Below, piece after piece: positions 1 through 42,237 of a stretch of DNA of 42,237 nt. Each line of letters starts with the position of its first letter. The stretch's first letter is position 1. Under the pieces are notes generated by a model. It was given only the letters and a program-made list of their open reading frames with translations. It did not search any database and was not told where the DNA came from. The stretch comes from an uncultured Methylococcales bacterium. Lineage in GTDB: Bacteria > Pseudomonadota > Gammaproteobacteria > Methylococcales > Methylomonadaceae. The stretch covers positions 1-42,237 of the forward strand of contig CAIUVX010000088.1 of the NCBI GenBank assembly GCA_903902705.1, written 5' to 3'. The position numbers and the translations under genes were made by a program.

Positions 1-1567
1 AGGATAAACAACGACTTGGGAATTTTGCCAAACTCTTTCAGGGCTTTGTAGAGCGAATGCTGATGAGAGTAAGCGTTCAAGCGTTTGAACAGTTGCGACG
101 CAGTGGTAATTTTCAGTTGAATGGTGGTAATAAAACGTAGGATTTCATCCCATTGTTTTTCAAGCATCGCTGGTCTGACACGGGTGTTAGGCAACAACAC
201 ATAGCCTTGTTTTTCGTATTCACCTCTAGGATTGAAGGCGACAAGCCGTTGTTTACTTAGCCCTTTGATACGCGGGGCGAACTCAAAGCCCAGTAAATGC
301 GTTGCGCCAAAAATGACCTCAGAATAGCCATGCGTATCGGTGGAATGAATGTCGCTCTTCACCACGTCATTGTGCATCAAGCCGTCAATGACAGTCACCG
401 CCTCGCGTTCAGCCGAACTAATCACGGTGGAATACCACATCAAATCGCGTGAATCAATGAACGTCACGACGCTCGCGCCTTTGGTTTTGCCAAAATATTT
501 GAACGAATGATTGGCGTTGAATGAGTCCACATTGACTTCAACTTTCTGTCCATCGCTCGACGTATGCAAGGGTTCATCGGTTGTCTGATACAGATTGGGC
601 AATTCTAACTGATCGATAAAATGTAGAATTTTGTCGTTAGCGTTTTGAATATTTTGCAGAGAAAAATACCAGTTCACTACGCAACGAGTTCATTCTCATT
701 GATCTGGCTGGATATTTGCGCCAGTTTACGATGTCCAATATCGCACCCGTAGCCGATGATGCCTGCGAAAAGGACTTTTGGTGTGGGTTTAGCGCGTTGA
801 TGTTTGCTCTGCCAATGCTCAAACTCACTGAGAAAATCAGTCGCTTGGTTGACGGTTGCCAGCATTTCAAACATCGAAATATATTTGCGCTCAGGGAAAA
901 AAGCCCCCAAGGACGGGCTTTCGACAGTTTCTTGCTTCGGTGTTTTAACATGAGCCGTGCCGTCTGTGCGTAGGCTTAGATACTGATTTTCCCCCGCCTT
1001 AAACCGTTGATTAACGCGCTGATAACTTTCTTCCAACTTAGACTCAAGGGCGTTTAGCGTGGCTTTGCAGTCAGCAAATTCGGTTAAATTCGCCCGTTCC
1101 AAGTATTGTTCACGGTGCGCTTCCCAATCTGCTTTAGGAATTAAATAATCATCCAACGACCGATATTTTGCCGAGTGTAGCAAGTTTATCGCGCCTGATT
1201 TGATGGCGTGTGCCGTCTTGATAAACAACAACACCTTGTAAAGCGAAACACGGAATTTTCCATCGGTAGTGTTCAAAGCCTCTCGTTCTTTTGCCTCCAA
1301 AAAAGCGACGGGCGCATTCTTATCAAGGGTACTGTCGTGGGCTTGGTAATACTCCAAAGCCTTTAATAACGAAGGTTTGCTGGTATTTTTGTCGAAATGC
1401 AAGTGGCGAATTAGCTCTGCAACACGACGTTGTAATTTCAGCGACTGCGTTTCCAGTTCGTCAAAATCCTCTTGTCCATTTTGCAGTGCTTTTTCAGCTT
1501 CAGAAGGATTTTCTGTTGCCGATGCCGTGTCAATTAGCCCGATTTTTTGCTGATTATCGGGGTTCTA
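1..1567 (-). pseudogene. tnpA: Tn3-family transposase, N-truncated and frameshifted, runs off left edge
   Basis: Reading down from 1567, the minus strand is open and encodes the middle of a Tn3-family DDE transposase (GKFRVSLYKVLLF, then RSLDDYLIPKADWEAHREQYL-like region), ending at a stop at 677-679 right after INENELVA. The next expected family segment (VNWYFSLQNIQNAND) lies in another frame from about 676 and stays open to base 1, so one frameshift breaks the gene. The second piece carries two of the three catalytic acids: SSDGQ (positions about 553-567) and STDTHGYSE (about 330-356). The third (Glu) would lie left of the window. The N-terminal third of the usual ~1000-residue protein is missing: the frame hits a stop at 1565-1567, at a likely transposon junction. 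Non-functional as it stands. Confidence 0.85.
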
Positions 1568-1596
1568 AGCCCAAAACCGCGTAATTTTTCCATTTC
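1559..1596 (-). repeat. Candidate Tn3-type terminal inverted repeat
   Basis: The plus strand starts with GGGG followed by TTCTAAGCCCAAAACC, about 38 bases in all, which resembles the GGGG-starting 38-base ends of Tn3-family elements. It lies about 17 bases beyond the stop of the transposase C-terminal piece at 1613, the usual place for the right end, and coincides with the point where the other transposase fragment loses its homologous frame. The partner repeat is not in the window, so this is a pattern match only. Confidence 0.4.
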
Positions 1597-1612
1597 TTAT
1601 TAAATCAATAAG

Positions 1613-2073
1613 TTAGTCAAATGTTATTCTAGCTAAAATCTCATCAAAATCGATTGGGTTACGGTTGTTTTTAAAGTCATAGTGGCTCAAGAAGTGGATA
1701 TGTTGCCAAGCTACTGGGGAAATCTTTTGGAGTATCGCAATCACTTTCTCGTTCTCGGTGGCTTTATACTTGTCGAGTAGCAGCGACAACATGATCGAAT
1801 TATAGGCAATTACCACATTAGCGATTAGCCTGCCGCACTGATTGGTGATGGCTGCTTCCAAATCAGTTCTGCCGATTAGCTGTTTTTTACCACTGACTTG
1901 GGATGTATATGAGCGCAATTGGTGATAGGATTCAATGCGGTTTTGCGAACGGTGTACATCACGCTCTATCTGAGGATCACGCAAATACTTTAAATAGTTT
2001 CCACTGCTGACCAAGTTCAGCATACAGTGCGTCAATTGACTCATCCAAGGGCTGACGTAACCAGGGGATGTCT
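1613..2073 (-). pseudogene. tnpA: Tn3-family transposase, C-terminal piece of a second copy
   Basis: The minus strand encodes the C-terminal end of a Tn3-type transposase: DIPWLRQPLDESIDALYAEL from 2073 in one frame, then YLRDPQIERDVHRSQNRIES and GRLIANVVIAYNSIML in the neighbouring frame. The change of frame is at about 1995, in a stretch of A and T. The Glu in NRIESYHQL fits the third catalytic acid. It ends naturally at 1613. On this strand the C-terminal piece comes BEFORE the central piece at 1-1567, so the two cannot be one interrupted gene in its native order. More likely one Tn3 element inserted into or beside another. Remnant, not functional. Confidence 0.8.
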
Positions 2074-2099
2074 AAATACAATTATTAAAGGTGAATACA

Positions 2100-2339
2100 A
2101 TGGCGATCACGAAACCAAAACCTAAAGCGACTGTTGATGATTTTATCGCCGCAGCACCTGATTCTGAGGTGAAAGCTAGAGGCGTAAAAAAGGGAAATAA
2201 ACAGCAAATCAGCCTAACCATTGCCCCAGCGTTATTAGTCAAGATTGATAACCTAGCCGCTGAATTAGGACAAAGCCGCGCTGCTGTAATTAACATGGCG
2301 ATTTATAGAGCTGTTGAACACGGTTTGATTAAAGAGTAA
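2100..2339 (+). CDS. Ribbon-helix-helix (CopG-like) small regulator
   Basis: Small basic protein of 79 residues. The C-terminal half has the RHH pattern: a strand (QQISLTIAPALLVKIDNL) and a helix pair with GQSRAAVINMAIYRAVEHG. The N-terminal 30 residues are rich in Lys/Pro and probably flexible. Such proteins bind DNA as dimers and occur as plasmid partition accessories or antitoxins. The start at ATG 2100 is preferred over GTG 2091 because AAAGG sits 8 bases upstream. It is the only plus-strand gene in the first 12 kb, lies between the transposase scrap and the end of hsdR (12 bases, convergent), and has no ParA or toxin partner in the window. Role unknown. Confidence 0.7.
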   Translation: MAITKPKPKATVDDFIAAAPDSEVKARGVKKGNKQQISLTIAPALLVKIDNLAAELGQSRAAVINMAIYRAVEHGLIKE

Positions 2340-2351
2340 TACGCCCATCGT

Positions 2352-5300
2352 TTATATTTGTGGTTGGTCTGGTGGTGGTTTTCTTAGGTTGTTGTAAATT
2401 TGATGCAATAGATTATCGGCAACCAGTTTTTTAAAATCATCATCGCTCATTAGTTTAGTAAAAATACTGGTGTTACCGTCCATCCTGTCAATCACTATTG
2501 CTTCAAACGCCTTGTCAAACACATATTTAAAATCATCAACTGTATTTGCAGCGGCGGCTTGCTGTAAATGTTCATCCTGCATGGCTTGCTGGCTGATTTG
2601 GTCAAAAAACAATTGATCGGCTCTAGTAAATTCAGTGCCAAACCGTTCATTCAGTAAATCAATCAATTCCGATAGCGGTAACTCGTCATCTGGCTTTCCT
2701 GTACCAACATCATCAGGGGCTGATAACGGTTTGGCTTCTTTGGGGGTTAAATCTATTTGTCCTTCACTAATTTTTTGCAGACGGTAATAGTCCAATTTAA
2801 CGTCATCTTCTACAGAGAGATAATCCTCGGCGGTTCGTTTAGGTAATTTAGTCAGTAAAAAACGTAAATAAGTGTAAAGTTTTTCTAAATCAGAATCTTG
2901 ATAAGGAATGACTTGTGATAAAAAACCATACAGATTGCGAAAGCTCACCAATTTACTTTTAAAATCTTCCTGTTCTGCTGGGGTTAAAAGTTTAAAGCGT
3001 TCCACCGCTAAATCTAAAACGCCATTCATTTTGGCATGATCGTGAACGGTTTCCTTTTGTCTAGCTTTGAAATAAACGGCGGCAAAATCATTAATTTCAG
3101 ACTCGAAAAATACCGATGTCTCTAACAAAATATGCTGCAACTCATACAAATGGTGCGGATCGGTTAAGGGTTCAACTGGGGTATTTTCATAATAAGGCTT
3201 AAACGCCTCAAAAATGGTTTCGGGTGTATTGACAAAATCCAGTACAAAAGTATCTTCTTTACCCGCACAAACTCGATTAAGACGGGACAGCGTTTGTACT
3301 GCTTGAATGCCTGACAAGGGTTTATCGACATACATCGTATGCAACAGCGGCTGGTCAAAGCCAGTTTGATATTTTTCTGCTACCAATAAAACCTGATAGC
3401 CATCACTATCAAATTTATCAGGCAACTCCGATTCTTTAATTCCGCCATTCATGCCCACTTCGGTGTAAGTTTTACCCACTATTTTAGGGTCTGGAACTGA
3501 ACCCGAAAAAGCCACTAAAGTTTTTACATCGGTATAGCCTTTGTCTTTGATGTATTTATCAAATGCTTGTTTATAGCGTATTGCGTGAAGTCTTGAAGCC
3601 GTAACAACCATTGCTTTCGCTTTAGTTCCGATTTTATGGCGAACAAAATTGCGAAAATGCTCAATCATCACCTCGGTTTTTTGTTCAATATTAGTTGGGT
3701 GTAACGTGACAAACCGTGCTAATTCTTTAGCGGTGCGTTTGCGTTTGACATTCGGATCATCTTCGCAAGTTTGCACCAATTTTGAATAAGCCGCGTAATG
3801 GGTGTAATTTTTCAATACATCAAAAATAAAACCCTCTTCAATCGCTTGCCGCATGGCGTATAAATGAAAAGGCGGCTTGCCAGTTTTACCCACTTCATTA
3901 AATAACTTTTCAGTTTTATATTTAGGTGTCGCAGTAAAAGCAAAAAAACTTAAATTAGGTTGCTTGCCGTGTTTTAGGCTTGCTTCAATGACATCAACAG
4001 AATCTTGCTGGTCAACCTGATAACGTTGTGCCGCTTCTTCTTCAATGCCATGCTTATTTAGCACATACTTTAAATCCGCAACGGTTTCGCCTGATTGCGA
4101 ACTGTGCGCCTCATCGACAATCACCGCAAAGCGTTTGCCCTGAGTCGTAATCGCAAGTTGTGAAAGTGTTTCACGATCCTTATTGATTTTTTCTAAACTC
4201 TCCAGCACAAACGGGAATTTCTGCTGCGTGGTGATAATAATCGGCGTGTTACTGGCTAAGGCGTTCACTAACTGGCGAGTGTCTTCTTCAATTTTTTCTA
4301 CCACACCTTGCTTATGCTCAAATTGATAAATCGTTTTTTGCAGTTGTGAATCTAACACCCGTCTATCTGTCACCACAATCACTGAATCATAAATTTTCTG
4401 GTCTTGCTCATCGTGTAATACTGATAAACGATGCGCCAACCAAGCGATTGAATTTGATTTACCTGAACCCGCTGAATGTTGAATTAAATAATTATGCCCC
4501 GCGCCTTTGTGTTGGGTATCGCTGACTAATTGCCGCACCACATCCAATTGATGATAACGGGGAAAAATCATACTTTGTTTACGCTCGGTTTTTATCCCTG
4601 AAACAGTGACAATTTTTTTCTCAGATTCCTGCAAATGCACAAACCGCCCCAAAATATCCAGCAAGCTGTCACGCTGTAACACTTCACGCCACAAATAAGC
4701 TGTTTTATAGCCGCCATCGTTGGCAGGTGGATTACCTGAACCGTTGTTATGCCCTAAATTAAACGGCAAAAAATAGGTTTTATGTCCTGCTAACTGCGTG
4801 GTCATAAAAACAGCATCCGAATCAACGGCAAAATGCACCAAAGCACGTTTTTTAAAGGCAAAAATCAACTCATGCGGATCGCGGTCGTTTTTATATTGAT
4901 GAATCGCATTAACCACCGTTTGCCCAGAAAGCGGATTTTTTAATTCAATAGTGACAACAGGCAAACCATTCAAAAATAACACCGTGTCCAGCGATTTAAG
5001 CGGTGTTTTTTCACTGTAATGCAGTTGACGGGTAACAGTGAGTTTATTGCTTTGATAATCACGCAAGGTATCAGGATTCATCTGATTATTGGGTGCGAAG
5101 TAAGCCACCCGTAACTTGCGCCCAAAACATTTAAACCCATGCCGCAACACAGTCAACACACCTTTAGAATTGATTTCTTTTTCCAATTCATCCAAAACCA
5201 CTTTTTCTAGCCGCTCTTGGTGAATCGCTTGCAAGGCTTGCCAATGTTTAGCTTGAGTGGTTTTGATAAAGTCGATTAACGCCACCGTATCCATTGCCCG

Positions 5301-5405
5301 CGCTGTATCAAACTGGGCTGCACTGCCTTTCTGATAACCGCCGTTAGTGATTAGCTCGTATTCCAGCGCGTCTTCAAATCGGTCTTCGGTGTGTTTTTTG
5401 GTCAT
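2352..5405 (-). CDS. hsdR: Type I restriction enzyme, R subunit (HsdR)
   Basis: Motor and nuclease subunit of a type I restriction-modification complex; it translocates DNA with ATP and cuts unmodified DNA when bound to HsdM and HsdS. The 1017-residue protein has the usual order: an N-terminal PD-(D/E)xK nuclease (D140 in SLDTVLFLNG, E154-L-K156 in VVTIELKNP), a Walker A box (SAGSGKSN, about 311-318), a DEAH box (VDEAHSSQSGE) and a second helicase lobe ending in the QTLSRLNR motif. All key residues are present and the frame is intact. It is the last gene of the operon, starting 2 bases after vapC1. Its first 25 bases are repeated at 6132-6156 (see scar). Confidence 0.96.
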   Translation of the reverse strand: MTKKHTEDRFEDALEYELITNGGYQKGSAAQFDTARAMDTVALIDFIKTTQAKHWQALQAIHQERLEKVVLDELEKEINSKGVLTVLRHGFKCFGRKLRVAYFAPNNQMNPDTLRDYQSNKLTVTRQLHYSEKTPLKSLDTVLFLNGLPVVTIELKNPLSGQTVVNAIHQYKNDRDPHELIFAFKKRALVHFAVDSDAVFMTTQLAGHKTYFLPFNLGHNNGSGNPPANDGGYKTAYLWREVLQRDSLLDILGRFVHLQESEKKIVTVSGIKTERKQSMIFPRYHQLDVVRQLVSDTQHKGAGHNYLIQHSAGSGKSNSIAWLAHRLSVLHDEQDQKIYDSVIVVTDRRVLDSQLQKTIYQFEHKQGVVEKIEEDTRQLVNALASNTPIIITTQQKFPFVLESLEKINKDRETLSQLAITTQGKRFAVIVDEAHSSQSGETVADLKYVLNKHGIEEEAAQRYQVDQQDSVDVIEASLKHGKQPNLSFFAFTATPKYKTEKLFNEVGKTGKPPFHLYAMRQAIEEGFIFDVLKNYTHYAAYSKLVQTCEDDPNVKRKRTAKELARFVTLHPTNIEQKTEVMIEHFRNFVRHKIGTKAKAMVVTASRLHAIRYKQAFDKYIKDKGYTDVKTLVAFSGSVPDPKIVGKTYTEVGMNGGIKESELPDKFDSDGYQVLLVAEKYQTGFDQPLLHTMYVDKPLSGIQAVQTLSRLNRVCAGKEDTFVLDFVNTPETIFEAFKPYYENTPVEPLTDPHHLYELQHILLETSVFFESEINDFAAVYFKARQKETVHDHAKMNGVLDLAVERFKLLTPAEQEDFKSKLVSFRNLYGFLSQVIPYQDSDLEKLYTYLRFLLTKLPKRTAEDYLSVEDDVKLDYYRLQKISEGQIDLTPKEAKPLSAPDDVGTGKPDDELPLSELIDLLNERFGTEFTRADQLFFDQISQQAMQDEHLQQAAAANTVDDFKYVFDKAFEAIVIDRMDGNTSIFTKLMSDDDFKKLVADNLLHQIYNNLRKPPPDQPQI

Positions 5406-5407
5406 CT

Positions 5408-5803
5408 CTAAAGCTCAGCTATTACAACGCCAGTTTTTAACGTGATTGCTTTTTTAAGCAGTTTTTTATCAAAACTGGCAAATTTTTCCGCTTCAAGAAG
5501 GCTAGCCGCCAAATGTAAAGCGTCCGCAAAATCCATTCCTTGTTGATACCATTGCAATGCCCTTTCAACCGTTGAATACTGCTCAATAGTGAAGTTATCA
5601 GTGGTTAGTATTTTTTGTAGGGTAGTGAAGATAATGTCACGATTTAATTGATAGCTAAAACGCAATACCCACTCTAATTCCAAAATAACCGTTTTAGAAA
5701 TAAAAACAGGATTCTGATTCAATAGTTTAGCGGCTTGCTGGACTTGTTCTGGGCTGTCATTCGTAACAATCCGCACCAGAATATTGGTATCAATCGCTAT
5801 CAT
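5408..5803 (-). CDS. vapC: PIN-domain toxin VapC (pair 1)
   Basis: 131-residue PIN-domain ribonuclease. The four acids of the PIN active site are visible: D5 (MIAIDTN), E42 (VILELEW), D94 (DFADALHLAA) and D112 (FASFDKK). VapC toxins cleave tRNA or rRNA when freed from VapB. I chose ATG 5803, which gives the standard MIAIDTN start; a longer reading to 5821 adds six unlikely residues. The start overlaps the 3' end of vapB1 by 14 bases, so the two are translationally coupled. It stops 2 bases before hsdR. Its sequence differs from VapC2 across most of its length although the partner antitoxins share their N-termini. Confidence 0.9.
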   Translation of the reverse strand: MIAIDTNILVRIVTNDSPEQVQQAAKLLNQNPVFISKTVILELEWVLRFSYQLNRDIIFTTLQKILTTDNFTIEQYSTVERALQWYQQGMDFADALHLAASLLEAEKFASFDKKLLKKAITLKTGVVIAEL

Positions 5804-6059
5804 GTTCGCCCCATTCGGCAATAATACCTAGGCGAATACCCTCATCCATTTCTTCTATGGTTTTCGCTTTACCTTGATACCCCGTACAGCCGATTAAATC
5901 ATTCAAGCTGGTTTTAGCGGTCGCTTTAGGCGTTTTTAATAAAATGCCTTGTGCGGTGATTTCAATTTCCAACTCTTGCCCAGCGTTTAAGTGGCAGGCT
6001 TCAAGTATCGCGGCTGGAATAATCAAATGTCCTGCGTTAGTTAAATGTGCGGTTTGCAT
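5790..6059 (-). CDS. vapB: AbrB/MazE-fold antitoxin VapB (pair 1)
   Basis: 89-residue antitoxin. Residues 1-42 form a SpoVT/AbrB-like DNA-binding strand-turn domain (HLTNAGHLIIPAAILEACHL) and are identical to VapB2. Residues 43-89 are different and presumably fit VapC1. The ribosome-binding GAGGG lies in the copied end of hsdS just upstream (6061-6073), so this cassette carries its own translation signal. Antitoxins of this type usually repress their own operon; no separate promoter is evident here. Confidence 0.9.
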   Translation of the reverse strand: MQTAHLTNAGHLIIPAAILEACHLNAGQELEIEITAQGILLKTPKATAKTSLNDLIGCTGYQGKAKTIEEMDEGIRLGIIAEWGEHDSD

Positions 6060-6125
6060 GGTTTAGCCCTCGTGTGGTGTTAAGGTTCGCACGTCTATTT
6101 TGCCTGTGACGGCGGCGGTGATTAA
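5937..6125 (-). repeat. Direct repeat, copy 1 (vapB 5' part plus hsdS 3' end)
   Basis: About 189 bases matching 6696-6884 at an offset of 759 with only four or so mismatches. It covers the constant first half of vapB and the last ~62 bases of hsdS. Sequence diverges abruptly at both ends. Confidence 0.95.
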
Positions 6126-6156
6126 AATAGCTCTTCGGTGTGTTTTTTAGTCATCT
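6061..6156 (-). other. Recombination scar: hsdR 5' end fused to hsdS 3' end
   Basis: Read on the minus strand, this starts with the start codon and first seven codons of hsdR (ATG at 6154; one mismatch to 5383-5407), switches at about 6126-6131, and continues with the last ~62 bases of hsdS including its stop at 6062-6064. The hybrid can encode only a ten-residue peptide (MTKKHTEELF). It is exactly what remains when a unit running from hsdS-end to hsdR-start is joined in tandem to another. The hsdS part supplies the vapB1 ribosome-binding site. Confidence 0.88.
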
Positions 6157-6168
6157 GAATTATATCGC

Positions 6169-6573
6169 TCATTTGTAAGGCAATCTCTCTTCCATCAATC
6201 CCGCTAAACTTTCAAATTCAGGGTCTTTATGGACTAACACGGCATTTTGTTCCAGTGCAGAGGCGGCAATCCACGCATCTGCCAGTGAAAGTGGATGCGT
6301 GGCTTTTATGGTGGCGGCGCGTTTTAACAGTTCTGGTGATTCGTGTATCCACTGAATGGGGAGAGTAAAACAATCGCTGTAGGCTTCGCGCCCTGCTGCT
6401 TCGCCTTCATCTTTCCAGACTCGATAAAACACTTCCATTAAAGTCATAAAACAACCATAACAAGGCAAACCGCCATTTTGGGCATTTTGTAACAGCTCGC
6501 TGACTCTTGCCGCGCCTGCTTCGTTGTCACGCAAAGTTAAAATGGCTGAGGTATCGAGTAAAAATCCGTTCAT
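6169..6573 (-). CDS. vapC: PIN-domain toxin VapC (pair 2)
   Basis: 134-residue PIN ribonuclease with the four expected acids: D7 (FLLDTSAIL), E47 (TLMEVFYR), D99 (SLADAWIAA) and D117 (VHKDPEFE). The ATG overlaps the stop of vapB2 by 4 bases. It is only distantly related to VapC1 and has a different loop and C-terminus, so its RNA target may differ. It ends 15 bases before the hsdR-derived start codon in the scar. Confidence 0.9.
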   Translation of the reverse strand: MNGFLLDTSAILTLRDNEAGAARVSELLQNAQNGGLPCYGCFMTLMEVFYRVWKDEGEAAGREAYSDCFTLPIQWIHESPELLKRAATIKATHPLSLADAWIAASALEQNAVLVHKDPEFESLAGLMEERLPYK

Positions 6574-6818
6574 GCTTCCTGCTCACGGTCGGCTTGTCGG
6601 TCGGCTAATAAGCGGGAAACTGTGCCGCCCTTGCCTTTGCCGCGAAAAGCATCAATGGCTGATAGGTCTGGCTGTTTTATGTGGGCTAGGGCTTTTAATA
6701 AAATGCCTTGTGCGGTGATTTCAATTTCCAACTCTTGCCCAGCGTTTAAGTGGCAGGCTTCCAGTATCGCGGCTGGAATAATCAAATGTCCTGCGTTGGT
6801 TAAATGTGCGGTTTGCAT
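6570..6818 (-). CDS. vapB: AbrB/MazE-fold antitoxin VapB (pair 2)
   Basis: 82 residues. The first 42 are identical to VapB1 (AbrB-type DNA-binding domain); the remaining 40 (from ALAHIKQPDLSAIDAF) share nothing obvious with VapB1 and should be the VapC2-binding tail. The start lies 3 bases after the hsdS stop, and the GAGGGG ribosome-binding site is formed by the last hsdS codons (HEG-stop), so translation is coupled to hsdS. Because the DNA-binding halves are the same, VapB1 and VapB2 may bind the same operator and cross-regulate (inference). Confidence 0.9.
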   Translation of the reverse strand: MQTAHLTNAGHLIIPAAILEACHLNAGQELEIEITAQGILLKALAHIKQPDLSAIDAFRGKGKGGTVSRLLADRQADREQEA

Positions 6819-6884
6819 GGTTTACCCCTCGTGTGGTGTTAAGGTGCGCACGTCTATTTTGCCTGTGACGGCGGCGGTGATTAA
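6696..6884 (-). repeat. Direct repeat, copy 2 (vapB 5' part plus hsdS 3' end)
   Basis: Partner of the repeat at 5937-6125. This is the parental arrangement, where the hsdS end is still part of the full hsdS gene. Confidence 0.95.
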
Positions 6885-8090
6885 GGCAGTGCGGTATTCT
6901 TGCAGTTTGGCTATCGCGCTTTGAATGGTGTTTATCATGCGGTCTAGTTTGGTGGTTTCATTTTCGATATACAAAGCAATATTGTTTTGCTCTTGAACAG
7001 TTGGAAAAGGAATTTTAAGACAAACTATATTTGCTATAGCTAAGCCTGGCTGAGCGGATGAAACATTGTATTGATTTAAATTCATTACTCTTAAAGTTTC
7101 GCCTAGCCATTTAAAGTTTAATGGTAATGTAGGATGAACAACTACTGCGTGTTCGGAAGCCCAAAATTTTCCATAACCATAATTGATATTGCCACAAAGT
7201 GCGCCTTGCCTACCTATCAGAATATAATCACCATCATGGTTAAAGTTTTCAAAATAGCCACGCAAACCATTACCGCCATAAACAGGATAAGTCCCTGTAT
7301 CTCCAATTTGTTCAGATACGATAGCATCGCCACTTTTTAAAATAGAAACATGGCTTATACGCATAACTCCCCAATGCTTTGGCACATTTCCCAACCATTC
7401 AACGCCTGAATCTTTCATGGGTACGGTTAAATCCAGTCCTTTTGTTACCGCTTGGGTTATTAAGGCAATCCGTTTTTCATTTAACAGCCCAATCATTTGC
7501 TGTTTCTTTTCTATCAACGTATCAAGGTGCGCGGTTTTATTATCCAGAAAAGCGGCGATTTGTTGTTGTTCAATAATTGATTTTGGAATTGGAGCAACAA
7601 TATTATTTAAAACGCCTGTAGTTAATTGATTTATAGTTGAAGTAGAAAATAACCCTGACTGATTTTTAAAATTCTGTGAATTAAAAAAATACCGTAAAAA
7701 ACTATAATTTTGGCTTCTAAAAATAGTCATGAAAGCCCCAAAGGTTACGCCAGCAGATAATTCATCAATTAAGGCATTTTTTCCAACTAGGTTTATGCTT
7801 CCATTTCTTGAGCAGATTAAAATATCGCCAATTTTTGTAATTAGTTTTTCTTGTACTTCCTTATCGACATAAACGCAATCATCATAATCAATTTTGCTAT
7901 TTTGAACATTGGACGAACGAAAAACTAATATTCCACTGCTTTCATTCACTATTTCTGAAGGACTGTAAGTAAGACCGATTAAGGCTTCACCCAGAAACTT
8001 TAACTTCATATTCTCCCAATGTTCAGGAATATCACCAATTGATTCAACCCCAGAATCTTTATAAACCGAATACTCAGGATACTTACTCAC
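6822..8090 (-). CDS. hsdS: Type I restriction enzyme, specificity subunit (HsdS)
   Basis: 422-residue DNA-recognition subunit with the standard two-fold layout: target recognition domain 1 (after YKDSGVESIGDIPEHWENMK), a conserved coiled-coil spacer (FLDNKTAHLDTLIEKKQQMI), recognition domain 2 (after KDSGVEWLGNVPKHWGVMR), and a second coiled coil (ETTKLDRMINTIQSAIAKL). The two PxHW start motifs show the internal repeat. The bipartite target cannot be deduced. It begins 19 bases after the PIN gene and ends 3 bases before vapB2; the final ~62 bases are copied in the scar. Confidence 0.95.
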   Translation of the reverse strand: MSKYPEYSVYKDSGVESIGDIPEHWENMKLKFLGEALIGLTYSPSEIVNESSGILVFRSSNVQNSKIDYDDCVYVDKEVQEKLITKIGDILICSRNGSINLVGKNALIDELSAGVTFGAFMTIFRSQNYSFLRYFFNSQNFKNQSGLFSTSTINQLTTGVLNNIVAPIPKSIIEQQQIAAFLDNKTAHLDTLIEKKQQMIGLLNEKRIALITQAVTKGLDLTVPMKDSGVEWLGNVPKHWGVMRISHVSILKSGDAIVSEQIGDTGTYPVYGGNGLRGYFENFNHDGDYILIGRQGALCGNINYGYGKFWASEHAVVVHPTLPLNFKWLGETLRVMNLNQYNVSSAQPGLAIANIVCLKIPFPTVQEQNNIALYIENETTKLDRMINTIQSAIAKLQEYRTALITAAVTGKIDVRTLTPHEG

Positions 8091-8109
8091 TCAACCTCCT
8101 AATCATCAT

Positions 8110-8499
8110 TTAACCCAGTTCCAACGGTGAATAAATTTCAAGCATCAAACCATCAACGGGTAAAAAATGCTTGGCATTGCTGGTACATAACAACTCATTA
8201 TGAAAAAGTGCAGTCGCGGCAATCAACGCATCCGCCATTTCCATACGATGACTTAACGCAAACTGCCCCACCAACTGCCGCGCCCGCAAACTTATTGCCG
8301 TATCAATTTCATAAATTTTAAAATCAAAATCGCTTAGCAGTTTTTCAAAAGCCGATAACTCTTTTTTATTGCGACAAAACGGCACATATTCCATGTAAGT
8401 GACAGTTGAAATGGCTCTATCCTCGGTATTAATAAGTAATTCGTTCGCCGTTGAAAGTCCTTTATTCGCGTAAATAAAAATATTGGTATCAAATATCAT
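8110..8499 (-). CDS. PIN-domain toxin (VapC-like, pair 3)
   Basis: 129-residue PIN protein with D4 (MIFDTNIF), E37 (VTYMEYVPF) and D90 (MEMADALIAA). At the fourth acid position there is N108 (CTSNAKHF), common in one VapC subgroup, so activity is still likely. It overlaps the upstream antitoxin gene by 11 bases and ends 19 bases before hsdS. It does not closely resemble VapC1 or VapC2. Confidence 0.88.
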   Translation of the reverse strand: MIFDTNIFIYANKGLSTANELLINTEDRAISTVTYMEYVPFCRNKKELSAFEKLLSDFDFKIYEIDTAISLRARQLVGQFALSHRMEMADALIAATALFHNELLCTSNAKHFLPVDGLMLEIYSPLELG

Positions 8500-8746
8500 C
8501 CCATAATCTCCGCCGTCCTTTCCTAATCAAGCGTAATTCATCTTCAACCGCATGAATATCTAAATCCTCGTGCATTCCACAAAAAGCATCCAGTGTTTTT
8601 TGTAACTCTTCCTTACTCAGTTTTTTAACTGTTTTTGCACTGGCAGATGACTCTTTAAATCCCTGAATCATTTTATAAATCTGCTCCAAAGCCTGCGTAT
8701 TTTCCAAGCTGTCAATTTCAGTCTTTACCTGTTCTTTCGTTATCAT
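8489..8746 (-). CDS. Probable antitoxin of the PIN pair 3
   Basis: 85-residue charged, largely helical protein: an N-terminal helix (ITKEQVKTEIDSLENTQALEQI), a Lys-rich linker, and a C-terminal acidic/basic tail (LRLIRKGRRRLWDDI). I do not recognise the family. The antitoxin call rests on position (directly before a PIN toxin, 11-base overlap), size and charge pattern. There is no clear DNA-binding fold. Confidence 0.7.
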   Translation of the reverse strand: MITKEQVKTEIDSLENTQALEQIYKMIQGFKESSASAKTVKKLSKEELQKTLDAFCGMHEDLDIHAVEDELRLIRKGRRRLWDDI

Positions 8747-8782
8747 GATTAATCTCCAAACTTAAAACAACCCATGCCAAAA

Positions 8783-8998
8783 TCAAGCGGCTATTTCTTC
8801 TGGTTTTTCGGGTAATATGTTCGCCTTGGCGCAATCTTCTAAATAGTCTTCAATCACTGTTTTAAATGCCCGTCTCAATTCTTCAACTGAATAACCATCA
8901 AAAGCAATTATATCTCGCTCAATGTTCACAACCCGACCGACAAAAATTTCATCTTCTTCACTGTAATTGATTTCAGCATGGTAATTTTTATAAATCAT
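8783..8998 (-). CDS. hicB: HicB-family antitoxin, short form
   Basis: 71-residue HicB core: a partially degraded RNase H fold (YHAEINYSEEDEIFVGRVVN, then IIAFDGYSVEELRRAFKTVIEDYL). Full-length HicB proteins end in an RHH or HTH DNA-binding domain; this one stops after the core (ILPEKPEEIAA), so it may neutralise HicA without repressing the operon itself. It overlaps hicA by 4 bases. Confidence 0.88.
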   Translation of the reverse strand: MIYKNYHAEINYSEEDEIFVGRVVNIERDIIAFDGYSVEELRRAFKTVIEDYLEDCAKANILPEKPEEIAA

Positions 8999-9249
8999 AG
9001 GGTAACTCCTGCTTTTTCTAAAAACTCTTTTAATAAACGAACCACATATTGTTTAACTTCTTTTTGCGGATGTGGTGAATGAATATTTAATGACACTTGA
9101 TTTAAATCTATTCTGACTTTAGAACCGTTATTATGAATTATTTTCCCGCCTAATCCTTTGATTAAAACTTCTATTTCTGTCCATGCAATAGATTTTGGCG
9201 TAGGTGTACTAAAAATCGCGGTTAATGTTTTATGCTGTTTGCTATTCAT
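8995..9249 (-). CDS. hicA: HicA-family mRNA interferase toxin
   Basis: 84-residue dsRBD-like toxin. The family features are visible: a helix with WTEIEVLIKGLGGKI, then GSKVRIDLNQVSLNIHSPHP with the active-site His-containing strand and KQYVVRLLKEFLEKAG at the end. It lies 5 bases after hsdM; toxin before antitoxin is the normal HicAB order. The S-H motif HSPHP matches the place of the catalytic His loop. Confidence 0.9.
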   Translation of the reverse strand: MNSKQHKTLTAIFSTPTPKSIAWTEIEVLIKGLGGKIIHNNGSKVRIDLNQVSLNIHSPHPQKEVKQYVVRLLKEFLEKAGVTL

Positions 9250-9254
9250 TAAAC

Positions 9255-11402
9255 TTATACCACTTCCCGTAACATTTCCATAATCTGCACCTCCAAGCCT
9301 TTAATATCCGTTTCAATCGCTGATAATTCACGCGGTGGCTGGTATTGATAAAAATGCCGATTTAATGGAATTTCAAAACCGACTTTAATTTTGCTGTGAT
9401 CTATCCACGCATCGGAACGGTAGGGCAACACTTCCCGCGCTAAATAATCTTCACAATGTGTTTGCACCAATGCCAATAAGTCGGATTTATCCAGCTTGCC
9501 TTTATTGTCTTTGCCTTCATAATCCAAGGGCAGCGGTAAAGCTATCGAATCGGGTAACGGTACATTTTCAGTATCGCGCAACTCTGCATCGGGTTCTGGA
9601 TTGCCTTTGCTGTCTTTGCAAATCTGCGCACTGGGGTCTTTTTTACCAAACGCACCCACTAAGGCAGTCTTTAACGGCGCATCCCACTTAAACGCTGGCT
9701 CTAAGGTTGTTTTCATGAGCTGAAAAAAATCTTCGCGGTCATCAAAATAACGATTATTCAAAAGCGGCTCTAATAACGCCAATAATTGCTCTTGATTCGT
9801 TAAGCCTTGCGCCTGTTCTGTCGCTATGGCTTCTTTGTCTTTGCGCTTTTTGGACACTGCCAAACTTTCAAAATAAGCACTGACTTTAAAATTTTTCAAT
9901 CTATCAGGCGTTAAATAAAAACTTAAGCGCAACGGACGTTCTACGGTGATTTTTAAATAACCAAAATCCTGATTATTAAATATTTTGCTGTGCTGATTGT
10001 TTTTGAAATCGCTGTAAAGTTGGGTGATTTGAGCAATATGATTGGGTTTGCCGTCTTCACCATCGCCGATTTCATTGCGCTTGTCGCCTAGGCTTTTTTT
10101 CATTTTTACGAAAAAATCCACCGCGTTAATCAGTTGTACTTTGCCTTGTCGCTCTTTGGGCTTGCGGTTGCTGACTATCCAGATATAGGTAAATATGCCC
10201 GTGTTGTAAAACATTTGATTAGGCAAGGCAATCACGGCTTCCAGTCGGTCATTTTCAATAATCCACCGCCTGATATTGCTTTCACCACTGCCCGCATCAC
10301 CCGTAAATAATGGCGAACCGTTAAACACAATGGCAATCCGCGAACCTTCGCCGCCTTGTTCGGGTGATGGCTGCATTTTTGACATCATGTGCAGTAAAAA
10401 TAATAACGCGCCGTCATTAATACGCGGTAAACCTGCCCCAAACCGCCCTTTAAAGCCTAATTCATTATATTCTTCGGTAACGGTTTTTTGTTCAGGTTTC
10501 CATTCCACACCAAACGGCGGATTGGCAAGCATATAATGAAATTTTTTGTTTGCGTGTCCGTCTTTGCTTTTGCCATCGCCTAGCGTGTCACCAAAGACGA
10601 TGTTATCAACGTCTTCGCCTTTAATCAGTAAATCAGAGCCGCAGATTGCGTAAGATTCTGGATTATATTCCTGTCCAAACAGTTGTAAATTGGCTTGTGG
10701 GTTTTGTTCTTTGATAAACTCTTCCGACACCGATAACATACCGCCCGTGCCACAAGTAGGATCGTAAATCGTCCGCACGATGCCTTGCTTGTAAATATCT
10801 TTTTCACCTGCATACAGCACATTAACCATTAATTTAATGACTTCACGCGGCGTGAAATGGTCGCCCGCCTCTTCATTGGCTTGCTCGTTAAATCGCCTTA
10901 CTAGGTCTTCAAAGATGTAACCCATTGCAATGTTGGCAATTCGGTCAGGATGTAAATCCACATTGGCAAATTCTTTGATGATTTCATACAGGCGATTGGC
11001 TTCGTCCAGTTTTTCAATTTCTTCTTCAAATTTGAAATGGCTGATAATTTTTCGTGCTTTGCCAGAAAATCCCGCCATGTAATTAACCAGATTAGCCGCT
11101 AACTTATCTGGATCATCCAATAGGTTGGCAAAACTGTATTGACTGGTGTTGTGAAACGTCAGTTTGAATTTTTGATTGATGATTTTTTCAATCACTTCGG
11201 CGGTTTTGTCTGTATCAACTTGCGCTTGATGTTCTGCTATTACCTGTTTTTTTGTCGCTTCTAACACGCAGTCTAAACGCCGTAACACAATTAACGGCAA
11301 CATAACTCTTCTATATTGTGGTGGTTTGTAAGGGCCACGCAATAAATTGGCAATTTTCCAAATAAATTCAATATGGCTTTTGTAGCGTTGTTGGTCTTTC
11401 AT
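9255..11402 (-). CDS. hsdM: Type I DNA methyltransferase (HsdM)
   Basis: 715-residue adenine-N6 methyltransferase subunit. An N-terminal helical HsdM domain (1-150, YRRVMLPLIVLRRLD) precedes the N6-MTase domain with the SAM site DPTCGTGGML (214-223) and catalytic NPPF (294-297). The tail beyond ~480 is longer than in EcoKI and includes a lysine-rich stretch (AVSKKRKDKEAI) typical of the larger HsdM class. The protein protects host DNA and forms the core of the restriction complex. It starts 35 bases after the GNAT gene; the hic pair follows within 5 bases. Confidence 0.95.
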   Translation of the reverse strand: MKDQQRYKSHIEFIWKIANLLRGPYKPPQYRRVMLPLIVLRRLDCVLEATKKQVIAEHQAQVDTDKTAEVIEKIINQKFKLTFHNTSQYSFANLLDDPDKLAANLVNYMAGFSGKARKIISHFKFEEEIEKLDEANRLYEIIKEFANVDLHPDRIANIAMGYIFEDLVRRFNEQANEEAGDHFTPREVIKLMVNVLYAGEKDIYKQGIVRTIYDPTCGTGGMLSVSEEFIKEQNPQANLQLFGQEYNPESYAICGSDLLIKGEDVDNIVFGDTLGDGKSKDGHANKKFHYMLANPPFGVEWKPEQKTVTEEYNELGFKGRFGAGLPRINDGALLFLLHMMSKMQPSPEQGGEGSRIAIVFNGSPLFTGDAGSGESNIRRWIIENDRLEAVIALPNQMFYNTGIFTYIWIVSNRKPKERQGKVQLINAVDFFVKMKKSLGDKRNEIGDGEDGKPNHIAQITQLYSDFKNNQHSKIFNNQDFGYLKITVERPLRLSFYLTPDRLKNFKVSAYFESLAVSKKRKDKEAIATEQAQGLTNQEQLLALLEPLLNNRYFDDREDFFQLMKTTLEPAFKWDAPLKTALVGAFGKKDPSAQICKDSKGNPEPDAELRDTENVPLPDSIALPLPLDYEGKDNKGKLDKSDLLALVQTHCEDYLAREVLPYRSDAWIDHSKIKVGFEIPLNRHFYQYQPPRELSAIETDIKGLEVQIMEMLREVV

Positions 11403-11437
11403 GTCGTCCTATTAAAAGTATCTGAATGGGTTGGAAG

Positions 11438-11923
11438 TTAAAGCAAGCTATTGATTGCCGAAAACGGCAACATTAAGCGGTTTTTGCTGATTGATAGTGG
11501 TTTGAAGCCAAACTTTTCATAAAAACAGGCGGCTAGGTCGTCTTTAGCATCGACTATTATGCCTAATGTACCAATTTTTTCCGCTGCGTCTTTAGTGATA
11601 CTGAAGGCATGAAAAATTAACGCATCACCGTAGCCTTGCCCTTGATAACGTCTGTCTACGGCTAACCGTCCTAACAGCAAAAATGGGGCTTCTTGATAAG
11701 TGCCTAGTTTTCTGTGTGCGGGTAGTTGATCTGTGGGGACGGAATGAGCGCATATCGAGTAATAACCGATAATCTGTTGCTGTTCTGCCAGTACATAAAC
11801 CCGTGTTAAGCCGCGCTTTTGGTCTTGATTAGCAATGTGTTGTAGATAGTCATTAAGCGCGGTTACGCCACAATCAAAGGCTTTGCGGTTATGGTGCTTT
11901 GGGTCTAGCTGCTCAAACTGCAT
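11438..11923 (-). CDS. tacT: GNAT-family acetyltransferase toxin (TacT-like)
   Basis: 161-residue GNAT protein of the type that acetylates the amino group of aminoacyl-tRNA and blocks translation. The acetyl-CoA loop is visible (LLGRLAVDRRYQGQGYGDAL) and the N-terminal signature (FDCGVTALNDYLQHIANQDQ) is typical of DUF1778-paired toxins. It overlaps its antitoxin by 11 bases. The gene symbol is by family; the acetylated tRNA is unknown. Confidence 0.88.
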   Translation of the reverse strand: MQFEQLDPKHHNRKAFDCGVTALNDYLQHIANQDQKRGLTRVYVLAEQQQIIGYYSICAHSVPTDQLPAHRKLGTYQEAPFLLLGRLAVDRRYQGQGYGDALIFHAFSITKDAAEKIGTLGIIVDAKDDLAACFYEKFGFKPLSISKNRLMLPFSAINSLL

Positions 11924-12203
11924 TGCTAATTATTTTTTGATACGTTAAAGCCGCTTTTTTCATGCGCTCAGTCGGTTCGGGTGGATTGTCCAACATAGCA
12001 AAAAAGGCTTGCCAGTCATCGGCACTGAAGCGGGTTTTTTCATGCTCGGCAATAATGGCTTCGGCTTTTTCTCGAATGCTTTGCCGTATGAATTTACTTT
12101 TATCCAATTCAACATAGCTCCTAGCGCGTTCTAATAGCTGTAAGGTCACGGCATCCATACGGAATTTTAGAATATCTTGTTGTTTGTTAGTTTCGATAGC
12201 CAT
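11913..12203 (-). CDS. tacA: DUF1778 RHH antitoxin (TacA-like)
   Basis: 96-residue antitoxin: N-terminal RHH (ILKFRMDAVTLQLLERARSY, LDKSKFIRQSIREKAEAII) and C-terminal toxin-wrapping tail (FAMLDNPPEPTERMKKA), whose DNPP motif is characteristic of DUF1778. The start at ATG 12203 is favoured over GTG 12206 because GGAGGG lies just upstream. As first gene of the operon it could autoregulate the whole TA/R-M operon (inference). Confidence 0.88.
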   Translation of the reverse strand: MAIETNKQQDILKFRMDAVTLQLLERARSYVELDKSKFIRQSIREKAEAIIAEHEKTRFSADDWQAFFAMLDNPPEPTERMKKAALTYQKIISNAV

Positions 12204-12372
12204 CACGCCCTCCTATTTTTATTAGGCTATTGTACCCACGAATAAAAATAATATCGCTTATTTGTAGACACATTCACTATTTATTGTCTAACCATTTGAT
12301 AATTACAGTTAATAGGGTAAAACCTAGCTAACCATTTGCGTACAGCAACGCACCTTGTCAATTTATATGTCG
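12204..12372. other. Upstream region of the TA/R-M operon
   Basis: First part of a 500-base stretch without a gene. It must hold the operon promoter; a TACAAT on the minus strand near 12230 could be a -10 box but no good -35 goes with it. CTAACCATTTG occurs twice (about 12284 and 12329). Nothing else is recognisable; the rest of the stretch is described under the repeat and iteron entries. Confidence 0.4.
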
Positions 12373-12546
12373 TAAGTAGTTAAGCATAACTATCAGGCAT
12401 AACTAGAAGCTTAACCGTTCGCCCTGAGCTGTGAGCTTGTCGAACAGTCGAAGGGTGGACGGTTAAGCCGTTCATGGTTCGACAGGCTCACCACGAACGG
12501 CTTAACCTTGTTCCAAATACCAGAAAACTTTTGTTCATCTACTTAT
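12373..12546 (+). repeat. Dispersed 160-base REP-containing repeat, copy A (empty site)
   Basis: Almost identical to 29535-29786 once the 92-base insertion in that copy is removed. It contains two REP-like inverted segments: GCTTAACCGTTCGCCCTGAG... pairing with ...GACGGTTAAGC, and GTTCATGGTTCGACAGGC with TCACCACGAACGGCTTAACC. This copy has about 15 extra bases in the first segment (an added CTGTGAGCTTGTCGAACAG-like piece). It lies upstream of the TA/R-M operon. Confidence 0.93.
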
Positions 12547-12549
12547 TAA

Positions 12550-12603
12550 TGTTGTAAAGTGTTTCATTTATGTTGTGAAGTGTTCTAATCGTGTTGTAAA
12601 GTG
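12550..12603 (+). repeat. Three iteron-like direct repeats
   Basis: TGTTGTAAAGTG at 12550 and 12592 and TGTTGTGAAGTG at 12571: three 12-base repeats at an exact 21-base period, i.e. two helical turns. They lie about 100 bases upstream of the mobC remnant. The pattern suits plasmid iterons, an oriT-proximal binding array or a repressor operator; no rep gene is present to decide. Confidence 0.75.
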
Positions 12604-12704
12604 TAGTATTGACGAAAAAAAGAGCGAAAATAACTAGGGCAGGATAGGCTTTGATGATGCGATTGCGCTACAATTGCCAAAAAGCCCACCCAATAGTTCC
12701 GTGC

Positions 12705-13479
12705 ATGGCAAAATTAGAAACAATTAAGAGCGCGTGTTGAACCCGACATAAAACTACGTTTTAGCGAACTTGCCAAGCAACAAGGACTGTCTGAATCAGA
12801 GCTATTAAGGTCGATTGTTTTAGACCTGACCAACCAAGGAACGCCCGCAGTTCAATCGATAAAAATCGATACAGAACACCTAGAGCTTGAAAGGCTAAGC
12901 ATTCGCTTGCCAAGGTTTTTAATGCAAGCTGCCAAACAAAATGCCAAAACCAAAAGTATGGCTATTAGCCGTTGGGTATCTGCGTTAGTACAAGCCAGTA
13001 ATCGAGAATTAACCGCCATTGGACGCAACATCAATCAAATTGCTAAGGTACTCAATGAGTCTTTTTATCGCGTTGAACAAGTAAAAATGGAGACGCTGAA
13101 TGAGTTAATACAGGTCATTAATACGAACCAAGCCGCCATCCGTGCGTTAATTCGTGTCAGTCAAAACCACTGGAAAGCCGACTTACAACACTGCCGTGAA
13201 AGTTTTGCAGAAAAGTTGCGCGAACAAAGTATCGATGCCGAAGCAACGCCCCGCAGTAGCCGTGGTGTCATAAAAAAAGTCGAATCCAGTGTGATTCGTC
13301 ATATTGAACAGGGCGATAAAACCCATCAACCGCGTGTGTCTAAAGTGAATGCGATGAAAATAAAACAAGCCGCCGAAGAGCTTGTTGCCGAAACACAAGG
13401 GCTATCCACTGAGCCAAAACCGTGGGATGCTGCCATTCAAGCCAAACAAAACAAAACAGTGTTAGAAAAGCATGGCTGA
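12705..13479 (+). pseudogene. mobC: MobC-like relaxosome protein, frameshifted
   Basis: ATG at 12705 gives MAKLETIKSA and then a stop; the family-like continuation ARVEPDIKLRFSELAKQQGL is in the next frame from 12730 and is open to 13479. Restoring two bases in the GCGCG tract at 12729-12734 would rejoin them, so a CG deletion is the likely lesion. The N-terminal part is an RHH DNA-binding region (KQQGLSESELLRSIVLDL) and the centre carries the MobC hallmark (ELTAIGRNINQIAKVLNES). MobC helps a relaxase nick oriT during plasmid mobilization. A shorter product from TTG 12907 would lack the RHH. Signs of a dead mobilizable element. Confidence 0.82.
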
Positions 13480-13718
13480 ATAGCGCGACCACGCTTGAAA
13501 AACACACGCATTCAGACCATGAAAATAACGGTTATGAGGACAAAAAACTCGCTAATAATATTCGTCATTTTGTGTCCGTTATGCCAGCGATTGAAACCGA
13601 GCGCGATCAAATTAAACAAAAGCTATTGCTGAAATTTACTAAACAACCAGAGATTACCCGCAGTAACAATGAAAATACCGTAAACAACAGCAAACTTAAA
13701 AATGAACTTGAGCGGTAA
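13480..13718 (+). pseudogene. Possible C-terminal remnant of a relaxase
   Basis: An open frame directly behind mobC encodes a hydrophilic tail (LANNIRHFVSVMPAIETERD, then KFTKQPEITRS) with no good start; reading back it overlaps mobC from 13422. A relaxase gene normally follows mobC with a small overlap, and an ATG at 13472 does so but stops after two codons. I infer a deletion that kept only the end of the relaxase. No catalytic motif is present, so this is by position only. Confidence 0.35.
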
Positions 13719-13760
13719 ATTACAGTTACAAAAACCGTGTTGATGTAACAGCAACCCTGG

Positions 13761-15671
13761 TTAGCTATGTTTCAATTCCTGCACAGCTCGCCAAGCGGTA
13801 TCTATAGCGAAGTTCAAATAGGTTTCGCCAGCTGCATCCACATTGGCAATGGTAATCCGTCCATGCGCTTTGCTTGCTGCTTGATAAGCAGGTTTACCCT
13901 CACTGTCATTATGACCATAAACATAACCGTGTGACCAACGATTAACGGTGATGGCGGCAATATCACGCTCTGCATCAAAGCCCAGTGAACCATACATTTC
14001 TGTCAGTTGTTTACGAATATTTGTCTCAAAGGTGTCAAAAGATGTGCCTAGTAAATCAGCACGACCCGCACGGAATAAATCAGCAGGTTTTCCTTCACCT
14101 AACAGTGGATTAGGCATTCTAATCATTTGAATAATCATCGGTGCGTCAGGTTCTCTACGCGGTTGATAGTCACCCATATTGACGGGGAAATCGGTCAGCA
14201 CATATTGAAAATAACTGCTCGGACAAAACACACTGCCAATACCACTACGTTTTAACGGCTGCCATTGCCGTAACGCAACTTGTGCATAAACCAATGGCAT
14301 TTTGATATTCGCTCGCATGGCGGCTTTTTGTTTGTCAGGCAAGGTTGGAATAATATATGCTGCCATCATGTGCCAACCCGCCATGACCGTATGATGAGCA
14401 TGGGCTTCAAATAATTTGTTATCTTTAACATAGCGCACTACTGTACCTTTTTCGACATTGTCAGCGTAAACAGCAAGGCTACTCAGCCTGATTTTTACCG
14501 CGTTAGTGTCACGATCAAGCTGAGTATAATCATAATGACTGGTGACTGCTTCAACAGCGGTATCAAAATTGGCGACATTAGGAATTAACTGTTTGACCAA
14601 CAACCGCGCAATGGTCGCGTTACCATCGGGAAAGTGATAAATGTATTCGTCAGGGTAATGGTCTTGTTCAAATTCGTTTTTGAAATAAGACGCGGGTGGT
14701 AAGCCATACAGTCCGCCATCTATCGCATCCCATAACAACACACTGGTGCCGCCACAGGCGTAATCATCAGCTAAGGGCATGGACAATAAAGCAATGAGCG
14801 CAGGGTCGGTGAGCTTATAAACGTCACGCAAAAATTCGACATAGTTATTTTCATACAGTTTGCGTTTGCCTGATTTACCCGCAAAATAGGCTTTTGCTTT
14901 CGGTGAACCCTGCATGACTTCACGCACTTTAGCCCGTTGTACGTCAGATAATGGCGTTTTATCGAGCATACTGGCAAAACTGGGTGCAACCTTAAGACCT
15001 GGTAAATAAGAATGGGCATAATATTCGCCCGTCCAGTGACTCGGCAAACAACTACGCATTAAGACACTGTGCGGATAAGTCTCTGAATCGAAAAAAATAC
15101 CTTGTGTTAACTCATGGCGGGTAAAAAACTGTTTATCGTAAGCGGTTTTAAAAACGTTTAAATCAATACCCACGTCAGTGAGTAATTTTTTCGCTACTTT
15201 ACTGTATTTGGACGGTGCTGCCATCGATTGCGAACCACCATAAGACAGATAAGTCTTGCCATCAATGGTAAATTCATTGCGCTTGGCATGACCACCAAAA
15301 TCATCGTGATTATCAAGAATCAGAATACGCGCGTCTTTTTTTATAGTTTGCTGATAAAAATTGGCAGCCGATAAACCACTGATACCCGCTCCAATAACAA
15401 TCAGATCATAGGGTGTGCTATCGAGTGTTGCTGTTCCCCAGTCTGTTTTACCTGTCCATGCTACTGCATGAGCCGCTTCAAATGATCCTGCGTGGCTACC
15501 ACGCAAACCTGTTAAAGCGGGTGGATAATAATCTACGGGGATATTATCGATATTTTGGGTTATTAGGGTTTCTGAGATAGCCTCTAACGACCAACCTGCG
15601 GTAGCGACTGTCGCCCCTGTCCAGAGAATGCCATTAAGAAAGTCTCTACGCGTAATATCTTTTTTAAACAT
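13761..15671 (-). CDS. Tat-exported FAD-dependent oxidoreductase, spermidine dehydrogenase-like
   Basis: 636 residues. A twin-arginine signal (ITRRDFLNGILWTGATVATA) directs export of the folded flavoprotein. The FAD-binding Rossmann motif is at about 85-95 (LIVIGAGISGLSAANF) followed by an acidic strand end (ARILILDNHDDFGGHAKRNEF). The closest family I recognise is the SpdH-like amine oxidoreductases, which oxidise spermidine; the substrate is not proven. I moved the start to ATG 15671 (MFKKD), which has GAGAG upstream, rather than TTG 15683. It is a single gene, convergent with the island end. aguB, a putrescine-synthesis gene, is 3 kb away. Confidence 0.8.
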   Translation of the reverse strand: MFKKDITRRDFLNGILWTGATVATAGWSLEAISETLITQNIDNIPVDYYPPALTGLRGSHAGSFEAAHAVAWTGKTDWGTATLDSTPYDLIVIGAGISGLSAANFYQQTIKKDARILILDNHDDFGGHAKRNEFTIDGKTYLSYGGSQSMAAPSKYSKVAKKLLTDVGIDLNVFKTAYDKQFFTRHELTQGIFFDSETYPHSVLMRSCLPSHWTGEYYAHSYLPGLKVAPSFASMLDKTPLSDVQRAKVREVMQGSPKAKAYFAGKSGKRKLYENNYVEFLRDVYKLTDPALIALLSMPLADDYACGGTSVLLWDAIDGGLYGLPPASYFKNEFEQDHYPDEYIYHFPDGNATIARLLVKQLIPNVANFDTAVEAVTSHYDYTQLDRDTNAVKIRLSSLAVYADNVEKGTVVRYVKDNKLFEAHAHHTVMAGWHMMAAYIIPTLPDKQKAAMRANIKMPLVYAQVALRQWQPLKRSGIGSVFCPSSYFQYVLTDFPVNMGDYQPRREPDAPMIIQMIRMPNPLLGEGKPADLFRAGRADLLGTSFDTFETNIRKQLTEMYGSLGFDAERDIAAITVNRWSHGYVYGHNDSEGKPAYQAASKAHGRITIANVDAAGETYLNFAIDTAWRAVQELKHS

Positions 15672-15683
15672 GGTTGCTCTCAA

Positions 15684-16051
15684 TAATGGGTAAAAATAGG
15701 GTGATTTACACTGGGACAGTTATCGAAAAAGCAGTATAACGTGATGGTAAACGGCTTTATCGTCTACCCACGCGGAACTGCTGGAATCGGTAGGCAAGCA
15801 AAAAGACGCTTGCCCACCCTTGTATAGCTAGCCGTCGATAAAATCATTACAAAACCGTTCGCACTAAGCTTGTCGAAGTGAATGTGGTTCGACTGTTCGA
15901 CAAGCTCACAGATCACCATGAATGGTATTTTTTATTGTGTGTTCGCTCTATCTAAACACTGTGATTAATGGGCATTTTCAATGCAGCGATGTTCTTTTTG
16001 GGTTAGAATTGCTTGTCGCTTTTCTCTTTCAACATTTAAAATTAACCGATA
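15684..16051. other. Divergent intergenic region with hairpin and REP element
   Basis: 368 bases between two divergent genes. It contains a hairpin GGCAAGC / GCTTGCC (15793-15814, 8-base loop) and REP copy C. A weak TAGAAT near 16003 might be a -10 box for the plus-strand gene. No further gene is seen. Confidence 0.5.
15846..15926 (+). repeat. REP-like element, copy C
   Basis: Starts with ATTACAAAACCGTTCGCAC and continues with two inverted TGTCGAA/TTCGACA segments. It matches the reverse complement of 25996-26062, including the flanking ATTACAAAACCG. Confidence 0.85.
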
Positions 16052-17116
16052 ATGATAGAACAACAATTTTCAACATATATCGCTGATATTTTAATTGTCG
16101 ATGATACCTTAGCCAATTTACAACTGTTAGCTAATATGTTGAAAGGTGAGGGTTATAAAGTCCGTCCTGCCAGTAGTGGTGTTATGGCGTTGCAAGCGGT
16201 TGCCAAAAAACAGCCTGATCTAATCTTATTAGACATTAAAATGCCTGACATGGATGGTTATGAAGTCTGCACTATGCTAAAAGCCAATCCGCAAACTTGT
16301 GATATTCCTGTGTTATTTATTAGTGCGTTGAATGATGTAGCCAATAAAATTAAGGCTTTTAATGTTGGTGGTTTGGATTACATTAATAAACCGTTTCAGT
16401 TTGATGAAGTTAAAGCCAGAGTATCTACGCATTTGAAGTTGAAAGCTTATCAAAATTGTATGGAAGAAAAAATCGCCCAAGGAATTCGGGAAATTAATGG
16501 GCTTAATGAAGAAATTATCAATACGCAACGTGAACTTATTTTTACTATGGGCGAAATTTGTGAAACTCGCTCACACGAAACAGGATTGCATGTTAAGCGT
16601 GTCGCTGAATATTCTTATGTATTGGCAAATTTATGTGGATGCCAAAATGCCGAATTGATCAGGCAAGCATCACCTATGCACGACGTTGGTAAAGTAGCGA
16701 TTCCTGATCATATTCTTCATAAACCAGGAAAACTGATTCCAGAGGAATGGGAAGTGATGAAAACGCATAGCCGTTTGGGTTTTGAAATGCTTTCTGTTTC
16801 GCAAAGACCCTTGTTACAAATGGCGGCTACCATTGCCCATGAACATCATGAAAAATGGAACGGTACTGGCTATCCTCGTGGACTTAAAGGAGATGAGATT
16901 AGCATTGCAGGACGAATCACTGCCATCGCTGATGTATTTGATGCACTAGGCTCTGAACGTTGTTATAAACAAGGCTGGTCGTTGGATAAAATTCTGGCGT
17001 ATTTTGAAGAAGAAAAAGCTAAGCACTTTGATCCTACTTTGGTCGATTTGTTTTTTAATCATCTCGATGAATTTATAAACATTCGAGAAAAATACGCGCA
17101 ACAAATGAAATCATAA
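16052..17116 (+). CDS. Response regulator with HD-GYP c-di-GMP phosphodiesterase output
   Basis: 354 residues: a receiver domain (phospho-acceptor D61 in LILLDIKMPDMDG, acidic pair in LIVDDT, Lys in INKPF) joined by a helical linker to an HD-GYP domain. The metal-binding HD (SPMHDVGKVAIPDHI, 210-211), the HHE pair (HEHHEKW) and GTGYP (271-275) are all present, so active hydrolysis of c-di-GMP is expected when phosphorylated. No histidine kinase is adjacent, so it is an orphan regulator. It ends 24 bases from a convergent second HD-GYP gene. Confidence 0.93.
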   Translation: MIEQQFSTYIADILIVDDTLANLQLLANMLKGEGYKVRPASSGVMALQAVAKKQPDLILLDIKMPDMDGYEVCTMLKANPQTCDIPVLFISALNDVANKIKAFNVGGLDYINKPFQFDEVKARVSTHLKLKAYQNCMEEKIAQGIREINGLNEEIINTQRELIFTMGEICETRSHETGLHVKRVAEYSYVLANLCGCQNAELIRQASPMHDVGKVAIPDHILHKPGKLIPEEWEVMKTHSRLGFEMLSVSQRPLLQMAATIAHEHHEKWNGTGYPRGLKGDEISIAGRITAIADVFDALGSERCYKQGWSLDKILAYFEEEKAKHFDPTLVDLFFNHLDEFINIREKYAQQMKS

Positions 17117-17140
17117 GTCGCACATAGCATGGCAGAAAGA

Positions 17141-18490
17141 TTATCTCGACATGGTAAAGCTTTTTTGTAACAGACCTTCTCGATAGTATTTACTGACATC
17201 AACATTCCAGTCTTTTGCTTTGATGATGTTTTTAATAGTGTAAACGTTGCCACGCTTATCTTTAGCCATACTTGATAAATCAATGATTCGTTCAGAGACT
17301 GGGTTTTTTTCCTCATCTAAAATAATCACCACTTTAGGTCGTAATTTAGCATGGTCATGCACTTCAACCACCAGTGCTACACAGCCGTTGGTCATTTCAA
17401 CCAGAGATCCAGGTGGATAAACGCCGATACTCTCGATAAATTTGACTACCAACATGGGATCAAAATGTGTTCCTGCCAAGTTAGTTAGAATATGGGTTGC
17501 CTCAAGGTGAGTTTTACCTTTTTGGTGACCCTTGTCGCTGGTCATGGAGTCATAGGCATTAGCAATCGAGACGATTTTGGTAAAATGCGAAATACCGTTT
17601 TCCTGTAATCGACGCGGGTAGCCTCTACCATCTAATTGCTCATGGTGGGTTAACGCAACAATTGCCACGCTTGAGTTCATATTACCACTGGATTTGATTA
17701 AGTTGTAGCCAAGTCTAGTATGAGTCTTCATGGTACGAATTTCTTCCTCGTCCAATGGTACTGACTTATGAAGAATTTCTGGGGGTATTAGTAATTTACC
17801 CACATCGTGCATCATTCCACAAAGTCCAACTCTATTAAGGTCTGCCACTGAAATATTAATGTGTCGTCCCAAGACGATAGATAGAATGCTAACATTCAAG
17901 CTATGTTGAGCCGTATATTCGTCTTTATTTCTTAGTTGGGATAGCCACAACATGGCATCGGGGGAATGCAGGACACTTTCCACGCATTCTGATACCGCAT
18001 TTTTGGCGAGTACACTATCAATACCACCGCCATTTTCAACTACTCTCATAAAGTCTGAAACGACAGCTTCAGCATTATCATAGGCTTTTTCAGCGCGGGA
18101 AAATTCTTTTTCAAATTGACCTAATTTTTTGGGCGGTGGTGCGCCATAACTAGGGATTTCAAGGGGCTTTTCTGAAGCAAATACTTTTTTCTTCGCTTTA
18201 ACAGGTGTTTGTACGATTTTTCTTCGTTTTGTGGAATCAATATAGACGTAATCACAAATATCTTTGACTGCCCGAAGTTCTGCTTCAGTTTTTATTTCAA
18301 AGCCCTGAAACAAAAAAGAAGTTTCTACCCACGGTCTATCTAACTCAGTGACGTACATTCCTATTGCCAACTGATCAACAGGAACACGAATCTTCGCTAG
18401 TGATGAATAACTGACATCATCATGTTCTAAGCGTTTTGTTGGTGCTTTCTTTTTTCGACCAAATGGCCACAAGGATTCAATAGGCATCAT
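17141..18490 (-). CDS. HD-GYP phosphodiesterase with N-terminal DUF3391
   Basis: 449 residues. A short N-terminal DUF3391 domain (IRVPVDQLAIGMYVTELD ... EIKTEAELRAVKDICDYVYI), a helical middle, and an HD-GYP domain with MMHDVGKLLIPPEIL, THHEQLDGRGYP and the usual Lys/Thr region (MKTHTRLGYNLI). No membrane segment or receiver, so probably a cytosolic c-di-GMP phosphodiesterase. Two starts (ATGATG at 18490/18487) are equivalent. A C-terminal ~80-residue extension (VALVVEVHDHAKLRPKVVII) is common in this subfamily. It faces the REC-HD-GYP gene tail to tail. Confidence 0.92.
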   Translation of the reverse strand: MMPIESLWPFGRKKKAPTKRLEHDDVSYSSLAKIRVPVDQLAIGMYVTELDRPWVETSFLFQGFEIKTEAELRAVKDICDYVYIDSTKRRKIVQTPVKAKKKVFASEKPLEIPSYGAPPPKKLGQFEKEFSRAEKAYDNAEAVVSDFMRVVENGGGIDSVLAKNAVSECVESVLHSPDAMLWLSQLRNKDEYTAQHSLNVSILSIVLGRHINISVADLNRVGLCGMMHDVGKLLIPPEILHKSVPLDEEEIRTMKTHTRLGYNLIKSSGNMNSSVAIVALTHHEQLDGRGYPRRLQENGISHFTKIVSIANAYDSMTSDKGHQKGKTHLEATHILTNLAGTHFDPMLVVKFIESIGVYPPGSLVEMTNGCVALVVEVHDHAKLRPKVVIILDEEKNPVSERIIDLSSMAKDKRGNVYTIKNIIKAKDWNVDVSKYYREGLLQKSFTMSR

Positions 18491-18675
18491 TCACCCACAA
18501 CAGCATCAGCCATAAATTATTATTTTGTATCTGTATCATAAATATTTTGTAATTATTGGATCTGTTGTAGCGATTTTAACTGGGATAATTATAACGCTTT
18601 CCTTTTATTAAAACCTAATGGCAATCGAGATAGAATAAGCCATGCAGTGTTATATTCATTTTTTACTACATAAAA

Positions 18676-19560
18676 CTAGTCGATATACCGCTTAGTTAAG
18701 TCGCCATATTCATCAATTCTACGGTCACGCAGATACGGCCATATTTGTCTAACGCGCTCAATTTTCGCACTATCGAGTGTGCAGCTTAACAGTTTAACTT
18801 CGGACTCGTCTGCCTGTGTGATAATTTCGCCTTGAGATCCTGCAATAAAACTATTGCCCCAAAACTGAATGCCTTTATCGGAGTCTGGAGCTTGTTCGTA
18901 GCCAATACGATTACAGGAGATTACTGGAATGCCATTGGCAACCGCGTGAGCGCGTTGAATGGTGATCCACGCATTCAATTGGCGTGATTGTTCCTCGCTA
19001 CTGTCTTGCTTATCCCAGCCAATTGCGGTTGGATAAATCAATAATTCCGCACCTGCTAATGCCATTAAGCGTGCTGCTTCTGGAAACCATTGATCCCAGC
19101 AAATCAATACGCCTAATTTACCAATGGAGGTTTCAATGGGTTTAAAGCCTAAATCACCAGGTGTGAAGTAATATTTTTCATAAAAACCAGGATCATCAGG
19201 AATGTGCATTTTTCTATATTTACCTGCAATACTGCCATCTTTGTCAAACACAACAGCAGTATTGTGATAAAGTCCTGCGGCTCTTTTTTCAAAAATTGTG
19301 GAAACAATGATGATTTTTAACTTTTTAGCCACGGCTGACAAAATATCAGTCGCGGGACCTGGAATCGGTTGCGCAAGATCAAAGTGGTTATAATCTTCAT
19401 TTTGACAAAAATACGCGCCTAAGTGTAATTCAGGCAATACCACTAAATCAGCACCAGCAGCGGCGGCTTCATGAATTTTGGCGATAGAAAAGTCAAGATT
19501 GGTTTGTCTGTCTGCATCACAAGGCTGTTGAACAGCACTTACAAGTAAAGTTGATTTCAT
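18676..19560 (-). CDS. aguB: N-carbamoylputrescine amidase
   Basis: 294-residue nitrilase-superfamily hydrolase; converts N-carbamoylputrescine to putrescine, CO2 and ammonia in the agmatine route. The Glu-Lys-Cys triad is clear: E44 (VVLPELHLGAYF), K117 (GKYRKMHIPDD) and C154 (VLICWDQWFPEAARL). The FPEAARLMALAGAEL and RIGYEQ-type regions match AguB closely. The usual partner, agmatine deiminase (aguA), is not adjacent and not in the window. It is divergent from xerD. Confidence 0.93.
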   Translation of the reverse strand: MKSTLLVSAVQQPCDADRQTNLDFSIAKIHEAAAAGADLVVLPELHLGAYFCQNEDYNHFDLAQPIPGPATDILSAVAKKLKIIIVSTIFEKRAAGLYHNTAVVFDKDGSIAGKYRKMHIPDDPGFYEKYYFTPGDLGFKPIETSIGKLGVLICWDQWFPEAARLMALAGAELLIYPTAIGWDKQDSSEEQSRQLNAWITIQRAHAVANGIPVISCNRIGYEQAPDSDKGIQFWGNSFIAGSQGEIITQADESEVKLLSCTLDSAKIERVRQIWPYLRDRRIDEYGDLTKRYID

Positions 19561-19716
19561 GATCGAATGATTGATAGTTTTTTGATGTTATGTAGTTTAT
19601 AACGATAACTGACAAAAAATACAGCGTTATACTTAAGCCGTCATTAAAATGTCATGGTTAACACCATGCCAATAATCTTGCCGCCGCTGTTTTTATCATC
19701 TCACAGAGTTATCAAA

Positions 19717-20601
19717 ATGAATGCTACTGATTTAATTGACCAATTTTTAGATGCTGTCTGGGTAGAGCAGGGTTTAAGCGAAAACACTTTATCCGCTTAT
19801 CGCAGTGATTTACGAATTTTCGCACTCTGGTTAAAAGATAAAGATTTGTTAGCCGTCACTACGAGTGATTTATCACAATTTCTTGCCAGCCGCTATAAAG
19901 ACGGTATCGGCAACCGCTCCTCAGCGCGTATTTTATCGAGTTTACGTCGTTTTTATGGCTATGCTATTCGTGAAAACCGCATCAGCATTGACCCAACGGC
20001 ATTAATAGATTCACCTCATATTGGTAAACCTTTACCCATATCATTATCTGAACACGATGTTGAGCTATTACTCAACGCGCCAGAAGTCAGCAATCCCTTG
20101 GGATTTCGAGATAAAGCTATGCTGGAAATGCTCTACGCCACAGGATTGAGAGTCTCGGAATTAGTGTCGTTAAAATTTGAGCAAATGAGTTTTCGCCAAG
20201 GCGTGGTGAGAATTATCGGTAAAGGCAACAAAGAACGGCTAGTGCCTGTCGGTGAAGAAGCCATGATGTGGCTAGAAAATTATATGAGTAGTGCGCGAGT
20301 GAGTCTGCTGGGTGAGCGGCAATGTGATTATTTATTTGTTACCAACCGAGCAGGCGGCATGACACGGCAAGCGTTTTGGCACATCATCAAACGGCACGCT
20401 AAAACAGCGGGTATTAACAAAGAATTATCGCCACATACGTTACGACACGCGTTTGCCACCCATTTATTAAATCATGGCGCGGATTTGCGCGTAGTACAAT
20501 TGTTATTAGGGCATTCGGATTTATCGACCACACAAATTTATATTCACGTTGCCCGCGAACGACTAAAAGAACACCACAAAAAATACCATCCAAGAGGCTA
20601 A
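19717..20601 (+). CDS. xerD: Site-specific tyrosine recombinase XerD
   Basis: 294 residues, the normal XerD length when started at ATG 19717 (MNATDLIDQFLDAVWVEQG); the longer frame from 19654 adds 21 unconserved residues. Catalytic residues: R145 (ATGLRVSEL), K169 (IGKGNKERLVP), H240 and R243 (SPHTLRHAFATHLL), H266 (LLGHSDLS) and Y275 (TTQIYIHV). With XerC it resolves chromosome dimers at dif. The sequence is close to E. coli XerD, so this is the housekeeping protein, not an island integrase. It ends 6 bases before lpxA. Confidence 0.95.
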   Translation: MNATDLIDQFLDAVWVEQGLSENTLSAYRSDLRIFALWLKDKDLLAVTTSDLSQFLASRYKDGIGNRSSARILSSLRRFYGYAIRENRISIDPTALIDSPHIGKPLPISLSEHDVELLLNAPEVSNPLGFRDKAMLEMLYATGLRVSELVSLKFEQMSFRQGVVRIIGKGNKERLVPVGEEAMMWLENYMSSARVSLLGERQCDYLFVTNRAGGMTRQAFWHIIKRHAKTAGINKELSPHTLRHAFATHLLNHGADLRVVQLLLGHSDLSTTQIYIHVARERLKEHHKKYHPRG

Positions 20602-20607
20602 ACCACC

Positions 20608-21393
20608 ATGACGCAACACATACACCCAACTGCTTATATCGCCCCCGATGCTGTGCTAGGCGACAATATCACTGTCGCGCCTTTCGCTGTGATTGAATCA
20701 TGCGTTGAGATAGGGGACAACTGTCAAATTGGCGCACACGCAGTGATTCAACCTTATGTCAAAATGGGCAGCGGTAATATTTTGCATTCACACGCCGTGT
20801 TAGGCGACTTACCGCAAGATACCAGTTTTAAAGCAGAAACGCTGTCTTGGTTAATCATCGGTGACAATAATGTGTTCAGAGAAGGCTTTACCGCACACCG
20901 TGCGTCTAAAGAACACGGTGAAACGCGCATAGGCTCAAATTGTTATTTTATGAATAACAGCCATGTTGCTCATGATAGCAATGTGGGTGATAACACCATT
21001 TTTGCCAATAATGTCGCTATCGGCGGTCATGTTGAAGTGGGTAATAATGTATTTATGGGCGGTGCGGTAGTTGTACATCAATTTTGCCGCGTCGGTTCAT
21101 TCGCTATTATACGAGGCACTACAGCGGTAAGTATGGATGTGATTCCGTTCACGCTAATCGGTGGGCAACCTACACGGCATTATCGCTTAAATACCATTGG
21201 CTTACGACGTGCAGGTATTACGGGCGATCGCTATAAAGTGTTGGAATCTGCATTTCGCTTATTGAAAAACAAACAAAGCATTGATGATTTAGAGGAAACC
21301 CCCGAATTATTGCAGTTAAAAAATTGGTTAGCGGTAAAATCCAAACGTGGCACGCATGGTTTTATTGAGCTATCTCGTATTAATCGAGACTAA
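20608..21393 (+). CDS. lpxA: UDP-N-acetylglucosamine O-acyltransferase (LpxA)
   Basis: 261-residue left-handed beta-helix acyltransferase, first step of lipid A synthesis in the cytosol. Hexapeptide repeats run from IHPTAYI through about 190; the catalytic His is H122 (NNSHVAHDSNVGD), and the C-terminal helical part has HYRLNTIGLRRAGI. The ribosome-binding AAGAGG is in the end of xerD, so the two are likely co-translated. Its normal neighbours (lpxD, fabZ, lpxB) are missing here, so this may be a relocated or second copy. Confidence 0.92.
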   Translation: MTQHIHPTAYIAPDAVLGDNITVAPFAVIESCVEIGDNCQIGAHAVIQPYVKMGSGNILHSHAVLGDLPQDTSFKAETLSWLIIGDNNVFREGFTAHRASKEHGETRIGSNCYFMNNSHVAHDSNVGDNTIFANNVAIGGHVEVGNNVFMGGAVVVHQFCRVGSFAIIRGTTAVSMDVIPFTLIGGQPTRHYRLNTIGLRRAGITGDRYKVLESAFRLLKNKQSIDDLEETPELLQLKNWLAVKSKRGTHGFIELSRINRD

Positions 21394-21537
21394 TTTGTTA
21401 CGCATTGACGGTGGATTTAAATGCGCCATAGTAGGCATGGGTAGTGCTAGATATATGATGCTGGACGAAGACGGAGGGCAAGATTTTCTTGCACTCCAGT
21501 AGCATTACCCAAAATCGTGTCAGTCAACTCAAGATAA

Positions 21538-22494
21538 TTACTCAGCGGTTAGCTGCTTAAGAATAAGCCTGAAATGTTCGTAACTTTGAATTTTTAACAC
21601 TCCCACCTCATCCAATACCGCTTCATAATAAGACGCTGATCTACCGCCGACAATCAGTGCAACATCACTACCAATTAGTTTTCTTAAGCGTCTAATTTCT
21701 TTAGGTACAACATGATCGTCAGCACTAAAGCTAATGCTGATAGTGACTGCTTTTGCATGAGTGTATTTAACGGCGGCGGCAATTTCTTCGGCGGGTAAAT
21801 TTGCACCCAGATACGTCACCTGCCAACCGTTAAGTTCAGCCATAATAGCGGCGAGTAATGCACCTAATTCATGAAGTTGACCTATCGGCGTACTGACTAT
21901 CATGCGTGGCGCGTTATCTGGACAAGGATTGTTATTGCGTAGAATATAAGTGAGCGAGCGAATAACCGATGAAGTCATGTGTTCATGTATCGGTCTTAGC
22001 TCACCCGTTTTCCAACGCTCACCAATTCGAGTTAATAAAGGTGTCAGTAAGTTTTCAATAAACGCTTGCGTTCCTAATTCAACAATCGCATTTTCAAAAT
22101 GTGACTCCAATCCTTTAGCATCAAAGGCTAAAACAGTGACGTAGCATTTTTCAATATAATCTTCAGTCAGAAATTTTTTGTCGCCCGTGATCAAAGCGAT
22201 ATGACTGATGTTCGAGTACGCATCTTCTTGCTGAAGCAATTTTTTTAGCTCATCCAGTGAAAATTGCGCAATTTGACTGATACTATGCCCATGACCAGTC
22301 GCTTGATTGAGTAATTTAAGGCGAGCAATATCCTGATCGGTATAAACTCGATGTCCGCCAGCAGTGCGCGTAGGAGTAACAGCCTGATAACGGCGTTCCC
22401 ACGCTCTCACTAAATCCGATTTCACCCCAGATCGTTTAGAGACCGTACCAATTAAATACTGTGCTGAGCTTTTGTGATAGTCTTCCATTCGCAT
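21538..22494 (-). CDS. MerR-family regulator with B12-binding domain (CarH/LitR type)
   Basis: 318 residues: an N-terminal MerR winged helix (YLIGTVSKRSGVKSDLVRAW, RTAGGHRVYT), a four-helix bundle, and a C-terminal cobalamin-binding Rossmann domain (GWQVTYLGANLPAEEIAAAV). The bundle carries the W-x9-EH signature of B12-dependent photoreceptors (W161, E171, H172), and H208 in QLHELG fits the lower cobalt ligand. In the known family adenosylcobalamin holds a DNA-bound tetramer in the dark and light breaks it. Its targets are unknown: no carotenoid or photolyase gene is adjacent. A 180-base region upstream (22495-22674) lies toward tgpA's 3' end on the other side of this locus. Confidence 0.85.
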   Translation of the reverse strand: MRMEDYHKSSAQYLIGTVSKRSGVKSDLVRAWERRYQAVTPTRTAGGHRVYTDQDIARLKLLNQATGHGHSISQIAQFSLDELKKLLQQEDAYSNISHIALITGDKKFLTEDYIEKCYVTVLAFDAKGLESHFENAIVELGTQAFIENLLTPLLTRIGERWKTGELRPIHEHMTSSVIRSLTYILRNNNPCPDNAPRMIVSTPIGQLHELGALLAAIMAELNGWQVTYLGANLPAEEIAAAVKYTHAKAVTISISFSADDHVVPKEIRRLRKLIGSDVALIVGGRSASYYEAVLDEVGVLKIQSYEHFRLILKQLTAE

Positions 22495-22674
22495 AATTTC
22501 TTCATCAAAAACAATGTAGGGATTCTAGCACAATACTTATACAATAATTTGACAAAAATAATAGTTATCGACTCTAGGTTTAAATTTATTCGAGCTAGCC
22601 AAGCACTCTTAACTCGCTCTACAAATCCACGATGAATTTGAAAAACGGGCAGTTTAACAAAAAAACCATTCTAT

Positions 22675-24567
22675 TTATGACACAGCACTAGCCGCTAGCC
22701 ACGTTTTAATCTGCTTTCGTAGCCATTGCCTTTGTTCAACAGATAGCCCCTTCGGATCAAACCGTAACTGGTAATGCAGTTGGCAAAGTTGTACTAATTC
22801 GGGTGAGGCTAAACGCTCAACCCAGTGTTGTAGGCTTTCGTTATCGAAGCGTGCTTGTTGGGTGTTGTGTAGGTGTTGTTCTAGTTGATAAAACTCAGAA
22901 TCTAATCCTGCATAAATTGGCTTTATTACGGTGGTTTTTGCGAAACGTCGAGTTAGACGTTTTCGGCTGAATAGCCGCGTGGTTAAATACAAAACCAGTA
23001 TTAACATCCCACTATATTTTAGCGTTAGACGTTGGCTTTCACTAACCGACCATTGCTGAAACATAAATACGCTGTTTGACCACGCATCGCTGAGAGTTTG
23101 CCATAGTCCATTAGCGTTATCGGCTTCTAGTGTTTGCCATTGTGCGGGGGTGGAGTCGATAGGTTGCCAGATACCGTCAAGGTAAGCGATTGCCCACGCA
23201 TGAGCATCACGGCGGCGCACGAGGTACAAATCTTGTTCGGGCAAGTATTCGCTAACTGAATACCCTGTGGCTAGGCGGGCTGGAATACCGTTTTGTCTGA
23301 GCAACAACACCGTCGCGGCGGCAAAATATTCACAATGCCCCGCTTTGCGTTTAAGCATAAAGTCTCTTAACGCTAGGTCGGGGTCGGTTTGCGTTCCTAA
23401 GTACAGGCTATAAAAAAAGTGTTGCTGAAAATAGTCTTTAATATGATCGGCAGCGATTTTAGGCGGCAGCCCTGCCAATTTTAGTTCACGGCTAACAGCT
23501 TGTAACCAGTCGCTATGTTGCGGAGGAATTTGCAAATCATAGCGGCTGGGTTTGCTGATTCGTTTGCCAGTGTAAGACACTTGATAGTTGGTGGTTTTGG
23601 ATGGAGTATCGATTTCTATCGTGCCAAGTTCGGTGCTTTGCAAAATGCTATCACCTAATCCTGTGAGTTTGACCACCCCATCAGGCAGAGCTAACACAGT
23701 GTGGCTAATGTTGTGTTGTAGAATCTCTAAGTGTTTTAACGCTGATTTTTCGCTGGGGGTTTGGAAATTTTCGACGCTAAATAGGCGTTTAGAGGCTATC
23801 CACGCTTGCCCTAAATAACGGTCATAACTGGCTTGATGTAGCAATATCTGCCCATCTGCTTTTAACCTAAATTCGATTTGACTGGATAATTTTAATTCGC
23901 CTATATCACCTATGGCGGTTTGATTTTTAAACGGATCGGCATTCCAATCGCTTAGCCATTGGATGGATTTTTGTTCGACCACATTGTGTAATTGGCGCAA
24001 GACTTTTTGTCCAGCATAACTGATTGCCACGGCTAATACCATGACAGGCAACCACCAATAAACACGGCTTTGTTGTGGGCGAATTGTCCAGAGTACCGCA
24101 ATAAAAAACAGCGTAGCGAGGATAAAATAATAAGTATCCTGCACATTTGCCGCCCCTGCGCTGAGAATAACAATAGCGGAATAGGGCAGTTGAACATCGA
24201 CATTTTTGTTAGTAGAGCGGTGCTTTCTACGCAGCGTATAAAATAGAGTGCTTAGTGGAATGTGCTGTTGTTGACTAAGTAACTGAGCCAATAACACGGG
24301 GGCGAGTAGTATGGGCAGACATTTAAGCAATACAAACATCGGCTGGTCGGTGGGCTGTATCAAGTACACGAACACCAACAATAGGACGATTAGTAAGGTT
24401 GATACATCGCCCCAGCGGTGTATTTGCTTGGGGTTGATATGCCAACGCCATGAGCTAGATTGAATAGCTGTAAAGGTAAACCATAAACCAGCAGCCAGCC
24501 ATTCGCTGTGTAATAACCAGCCCCATGAAGCTAGGCTGAAAGTTAGGAAGACGAGATTTTTGTTCAT
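22675..24567 (-). CDS. tgpA: TgpA-type membrane transglutaminase (DUF3488)
   Basis: 630 residues. Residues 1-195 hold six or so membrane helices (DUF3488), then a periplasmic transglutaminase-like domain with Cys (KAGHCEYFAAATVLLL, near 412), His (RRDAHAWAIAYLDG, near 455) and Asp (WQPIDSTPAQW, near 470), one more membrane helix (LILVLYLTTRLF) and a C-terminal cytosolic tail. The physiological substrate of this family is not settled. The start overlaps the DUF58 stop by 4 bases. With DUF58 and MoxR it forms a standard operon, here split by an insertion at 26-29.8 kb. Confidence 0.92.
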   Translation of the reverse strand: MNKNLVFLTFSLASWGWLLHSEWLAAGLWFTFTAIQSSSWRWHINPKQIHRWGDVSTLLIVLLLVFVYLIQPTDQPMFVLLKCLPILLAPVLLAQLLSQQQHIPLSTLFYTLRRKHRSTNKNVDVQLPYSAIVILSAGAANVQDTYYFILATLFFIAVLWTIRPQQSRVYWWLPVMVLAVAISYAGQKVLRQLHNVVEQKSIQWLSDWNADPFKNQTAIGDIGELKLSSQIEFRLKADGQILLHQASYDRYLGQAWIASKRLFSVENFQTPSEKSALKHLEILQHNISHTVLALPDGVVKLTGLGDSILQSTELGTIEIDTPSKTTNYQVSYTGKRISKPSRYDLQIPPQHSDWLQAVSRELKLAGLPPKIAADHIKDYFQQHFFYSLYLGTQTDPDLALRDFMLKRKAGHCEYFAAATVLLLRQNGIPARLATGYSVSEYLPEQDLYLVRRRDAHAWAIAYLDGIWQPIDSTPAQWQTLEADNANGLWQTLSDAWSNSVFMFQQWSVSESQRLTLKYSGMLILVLYLTTRLFSRKRLTRRFAKTTVIKPIYAGLDSEFYQLEQHLHNTQQARFDNESLQHWVERLASPELVQLCQLHYQLRFDPKGLSVEQRQWLRKQIKTWLAASAVS

Positions 24568-25895
24568 AACCCCGCCAACTGTTCTGCTAACTGCCGATAA
24601 TCCAATAAATAAAAATGCGGTGGTTTTTTGGGACAGTTAGCCAAAGTCAACGAACCATCGTGTAGTAAAAACACCGCCACAGGCAAACCATGCGCCATCA
24701 GTTGCTGAATAAAATTTTGCCGCGCTTCGTCCCAGTGCATCAACACGCACAGCAAACTGCTACATAACGCCAAACGTGCCAACACCGTTTGTTGTAATAA
24801 CTCGAATGACGTTTCAGAACTGGCTTGCACACTGGCGAGAATTTCTTGTAAATGGGTCACTTGGTCAACGCCACGCCCTGCGGTAAAACAATAACTTTGC
24901 AACCCGACAAATAATAAATCCAATAAGGCTTCATCATCTTGTTCGCTAGTCGCTAAGGAAGCAGCAACCGATACCGCTGCTTCAAATTGTTCACGATTAG
25001 CGATGCCAACAAAGGTATCTAGCACTAATGCCCGTCTAACAAAATATTCATCCTGATAATCTTTGACTATCAGCTTGCCGTGTTTAGCGTAGCTTTTCCA
25101 ATGAATGCTGTGTAACGGGTCGCCCTGTTGATAATCACGCAACGCCATAAATTCACTGGAATTGCCGACTGAATTGGCTAAAGACACGCCGCCTGATTGG
25201 TATTGTCGCCGTCCTGTTAAGTTCAGCGGTTTAATCGCATAGCGTTTCGGTAATATGATGCAACTTTGCGGTTCGTCCACGGTAATTAACCGCCGAAATA
25301 AACCCAATAAATCGGGTTTCGCAACAGAGCTAGGCGCGAAATGAATCACGCCGCGCCGCGTGGGAATAAAGCTATTAGTTACTTGCACTGGAGAAAGCCC
25401 CAAGCGCGGCACAGCAATTTCTTCAATCACCCCACCGCGTTGAATACTCAAATAACGCATCCACTGGCGAAAACTAATGCCACGTTTAAACCACGGTTCA
25501 TTATGCAGGGAATAAAATTGCTGTAATTGTGCAGGACTAGGTAGCGTCTCTGCTAACGGCTCAATTAACGCTAAACGGTCATAAATTCTCGGAGTTAAAT
25601 TAGTGAGGGTGACGCTGTAACGCAAGGGTTCACCGACAGTGCCATAACGTGGTAATTGGCGCGTCATTGACACCCGCAAACGATTAAACACGCCACCCAA
25701 CAACGAAAAAATCAACACCACCAGCAAAAACACAAACAACTGATAAGTGGTACTCTGGCGAGTATCAACACCAAACACCGCACTCGCAATCATAAAAGTG
25801 ATGAAAATATGCCCAGTTAAGGTGAAATGCCGCTTAATCCAATTATCAAAGCGGTAAACATTAAGGTATTGCCGAAGTACAAAACGTTGCCACAC
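24564..25895 (-). CDS. DUF58-domain protein of the MoxR/TgpA operon
   Basis: 443 residues from GTG 25895: two membrane helices (HIFITFMIASAVFGV and YQLFVFLLVVLIFSLLGGVF), a beta-rich region, and the DUF58 core (FMALRDYQQGDPLHSIHWKS). DUF58 has a vWA-like fold and works with MoxR ATPases in assembling exported complexes. The frame is open to ATG 26024, but the extra 43 residues start inside a REP element (MWFDKLTTN is REP sequence), whereas AGGGGG stands 8 bases before GTG 25895 and the protein then begins like its family (RFDNWIKRHFT). I prefer the short form; the long one may exist by accident. Confidence 0.88.
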   Translation of the reverse strand: MWQRFVLRQYLNVYRFDNWIKRHFTLTGHIFITFMIASAVFGVDTRQSTTYQLFVFLLVVLIFSLLGGVFNRLRVSMTRQLPRYGTVGEPLRYSVTLTNLTPRIYDRLALIEPLAETLPSPAQLQQFYSLHNEPWFKRGISFRQWMRYLSIQRGGVIEEIAVPRLGLSPVQVTNSFIPTRRGVIHFAPSSVAKPDLLGLFRRLITVDEPQSCIILPKRYAIKPLNLTGRRQYQSGGVSLANSVGNSSEFMALRDYQQGDPLHSIHWKSYAKHGKLIVKDYQDEYFVRRALVLDTFVGIANREQFEAAVSVAASLATSEQDDEALLDLLFVGLQSYCFTAGRGVDQVTHLQEILASVQASSETSFELLQQTVLARLALCSSLLCVLMHWDEARQNFIQQLMAHGLPVAVFLLHDGSLTLANCPKKPPHFYLLDYRQLAEQLAGL

Positions 25896-25995
25896 TATAT
25901 AATCCCCCTCACACAATTTAGTATTCTGGCGCAACAAGTCTTCCGTTAAGCTGTACAAATGGGCAATGATATAGCTAACGCACAATAAAATGATA

Positions 25996-26062
25996 ACGTT
26001 CGTGGTGAGCTTGTCGAACCACATTCACACTTCGACAGGCTCAGTGCGAACGGTTTTGTAAT
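25996..26062 (-). repeat. REP-like element, copy D
   Basis: On the minus strand it reads ATTACAAAACCGTTCGCACT, then TGTCGAAGTGTGAATGTGG and TTCGACAAGCTCACCACGAACG. Same element as 15846-15926 in the opposite orientation. It separates DUF58 from the R-M insertion. Confidence 0.85.
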
Positions 26063-26069
26063 CATTTTA

Positions 26070-26199
26070 TTAGCAGTTAGCTCTAGCATCCAATTCAGCG
26101 CGAATTTGCTCCCTATTGGAGTCCAAACTCATGAGTTTGGACTCCAAAAGTTCGGTTTTCAACTCATCAAATTCAGGCGTGGTGCAAATCAACGCCGAT
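26070..26199 (-). pseudogene. C-terminal scrap of a restriction-methyltransferase-like gene
   Basis: The minus strand is open from just after the big methylase gene and encodes KSALICTTPEFDELKTEL, then REQIRAELDARANC and a stop at 26070. The pattern REQIRAELDAR occurs near the end of many single-chain R-M methylases, so this may be a remnant of another such gene, cut by REP copy D. A perfect palindrome sits inside it in frame. It is short and the family assignment is a memory match. Confidence 0.4.
26116..26147. repeat. Perfect 32-base palindrome
   Basis: Both arms are fully complementary, centre CATG, arm starting TTGGAGTCCAAACT. It lies in the left flank of the R-M insertion. Confidence 0.95.
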
Positions 26200-29100
26200 T
26201 TAATCTAACTCCTTGCCCATACGATATTTAATATCATAGTTAATAATAAAATCCAGTTCTTCTTCGGTAAAACCATAATGCTGGGCAAGCACTTTGTCTA
26301 TTTCATCTATGATGGGTTTGGATTGCGAAGAAGTAAAAGACTGTATTTTAACCTCTCCTGTCTGTTTTTGGTTTCTAATTTGAAACCATGAGTTTTCTAC
26401 CAAGCTATTTTGAAGTCTACTTGATAAATCAATCAATTTTTCTTCATTTAGTATGGAAGCAGGAAATTTAAATTGTGTTAAATCAGTTGGGTTTAAATCT
26501 CGGCAATTACTTTTTGAATGGTAATTTAAAAAGAATAAGCTACTAGAAAATAATGAATGAAAAATATATTTATATATCTCCTTTTCAAAACCAATTGTTG
26601 TTTCTCTTGAACTTGATTGCTTAATGTCATTAATATAACATTCTGGTGGTATTAATGTAGTTGTAACATAATATCCTATTCCAGTGTTTTTATAATAAAT
26701 AACGTTACCTTTTCGTACATATTGTTCTACCTGCTCGCTTGTTGCATTTACCTTATTAAATATAGACAAAAACAGTTCATTGTTTATTTTTTCCCATATT
26801 TTACTACCGCTAATCTTGGTTTCATATAAACTTATATTGCTGAATAAAAAACTTCTTTCTTCAGTATTCCACTTGTAATATTTTGATGAAAACAATTTTC
26901 CAGATTTAATTTTATCTTTTTTGAAAATATAAATAGATAATCTTTGTTCTGCACCAGAAAATAACTTCGCTGGACGTATTGCGTAATTACTAACCCAAAT
27001 AATTCCATTTTCGACAAACCTTTTTCTGATTTCTTTCATTCTTTCTGTGTTGGAAATAGAAACTGGAACAATAAACCCCAAGTAACCATTATTATGTATA
27101 ATAAGTAATGATATTGCGGCTACCATTGAGTGTAAATTTCCACCAGTATTTACTTCAATGTTTCTAATTTTATATTCTTTTTATGCAACTTTTTTTTCCA
27201 CATAAGGCGGATTCCCAATAATCACATCAAAACCGCCCTTATCAATAATACGATAAAACTCAGTAAACCAATGAAACGGTTGATGTGATGCTTTCCACTG
27301 TGCTAATTTATCGTCATCAATCCCATAATCACGCGCTAAAAACCAATCTAACTGCTCTTTTATTTCAGCCAATCTATCAATAATTTCTTGTTTATCTTCG
27401 TGCAAACCAACAATATTATTTGCCAACTGATTCGCATTATAACGGCGTAAAACGCCTTGTAAATCTTGAATCATATCATCAATTAAAACCATTTCATCAC
27501 CGAAAAATATCTTCGCTTGTCCACTGACATCATATTCAACTGCGGTTCTAATCTGCTCATGTGTTGTGTAACCAATTAAAGTATTACCACAACGAATATT
27601 AAAATCAATATCAGGCAACGGCTCTAAACCCAAATTAGGTTTTTTATAATCAGCCTCAGACATTGCTGCTAATTTTAAAAACAAGCGCAATTTAGCAACT
27701 TCCACCGCTTCCTGCATAATATCCACGCCATACAGATTATTTAAAATAATCTTCTTATAAATCCAGTACGTTGGATTCGCGTGTTTATCAATATCCGCTA
27801 AAATATCACGAAACTTTTTAAATTTATTATCGGGTGCATTCTCAATAAACTCGCGCATTCGTTTAATACACGCTTCATACAACGGCTCTAAAATATTCAA
27901 CGCCGCAAACAAAAACGCCCCAGAGCCACAAGTCGGGTCAAGTACCGTTATATTTTCAATCGCATTATAAAACGCTTCAATAAAATCCGAACCTTCATAA
28001 TAATCCAGTGCGTCTTGAGAGAATTGGCGAATATTCAAATTAAACGTAATTAAGTCGTTAATATCCGTTATCTCACCATTAATTAGTTTAGCGTTTAATT
28101 CTTCATAACGTTGTCGCCGCGCAATGGTTTCACGCCATATTTCAGTAGGTAAAGCGAATTTTTCAGGTGTGGGCGTATTCCAATCGTTACGCCGCATTAA
28201 TAAATCAGGTGTAGAATTATCGATACCAATGGCAATATTTTCAGGAATATCTGTATATTCACAACCTTTTTTAACTGCATCATAAATATAACGGTCTGGA
28301 GAATCTTTCAATAACTGCCACAAACTACTATTCGTTTTAAACGCATTAGCACATTCAATTTTAACTTTATCGAATAAAAACGGAATAATAGTATTTTTGC
28401 CAATATATTCAGTAATATCTTCTTTGGTATAATACGCACCCATCGCTGCATGGTCATTAATATATTTCTCAAAAATATAACCAATCACATCGGGATTAAT
28501 TTCTTTACCCGTAGCATTGGCATTAGTATCTAAATGCCATTGATATTGGTCAAAAAAATCAAATAATTGCACAAAAGCATCATCCGCAATATCAATTGCA
28601 TCATTATTGTTTTCCAATTCATGAACATCAAACAAGCCACCGTTTAAATACGGCACATTACCAATTAACGCAATCAGCTCTTTATTATCTCTGTGTTCAG
28701 CACCCAAGCCTTCATGAAAGAACGCTAACAAAAAATGGCGATAAAACGAATAAAATTTATTTTCGCCTTGTATTTGGTAAACTTGATTTAATTTTGTGCG
28801 CAAATAATGCACATCGTTATTCAGAAATCCTTTTTTCTGAATAAAATAAATAAACATCAAGCGGTTAAGCATTAACGAGGCATACCATTCTTTATTAGCC
28901 TGACTATCCAAGCCATTAATATATTTTATAAAAACAGCGTGTTGTTTTTTGAAGTGGTCGTAAAACTTTTTAGTGGTTTTCTCGGTGTTAGCATTAAAAT
29001 TATTATTAACACGGTTAGTTACATCAACTAAATGAATATTATCTTCTTCGTCTAAGGTAAAAAATATACCCTGCAATCGAGACAATAATAACTTAGGCTC

Positions 29101-29496
29101 TTGATGGCTGTAGTATTCAGTTTCTTTGTATTGAATGGGTTTGTTTAATTCTTTAACTGAAATTTGCCAAATTTGTTTTTCAGTATTGAAATAAATAATT
29201 AAGTATTCGTGGTAAGTAATACCAATTTTATACGCTATCTTCTTACGTTCTGCTTGATTTGGAAATGTAGCCGATTGACAAGTGAAAATAATAAATCCCC
29301 GTTTTTCAGCAATTGCAGTTAATGAGTAACACTGTTCATTAACTACAATAGATTTTTTTAAGCTTGTATTATCCCATCCCAATGAATTAAACAAAGTTTG
29401 AAACTCAAACGCTTGAATATGTTTACGCAGTTTTTCCAGATTAAGTTTTGCCACAGTGTTAATATCCTTGTTAATTAAAAACTGGCGTTGGTGCAT
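26200..29496 (-). pseudogene. Single-chain Eco57I-like (type IIG) restriction-methylation protein with an in-frame stop
   Basis: One continuous frame of 1098 codons plus stop, interrupted only by TAA at 27181-27183. Residues 1-400 are the N-terminal nuclease/helical part; the SAM site DPTCGSGAFLFAAL is near 519 and the adenine-methylase motif GNPPYVE ends at 767, four codons before the stop. Beyond the stop the same frame continues KEYKIRNIEVNTGGNLHSM, VSISNTERM and the target-recognition part to NYDIKYRMGKELD, the usual end of this class. A truncated 771-residue product and a 308-residue C-terminal piece (ATG 27126) can be made, but an active one-chain enzyme cannot without readthrough. An A8 tract lies just before the stop. 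PglX of BREX is similar, but no other BREX gene is present. It is inserted between moxR and DUF58. Confidence 0.85.
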
Positions 29497-29534
29497 GAAT
29501 AAAGTTACAGTGGTTTCAATATAGGTTAGTTACC

Positions 29535-29786
29535 TAAGTAGTTAAGCATAAGTAACAGTGAATAAGTTTTTGGGTAATGAATGACTGCCAGTCCTTGAAG
29601 GACTGGCAGTCATATACCTGAAAACTTATACTCACTTACTTAACTATCAGGCATAACTAGAAGCTTAACCGTTCGCCCTGAGTTTGTCGAAGGGTGGACG
29701 GTTAAGCCGTTCATGGTTCGACAGGCTCACCACGAACGGCTTAACCTTGTTCCAAATACCAGAAAACTTTTGTTCATCTACTTATC
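29535..29786 (+). repeat. Dispersed 160-base REP-containing repeat, copy B (with insertion)
   Basis: Matches 12373-12546 from TAAGTAGTTAAGCATA to TTTTGTTCATCTACTTAT. It is interrupted by 92 bases after 29550 and lacks about 15 bases found in copy A. Same orientation as copy A. Confidence 0.93.
29549..29642. mobile_element. 90-base MITE-like hairpin with TA target duplication
   Basis: The empty site in copy A reads GCATAACTATCAGG. Copy B has GCA-TA, 90 extra bases, TA-ACTATCAGG. The inserted piece begins AGTAAC and ends CTTACT, its outer 27 bases pair imperfectly (about 21 of 27), and its core at 29581-29613 is a palindrome with two 16-base arms around one G. TA duplication and hairpin form are typical of IS630/Tc1-type MITEs. 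No transposase is encoded. Confidence 0.82.
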
Positions 29787-29788
29787 AG

Positions 29789-29812
29789 GAATACAAACCT
29801 AGGTTTGTATTC
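29789..29812. repeat. Perfect 24-base palindrome
   Basis: Centre CCTAGG, arm GAATACAAACCT; fully self-complementary. It lies 22 bases from the moxR stop. On the minus strand it could act as a hairpin after moxR, but no T-tract follows. Confidence 0.9.
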
Positions 29813-29833
29813 TCCAACCCGTTCAATGCGCTA

Positions 29834-30790
29834 TTAGCGCGGAATCGGCAGTTTATTGACTATATCCTGCACTAGCTGACTAGCGGTAATGCCCGAAAAT
29901 TTACTTTGCGCATTGAGATTTAAACGATGAGCAATGACAGGAATAGCGAGTTCTTTAATCACATCGGGGGTGACAAATTCCAAACCATCTATTAATGCCA
30001 AGGCTTGCGCGGCTTTCATTAACGTGAGTGAGGCTCTGGGACTCGCGCCCAATTGTACATCGGCAAGTTTGCGGGTTTCGGCAACAATGGCGACGATATA
30101 ATGTTTCAGTTCTTCACTAATGCGCACTTGCTTCACTTGATGCTGTAATTTGTGCAGTTCATCTAGTGAGATACACGCTTTTAAATCTGTTAATGGATGG
30201 TGATTTCCTTGTGCGTTGAGTATCGCCACTTCTTGCGCTTGACTGACATAGCCTAAGCTAAACTTCATTGCAAAACGGTCTAGCTGGGCTTCGGGTAATG
30301 GATAAGTGCCGTGAAATTCGACAGGATTTTGAGTGGCAATGACAAAAAATGGCGATGGTAACAGTCTGACTTGCCGCTCAATACTGACTTGATTTTCTGC
30401 CATTGCTTCCAACAATGCCGATTGAGTACGCGGTGAAGCACGGTTAATTTCATCGGCAAGCAAAATATGACAAAAAATCGCCCCTTGCTCAAAGCGAAAG
30501 CTTTGTTTCTGTGGGTCAAAAATTGAAATCCCCAAAATATCCGATGGCAATAAATCAGGAGTAAATTGAATGCGCTGAAATTCTGCTTCACACGACAATG
30601 CCAAGGCTTTCGCCAAGGTAGTTTTACCCGTGCCAGGAACATCTTCCAACAACACATGACCACCGCTACTAAACGCCGCTAACAACCATTGCAAGGTGCG
30701 GCGCTGTCCAAACAATACCAGCTCTAATTGCGTAGTGAGTTTAGCAAAAGTGGCGTGGGCTTGTGCGTAGTCTGTTAATAGTGTGGTCAT
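29834..30790 (-). CDS. MoxR-family AAA+ ATPase
   Basis: 318-residue MoxR chaperone-like ATPase: Walker A (LLEDVPGTGKTTLAKALA), Walker B with the DE pair (ILLADEINRASPRTQSALLE), sensor 1 (FFVIATQNPVEFHGTYPLPE), and a C-terminal lid with GASPRASLTLMKAAQA. It acts with DUF58 and TgpA proteins, whose genes now start 3.9 kb downstream because of the inserted R-M gene. It probably begins the original operon (moxR, DUF58, tgpA). Confidence 0.93.
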   Translation of the reverse strand: MTTLLTDYAQAHATFAKLTTQLELVLFGQRRTLQWLLAAFSSGGHVLLEDVPGTGKTTLAKALALSCEAEFQRIQFTPDLLPSDILGISIFDPQKQSFRFEQGAIFCHILLADEINRASPRTQSALLEAMAENQVSIERQVRLLPSPFFVIATQNPVEFHGTYPLPEAQLDRFAMKFSLGYVSQAQEVAILNAQGNHHPLTDLKACISLDELHKLQHQVKQVRISEELKHYIVAIVAETRKLADVQLGASPRASLTLMKAAQALALIDGLEFVTPDVIKELAIPVIAHRLNLNAQSKFSGITASQLVQDIVNKLPIPR

Positions 30791-31006
30791 GGCAGTGGTT
30801 TGAAATGATTGCTGAGTAATTCATAGTCTCATAAAAATGCAGGGGATTGTAGCGTTATGGACGGTGAAATAATTCGATAAGGCTCTTCTTTCGTCGAAAA
30901 TAGAGCCAAAAATGGATCGTTTTGGTTTAAATAGGGACGGCGAAAAATGGGCTTTGGGTTAAAAAATGTGCAACCTTATCGTTATAATCAGCGCATTTTT
31001 CTAAAT

Positions 31007-32050
31007 TTAGATATACCATTCCTTAGGAATCTCATCTATCTTGAAGGGTGTGACTTGGATGGTACGTTCTGATCCATCTTGCTGCCTAATAGTAATATCA
31101 ACTTGTTCGGCATCACGTCCTTGACCATAACGGGCGGCAATTCGCGCCGCTAGATATAAATCTTCTGCGCTGAGTTCGCCATCAATTAATACTAAAGGGC
31201 CTGGGTGACTTGCACAATGTAAGCTGATAAATTGTTTTTTATAGCCTTGTAAAAATCGCCCTTCGCCTTCTTCACGCGCCACGATGAGTTTGAAATGTGG
31301 GGCAGGGCGGATATGTCTGCCGACTTTTAACAGCATCACGTCATCGAGTTCGTAGTCTTTGTGTCCGTGGGCTTGCCACAAATCGACTAATTTGGCAGAA
31401 TAACTTTTGTCGGTCAGAAAACAACAACCGCCCGCAGGTTGGGCATAGTCATCAAACTCCCATTTTTCAGCCAGTGCCATTTGTGGCTTGCGTGAACGTC
31501 CTGTGATGTCATGCAGTTTTTCTCTGTCTACCCAGCCTTCACGTTCAGGCAAGGTTTCAGGGAGATTTTTTGCACATAAAGGACGCAGCAATAAATCATC
31601 CGCACCTGATTGTTTAGAAATAATGGGCATGGTAGCTTTGCGTTGTGACATAGGACGCTGACCAATCACTTCTCCCGTGATGATAAAGTCAAAATCGTTT
31701 TCGACTATCCATTGTTTGGCTTTGTTGACCATGAAAATTTTGCAATCTAAACACGGATTCAAATGCTGACCATAGCCGTGTTTTGGATTAATCAGCACAT
31801 TTTTATATTCTTCGATAACATCGACAATATGCAGTTTGATGCCCAGTTGTTCAGCGACCCACAGGGAGTTATTGCGTTTAACTTTGGCTTTGTCTTTGGC
31901 GCGTATCGCGTGAGTATGACCTTCAACACAAAACCCTGTGAAAAAATTAATGCCTTCAACGTGGATGCCTTGTTCGAGGATGGTTTTCGCCGCTAACATG
32001 GAATCTAATCCACCTGAAATAAGGGCGACTGCTTTTCGTTGCTTGCTCAT
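31007..32050 (-). CDS. PP-loop tRNA-thiolation-like protein with C-terminal DUF814-like domain
   Basis: 347 residues. The N-terminal ATP-pyrophosphatase domain has the PP-loop SGGLDSMLAA (13-22) and the MnmA/ThiI-like Cys motif NPCLDCKIFM; a second Cys pair is in PAGGCCFLTD. The C-terminal ~90 residues (SLHCASHPGPLVLIDGELSA, LYLAARIAARYGQG) look like the NFACT-R/DUF814 RNA-binding domain. Proteins of this layout are usually named tRNA-thiouridylase-like; the modified base is unknown. This is not canonical MnmA: it is about 20 residues shorter and ends differently. It is a single gene with 215 bases free of genes on the moxR side. Confidence 0.75.
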   Translation of the reverse strand: MSKQRKAVALISGGLDSMLAAKTILEQGIHVEGINFFTGFCVEGHTHAIRAKDKAKVKRNNSLWVAEQLGIKLHIVDVIEEYKNVLINPKHGYGQHLNPCLDCKIFMVNKAKQWIVENDFDFIITGEVIGQRPMSQRKATMPIISKQSGADDLLLRPLCAKNLPETLPEREGWVDREKLHDITGRSRKPQMALAEKWEFDDYAQPAGGCCFLTDKSYSAKLVDLWQAHGHKDYELDDVMLLKVGRHIRPAPHFKLIVAREEGEGRFLQGYKKQFISLHCASHPGPLVLIDGELSAEDLYLAARIAARYGQGRDAEQVDITIRQQDGSERTIQVTPFKIDEIPKEWYI

Positions 32051-32094
32051 GATAATTTTTAGGTCAAAAAAATAGAGCTATTATAACGGAACAC

Positions 32095-33315
32095 TTAGAT
32101 ACACAAGTCGGATGATTTAATATTAGCCTCCCAGTTACTAATCCAGTTTGGAATTTTAGCGGCTGGCATGGGTTTGGCGATGAAATAGCCTTGAGCCGCA
32201 TCACAGCCAGTGCTACGCAAAAAATTCCAGTCTTCCCTGTCTTCTACACCTTCCGCCACAGTTTTCATGTCCAGTTGTTGTGCCAGAGTCAGGCTGGCAT
32301 TATAAATAGCGCGTAGTGTGTTGTTACTCGCCACGCCATGTACGAATCTTTGATCTATCTTAAGTTCGTTAAAGGGGATGTTACGCAATAGAGCGAATGA
32401 AGAGTAGCCCGTACCAAAATCGTCTATCGATAGCCCAAAACGTTTTAGCCGCAAACGACTAAGAATTTCCAGTGATGCGGATAAATCCTTCATCAACCGA
32501 CTTTCAGTGATTTCCAGCACAATGTCACTCGGCATAATGCCAGCATTGGCGGCTGCGGTTGTCATATAATCAACAAATTTCAGTGAATTGAGATTGTTCA
32601 TAGAAATATTAACGGATACTTCCTGATACAGGTTGTTATCCCGCCAAATCCTAGTCTGAGCAAAAGCTGCCTCGACCACAGCGTGTGTCAAATCATCGAT
32701 TAGCCCATAGTCTTCAGCTAAATGGATGAACTGATCGGGAAAAACCATGCCGTTCTGCGGGTGTTGCCAGCGTACCAGTGCTTCAACTCCGACCACTTTA
32801 CCGCTGGTCACATCGACTTGGGGCTGGTAGTAATTGACCAACTCGTTATTGATAATGGCGGCTCGTATCTGGTCAACATCGTAGTCTACTTTTTGCGCTA
32901 ACGAATAGTCGTTTAGCCAAGGTGGCACCCATTTCGCCAGTAGCTTGGACAGCTCCTCTGGATTGACGGGTTTTTGCAAATGTCCGAGCATCGTTATTTT
33001 ATATGTTTGCCCCAGTTTCTCGACAGTCTGCCGCATTCGCTCATTTTCACCACTCACTAGAATAAGGCTACCCGAATAGTGCCGCTTGGCTAGTTCGCGT
33101 ACGAATTCTACGCCATCCATTTCTGGCATATTGATGTCCAACAAGATCAAATCCGCTGAGTAATCTGGTTGTTCCAGCCAATCCAGTGCGTCACTCCCAC
33201 TTTCGCAGCTTGTTATTTGAGTGTATCCTAAATTGGACATAATACGACTTAAGAGCTTGAGCATAAAAGGCTCATCATCGACTAGCAAAAATTTTAATGT
33301 AGATTTTTCGAGCAT
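32095..33315 (-). CDS. Response regulator with EAL c-di-GMP phosphodiesterase output
   Basis: 406 residues: a receiver (D60 in DLILLDINMPEMDG; LLVDDEP; Lys in LQKPV) and an EAL domain with EALVRW, NISMNN, EITES, IDDFGTGYSS, KIDQRFV, AEGVED and QGYFIAKPM, i.e. all metal and catalytic residues of an active enzyme. It should hydrolyse c-di-GMP to pGpG when phosphorylated. It lies 45 bases after the large hybrid kinase, its probable phosphodonor. Confidence 0.94.
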   Translation of the reverse strand: MLEKSTLKFLLVDDEPFMLKLLSRIMSNLGYTQITSCESGSDALDWLEQPDYSADLILLDINMPEMDGVEFVRELAKRHYSGSLILVSGENERMRQTVEKLGQTYKITMLGHLQKPVNPEELSKLLAKWVPPWLNDYSLAQKVDYDVDQIRAAIINNELVNYYQPQVDVTSGKVVGVEALVRWQHPQNGMVFPDQFIHLAEDYGLIDDLTHAVVEAAFAQTRIWRDNNLYQEVSVNISMNNLNSLKFVDYMTTAAANAGIMPSDIVLEITESRLMKDLSASLEILSRLRLKRFGLSIDDFGTGYSSFALLRNIPFNELKIDQRFVHGVASNNTLRAIYNASLTLAQQLDMKTVAEGVEDREDWNFLRSTGCDAAQGYFIAKPMPAAKIPNWISNWEANIKSSDLCI

Positions 33316-33360
33316 ATTTTTTTTATCTCTTTGTTATTCTGTCCCAGCTATTTTCGGGAG

Positions 33361-36300
33361 TTACAATGCGTCCAGATAGTTATTCACATCGGTCATTTCC
33401 GCCTCAAAGCGGGGCATAAGTGCTACTAATATCTCAAGCTGACCTGCCCGACCTGCTTGTTCAATAGCGGCACATAATTCACCTAATTCCAATGCCCCGA
33501 CTGCACGCGCTGAAGACTTTAGTTTGTGTGCCAACGCACTCACTTGCGTTGCTTGCCCTGCGGTAAATGCCATTTTCAGCTCTGTCGCAATTTGGGTTGC
33601 ACTACGTCGAAAATCCTGTAGAAAATCACTGATTATCTCAGGATCGTCGCCTACCAGTGCCGCCAACACACTCACATCTATTACTGAGTTTAACATAGTA
33701 TTTGAGGGTATAGGTACATTAGATAAGGTGGTAGTAGCAGATGGTTGTAAGTCTGAATGGGCATTTGGCAGCCATTTCTTCAACATCGCCTTCAGCTCTG
33801 CCAGTGGTGTTGGTTTGCTGAGATAGTCATCCATTCCCAGCTTGTGACAATGCAGAGACTCCCCCTTAAGAGCATTTGCGGTCAGGGCAATGATGATGCT
33901 GTGTCGGACGTTATTTTCTTCAGCACGGATGGCAGTGGTCAGTTGGTAGCCGTCCATGTTTGGCATGTGTAGATCAGTTAATAGTAGGGCATAATCACCG
34001 CTACGCCAGCGTTCCAGTGCTTCAATACCGTCATTAACAATATCGGCGGCAAATCCAAGCAAAGCAAGTTGTTGTAGAATGACTTTCTGATTAGTCTCGT
34101 TGTCTTCCGCGACCAAAATTAGCCTATTCTGCTGTAGTGCATCGGCTCTCAGGGGGGCGATAAAAGCCGATTCGCTTTTGTCAGACGGTGGCGTATTTAT
34201 TCCTACCTCCGCTCGTCCAGCAGCGATAGCTACCGACTGGAGGACAATGTTCCGTGTTAAAACATTGCCATCTACTTCTACGCTCCGAGTCGTATTTAGC
34301 CACCGTGGTTTCCGACGCATCCCGCGCCCGATGATGACGAAGCGAATAGCTTGCATTGGCTGGGCAAAGGAAAGTTCCTCTGCTAATAGTGGTGTATTGC
34401 CTGCGTCTATTAACCATATCCACGGTTTGGGCGATACGGTGTCGTTTTTCTCGCGTGCCGCCGCCAAATCAGATACTTGCTCAACCACCGCACCAGCGGC
34501 TAACAGATAAGTGGTCAGATAATCAGCCAGCCCTTCTTTACCGCCTATTACCAGACAAGAAAGCCCCGTCACCAGTGATGGCATAGTTTTATTGCTGGCT
34601 TCATCCAATACCAGCACAAAAGGCAGTCGTGCAGTAAAAGTAGAACCCTGTCCTAGTGTACTCTGTACGGTAATTTCTCCACCCATCAGTTGTACCAGTT
34701 TATGAGCAATGGACAAGCCTAGCCCCGTGCCGCCAAAACGCCGCGTTGTTGAAATATCAGCTTGAGAGAAGGGAGTAAATAAATGTTCTTGAGTTGCTTC
34801 ATTCATACCAATACCGTTGTCAAGCACGCGAATGTCTACCACGACTTGCTTCGTGTTACGTTCGACTAGCATGACCTGCACTGATACCCGCCCTATGCGG
34901 TCTTGTCCACTAGAGAACTTAATGGCATTGTTGGTAAGATTGATGATGATCTGGCGCAGACGCTGGGCATCGCTTAGCACGGTGACAGGAATCGCTGGAT
35001 CGGTAAAGAGTGTCAATTCCACCTCTTTCTTACTGGCAAAGAGATCTAGCATAACGCAGACTTTCTCTACCACCTCGTTCACCGCAGTCGGTTCAGACTC
35101 AATCTCCAGCTTGTCAGCCTCAATCTTGGAAAAATCGAGAATGTCTTCAATAATGCCCAGCAGTGAAAACGCCGAGTCGCGGATGGTATCGACCATTTCC
35201 ATCTGATAGCCTTCAAGGCTGGTCTGTTGTAGCACGTCCACCATACCGATTACGCCATTCATCGGGGTGCGAATCTCGTGACTCATGGCAGCAAGAAACT
35301 CCGACTTGGTATGATTAGCCTGTTCTGCCTCAGTCTTGGCGGCAAGCAGTGCTTGCTCAAACTGTTTGCGCTCTGTGATGTCACGCACAATTCCAGTGAA
35401 AAAGCGACCCTCACCCAACTGCATCTCGCTCACCGCCATCTCCAGCGGAAAGGTACTCCCGTCCTTGCGCCGCCCATCAATGATACGCCCGCTACCGATG
35501 ATGCGTGCTTCACCAGTAGCATGGTAATGTTCGATATAACTCTCATGTTCACTGTGATAAGGTTCTGGCATCAACATATTAATGTTCTGCCCGATTACCT
35601 CGGCGGCAACATAGCCAAAAATGCGCTCGACGGCTGGGTTGATAGTTTCGATCGTACCGTACTCATTGATGGTGATAATGCCGTCCACTATAGTATTAAG
35701 GATTGTGTGGATGTGAATGGCGTGGTCGCGCAGTCGGTTCTCCGTCGCTTTGAGTTCGGAAATATCGTGAAACGCAACCACCATACCCTCTATTTCTCCT
35801 GCCTCATTGCACATCGGCGTGCTGACATAAGTGACAGGAAAACTCGTGCCATCTTTGTGACAGAACATTTCATTGGCAACATAGCGGCTGATGCCATCAT
35901 CCAGCGTTGCATAAATAGGAGATTCATTCTGCGGATAGTGTGCGCTATCGGCACTGCTGTGGTGGATTATCGAATGGGCAGGTTGACCGATCTGCTCCTT
36001 TTCACGCCAGCCAAGCATGGTTGCGGCAGCAGGGTTCTCGAAAATAATATTTCCCTGTAAGTCGATGCCGTACAAGCCATCGCCAACAGAAGTAAGAATC
36101 TGCTCATATAGGCGTTGCAAATGTGCCAGCATCCCTTCGGTCTGTTTGCGCTCGGTGATGTTAATCCAGTAACCCACTATTTCTTGCGGCTGACCGTCGG
36201 CATCACGCACCAATTTGCAGTCGTTCTGTATCCAGTGCCAAGTACCGTTTTGGTGTAGAAACCGATATTCAAAAATACAAGTATCGTGCTTGAACAGTCG

Positions 36301-37386
36301 CTCTAATTCAATTAATGCCCGATTGCGGTCGTCTGGATGGAGATGACTAACCCAGAAGTCTGGATTATCGATGAATTCTCTTGCTTGCCAGCCGAGTTGA
36401 TCGCTCACATTCTCGCTGCTGAAGGTCACGGCGTAGTCACCGTGAGTCTCAGCACTGTAAAGGATTACGGGGGTAGACTTGAGCAGAAAATCAAGTCGTT
36501 GCTGAGTGGCAACCAGTGTGGCAGTGCGTTGTTCTAATTCATCTGTTGTCCGCTTACGCTCAGTAAAATCGCGGGTGATTTTTGAAAATCCCTGTAGCTC
36601 ATCTTGATCGTTGTAGAGGCTTGTGATAAGCACATGAGCCCAGAATTGAGAGCCATCTTTGCGTACACGCCAGCCCTCATCTTCCGCTTGTCCTTGTGCT
36701 AACGCTTCTGCCAACTTTGCTTCTAGTTTGCCCGCCGCAACAACATCGGGTGGATAGAAGATAGAAAAATACTGACCGATGATTTCATCGGAGGTGTAAC
36801 CATTAAGTCGTTCGGCATTCTGATTCCAAGTTATGACACAGCCGTTTTCATCGAGCATCAGATTGGCGCAGTCTTTGACTCCATCGACCAGCAAGCGGTA
36901 GCGTTCTTCGCTCAGATACAGCCATAAGTTATGGCGTGCGATTTCCTCATTTTTCTCAAACGAGACCTTGGCATAGTGATAGTTTTTCTTGTGTAAGCGG
37001 TAGAGGTCAACAAAGGTTTTCACCTTGACACGCAGTATCTGCGGCAACACAGGGCTAAGTAGATAATCCACCGCGCCCAATTCGTAGCCCTTGAGCAACG
37101 ACGCATCAGTCAGCGTCTCAGTAGTAATGAAGATAATCGGTACAGGCACGAAGCGTGACTGACTGCGGATTATTTCAGCGGTTTCAAAACCGTCCATAAT
37201 CGGCATATTCACGTTGAGCAATACCAGCGCAAAGTCATGATCCAGTAACTTGCACACCGCCTCTTTACCCGAAGTGGCGGTGATAATCTCAATATCCATG
37301 TCTTTTAAAACCGCTACCATCGCAGTCAATTTGGTAGAGTTGTCATCCACAATTAGAATACTGGCTGGTATATCGTCTTCATTCAT
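33361..37386 (-). CDS. Hybrid histidine kinase: REC-like, four PAS, HisKA, HATPase, two REC, HPt
   Basis: 1341-residue cytosolic multidomain kinase without membrane helices. Order: receiver-like domain (10-125) whose phospho-acceptor is Asn (N58 in LVLLNVNMPIMDG); four PAS domains, about 155-680, each closing with a DxTERK-type motif; HisKA with H near 702 (MSHEIRTPMNGVIGM); HATPase (NNAIKFS, DNGIGM, GGTGLGLSI); a degenerate receiver (about 935-1040, no acidic pocket); a true receiver with D near 1138 (LLTDLHMPNMDGY); and an HPt domain with H near 1286 (ALAHKLKSSARAVGA). A full phosphorelay to the REC-EAL partner is possible. Start ATG 37386 is backed by AGGAG. PAS ligands unknown. Confidence 0.93.
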   Translation of the reverse strand: MNEDDIPASILIVDDNSTKLTAMVAVLKDMDIEIITATSGKEAVCKLLDHDFALVLLNVNMPIMDGFETAEIIRSQSRFVPVPIIFITTETLTDASLLKGYELGAVDYLLSPVLPQILRVKVKTFVDLYRLHKKNYHYAKVSFEKNEEIARHNLWLYLSEERYRLLVDGVKDCANLMLDENGCVITWNQNAERLNGYTSDEIIGQYFSIFYPPDVVAAGKLEAKLAEALAQGQAEDEGWRVRKDGSQFWAHVLITSLYNDQDELQGFSKITRDFTERKRTTDELEQRTATLVATQQRLDFLLKSTPVILYSAETHGDYAVTFSSENVSDQLGWQAREFIDNPDFWVSHLHPDDRNRALIELERLFKHDTCIFEYRFLHQNGTWHWIQNDCKLVRDADGQPQEIVGYWINITERKQTEGMLAHLQRLYEQILTSVGDGLYGIDLQGNIIFENPAAATMLGWREKEQIGQPAHSIIHHSSADSAHYPQNESPIYATLDDGISRYVANEMFCHKDGTSFPVTYVSTPMCNEAGEIEGMVVAFHDISELKATENRLRDHAIHIHTILNTIVDGIITINEYGTIETINPAVERIFGYVAAEVIGQNINMLMPEPYHSEHESYIEHYHATGEARIIGSGRIIDGRRKDGSTFPLEMAVSEMQLGEGRFFTGIVRDITERKQFEQALLAAKTEAEQANHTKSEFLAAMSHEIRTPMNGVIGMVDVLQQTSLEGYQMEMVDTIRDSAFSLLGIIEDILDFSKIEADKLEIESEPTAVNEVVEKVCVMLDLFASKKEVELTLFTDPAIPVTVLSDAQRLRQIIINLTNNAIKFSSGQDRIGRVSVQVMLVERNTKQVVVDIRVLDNGIGMNEATQEHLFTPFSQADISTTRRFGGTGLGLSIAHKLVQLMGGEITVQSTLGQGSTFTARLPFVLVLDEASNKTMPSLVTGLSCLVIGGKEGLADYLTTYLLAAGAVVEQVSDLAAAREKNDTVSPKPWIWLIDAGNTPLLAEELSFAQPMQAIRFVIIGRGMRRKPRWLNTTRSVEVDGNVLTRNIVLQSVAIAAGRAEVGINTPPSDKSESAFIAPLRADALQQNRLILVAEDNETNQKVILQQLALLGFAADIVNDGIEALERWRSGDYALLLTDLHMPNMDGYQLTTAIRAEENNVRHSIIIALTANALKGESLHCHKLGMDDYLSKPTPLAELKAMLKKWLPNAHSDLQPSATTTLSNVPIPSNTMLNSVIDVSVLAALVGDDPEIISDFLQDFRRSATQIATELKMAFTAGQATQVSALAHKLKSSARAVGALELGELCAAIEQAGRAGQLEILVALMPRFEAEMTDVNNYLDAL

Positions 37387-37470
37387 TCATATCGACTCCT
37401 GTATTTATCAGCGGTGTATTGACCCTCGATCGGTGGTATGCCATAGCAAGCCCTTATTGCGTAGCTATTA

Positions 37471-37875
37471 TCAACAGATTTTATACAAGCCATCTAATAC
37501 CAAGGAATTAGGACTCACCATGCCGATAACCTTGCCATTTTCTACCACAGGCGCACGCACCAAATTATAAGTGGCAAATAACCGTGAGCAATAGCGTATA
37601 TCCATTTCAGGGCGTACTTGAATGACAGGACAAGTCATAATTTCATAGACATTGACTCTATCGGGGGCGCGGTCTTTCGCCAATACTTGCCGTGCTATAT
37701 CGCCTGAGGTAATCATGCCGTATTCGTCATCATCATGACGCTTATTAACAATTAATACCGATGTCCCTGAGGCTTTCATTTCTTTTAAGGCATCGCTAAT
37801 AGTCGCTGCACCATCTATACAGGAAAACGTTGATTTCATTACGTCTTTGACGCGAATAATTTTGGGTTCACTCAT
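37471..37875 (-). CDS. Two-CBS-domain protein
   Basis: 134 residues made of a pair of CBS motifs (VKDVMKSTFSCIDGAATISD, then VYEIMTCPVIQVRPEMDIRY), each followed by the typical VxxGMxT/S strand. Such pairs bind adenine nucleotides and gate a partner protein. The start overlaps the stop of the PII-like gene by 4 bases (ATGA). Last gene of the DUF1538 operon, so likely a sensor for that membrane system. Confidence 0.9.
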   Translation of the reverse strand: MSEPKIIRVKDVMKSTFSCIDGAATISDALKEMKASGTSVLIVNKRHDDDEYGMITSGDIARQVLAKDRAPDRVNVYEIMTCPVIQVRPEMDIRYCSRLFATYNLVRAPVVENGKVIGMVSPNSLVLDGLYKIC

Positions 37876-38222
37876 AGTTCATCCGCTAATTCTTGGGTTA
37901 ATTGTTCTACTTGGTGCATGACACCAATGGCATCTTCCACGTCAATTTTAAAAGCAATGCCTGTGCCTGCTTTGCTGTCGAATTCGCCTGCTTTGGCGAT
38001 TTTTTCTAAAATATGGCGACTTAAATGTTCTTCGACTAAAAACAGCAATACATCTCTGGGGGTGTCCAATGTTAAGCCAAAAAAAGTTTTCGATTGTTTC
38101 ATGCCTTCGCCACGCGCATGATTAATCACCGTTGCACCTTTCGCGCCGCTTTCACGCGCCGTATCCAGTACTAAATCGGTTTTGTCGTCTTCGACAAAGG
38201 CAATAATTAATTTAAAGTGCAT
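37872..38222 (-). CDS. PII-family signal protein (GlnB-like, atypical)
   Basis: 116 residues with the PII ferredoxin-like fold (HFKLIIAFVEDDKTDLVLDT, ATVINHARGEGMKQSKTFFG, IAFKIDVEDAIGV). The T-loop lacks the Tyr that GlnB/GlnK use for uridylylation and is followed by GLTLDTPRDVLLFLVEEHLS. So it belongs to the PII-like sensors tied to transporters rather than nitrogen control proper. It lies 8 bases after the second DUF1538 gene. Confidence 0.88.
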   Translation of the reverse strand: MHFKLIIAFVEDDKTDLVLDTARESGAKGATVINHARGEGMKQSKTFFGLTLDTPRDVLLFLVEEHLSRHILEKIAKAGEFDSKAGTGIAFKIDVEDAIGVMHQVEQLTQELADEL

Positions 38223-38230
38223 AATGTCAC

Positions 38231-39010
38231 TCAGTGTTTAGAGGAGAGATAGCGTTTGCTACGCCACGCAGCAAGTTGCGCGTAACCCAACACAGTGATA
38301 ATAGGAAATAAACTGGCAAAGGCGATTAAACCAAAACCGTCTATTAATGGATTGCGGTCTGGAACTGCTTGCGCTAAGCCCAAACCTAAGGCGGTGACTA
38401 ACGGCACGGTAACGGTTGAAGTAGTCACGCCACCTGAGTCGAATGCCAAACCAATAATGAACTTAGGCGCGAATAAGGTTTGTATCAGCACCAGCACATA
38501 ACCAATAACGATAAAAACGTAGAGTTCAAACCCTGTGACAATACGAAACGTCCCCAGTGCAATACCAAACGCCACGCCTATCGACACTGCAATGCGTAAA
38601 CCCCACGCTTGAATCGTACCGCCTGAAATCTGCTCGGCTTTTATAGCCACCGCCAATAAAGACGGTTCGGCTAAGGTCGTCGCAAAGCCAATACTAGCGG
38701 CAAATACATACACCCAAAAATACGCCGACCAATTCAAAATATATTCATGGGGATTAATGCCAAGGAATTCCGTGCTGGTTAGTTGCTTTGCCATTAACTT
38801 ACCCAGCGGAAACAATGCCATATCCAGACCTTCGAGGAAAAAAGCAATGCCCAATAATACATAGATAAAACCAATCAGGGTCTTTTTTGGATTGGCTAAG
38901 GGTTTACGAATCACCAATAATTGAAAACCGATGATAATCACCGCAATGGGTAAAATATCCTGACAAGTGGCTAGCAATGCCAAGGCAAAATGGATAAACC
39001 ACGCAATCAT
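38231..39010 (-). CDS. DUF1538 integral membrane protein, second subunit
   Basis: 259 residues with about seven hydrophobic helices; the DUF1538 signature is visible ([56 protein letters not shown]). It is paralogous to the upstream gene and overlaps it by 4 bases. Paired DUF1538 proteins have, as I recall, been reported as a two-part Na+/H+ antiporter in Halomonas; I cannot check that this applies here. Confidence 0.9.
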
Positions 39011-39735
39011 CGTATGACTCCATAAGCCATGACGAAAATCATCGGTGTTAATGAGGCAAATGCGATTAAACCAAAACCGTCTATCATTGGATTGCGTCCT
39101 TTAATTGCCGTTGCTAAGCCCACGCCTAAAGCGGTGACTAACGGCACGGTAATGGTGGAAGTGGTTACGCCGCCAGAATCATAAGCGATGCCGATGATGT
39201 CAGCAGGTGCAAACGGTGTGATGAGAATCACGCCGCAATAACCACCGATAATTAGATAATACAACGGCCAACCACGGATAATTCTTAGCACACCGACTAA
39301 AATCGCAAAGCCAACGGATAACGCCACCGTGATGCGTAAGCCTAAGGCATAACTGGTTTTTGCCTCAGTGCTATGAGCAATGATATTACCTTTACTGGCA
39401 ATATCTGCCGCTTCCGCTGCAATGGCAATCAATGCAGGTTCTGCTACAGTTGTGCCAAAACCCAAACAAAATGCGAAAATCAACAGCCAGAATAAACTGC
39501 CCTTACGCGCAAATGCGTAAGCCATTGATTCACCCAGTGGAAAAAGACTTTGTTCCAGCCCTTGAATAAATAATGCTAGCCCCAGTACAACAAACAGCGT
39601 ACCGATGATTAAACTGGCAACATCGGCAATAGGTTGTTTAATAATCAGAACCTGAAACACTAGCACAACGGCAAGAATCGGCACGAGGTCGATAAAACTA
39701 TTGCACAGTTGCTTAATAAAATGGTTCTTTAACAT
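39007..39735 (-). CDS. DUF1538 integral membrane protein, first subunit
   Basis: 242 residues, mostly membrane helices, with [40 protein letters not shown] and [17 protein letters not shown]. The DSGGVTTST motif shared by both subunits is likely functional. First gene of the four-gene operon DUF1538, DUF1538, PII, CBS; the terminator at 39803 isolates it from the adhesin gene upstream. Confidence 0.9.
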
Positions 39736-39802
39736 AAACAGCCAAAATCTTTGAAGAGAATTTGATTGTATAGCAAAGAATGAATTGTATCTATGGTGAC
39801 AA

Positions 39803-39827
39803 TAAAAAAGCCCCGATAAATCGGGGC
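39803..39827 (-). terminator. Rho-independent terminator of the adhesin gene
   Basis: On the minus strand GCCCCGAT-TT-ATCGGGGC (39827-39810) is followed by TTTTTTATT. Strong GC stem plus T-tract, 57 bases past the adhesin stop and 68 bases before the DUF1538 start. Confidence 0.93.
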
Positions 39828-39883
39828 TTGATAGTTGAGACTAAGGCGATTCACTTTAGCAAATCGCCCTTATGCACAATTGC

Positions 39884-42237
39884 TTACCAACTAAAGCCCG
39901 CGCCCACGTTAGCCGTCATAGCACTACTCGTACCAAAACCATTAGCAACTGCCGCTTTCACTTTAATGTGTTCCCCTACATCCGCACCACCACCAAAAGC
40001 GATGGCTTGTTGACCTGAGTAGAAACCACTACCGATACCTATTCCGTAATGGTGTCCTGCCATACTTGTGGGTATGGAGTTCATCGCTGCCGACTGGGCA
40101 ATACCGCTATAAGCCCTAGCGGCAATCCCATCTACATTATTGGATAGAGCCTGTAATTGACCATAGTTGACTGCATCAAACTTGCTTGTACCATCAGCAA
40201 CGCCTGTCACTTTAGCAGGACCGCCTGTGGAATTACCAAAGGTCACGCCATTATCGTTTAGCGTCAATGAGCTAGGTTGTTGTGTACCACCCGTTAAATT
40301 AGTTCTGTCCTCAAAAACTTGCAGACCATTGGTTTTACCTAGCCCGTTGGTCAGAGTGGTAGAGGCTACAGATTCATTTGCTGTTTTACCTGTCGCTATA
40401 TCAACAACAGGAACAGGGTTAGCTACTGAAGAGGTAGTAATTCCAGTTTGACCTGTTACCCCCGCAGGACCTAGTTTACTGGTTCCCGAATCACCGACTA
40501 CCGTTGAGGTTGCTGCTGTTTTGCCGACAAAAGCAGTATCACCGTTGACATAAAGATTACCATCAACTAAGGAATTACCACTGAGTGCCGTTTGAAATTT
40601 TACGCCGTTTAGTCGATCACCAATGGTCGTACCTGGGGCAATCGTTTGTACTCGATCAGAACCAAATAGCGTTACTGCTCCAGAACCTATACTCGCTCCC
40701 GGATCAGTGGCTGTAATACCTGTCACACCGTTACTAGCCGTTGTTCCAGGTAAACCGCCCTGTATGCTAATACCACCATCGCTTATCGTGATTGCTGAAG
40801 GCTGTTGTGCGCCACCTGACAAGGTGGTTCTATCTTCGTACACCTTTAGCCCATTGGTTAAACCATAACCATTTGTCAATGTGGTAGAGGCTACCGACTC
40901 TGGCGCAGGTGCAGCAACACCTGTCGTAGGGTCAATCACGCTAGTACCTGTGGTGACAGTACCCGTTTGACCAATGACACCTGTGGTCGCGCCTGCAAGT
41001 TTACTGCTAGCGAGGTTTTTGCTGGCATCAACCGTTGAAGTCGCCGAATGAGTACCCACAAGAGCGGTATCACCATTAACATAGAGATTGCCATCTATCA
41101 GTTCATTACCATTGACCAAATTTTGATATTTAGCCCCTACCAGTCGATCACCAATAGTGGTATTAGCGGCAACGGTTTGTACGCCAGTCGAGCTGAACGT
41201 CGTCATCGCCCCCGCTCCAGGGTTAGTATCAAGCAAAGAAGCTGTACCGTTCACACCGTTACTAGCAAATGGTTCTGCCGCGCCTCTGATTTGAGTCAGT
41301 ACAACGGTACTAGGCGGAATATTAAGATTCCTTACATCGGTGTTTGCGAAATCGACAATGCTACCAGCATGGAAACTAGTATTCCCTAACGTTGTGTTCC
41401 CATAAAAATTAATGTCAGGACCCACTATGTTAGTGCGATTTTCAAACACTTGTATACCGTTAGTAACATTATTACCATTAGTCAACAGCAATGAGCTAAC
41501 TGATTCTGAGACAGTCGTACCAGGGACAGTCGTACCATTCACAAGTTTATTGTCGGTTGTTTGTGGAATAGTAACACCATCTCTGGTAAAACTAGAAATA
41601 TTGCCAGACGTACCTTGGGTAGGTGCTGTTAAAACACTGGTCAATGGAGTCGTACCAGCGGAATTCAAAGTGAAAGAGGTGTTACCATTAGTATTGCTAG
41701 CATTAACTACCATCACGGGTGGTGTTGTGGCTGTACCGACACTCATGGTTGCACTGCCATCTGTTGCGGCAATAACTGAAGAGTTAGTGCCACCTGTCAA
41801 GGTTGTAGTCGTTGAACTAATGTTTAAACCGTGTCCCGTATCATTCTTCAAGGAGATCGTATTACCAGCTATAGCGACACCAGCAGCATTAGTAGTCAAA
41901 CTACCACCACCCGTCGTACTGATGGTGTTTGTAGCACCTGTCAGAGTGGTATTACCTACGTTAGTGAGGGTTCCTGTATTACTCAAAGCCCCTGAATTAT
42001 TAATGCCTGACATGATACTCTGACCACTCACATTGAGCCTAGTAGCTCCGAGATTGGTAATAGTGCCATTCGTTGATCCAAGGTTGCTTAAGCCTGTTGC
42101 ACTACCGCCTGTTGCCCCTAAGTTCGAGGTGTTCAGGTTGGCAATAGTGCCATTCGTTGATCCAAGGTTGCTTAAGCCTGTTGCACTACCGCCTGTTGCC
42201 CCTAAGTTCGAGGTGTTCAGGTTGGCAATAGTGCCAT
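39884..42237 (-). CDS. YadA-type trimeric autotransporter adhesin, 3' part (runs off right edge)
   Basis: At least 784 residues in one frame from 42237; the start lies outside the window. The C-terminal ~100 residues are the YadA membrane anchor: stalk end VADGTSKFDAVNYGQLQAL, coiled neck, then four beta strands (HHYGIGIGSGFYSG, QQAIAFGGGADV, HIKVKAAVANGFG, MTANVGAGFSW) ending in aromatic Trp. Upstream, low-complexity Asn/Thr/Gly-rich passenger shows three ~190-residue repeats marked by TNGxxVFEDRTN and DGNLYVNGDTA. The gene should sit on the outer membrane and mediate attachment. An internal GTG at 42031 is not the start. A perfect 28-residue repeat begins at the right edge. Confidence 0.88.
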   Translation of the reverse strand, partial: GTIANLNTSNLGATGGSATGLSNLGSTNGTIANLNTSNLGATGGSATGLSNLGSTNGTITNLGATRLNVSGQSIMSGINNSGALSNTGTLTNVGNTTLTGATNTISTTGGGSLTTNAAGVAIAGNTISLKNDTGHGLNISSTTTTLTGGTNSSVIAATDGSATMSVGTATTPPVMVVNASNTNGNTSFTLNSAGTTPLTSVLTAPTQGTSGNISSFTRDGVTIPQTTDNKLVNGTTVPGTTVSESVSSLLLTNGNNVTNGIQVFENRTNIVGPDINFYGNTTLGNTSFHAGSIVDFANTDVRNLNIPPSTVVLTQIRGAAEPFASNGVNGTASLLDTNPGAGAMTTFSSTGVQTVAANTTIGDRLVGAKYQNLVNGNELIDGNLYVNGDTALVGTHSATSTVDASKNLASSKLAGATTGVIGQTGTVTTGTSVIDPTTGVAAPAPESVASTTLTNGYGLTNGLKVYEDRTTLSGGAQQPSAITISDGGISIQGGLPGTTASNGVTGITATDPGASIGSGAVTLFGSDRVQTIAPGTTIGDRLNGVKFQTALSGNSLVDGNLYVNGDTAFVGKTAATSTVVGDSGTSKLGPAGVTGQTGITTSSVANPVPVVDIATGKTANESVASTTLTNGLGKTNGLQVFEDRTNLTGGTQQPSSLTLNDNGVTFGNSTGGPAKVTGVADGTSKFDAVNYGQLQALSNNVDGIAARAYSGIAQSAAMNSIPTSMAGHHYGIGIGSGFYSGQQAIAFGGGADVGEHIKVKAAVANGFGTSSAMTANVGAGFSW
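42064..42237 (-). repeat. Perfect 84-base tandem repeats in the adhesin gene
   Basis: Two identical 84-base units (42064-42147, 42148-42231) and the start of a third. Each encodes 28 residues, with GTIANLNTSNLGATGG in it. The next unit toward the C-terminus has diverged (GTITNLGATRLNVSG). Confidence 0.97.

What the first reader, a model, noticed from the sequence alone, without database searches (positions are those of the whole stretch)
26070..29833. R-M gene inserted in the conserved moxR-DUF58-tgpA operon
MoxR, DUF58 and TgpA genes are normally contiguous. Here a 3.3-kb restriction-methylase gene and its repeat-rich flanks sit between moxR and DUF58, all on the same strand, so transcription may still read through.
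Basis: partly seen in the sequence, partly recalled or inferred. Interest (0 to 1): 0.5.

Follow-up and report, generated by a model that had tools for sequence, protein, structure and literature searches.

The report
R-M cassettes swapped inside moxR operon
In a methane-eating bacterium, foreign DNA-methyltransferase genes have been inserted, replaced and are decaying between two genes of a conserved operon that otherwise stays intact; it is a clear new example of a known kind of gene-swapping site rather than a new system.

Summary
Confirmed, with corrections. On the minus strand moxR (29834-30790) and DUF58 are separated by 3,938 nt holding an AT-rich (31.8% GC against about 45%) Eco57I-type methyltransferase gene. 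DUF58 really starts at GTG 25895, not 26024. The 3.3-kb frame is broken by an in-frame TAA (27181-27183). Of the 18 nearest DUF58 loci elsewhere, 12 have moxR upstream: 10 are contiguous, including the congener G004. The sister species G006 is interrupted at the same junction by an unrelated Type II R-M pair plus R-M debris; a more distant relative has a UPF0175 gene there. The window also keeps a C-terminal scrap of a second R-M gene abutting the first. A 39-nt DUF58 leader shared by the window and G006, absent from G004, suggests that the interruption predates their split and the cargo changed later. moxR, DUF58 and tgpA remain under purifying selection. The flanking repeats belong to REP-like families spread through the genome. 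Best reading: a recurrent R-M insertion/replacement site, resembling the 'minimal mobile elements' of Neisseria, now holding a partnerless, nonsense-interrupted methyltransferase. How cassettes move, and whether transcription reads through, is inferred only.

The parts
29834..30790 (-). moxR (AAA_3 ATPase), upstream gene of the operon
   Evidence: Pfam PF07726 E 5.7e-62; 98% identical in G006, 95% in G004
29641..29767 (-). repeat unit 'B' (paired REP-like inverted repeats) between moxR and the methyltransferase gene
   Evidence: 57 matches in the genome to this 127-nt query, 23 of them (itself included) at E <= 1e-20; the first look scored 40 of 136 candidates, so the count is a lower bound
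26200..29496 (-). Eco57I-type DNA methyltransferase / R-M gene frame with one internal stop; a start at a GTG about 15 codons inside is possible by comparison with relatives
   Evidence: 77% identical N-terminal part and 63-64% over full length in intact relatives G240 and G243; GC 31.8%
27181..27183 (-). in-frame TAA directly after NPPYVEKKVA; intact relatives have a sense codon in this column
26085..26197 (-). C-terminal coding remnant of a different Eco57I-type gene, starting within 3 nt of the stop of the resident gene, carrying a small palindrome and running into unit A
   Evidence: tblastn E 5e-6 and blastn 41 nt at 92.7% to the C-terminal part of the R-M gene on contig C123; coordinates
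25966..26089 (-). repeat unit 'A' (paired REP-like cores inside outer inverted repeats) between the remnant and DUF58; includes a sigma-70-like match at 26017-25990
   Evidence: 100% over 117-119 nt to copies on contigs C196, C124 and C5; 51 matches, first look scored 40 of 179 candidates; promoter-like scan
25896..25934 (-). 39-nt leader with a G-rich ribosome-binding-site-like stretch (by eye) upstream of DUF58, shared with G006, absent from G004
   Evidence: local alignment score 22; 0 of 5,000 mononucleotide shuffles reach it, shuffle maximum 16; G004 scores 5
24564..25895 (-). DUF58 gene, true start GTG at 25895
   Evidence: PF01882 E 5e-7 for the longer ORF
22675..24567 (-). tgpA-like transglutaminase gene, overlapping DUF58 by 4 nt
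   Evidence: PF01841 E 1.1e-16; same 4-nt overlap in G006

Best explanation
The junction between moxR and DUF58 is a place where foreign R-M (defence) genes have repeatedly settled and been replaced in this methanotroph lineage, without damage to the operon genes. Shown by sequence: the contiguous operon is the common state in relatives that have both genes together; two sister species carry unrelated R-M cargo at this same junction; both show debris of further R-M genes; and the DUF58 side has a leader that both sisters share. Inferred: one ancestral insertion opened the junction before the sisters split and gave DUF58 its own ribosome-binding site; later cassettes replaced one another by recombination, using the conserved flanking genes and perhaps the flanking REP-like repeats as homology. 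The present tenant is the methyltransferase half of a family that often sits with an HKD-SNF2 helicase; it has no such partner in the window and has a nonsense codon, so it is probably a dying or dead gene. The operon is probably still expressed, through co-directional transcription across the insert and/or a promoter near DUF58.
For: Contiguous operon in 10 of the 12 nearest loci with moxR upstream, 1-nt gap in G004. G006: 5,292-nt insert at the same junction with a Type II REase (PDLC03513, E 1.3e-141), a D12 adenine methyltransferase (PF02086), a 499-aa N-terminal fragment matching positions 5-535 of a 1,646-position IIG profile, and two partial YgjP-like genes. A more distant relative, L055, has a 91-aa UPF0175 gene in the same gap. 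Apart from the leader, the two R-M inserts share only REP-like DNA and one 32-nt match at E 0.005. R-M remnant in the window. Shared 39-nt leader. GC 31.8% for the window gene and 26.7-27.5% for the G006 pair, against 44.8-45.3% for the operon genes. The resident gene family is found at E <= 1e-30 in 7 of 237 family genomes, its own included, and not in sisters G006 and G004. dN/dS G000 against G006: moxR 0.043, DUF58 0.060, tgpA 0.153. In the syntenic stretch the six other gene junctions compared between G000 and G006 have gaps of -4 to 185 nt, none with an insert.
Against: Only three of 8 congeners have the operon at all, so the site rests on two independent-looking R-M cargos plus one UPF0175 case. 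The G006 IIG fragment is not AT-rich (49.5% GC). The exchange mechanism is not seen: no clear recombination edge, no integrase family among the scanned insert ORFs. Y1 transposase frames exist in the genome, but none of the 7 stretches scanned around them holds a REP core, which speaks against RAYT-driven movement of these repeats. The 39-nt leader could be shared for another reason, such as selection on the DUF58 5' region. In 6 of the 18 nearest loci no moxR was found upstream of DUF58 in the fetched DNA. No transcript data. Draft assemblies; the TAA could in principle be an assembly or sequencing error. The search scored only 4 of 13 candidates in G006, so a weak copy there could be missed.
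Confidence: 0.72

Rival explanations
1. A single chance insertion of one R-M gene that did no harm, with no special property of the site; the G006 insert at the same junction is coincidence.
For: Only two R-M inserts known; 10 of the 12 nearest loci with moxR upstream are uninterrupted; the genome has Eco57I-type matches over the cut-off at 16 distinct places, so R-M genes sit in many spots.
Against: Unrelated R-M cargo at exactly the same junction in the sister species, debris of a second R-M gene in the window and of others in G006, shared leader; none of the six other junctions compared is interrupted.
Confidence: 0.17
2. REP-bounded cassette exchange: homologous copies of the A and B repeat units act as landing pads, so that R-M genes are shuffled between REP-flanked sites across the genome.
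For: REP cores within 500 nt on both sides in 3 of 15 Eco57I-type genes (window included) against 2 of 156 control frames, Fisher p 0.005, or 2 of 14 and p 0.034 without the window. Three R-M genes (C88, C123, C45) have a B unit 126-206 nt upstream in the same orientation.
Against: Of 21 other B copies looked at (20 fetched plus the window's second one, of 22 found at E <= 1e-20), only 2 (C123, C45) adjoin an R-M gene known in that way; the other neighbours were judged by eye, not family-scanned, and several contigs end at the unit. Either-side association alone is not significant (6 of 15 against 30 of 156, p 0.09). The test was made after seeing the case. REPs favour intergenic DNA, whose length may differ between the groups. 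In the G006 insert a REP was seen only on the moxR side.
Confidence: 0.2
3. Assembly artefact: the R-M segment was joined in at two near-identical repeats.
For: Both edges of the R-M segment lie in repeat units that are 99-100% identical to copies elsewhere, and several contigs end in the B unit.
Against: Two pairs of contig ends overlap by exactly 141 nt, longer than the 124- and 127-nt units, and the window's B copy differs by one base from the C123, C124 and C196 copies. DNA that is neither moxR nor DUF58 lies between moxR and B (66 nt, partly a palindrome) and between A and DUF58 (70 nt), so the operon is interrupted whatever lies between; the sister genome is interrupted there too.
Confidence: 0.05
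4. The resident gene is still a working, perhaps switchable, R-M or methyltransferase gene (read-through or phase variation at the stop).
For: Only one internal stop and an otherwise open frame in both halves.
Against: No tandem repeat that would obviously allow slippage was seen by eye at the stop, though there are short A runs (no repeat finder was run for this purpose); the stop separates the catalytic NPPY motif from the presumed target-recognition half; no HKD-SNF2 partner gene in the window.
Confidence: 0.1

Closest known systems
Minimal mobile elements (MMEs) of Neisseria, e.g. the pheS/pheT R-M locus (PMC3898611 and PMC3082526, passages seen)
   Same: Region between two conserved genes holding different whole-gene cassettes in different strains; R-M systems are frequent cargo.
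   Different: Here seen between species of an uncultured-methanotroph genus, inside an operon, with REP-like repeats at the edges; incorporation by homologous recombination not shown.
Type IIG restriction-methyltransferases (PADLOC REase_MTase_IIG, PDLC03628)
   Same: The resident gene matches the profile nearly end to end in two pieces.
   Different: Nonsense-interrupted; no conserved (D/E)XK signature seen by eye in the N-terminal alignment; relatives are often linked to a helicase gene, which a self-contained IIG enzyme would not need (recalled).
HKD+Snf2 helicase with methyltransferase pair (helicase best PADLOC profile PDLC01075, C3a139), as on plasmids pPRO1 and pSYSX
   Same: The methyltransferase is homologous; in 7 of 12 methyltransferase loci scanned, a helicase homologue lies in the fetched stretch.
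   Different: No helicase homologue in the 42-kb window; one is on contig C196 of the same genome.
REP/BIME repeats (PMC2817692 abstract; PMC3733652 passages)
   Same: Short palindromic cores in inverted pairs, more than 100 copies, intergenic and sometimes inside genes.
   Different: No REP core found in the stretches scanned around Y1 transposase matches of this genome.

Membership tests
Minimal mobile element | Region bounded by two conserved genes | tested here: met
   moxR and DUF58 conserved in sequence and order in G004, G006, G022 and others
Minimal mobile element | Different whole-gene cassettes, or none, in different strains | tested here: met
   window: Eco57I-type gene; G006: Type II R-M pair; G004: empty; compared between species, not strains
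Minimal mobile element | No mobility gene of its own in the cassette (recalled as part of the concept) | tested here: met
   ORFs of the two inserts scanned against Pfam gave R-M and YgjP families (and REase-associated DUFs) only, the C-terminal half of the window gene none; small ORFs not scanned
Minimal mobile element | Incorporation solely by homologous recombination in the flanks | tested here: inconclusive
   divergence profiles of moxR and DUF58 show no clear tract; moxR dS 0.32 against 0.16-0.21 for the other genes compared is only suggestive
Type IIG restriction-methyltransferase | N6-adenine methyltransferase core (DPxCGSGAF and NPPY motifs, recalled) | tested here: met
   PF07669 E 1.3e-17; PDLC03628 E 2.3e-241; DPTCGSGAF and NPPY in the translation
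Type IIG restriction-methyltransferase | Nuclease domain in the same polypeptide | tested here: inconclusive
   no conserved (D/E)XK by eye in a 5-row N-terminal alignment; low-confidence model (mean pLDDT 44.8) with only weak matches to many folds, one row named restriction endonuclease domain at Z 5.7
Type IIG restriction-methyltransferase | One uninterrupted reading frame | tested here: not met
   TAA at 27181-27183
HKD-SNF2 helicase plus methyltransferase pair | Helicase gene beside the methyltransferase gene | tested here: not met
   no tblastn hit in the window; present in 7 of 12 methyltransferase loci scanned, some of them short stretches
Integrase-borne genomic island | Integrase gene in the insert | tested here: not met
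   no integrase family in the scanned insert ORFs; small ORFs not scanned
Integrase-borne genomic island | tRNA target and flanking direct repeats | tested here: inconclusive
   no tRNA or tmRNA gene in the window; a 33-nt direct repeat at 79% identity flanks the methyltransferase gene, but it is REP DNA

The most novel reading that the evidence does not exclude
REP-like repeats in this methanotroph work as exchange pads: R-M genes flanked by copies of the same repeat units move between loci of one genome and between species, and the moxR-DUF58 junction is one such dock, kept open because DUF58 gained its own translation start there.
Probability: 0.18. Interest if true: 0.55.

Novelty: new member of a known kind. 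Interest (0 to 1): 0.36.

Why it matters
It shows defence-gene turnover at one fixed, operon-internal junction, with empty site, two unrelated R-M cargos, R-M debris and a retained leader all visible in three congeners, so the order of events can be read. It gives a tractable locus for asking how R-M genes move without integrases, and whether REP-like repeats take part. A practical point: a longest-ORF annotation would start DUF58 inside a repeat, and reading the 3.3-kb frame as one R-M gene would overlook its internal stop.

Tried and rejected
RAYT transposition of the repeats: 8 Y1_Tnp matches in the genome; the 7 loci scanned around them (about 1.5 kb a side or less; the eighth match overlaps one of these loci) hold no REP core; not supported. 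I took a 215-aa ORF beside the methyltransferase in G240 for a REP transposase by eye; it had no Pfam hit at E <= 0.001, so I make no use of it. Solved relatives of the N-terminal 771 aa: none at E <= 0.001. Structure model of the 771 aa with two viral relatives: mean pLDDT 44.8, and the VIA-align second look gave a best Z of 7.4 with no single fold standing out; no conclusion drawn. Recombination tract in moxR: not clear. Splitting of the window's methyltransferase from the C196 helicase by the B unit: dropped, since contig-end overlaps suggest that C196 and C166 connect to C123 and C124 in an unknown pairing, and C123 carries another methyltransferase of the family. Literature: moxR/DUF58/transglutaminase/operon gave 5 papers, judged from listing and abstract starts, none about an insertion; restriction-modification with Methylococcales and methanotroph gave none, though a listing elsewhere names a paper on native R-M systems of Methylococcus capsulatus, PMC13390346, not read; REP with restriction-modification gave 3, none on REP-flanked R-M genes by title and abstract start. 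I therefore say only that I found no report of this locus in the searches, all of them in an open-licence library.

Dropped before counts: of 21 PF07669 places (16 distinct genes over the cut-off), the R-M/REP count used 15 stretches, of which one (C87) gave no frame, plus the window, so n = 15; the second places of the C123 and C166 genes and the three weaker places on C51 (13898) and C105 (two) were left out. The control stretches were partly chosen from contigs known to hold REPs, which raises the control rate. Several R-M stretches end at contig ends. One B copy (on C94) of the 22 others was not looked at.
Full report
What is there. The window is contig C88 of a 3.97-Mb draft genome in 210 contigs. 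Its nearest relatives in the named-genome scan bear methanotroph names such as Methylococcales, Methylobacter and Methylococcaceae. On the minus strand run moxR (29834-30790), an Eco57I-type methyltransferase frame (26200-29496), DUF58 and a transglutaminase-core gene, tgpA-like (22675-24567). The frame 26200-29496 has one in-frame TAA at 27181-27183, just after the NPPY motif; intact relatives (G240, G243) have a sense codon in that column. The two halves match one PADLOC profile (PDLC03628, REase_MTase_IIG) at positions 2-762 and 793-1098 of 1100.

DUF58 start. The longest ORF starts at 26024, but its first 30 or so residues are encoded by a repeat that hits many places in the genome and genus. 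Close relatives align from about GTG 25895 on. In G004 the ATG of DUF58 follows the moxR stop after one base. The true interruption is therefore 25896-29833, 3,938 nt; in G006 it is 5,292 nt.

Relatives. DUF58 with the operon occurs in 3 of 8 genomes of the genus: the window's genome, G006 (98% DUF58 identity) and G004 (92%). A scan of named genomes gave 48 DUF58 loci. I counted the 18 nearest (L042-L058 and L089, about 49% identity or more). Twelve have moxR upstream on the same strand: 10 contiguous (L043-L048, L052, L054, L056, L057), L055 with about 510 nt, and L042 (the G006 genome) with the 5.3-kb insert. Six have no moxR in the fetched DNA upstream (L049, L050, L051, L053, L058, L089), in two of them with under 4 kb of upstream DNA. 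Among the 30 more distant loci (L059-L088), 27 have moxR within about 210 nt by the alignment-based measure, two have none in the fetched DNA (L059, L077), and L073 has a 3.2-kb gap holding a 1,066-aa frame that I did not classify.

Cargo. The G006 insert at the same junction holds a 424-aa Type II REase (PDLC03513, E 1.3e-141), a 280-aa D12 adenine methyltransferase, a 499-aa N-terminal fragment of a IIG enzyme (profile positions 5-535 of 1646) and two partial YgjP-like genes. Apart from the leader described below, the only similarities to the window's insert are REP-like stretches and one 32-nt match with E 0.005. In L055 a 91-aa UPF0175 protein lies in the gap. In the window, 26085-26197 encodes a piece of the C-terminus of another Eco57I-type gene, whose full relative is on contig C123 (tblastn E 5e-6; blastn 41 nt at 92.7%); it begins within 3 nt of the stop of the resident gene and runs into repeat unit A. 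So the window site has seen at least two R-M genes, and the G006 site at least two as well.

History. A 39-nt leader before DUF58 is shared by the window and G006 (score 22; 0 of 5,000 mononucleotide shuffles reach it) and is not in G004 (score 5). The simplest reading is one opening of the junction before the two split, then replacement of cargo. GC is 31.8% in the window's gene and 26.7-27.5% in the G006 pair, against 44.8-45.3% in the operon; the G006 IIG fragment is 49.5%. The resident gene family occurs in 7 of 237 genomes of the bacterial family at E <= 1e-30, its own included, and not in G006 or G004 (few candidates scored per genome).

State of the operon. dN/dS between the window and G006 is 0.043 (moxR), 0.060 (DUF58) and 0.153 (tgpA); four neighbouring genes give 0.055-0.093, and DUF58 and tgpA against the uninterrupted G022 give 0.055 and 0.154, at saturated dS. 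The genes are thus kept. Between moxR and the methyltransferase, and between it and DUF58, no minus-strand terminator-like site was found; the three found lie inside genes. A promoter-like match (10 of 12) lies in unit A at 26017-25990, but the region as a whole has 31 promoter-like sites against 21.1 (sd 4.8) expected, so this is weak. The leader has a G-rich, ribosome-binding-like stretch some 8 nt before the GTG, by eye.

Repeats. The core TTCGACARNCTCA occurs 232 times in the genome (control 2). Unit B (29641-29767) and unit A (25966-26089) are members of two repeat types. Both-side REP flanking within 500 nt: 3 of 15 Eco57I-type genes against 2 of 156 control frames (p 0.005; 2 of 14 without the window, p 0.034); either side: 6 of 15 against 30 of 156 (p 0.09). 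Of 21 other B copies looked at, two adjoin an R-M gene downstream in the window's orientation (C123, C45); the other neighbours, judged by eye from their first residues, look mostly ordinary, and some copies lie at contig ends with one side unseen. The association is worth noting, not enough to name a mechanism. No REP core lies in the 7 stretches scanned around the Y1 transposase matches.

What the resident gene is. It is the methyltransferase of a family whose members often stand with an HKD-SNF2 helicase: a helicase homologue was found in 7 of the 12 methyltransferase loci scanned (L106, L107, L108, L271, L273, L274, L097; not in L272, L098, L099, L160 or the window; some stretches are short or start at a contig end) (annotation of pPRO1 and pSYSX). 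The window has none; contig C196 of the same genome has one. The two intact relatives G240 and G243 are identical at 731 of 751 residues before NPPYVE but at only 130 of 335 after it, which fits exchange of the recognition half. Whether the N-terminal domain is a nuclease is open.

Assembly. Contigs C123 and C124 share exactly 141 nt at their starts, as do C166 and the reversed end of C196, which suggests a k of 141. Units A and B are shorter, and the window's B copy differs by one base from the C123, C124 and C196 copies. Further DNA separates each unit from moxR (66 nt) and DUF58 (70 nt). I judge the interruption real.

Comparison with what is known. Minimal mobile elements are defined as regions between two conserved genes with different whole-gene cassettes in different strains, incorporated solely by homologous recombination, and they often harbour R-M systems (PMC3898611, passages); the pheS/pheT locus with its Type II R-M system varies between meningococcal strains (PMC3082526, passages; that it is counted among the MMEs is recalled). 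The present locus meets the layout features; the route of incorporation is untested. REPs inside genes and between genes are known (PMC3733652, passages; PMC2817692, abstract). So this is a new member of a known kind, in a setting (operon-internal, methanotroph, REP-edged) for which I found no report.

Noticed in passing
window 25896-26024: The longest DUF58 ORF starts inside a REP-like repeat, whose translation (MWFDKLTTN...) recurs at many places of the genome and genus.
   Followed up: yes
L160 (contig C123) 333-3923: A second Eco57I-type gene, 1,196 aa and open, contains in-frame REP copies at two places of its coding sequence.
   Followed up: partly
G000: PF07669 matches over the cut-off at 16 distinct places, which strikes me as a large stock of Eco57I-type genes for 4 Mb (impression, not a test).
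   Followed up: partly
L106 6711-9989 and L107 7324-10581: G240 and G243 carry the methyltransferase in the same surroundings (beside c-type cytochrome-like genes, by eye); 731 of 751 residues agree before NPPYVE but only 130 of 335 after it, as if the target-recognition half had been exchanged.
   Followed up: partly
window 26113-26150, 29581-29613, 29789-29812: Three small near-perfect palindromes; all three have copies in other fetched stretches of the genome.
   Followed up: no
window 12387-12528 and 12907-13479: Another B unit copy lies near an ORF with a MobC match (PF05713, E 4.5e-6), a possible remnant of a mobilisable element.
   Followed up: no
L253 (contig C196 end) and L160 (contig C123 start): An HKD-SNF2 helicase gene and a small antitoxin-like ORF (by eye) stand before a B unit at the end of contig C196; C123 starts with a B unit and a methyltransferase gene, so the two may form one helicase-methyltransferase system.
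   Followed up: partly
L055 9652-9927: UPF0175 gene in the moxR-DUF58 gap of another Methylococcaceae genome, a third kind of cargo at this junction.
   Followed up: partly
L037 16673-18256: Upstream of moxR the G006 genome has a methane/phenol hydroxylase-family gene (PF02332) where the window has another gene (31007-32050), so synteny also breaks upstream of moxR.
   Followed up: no
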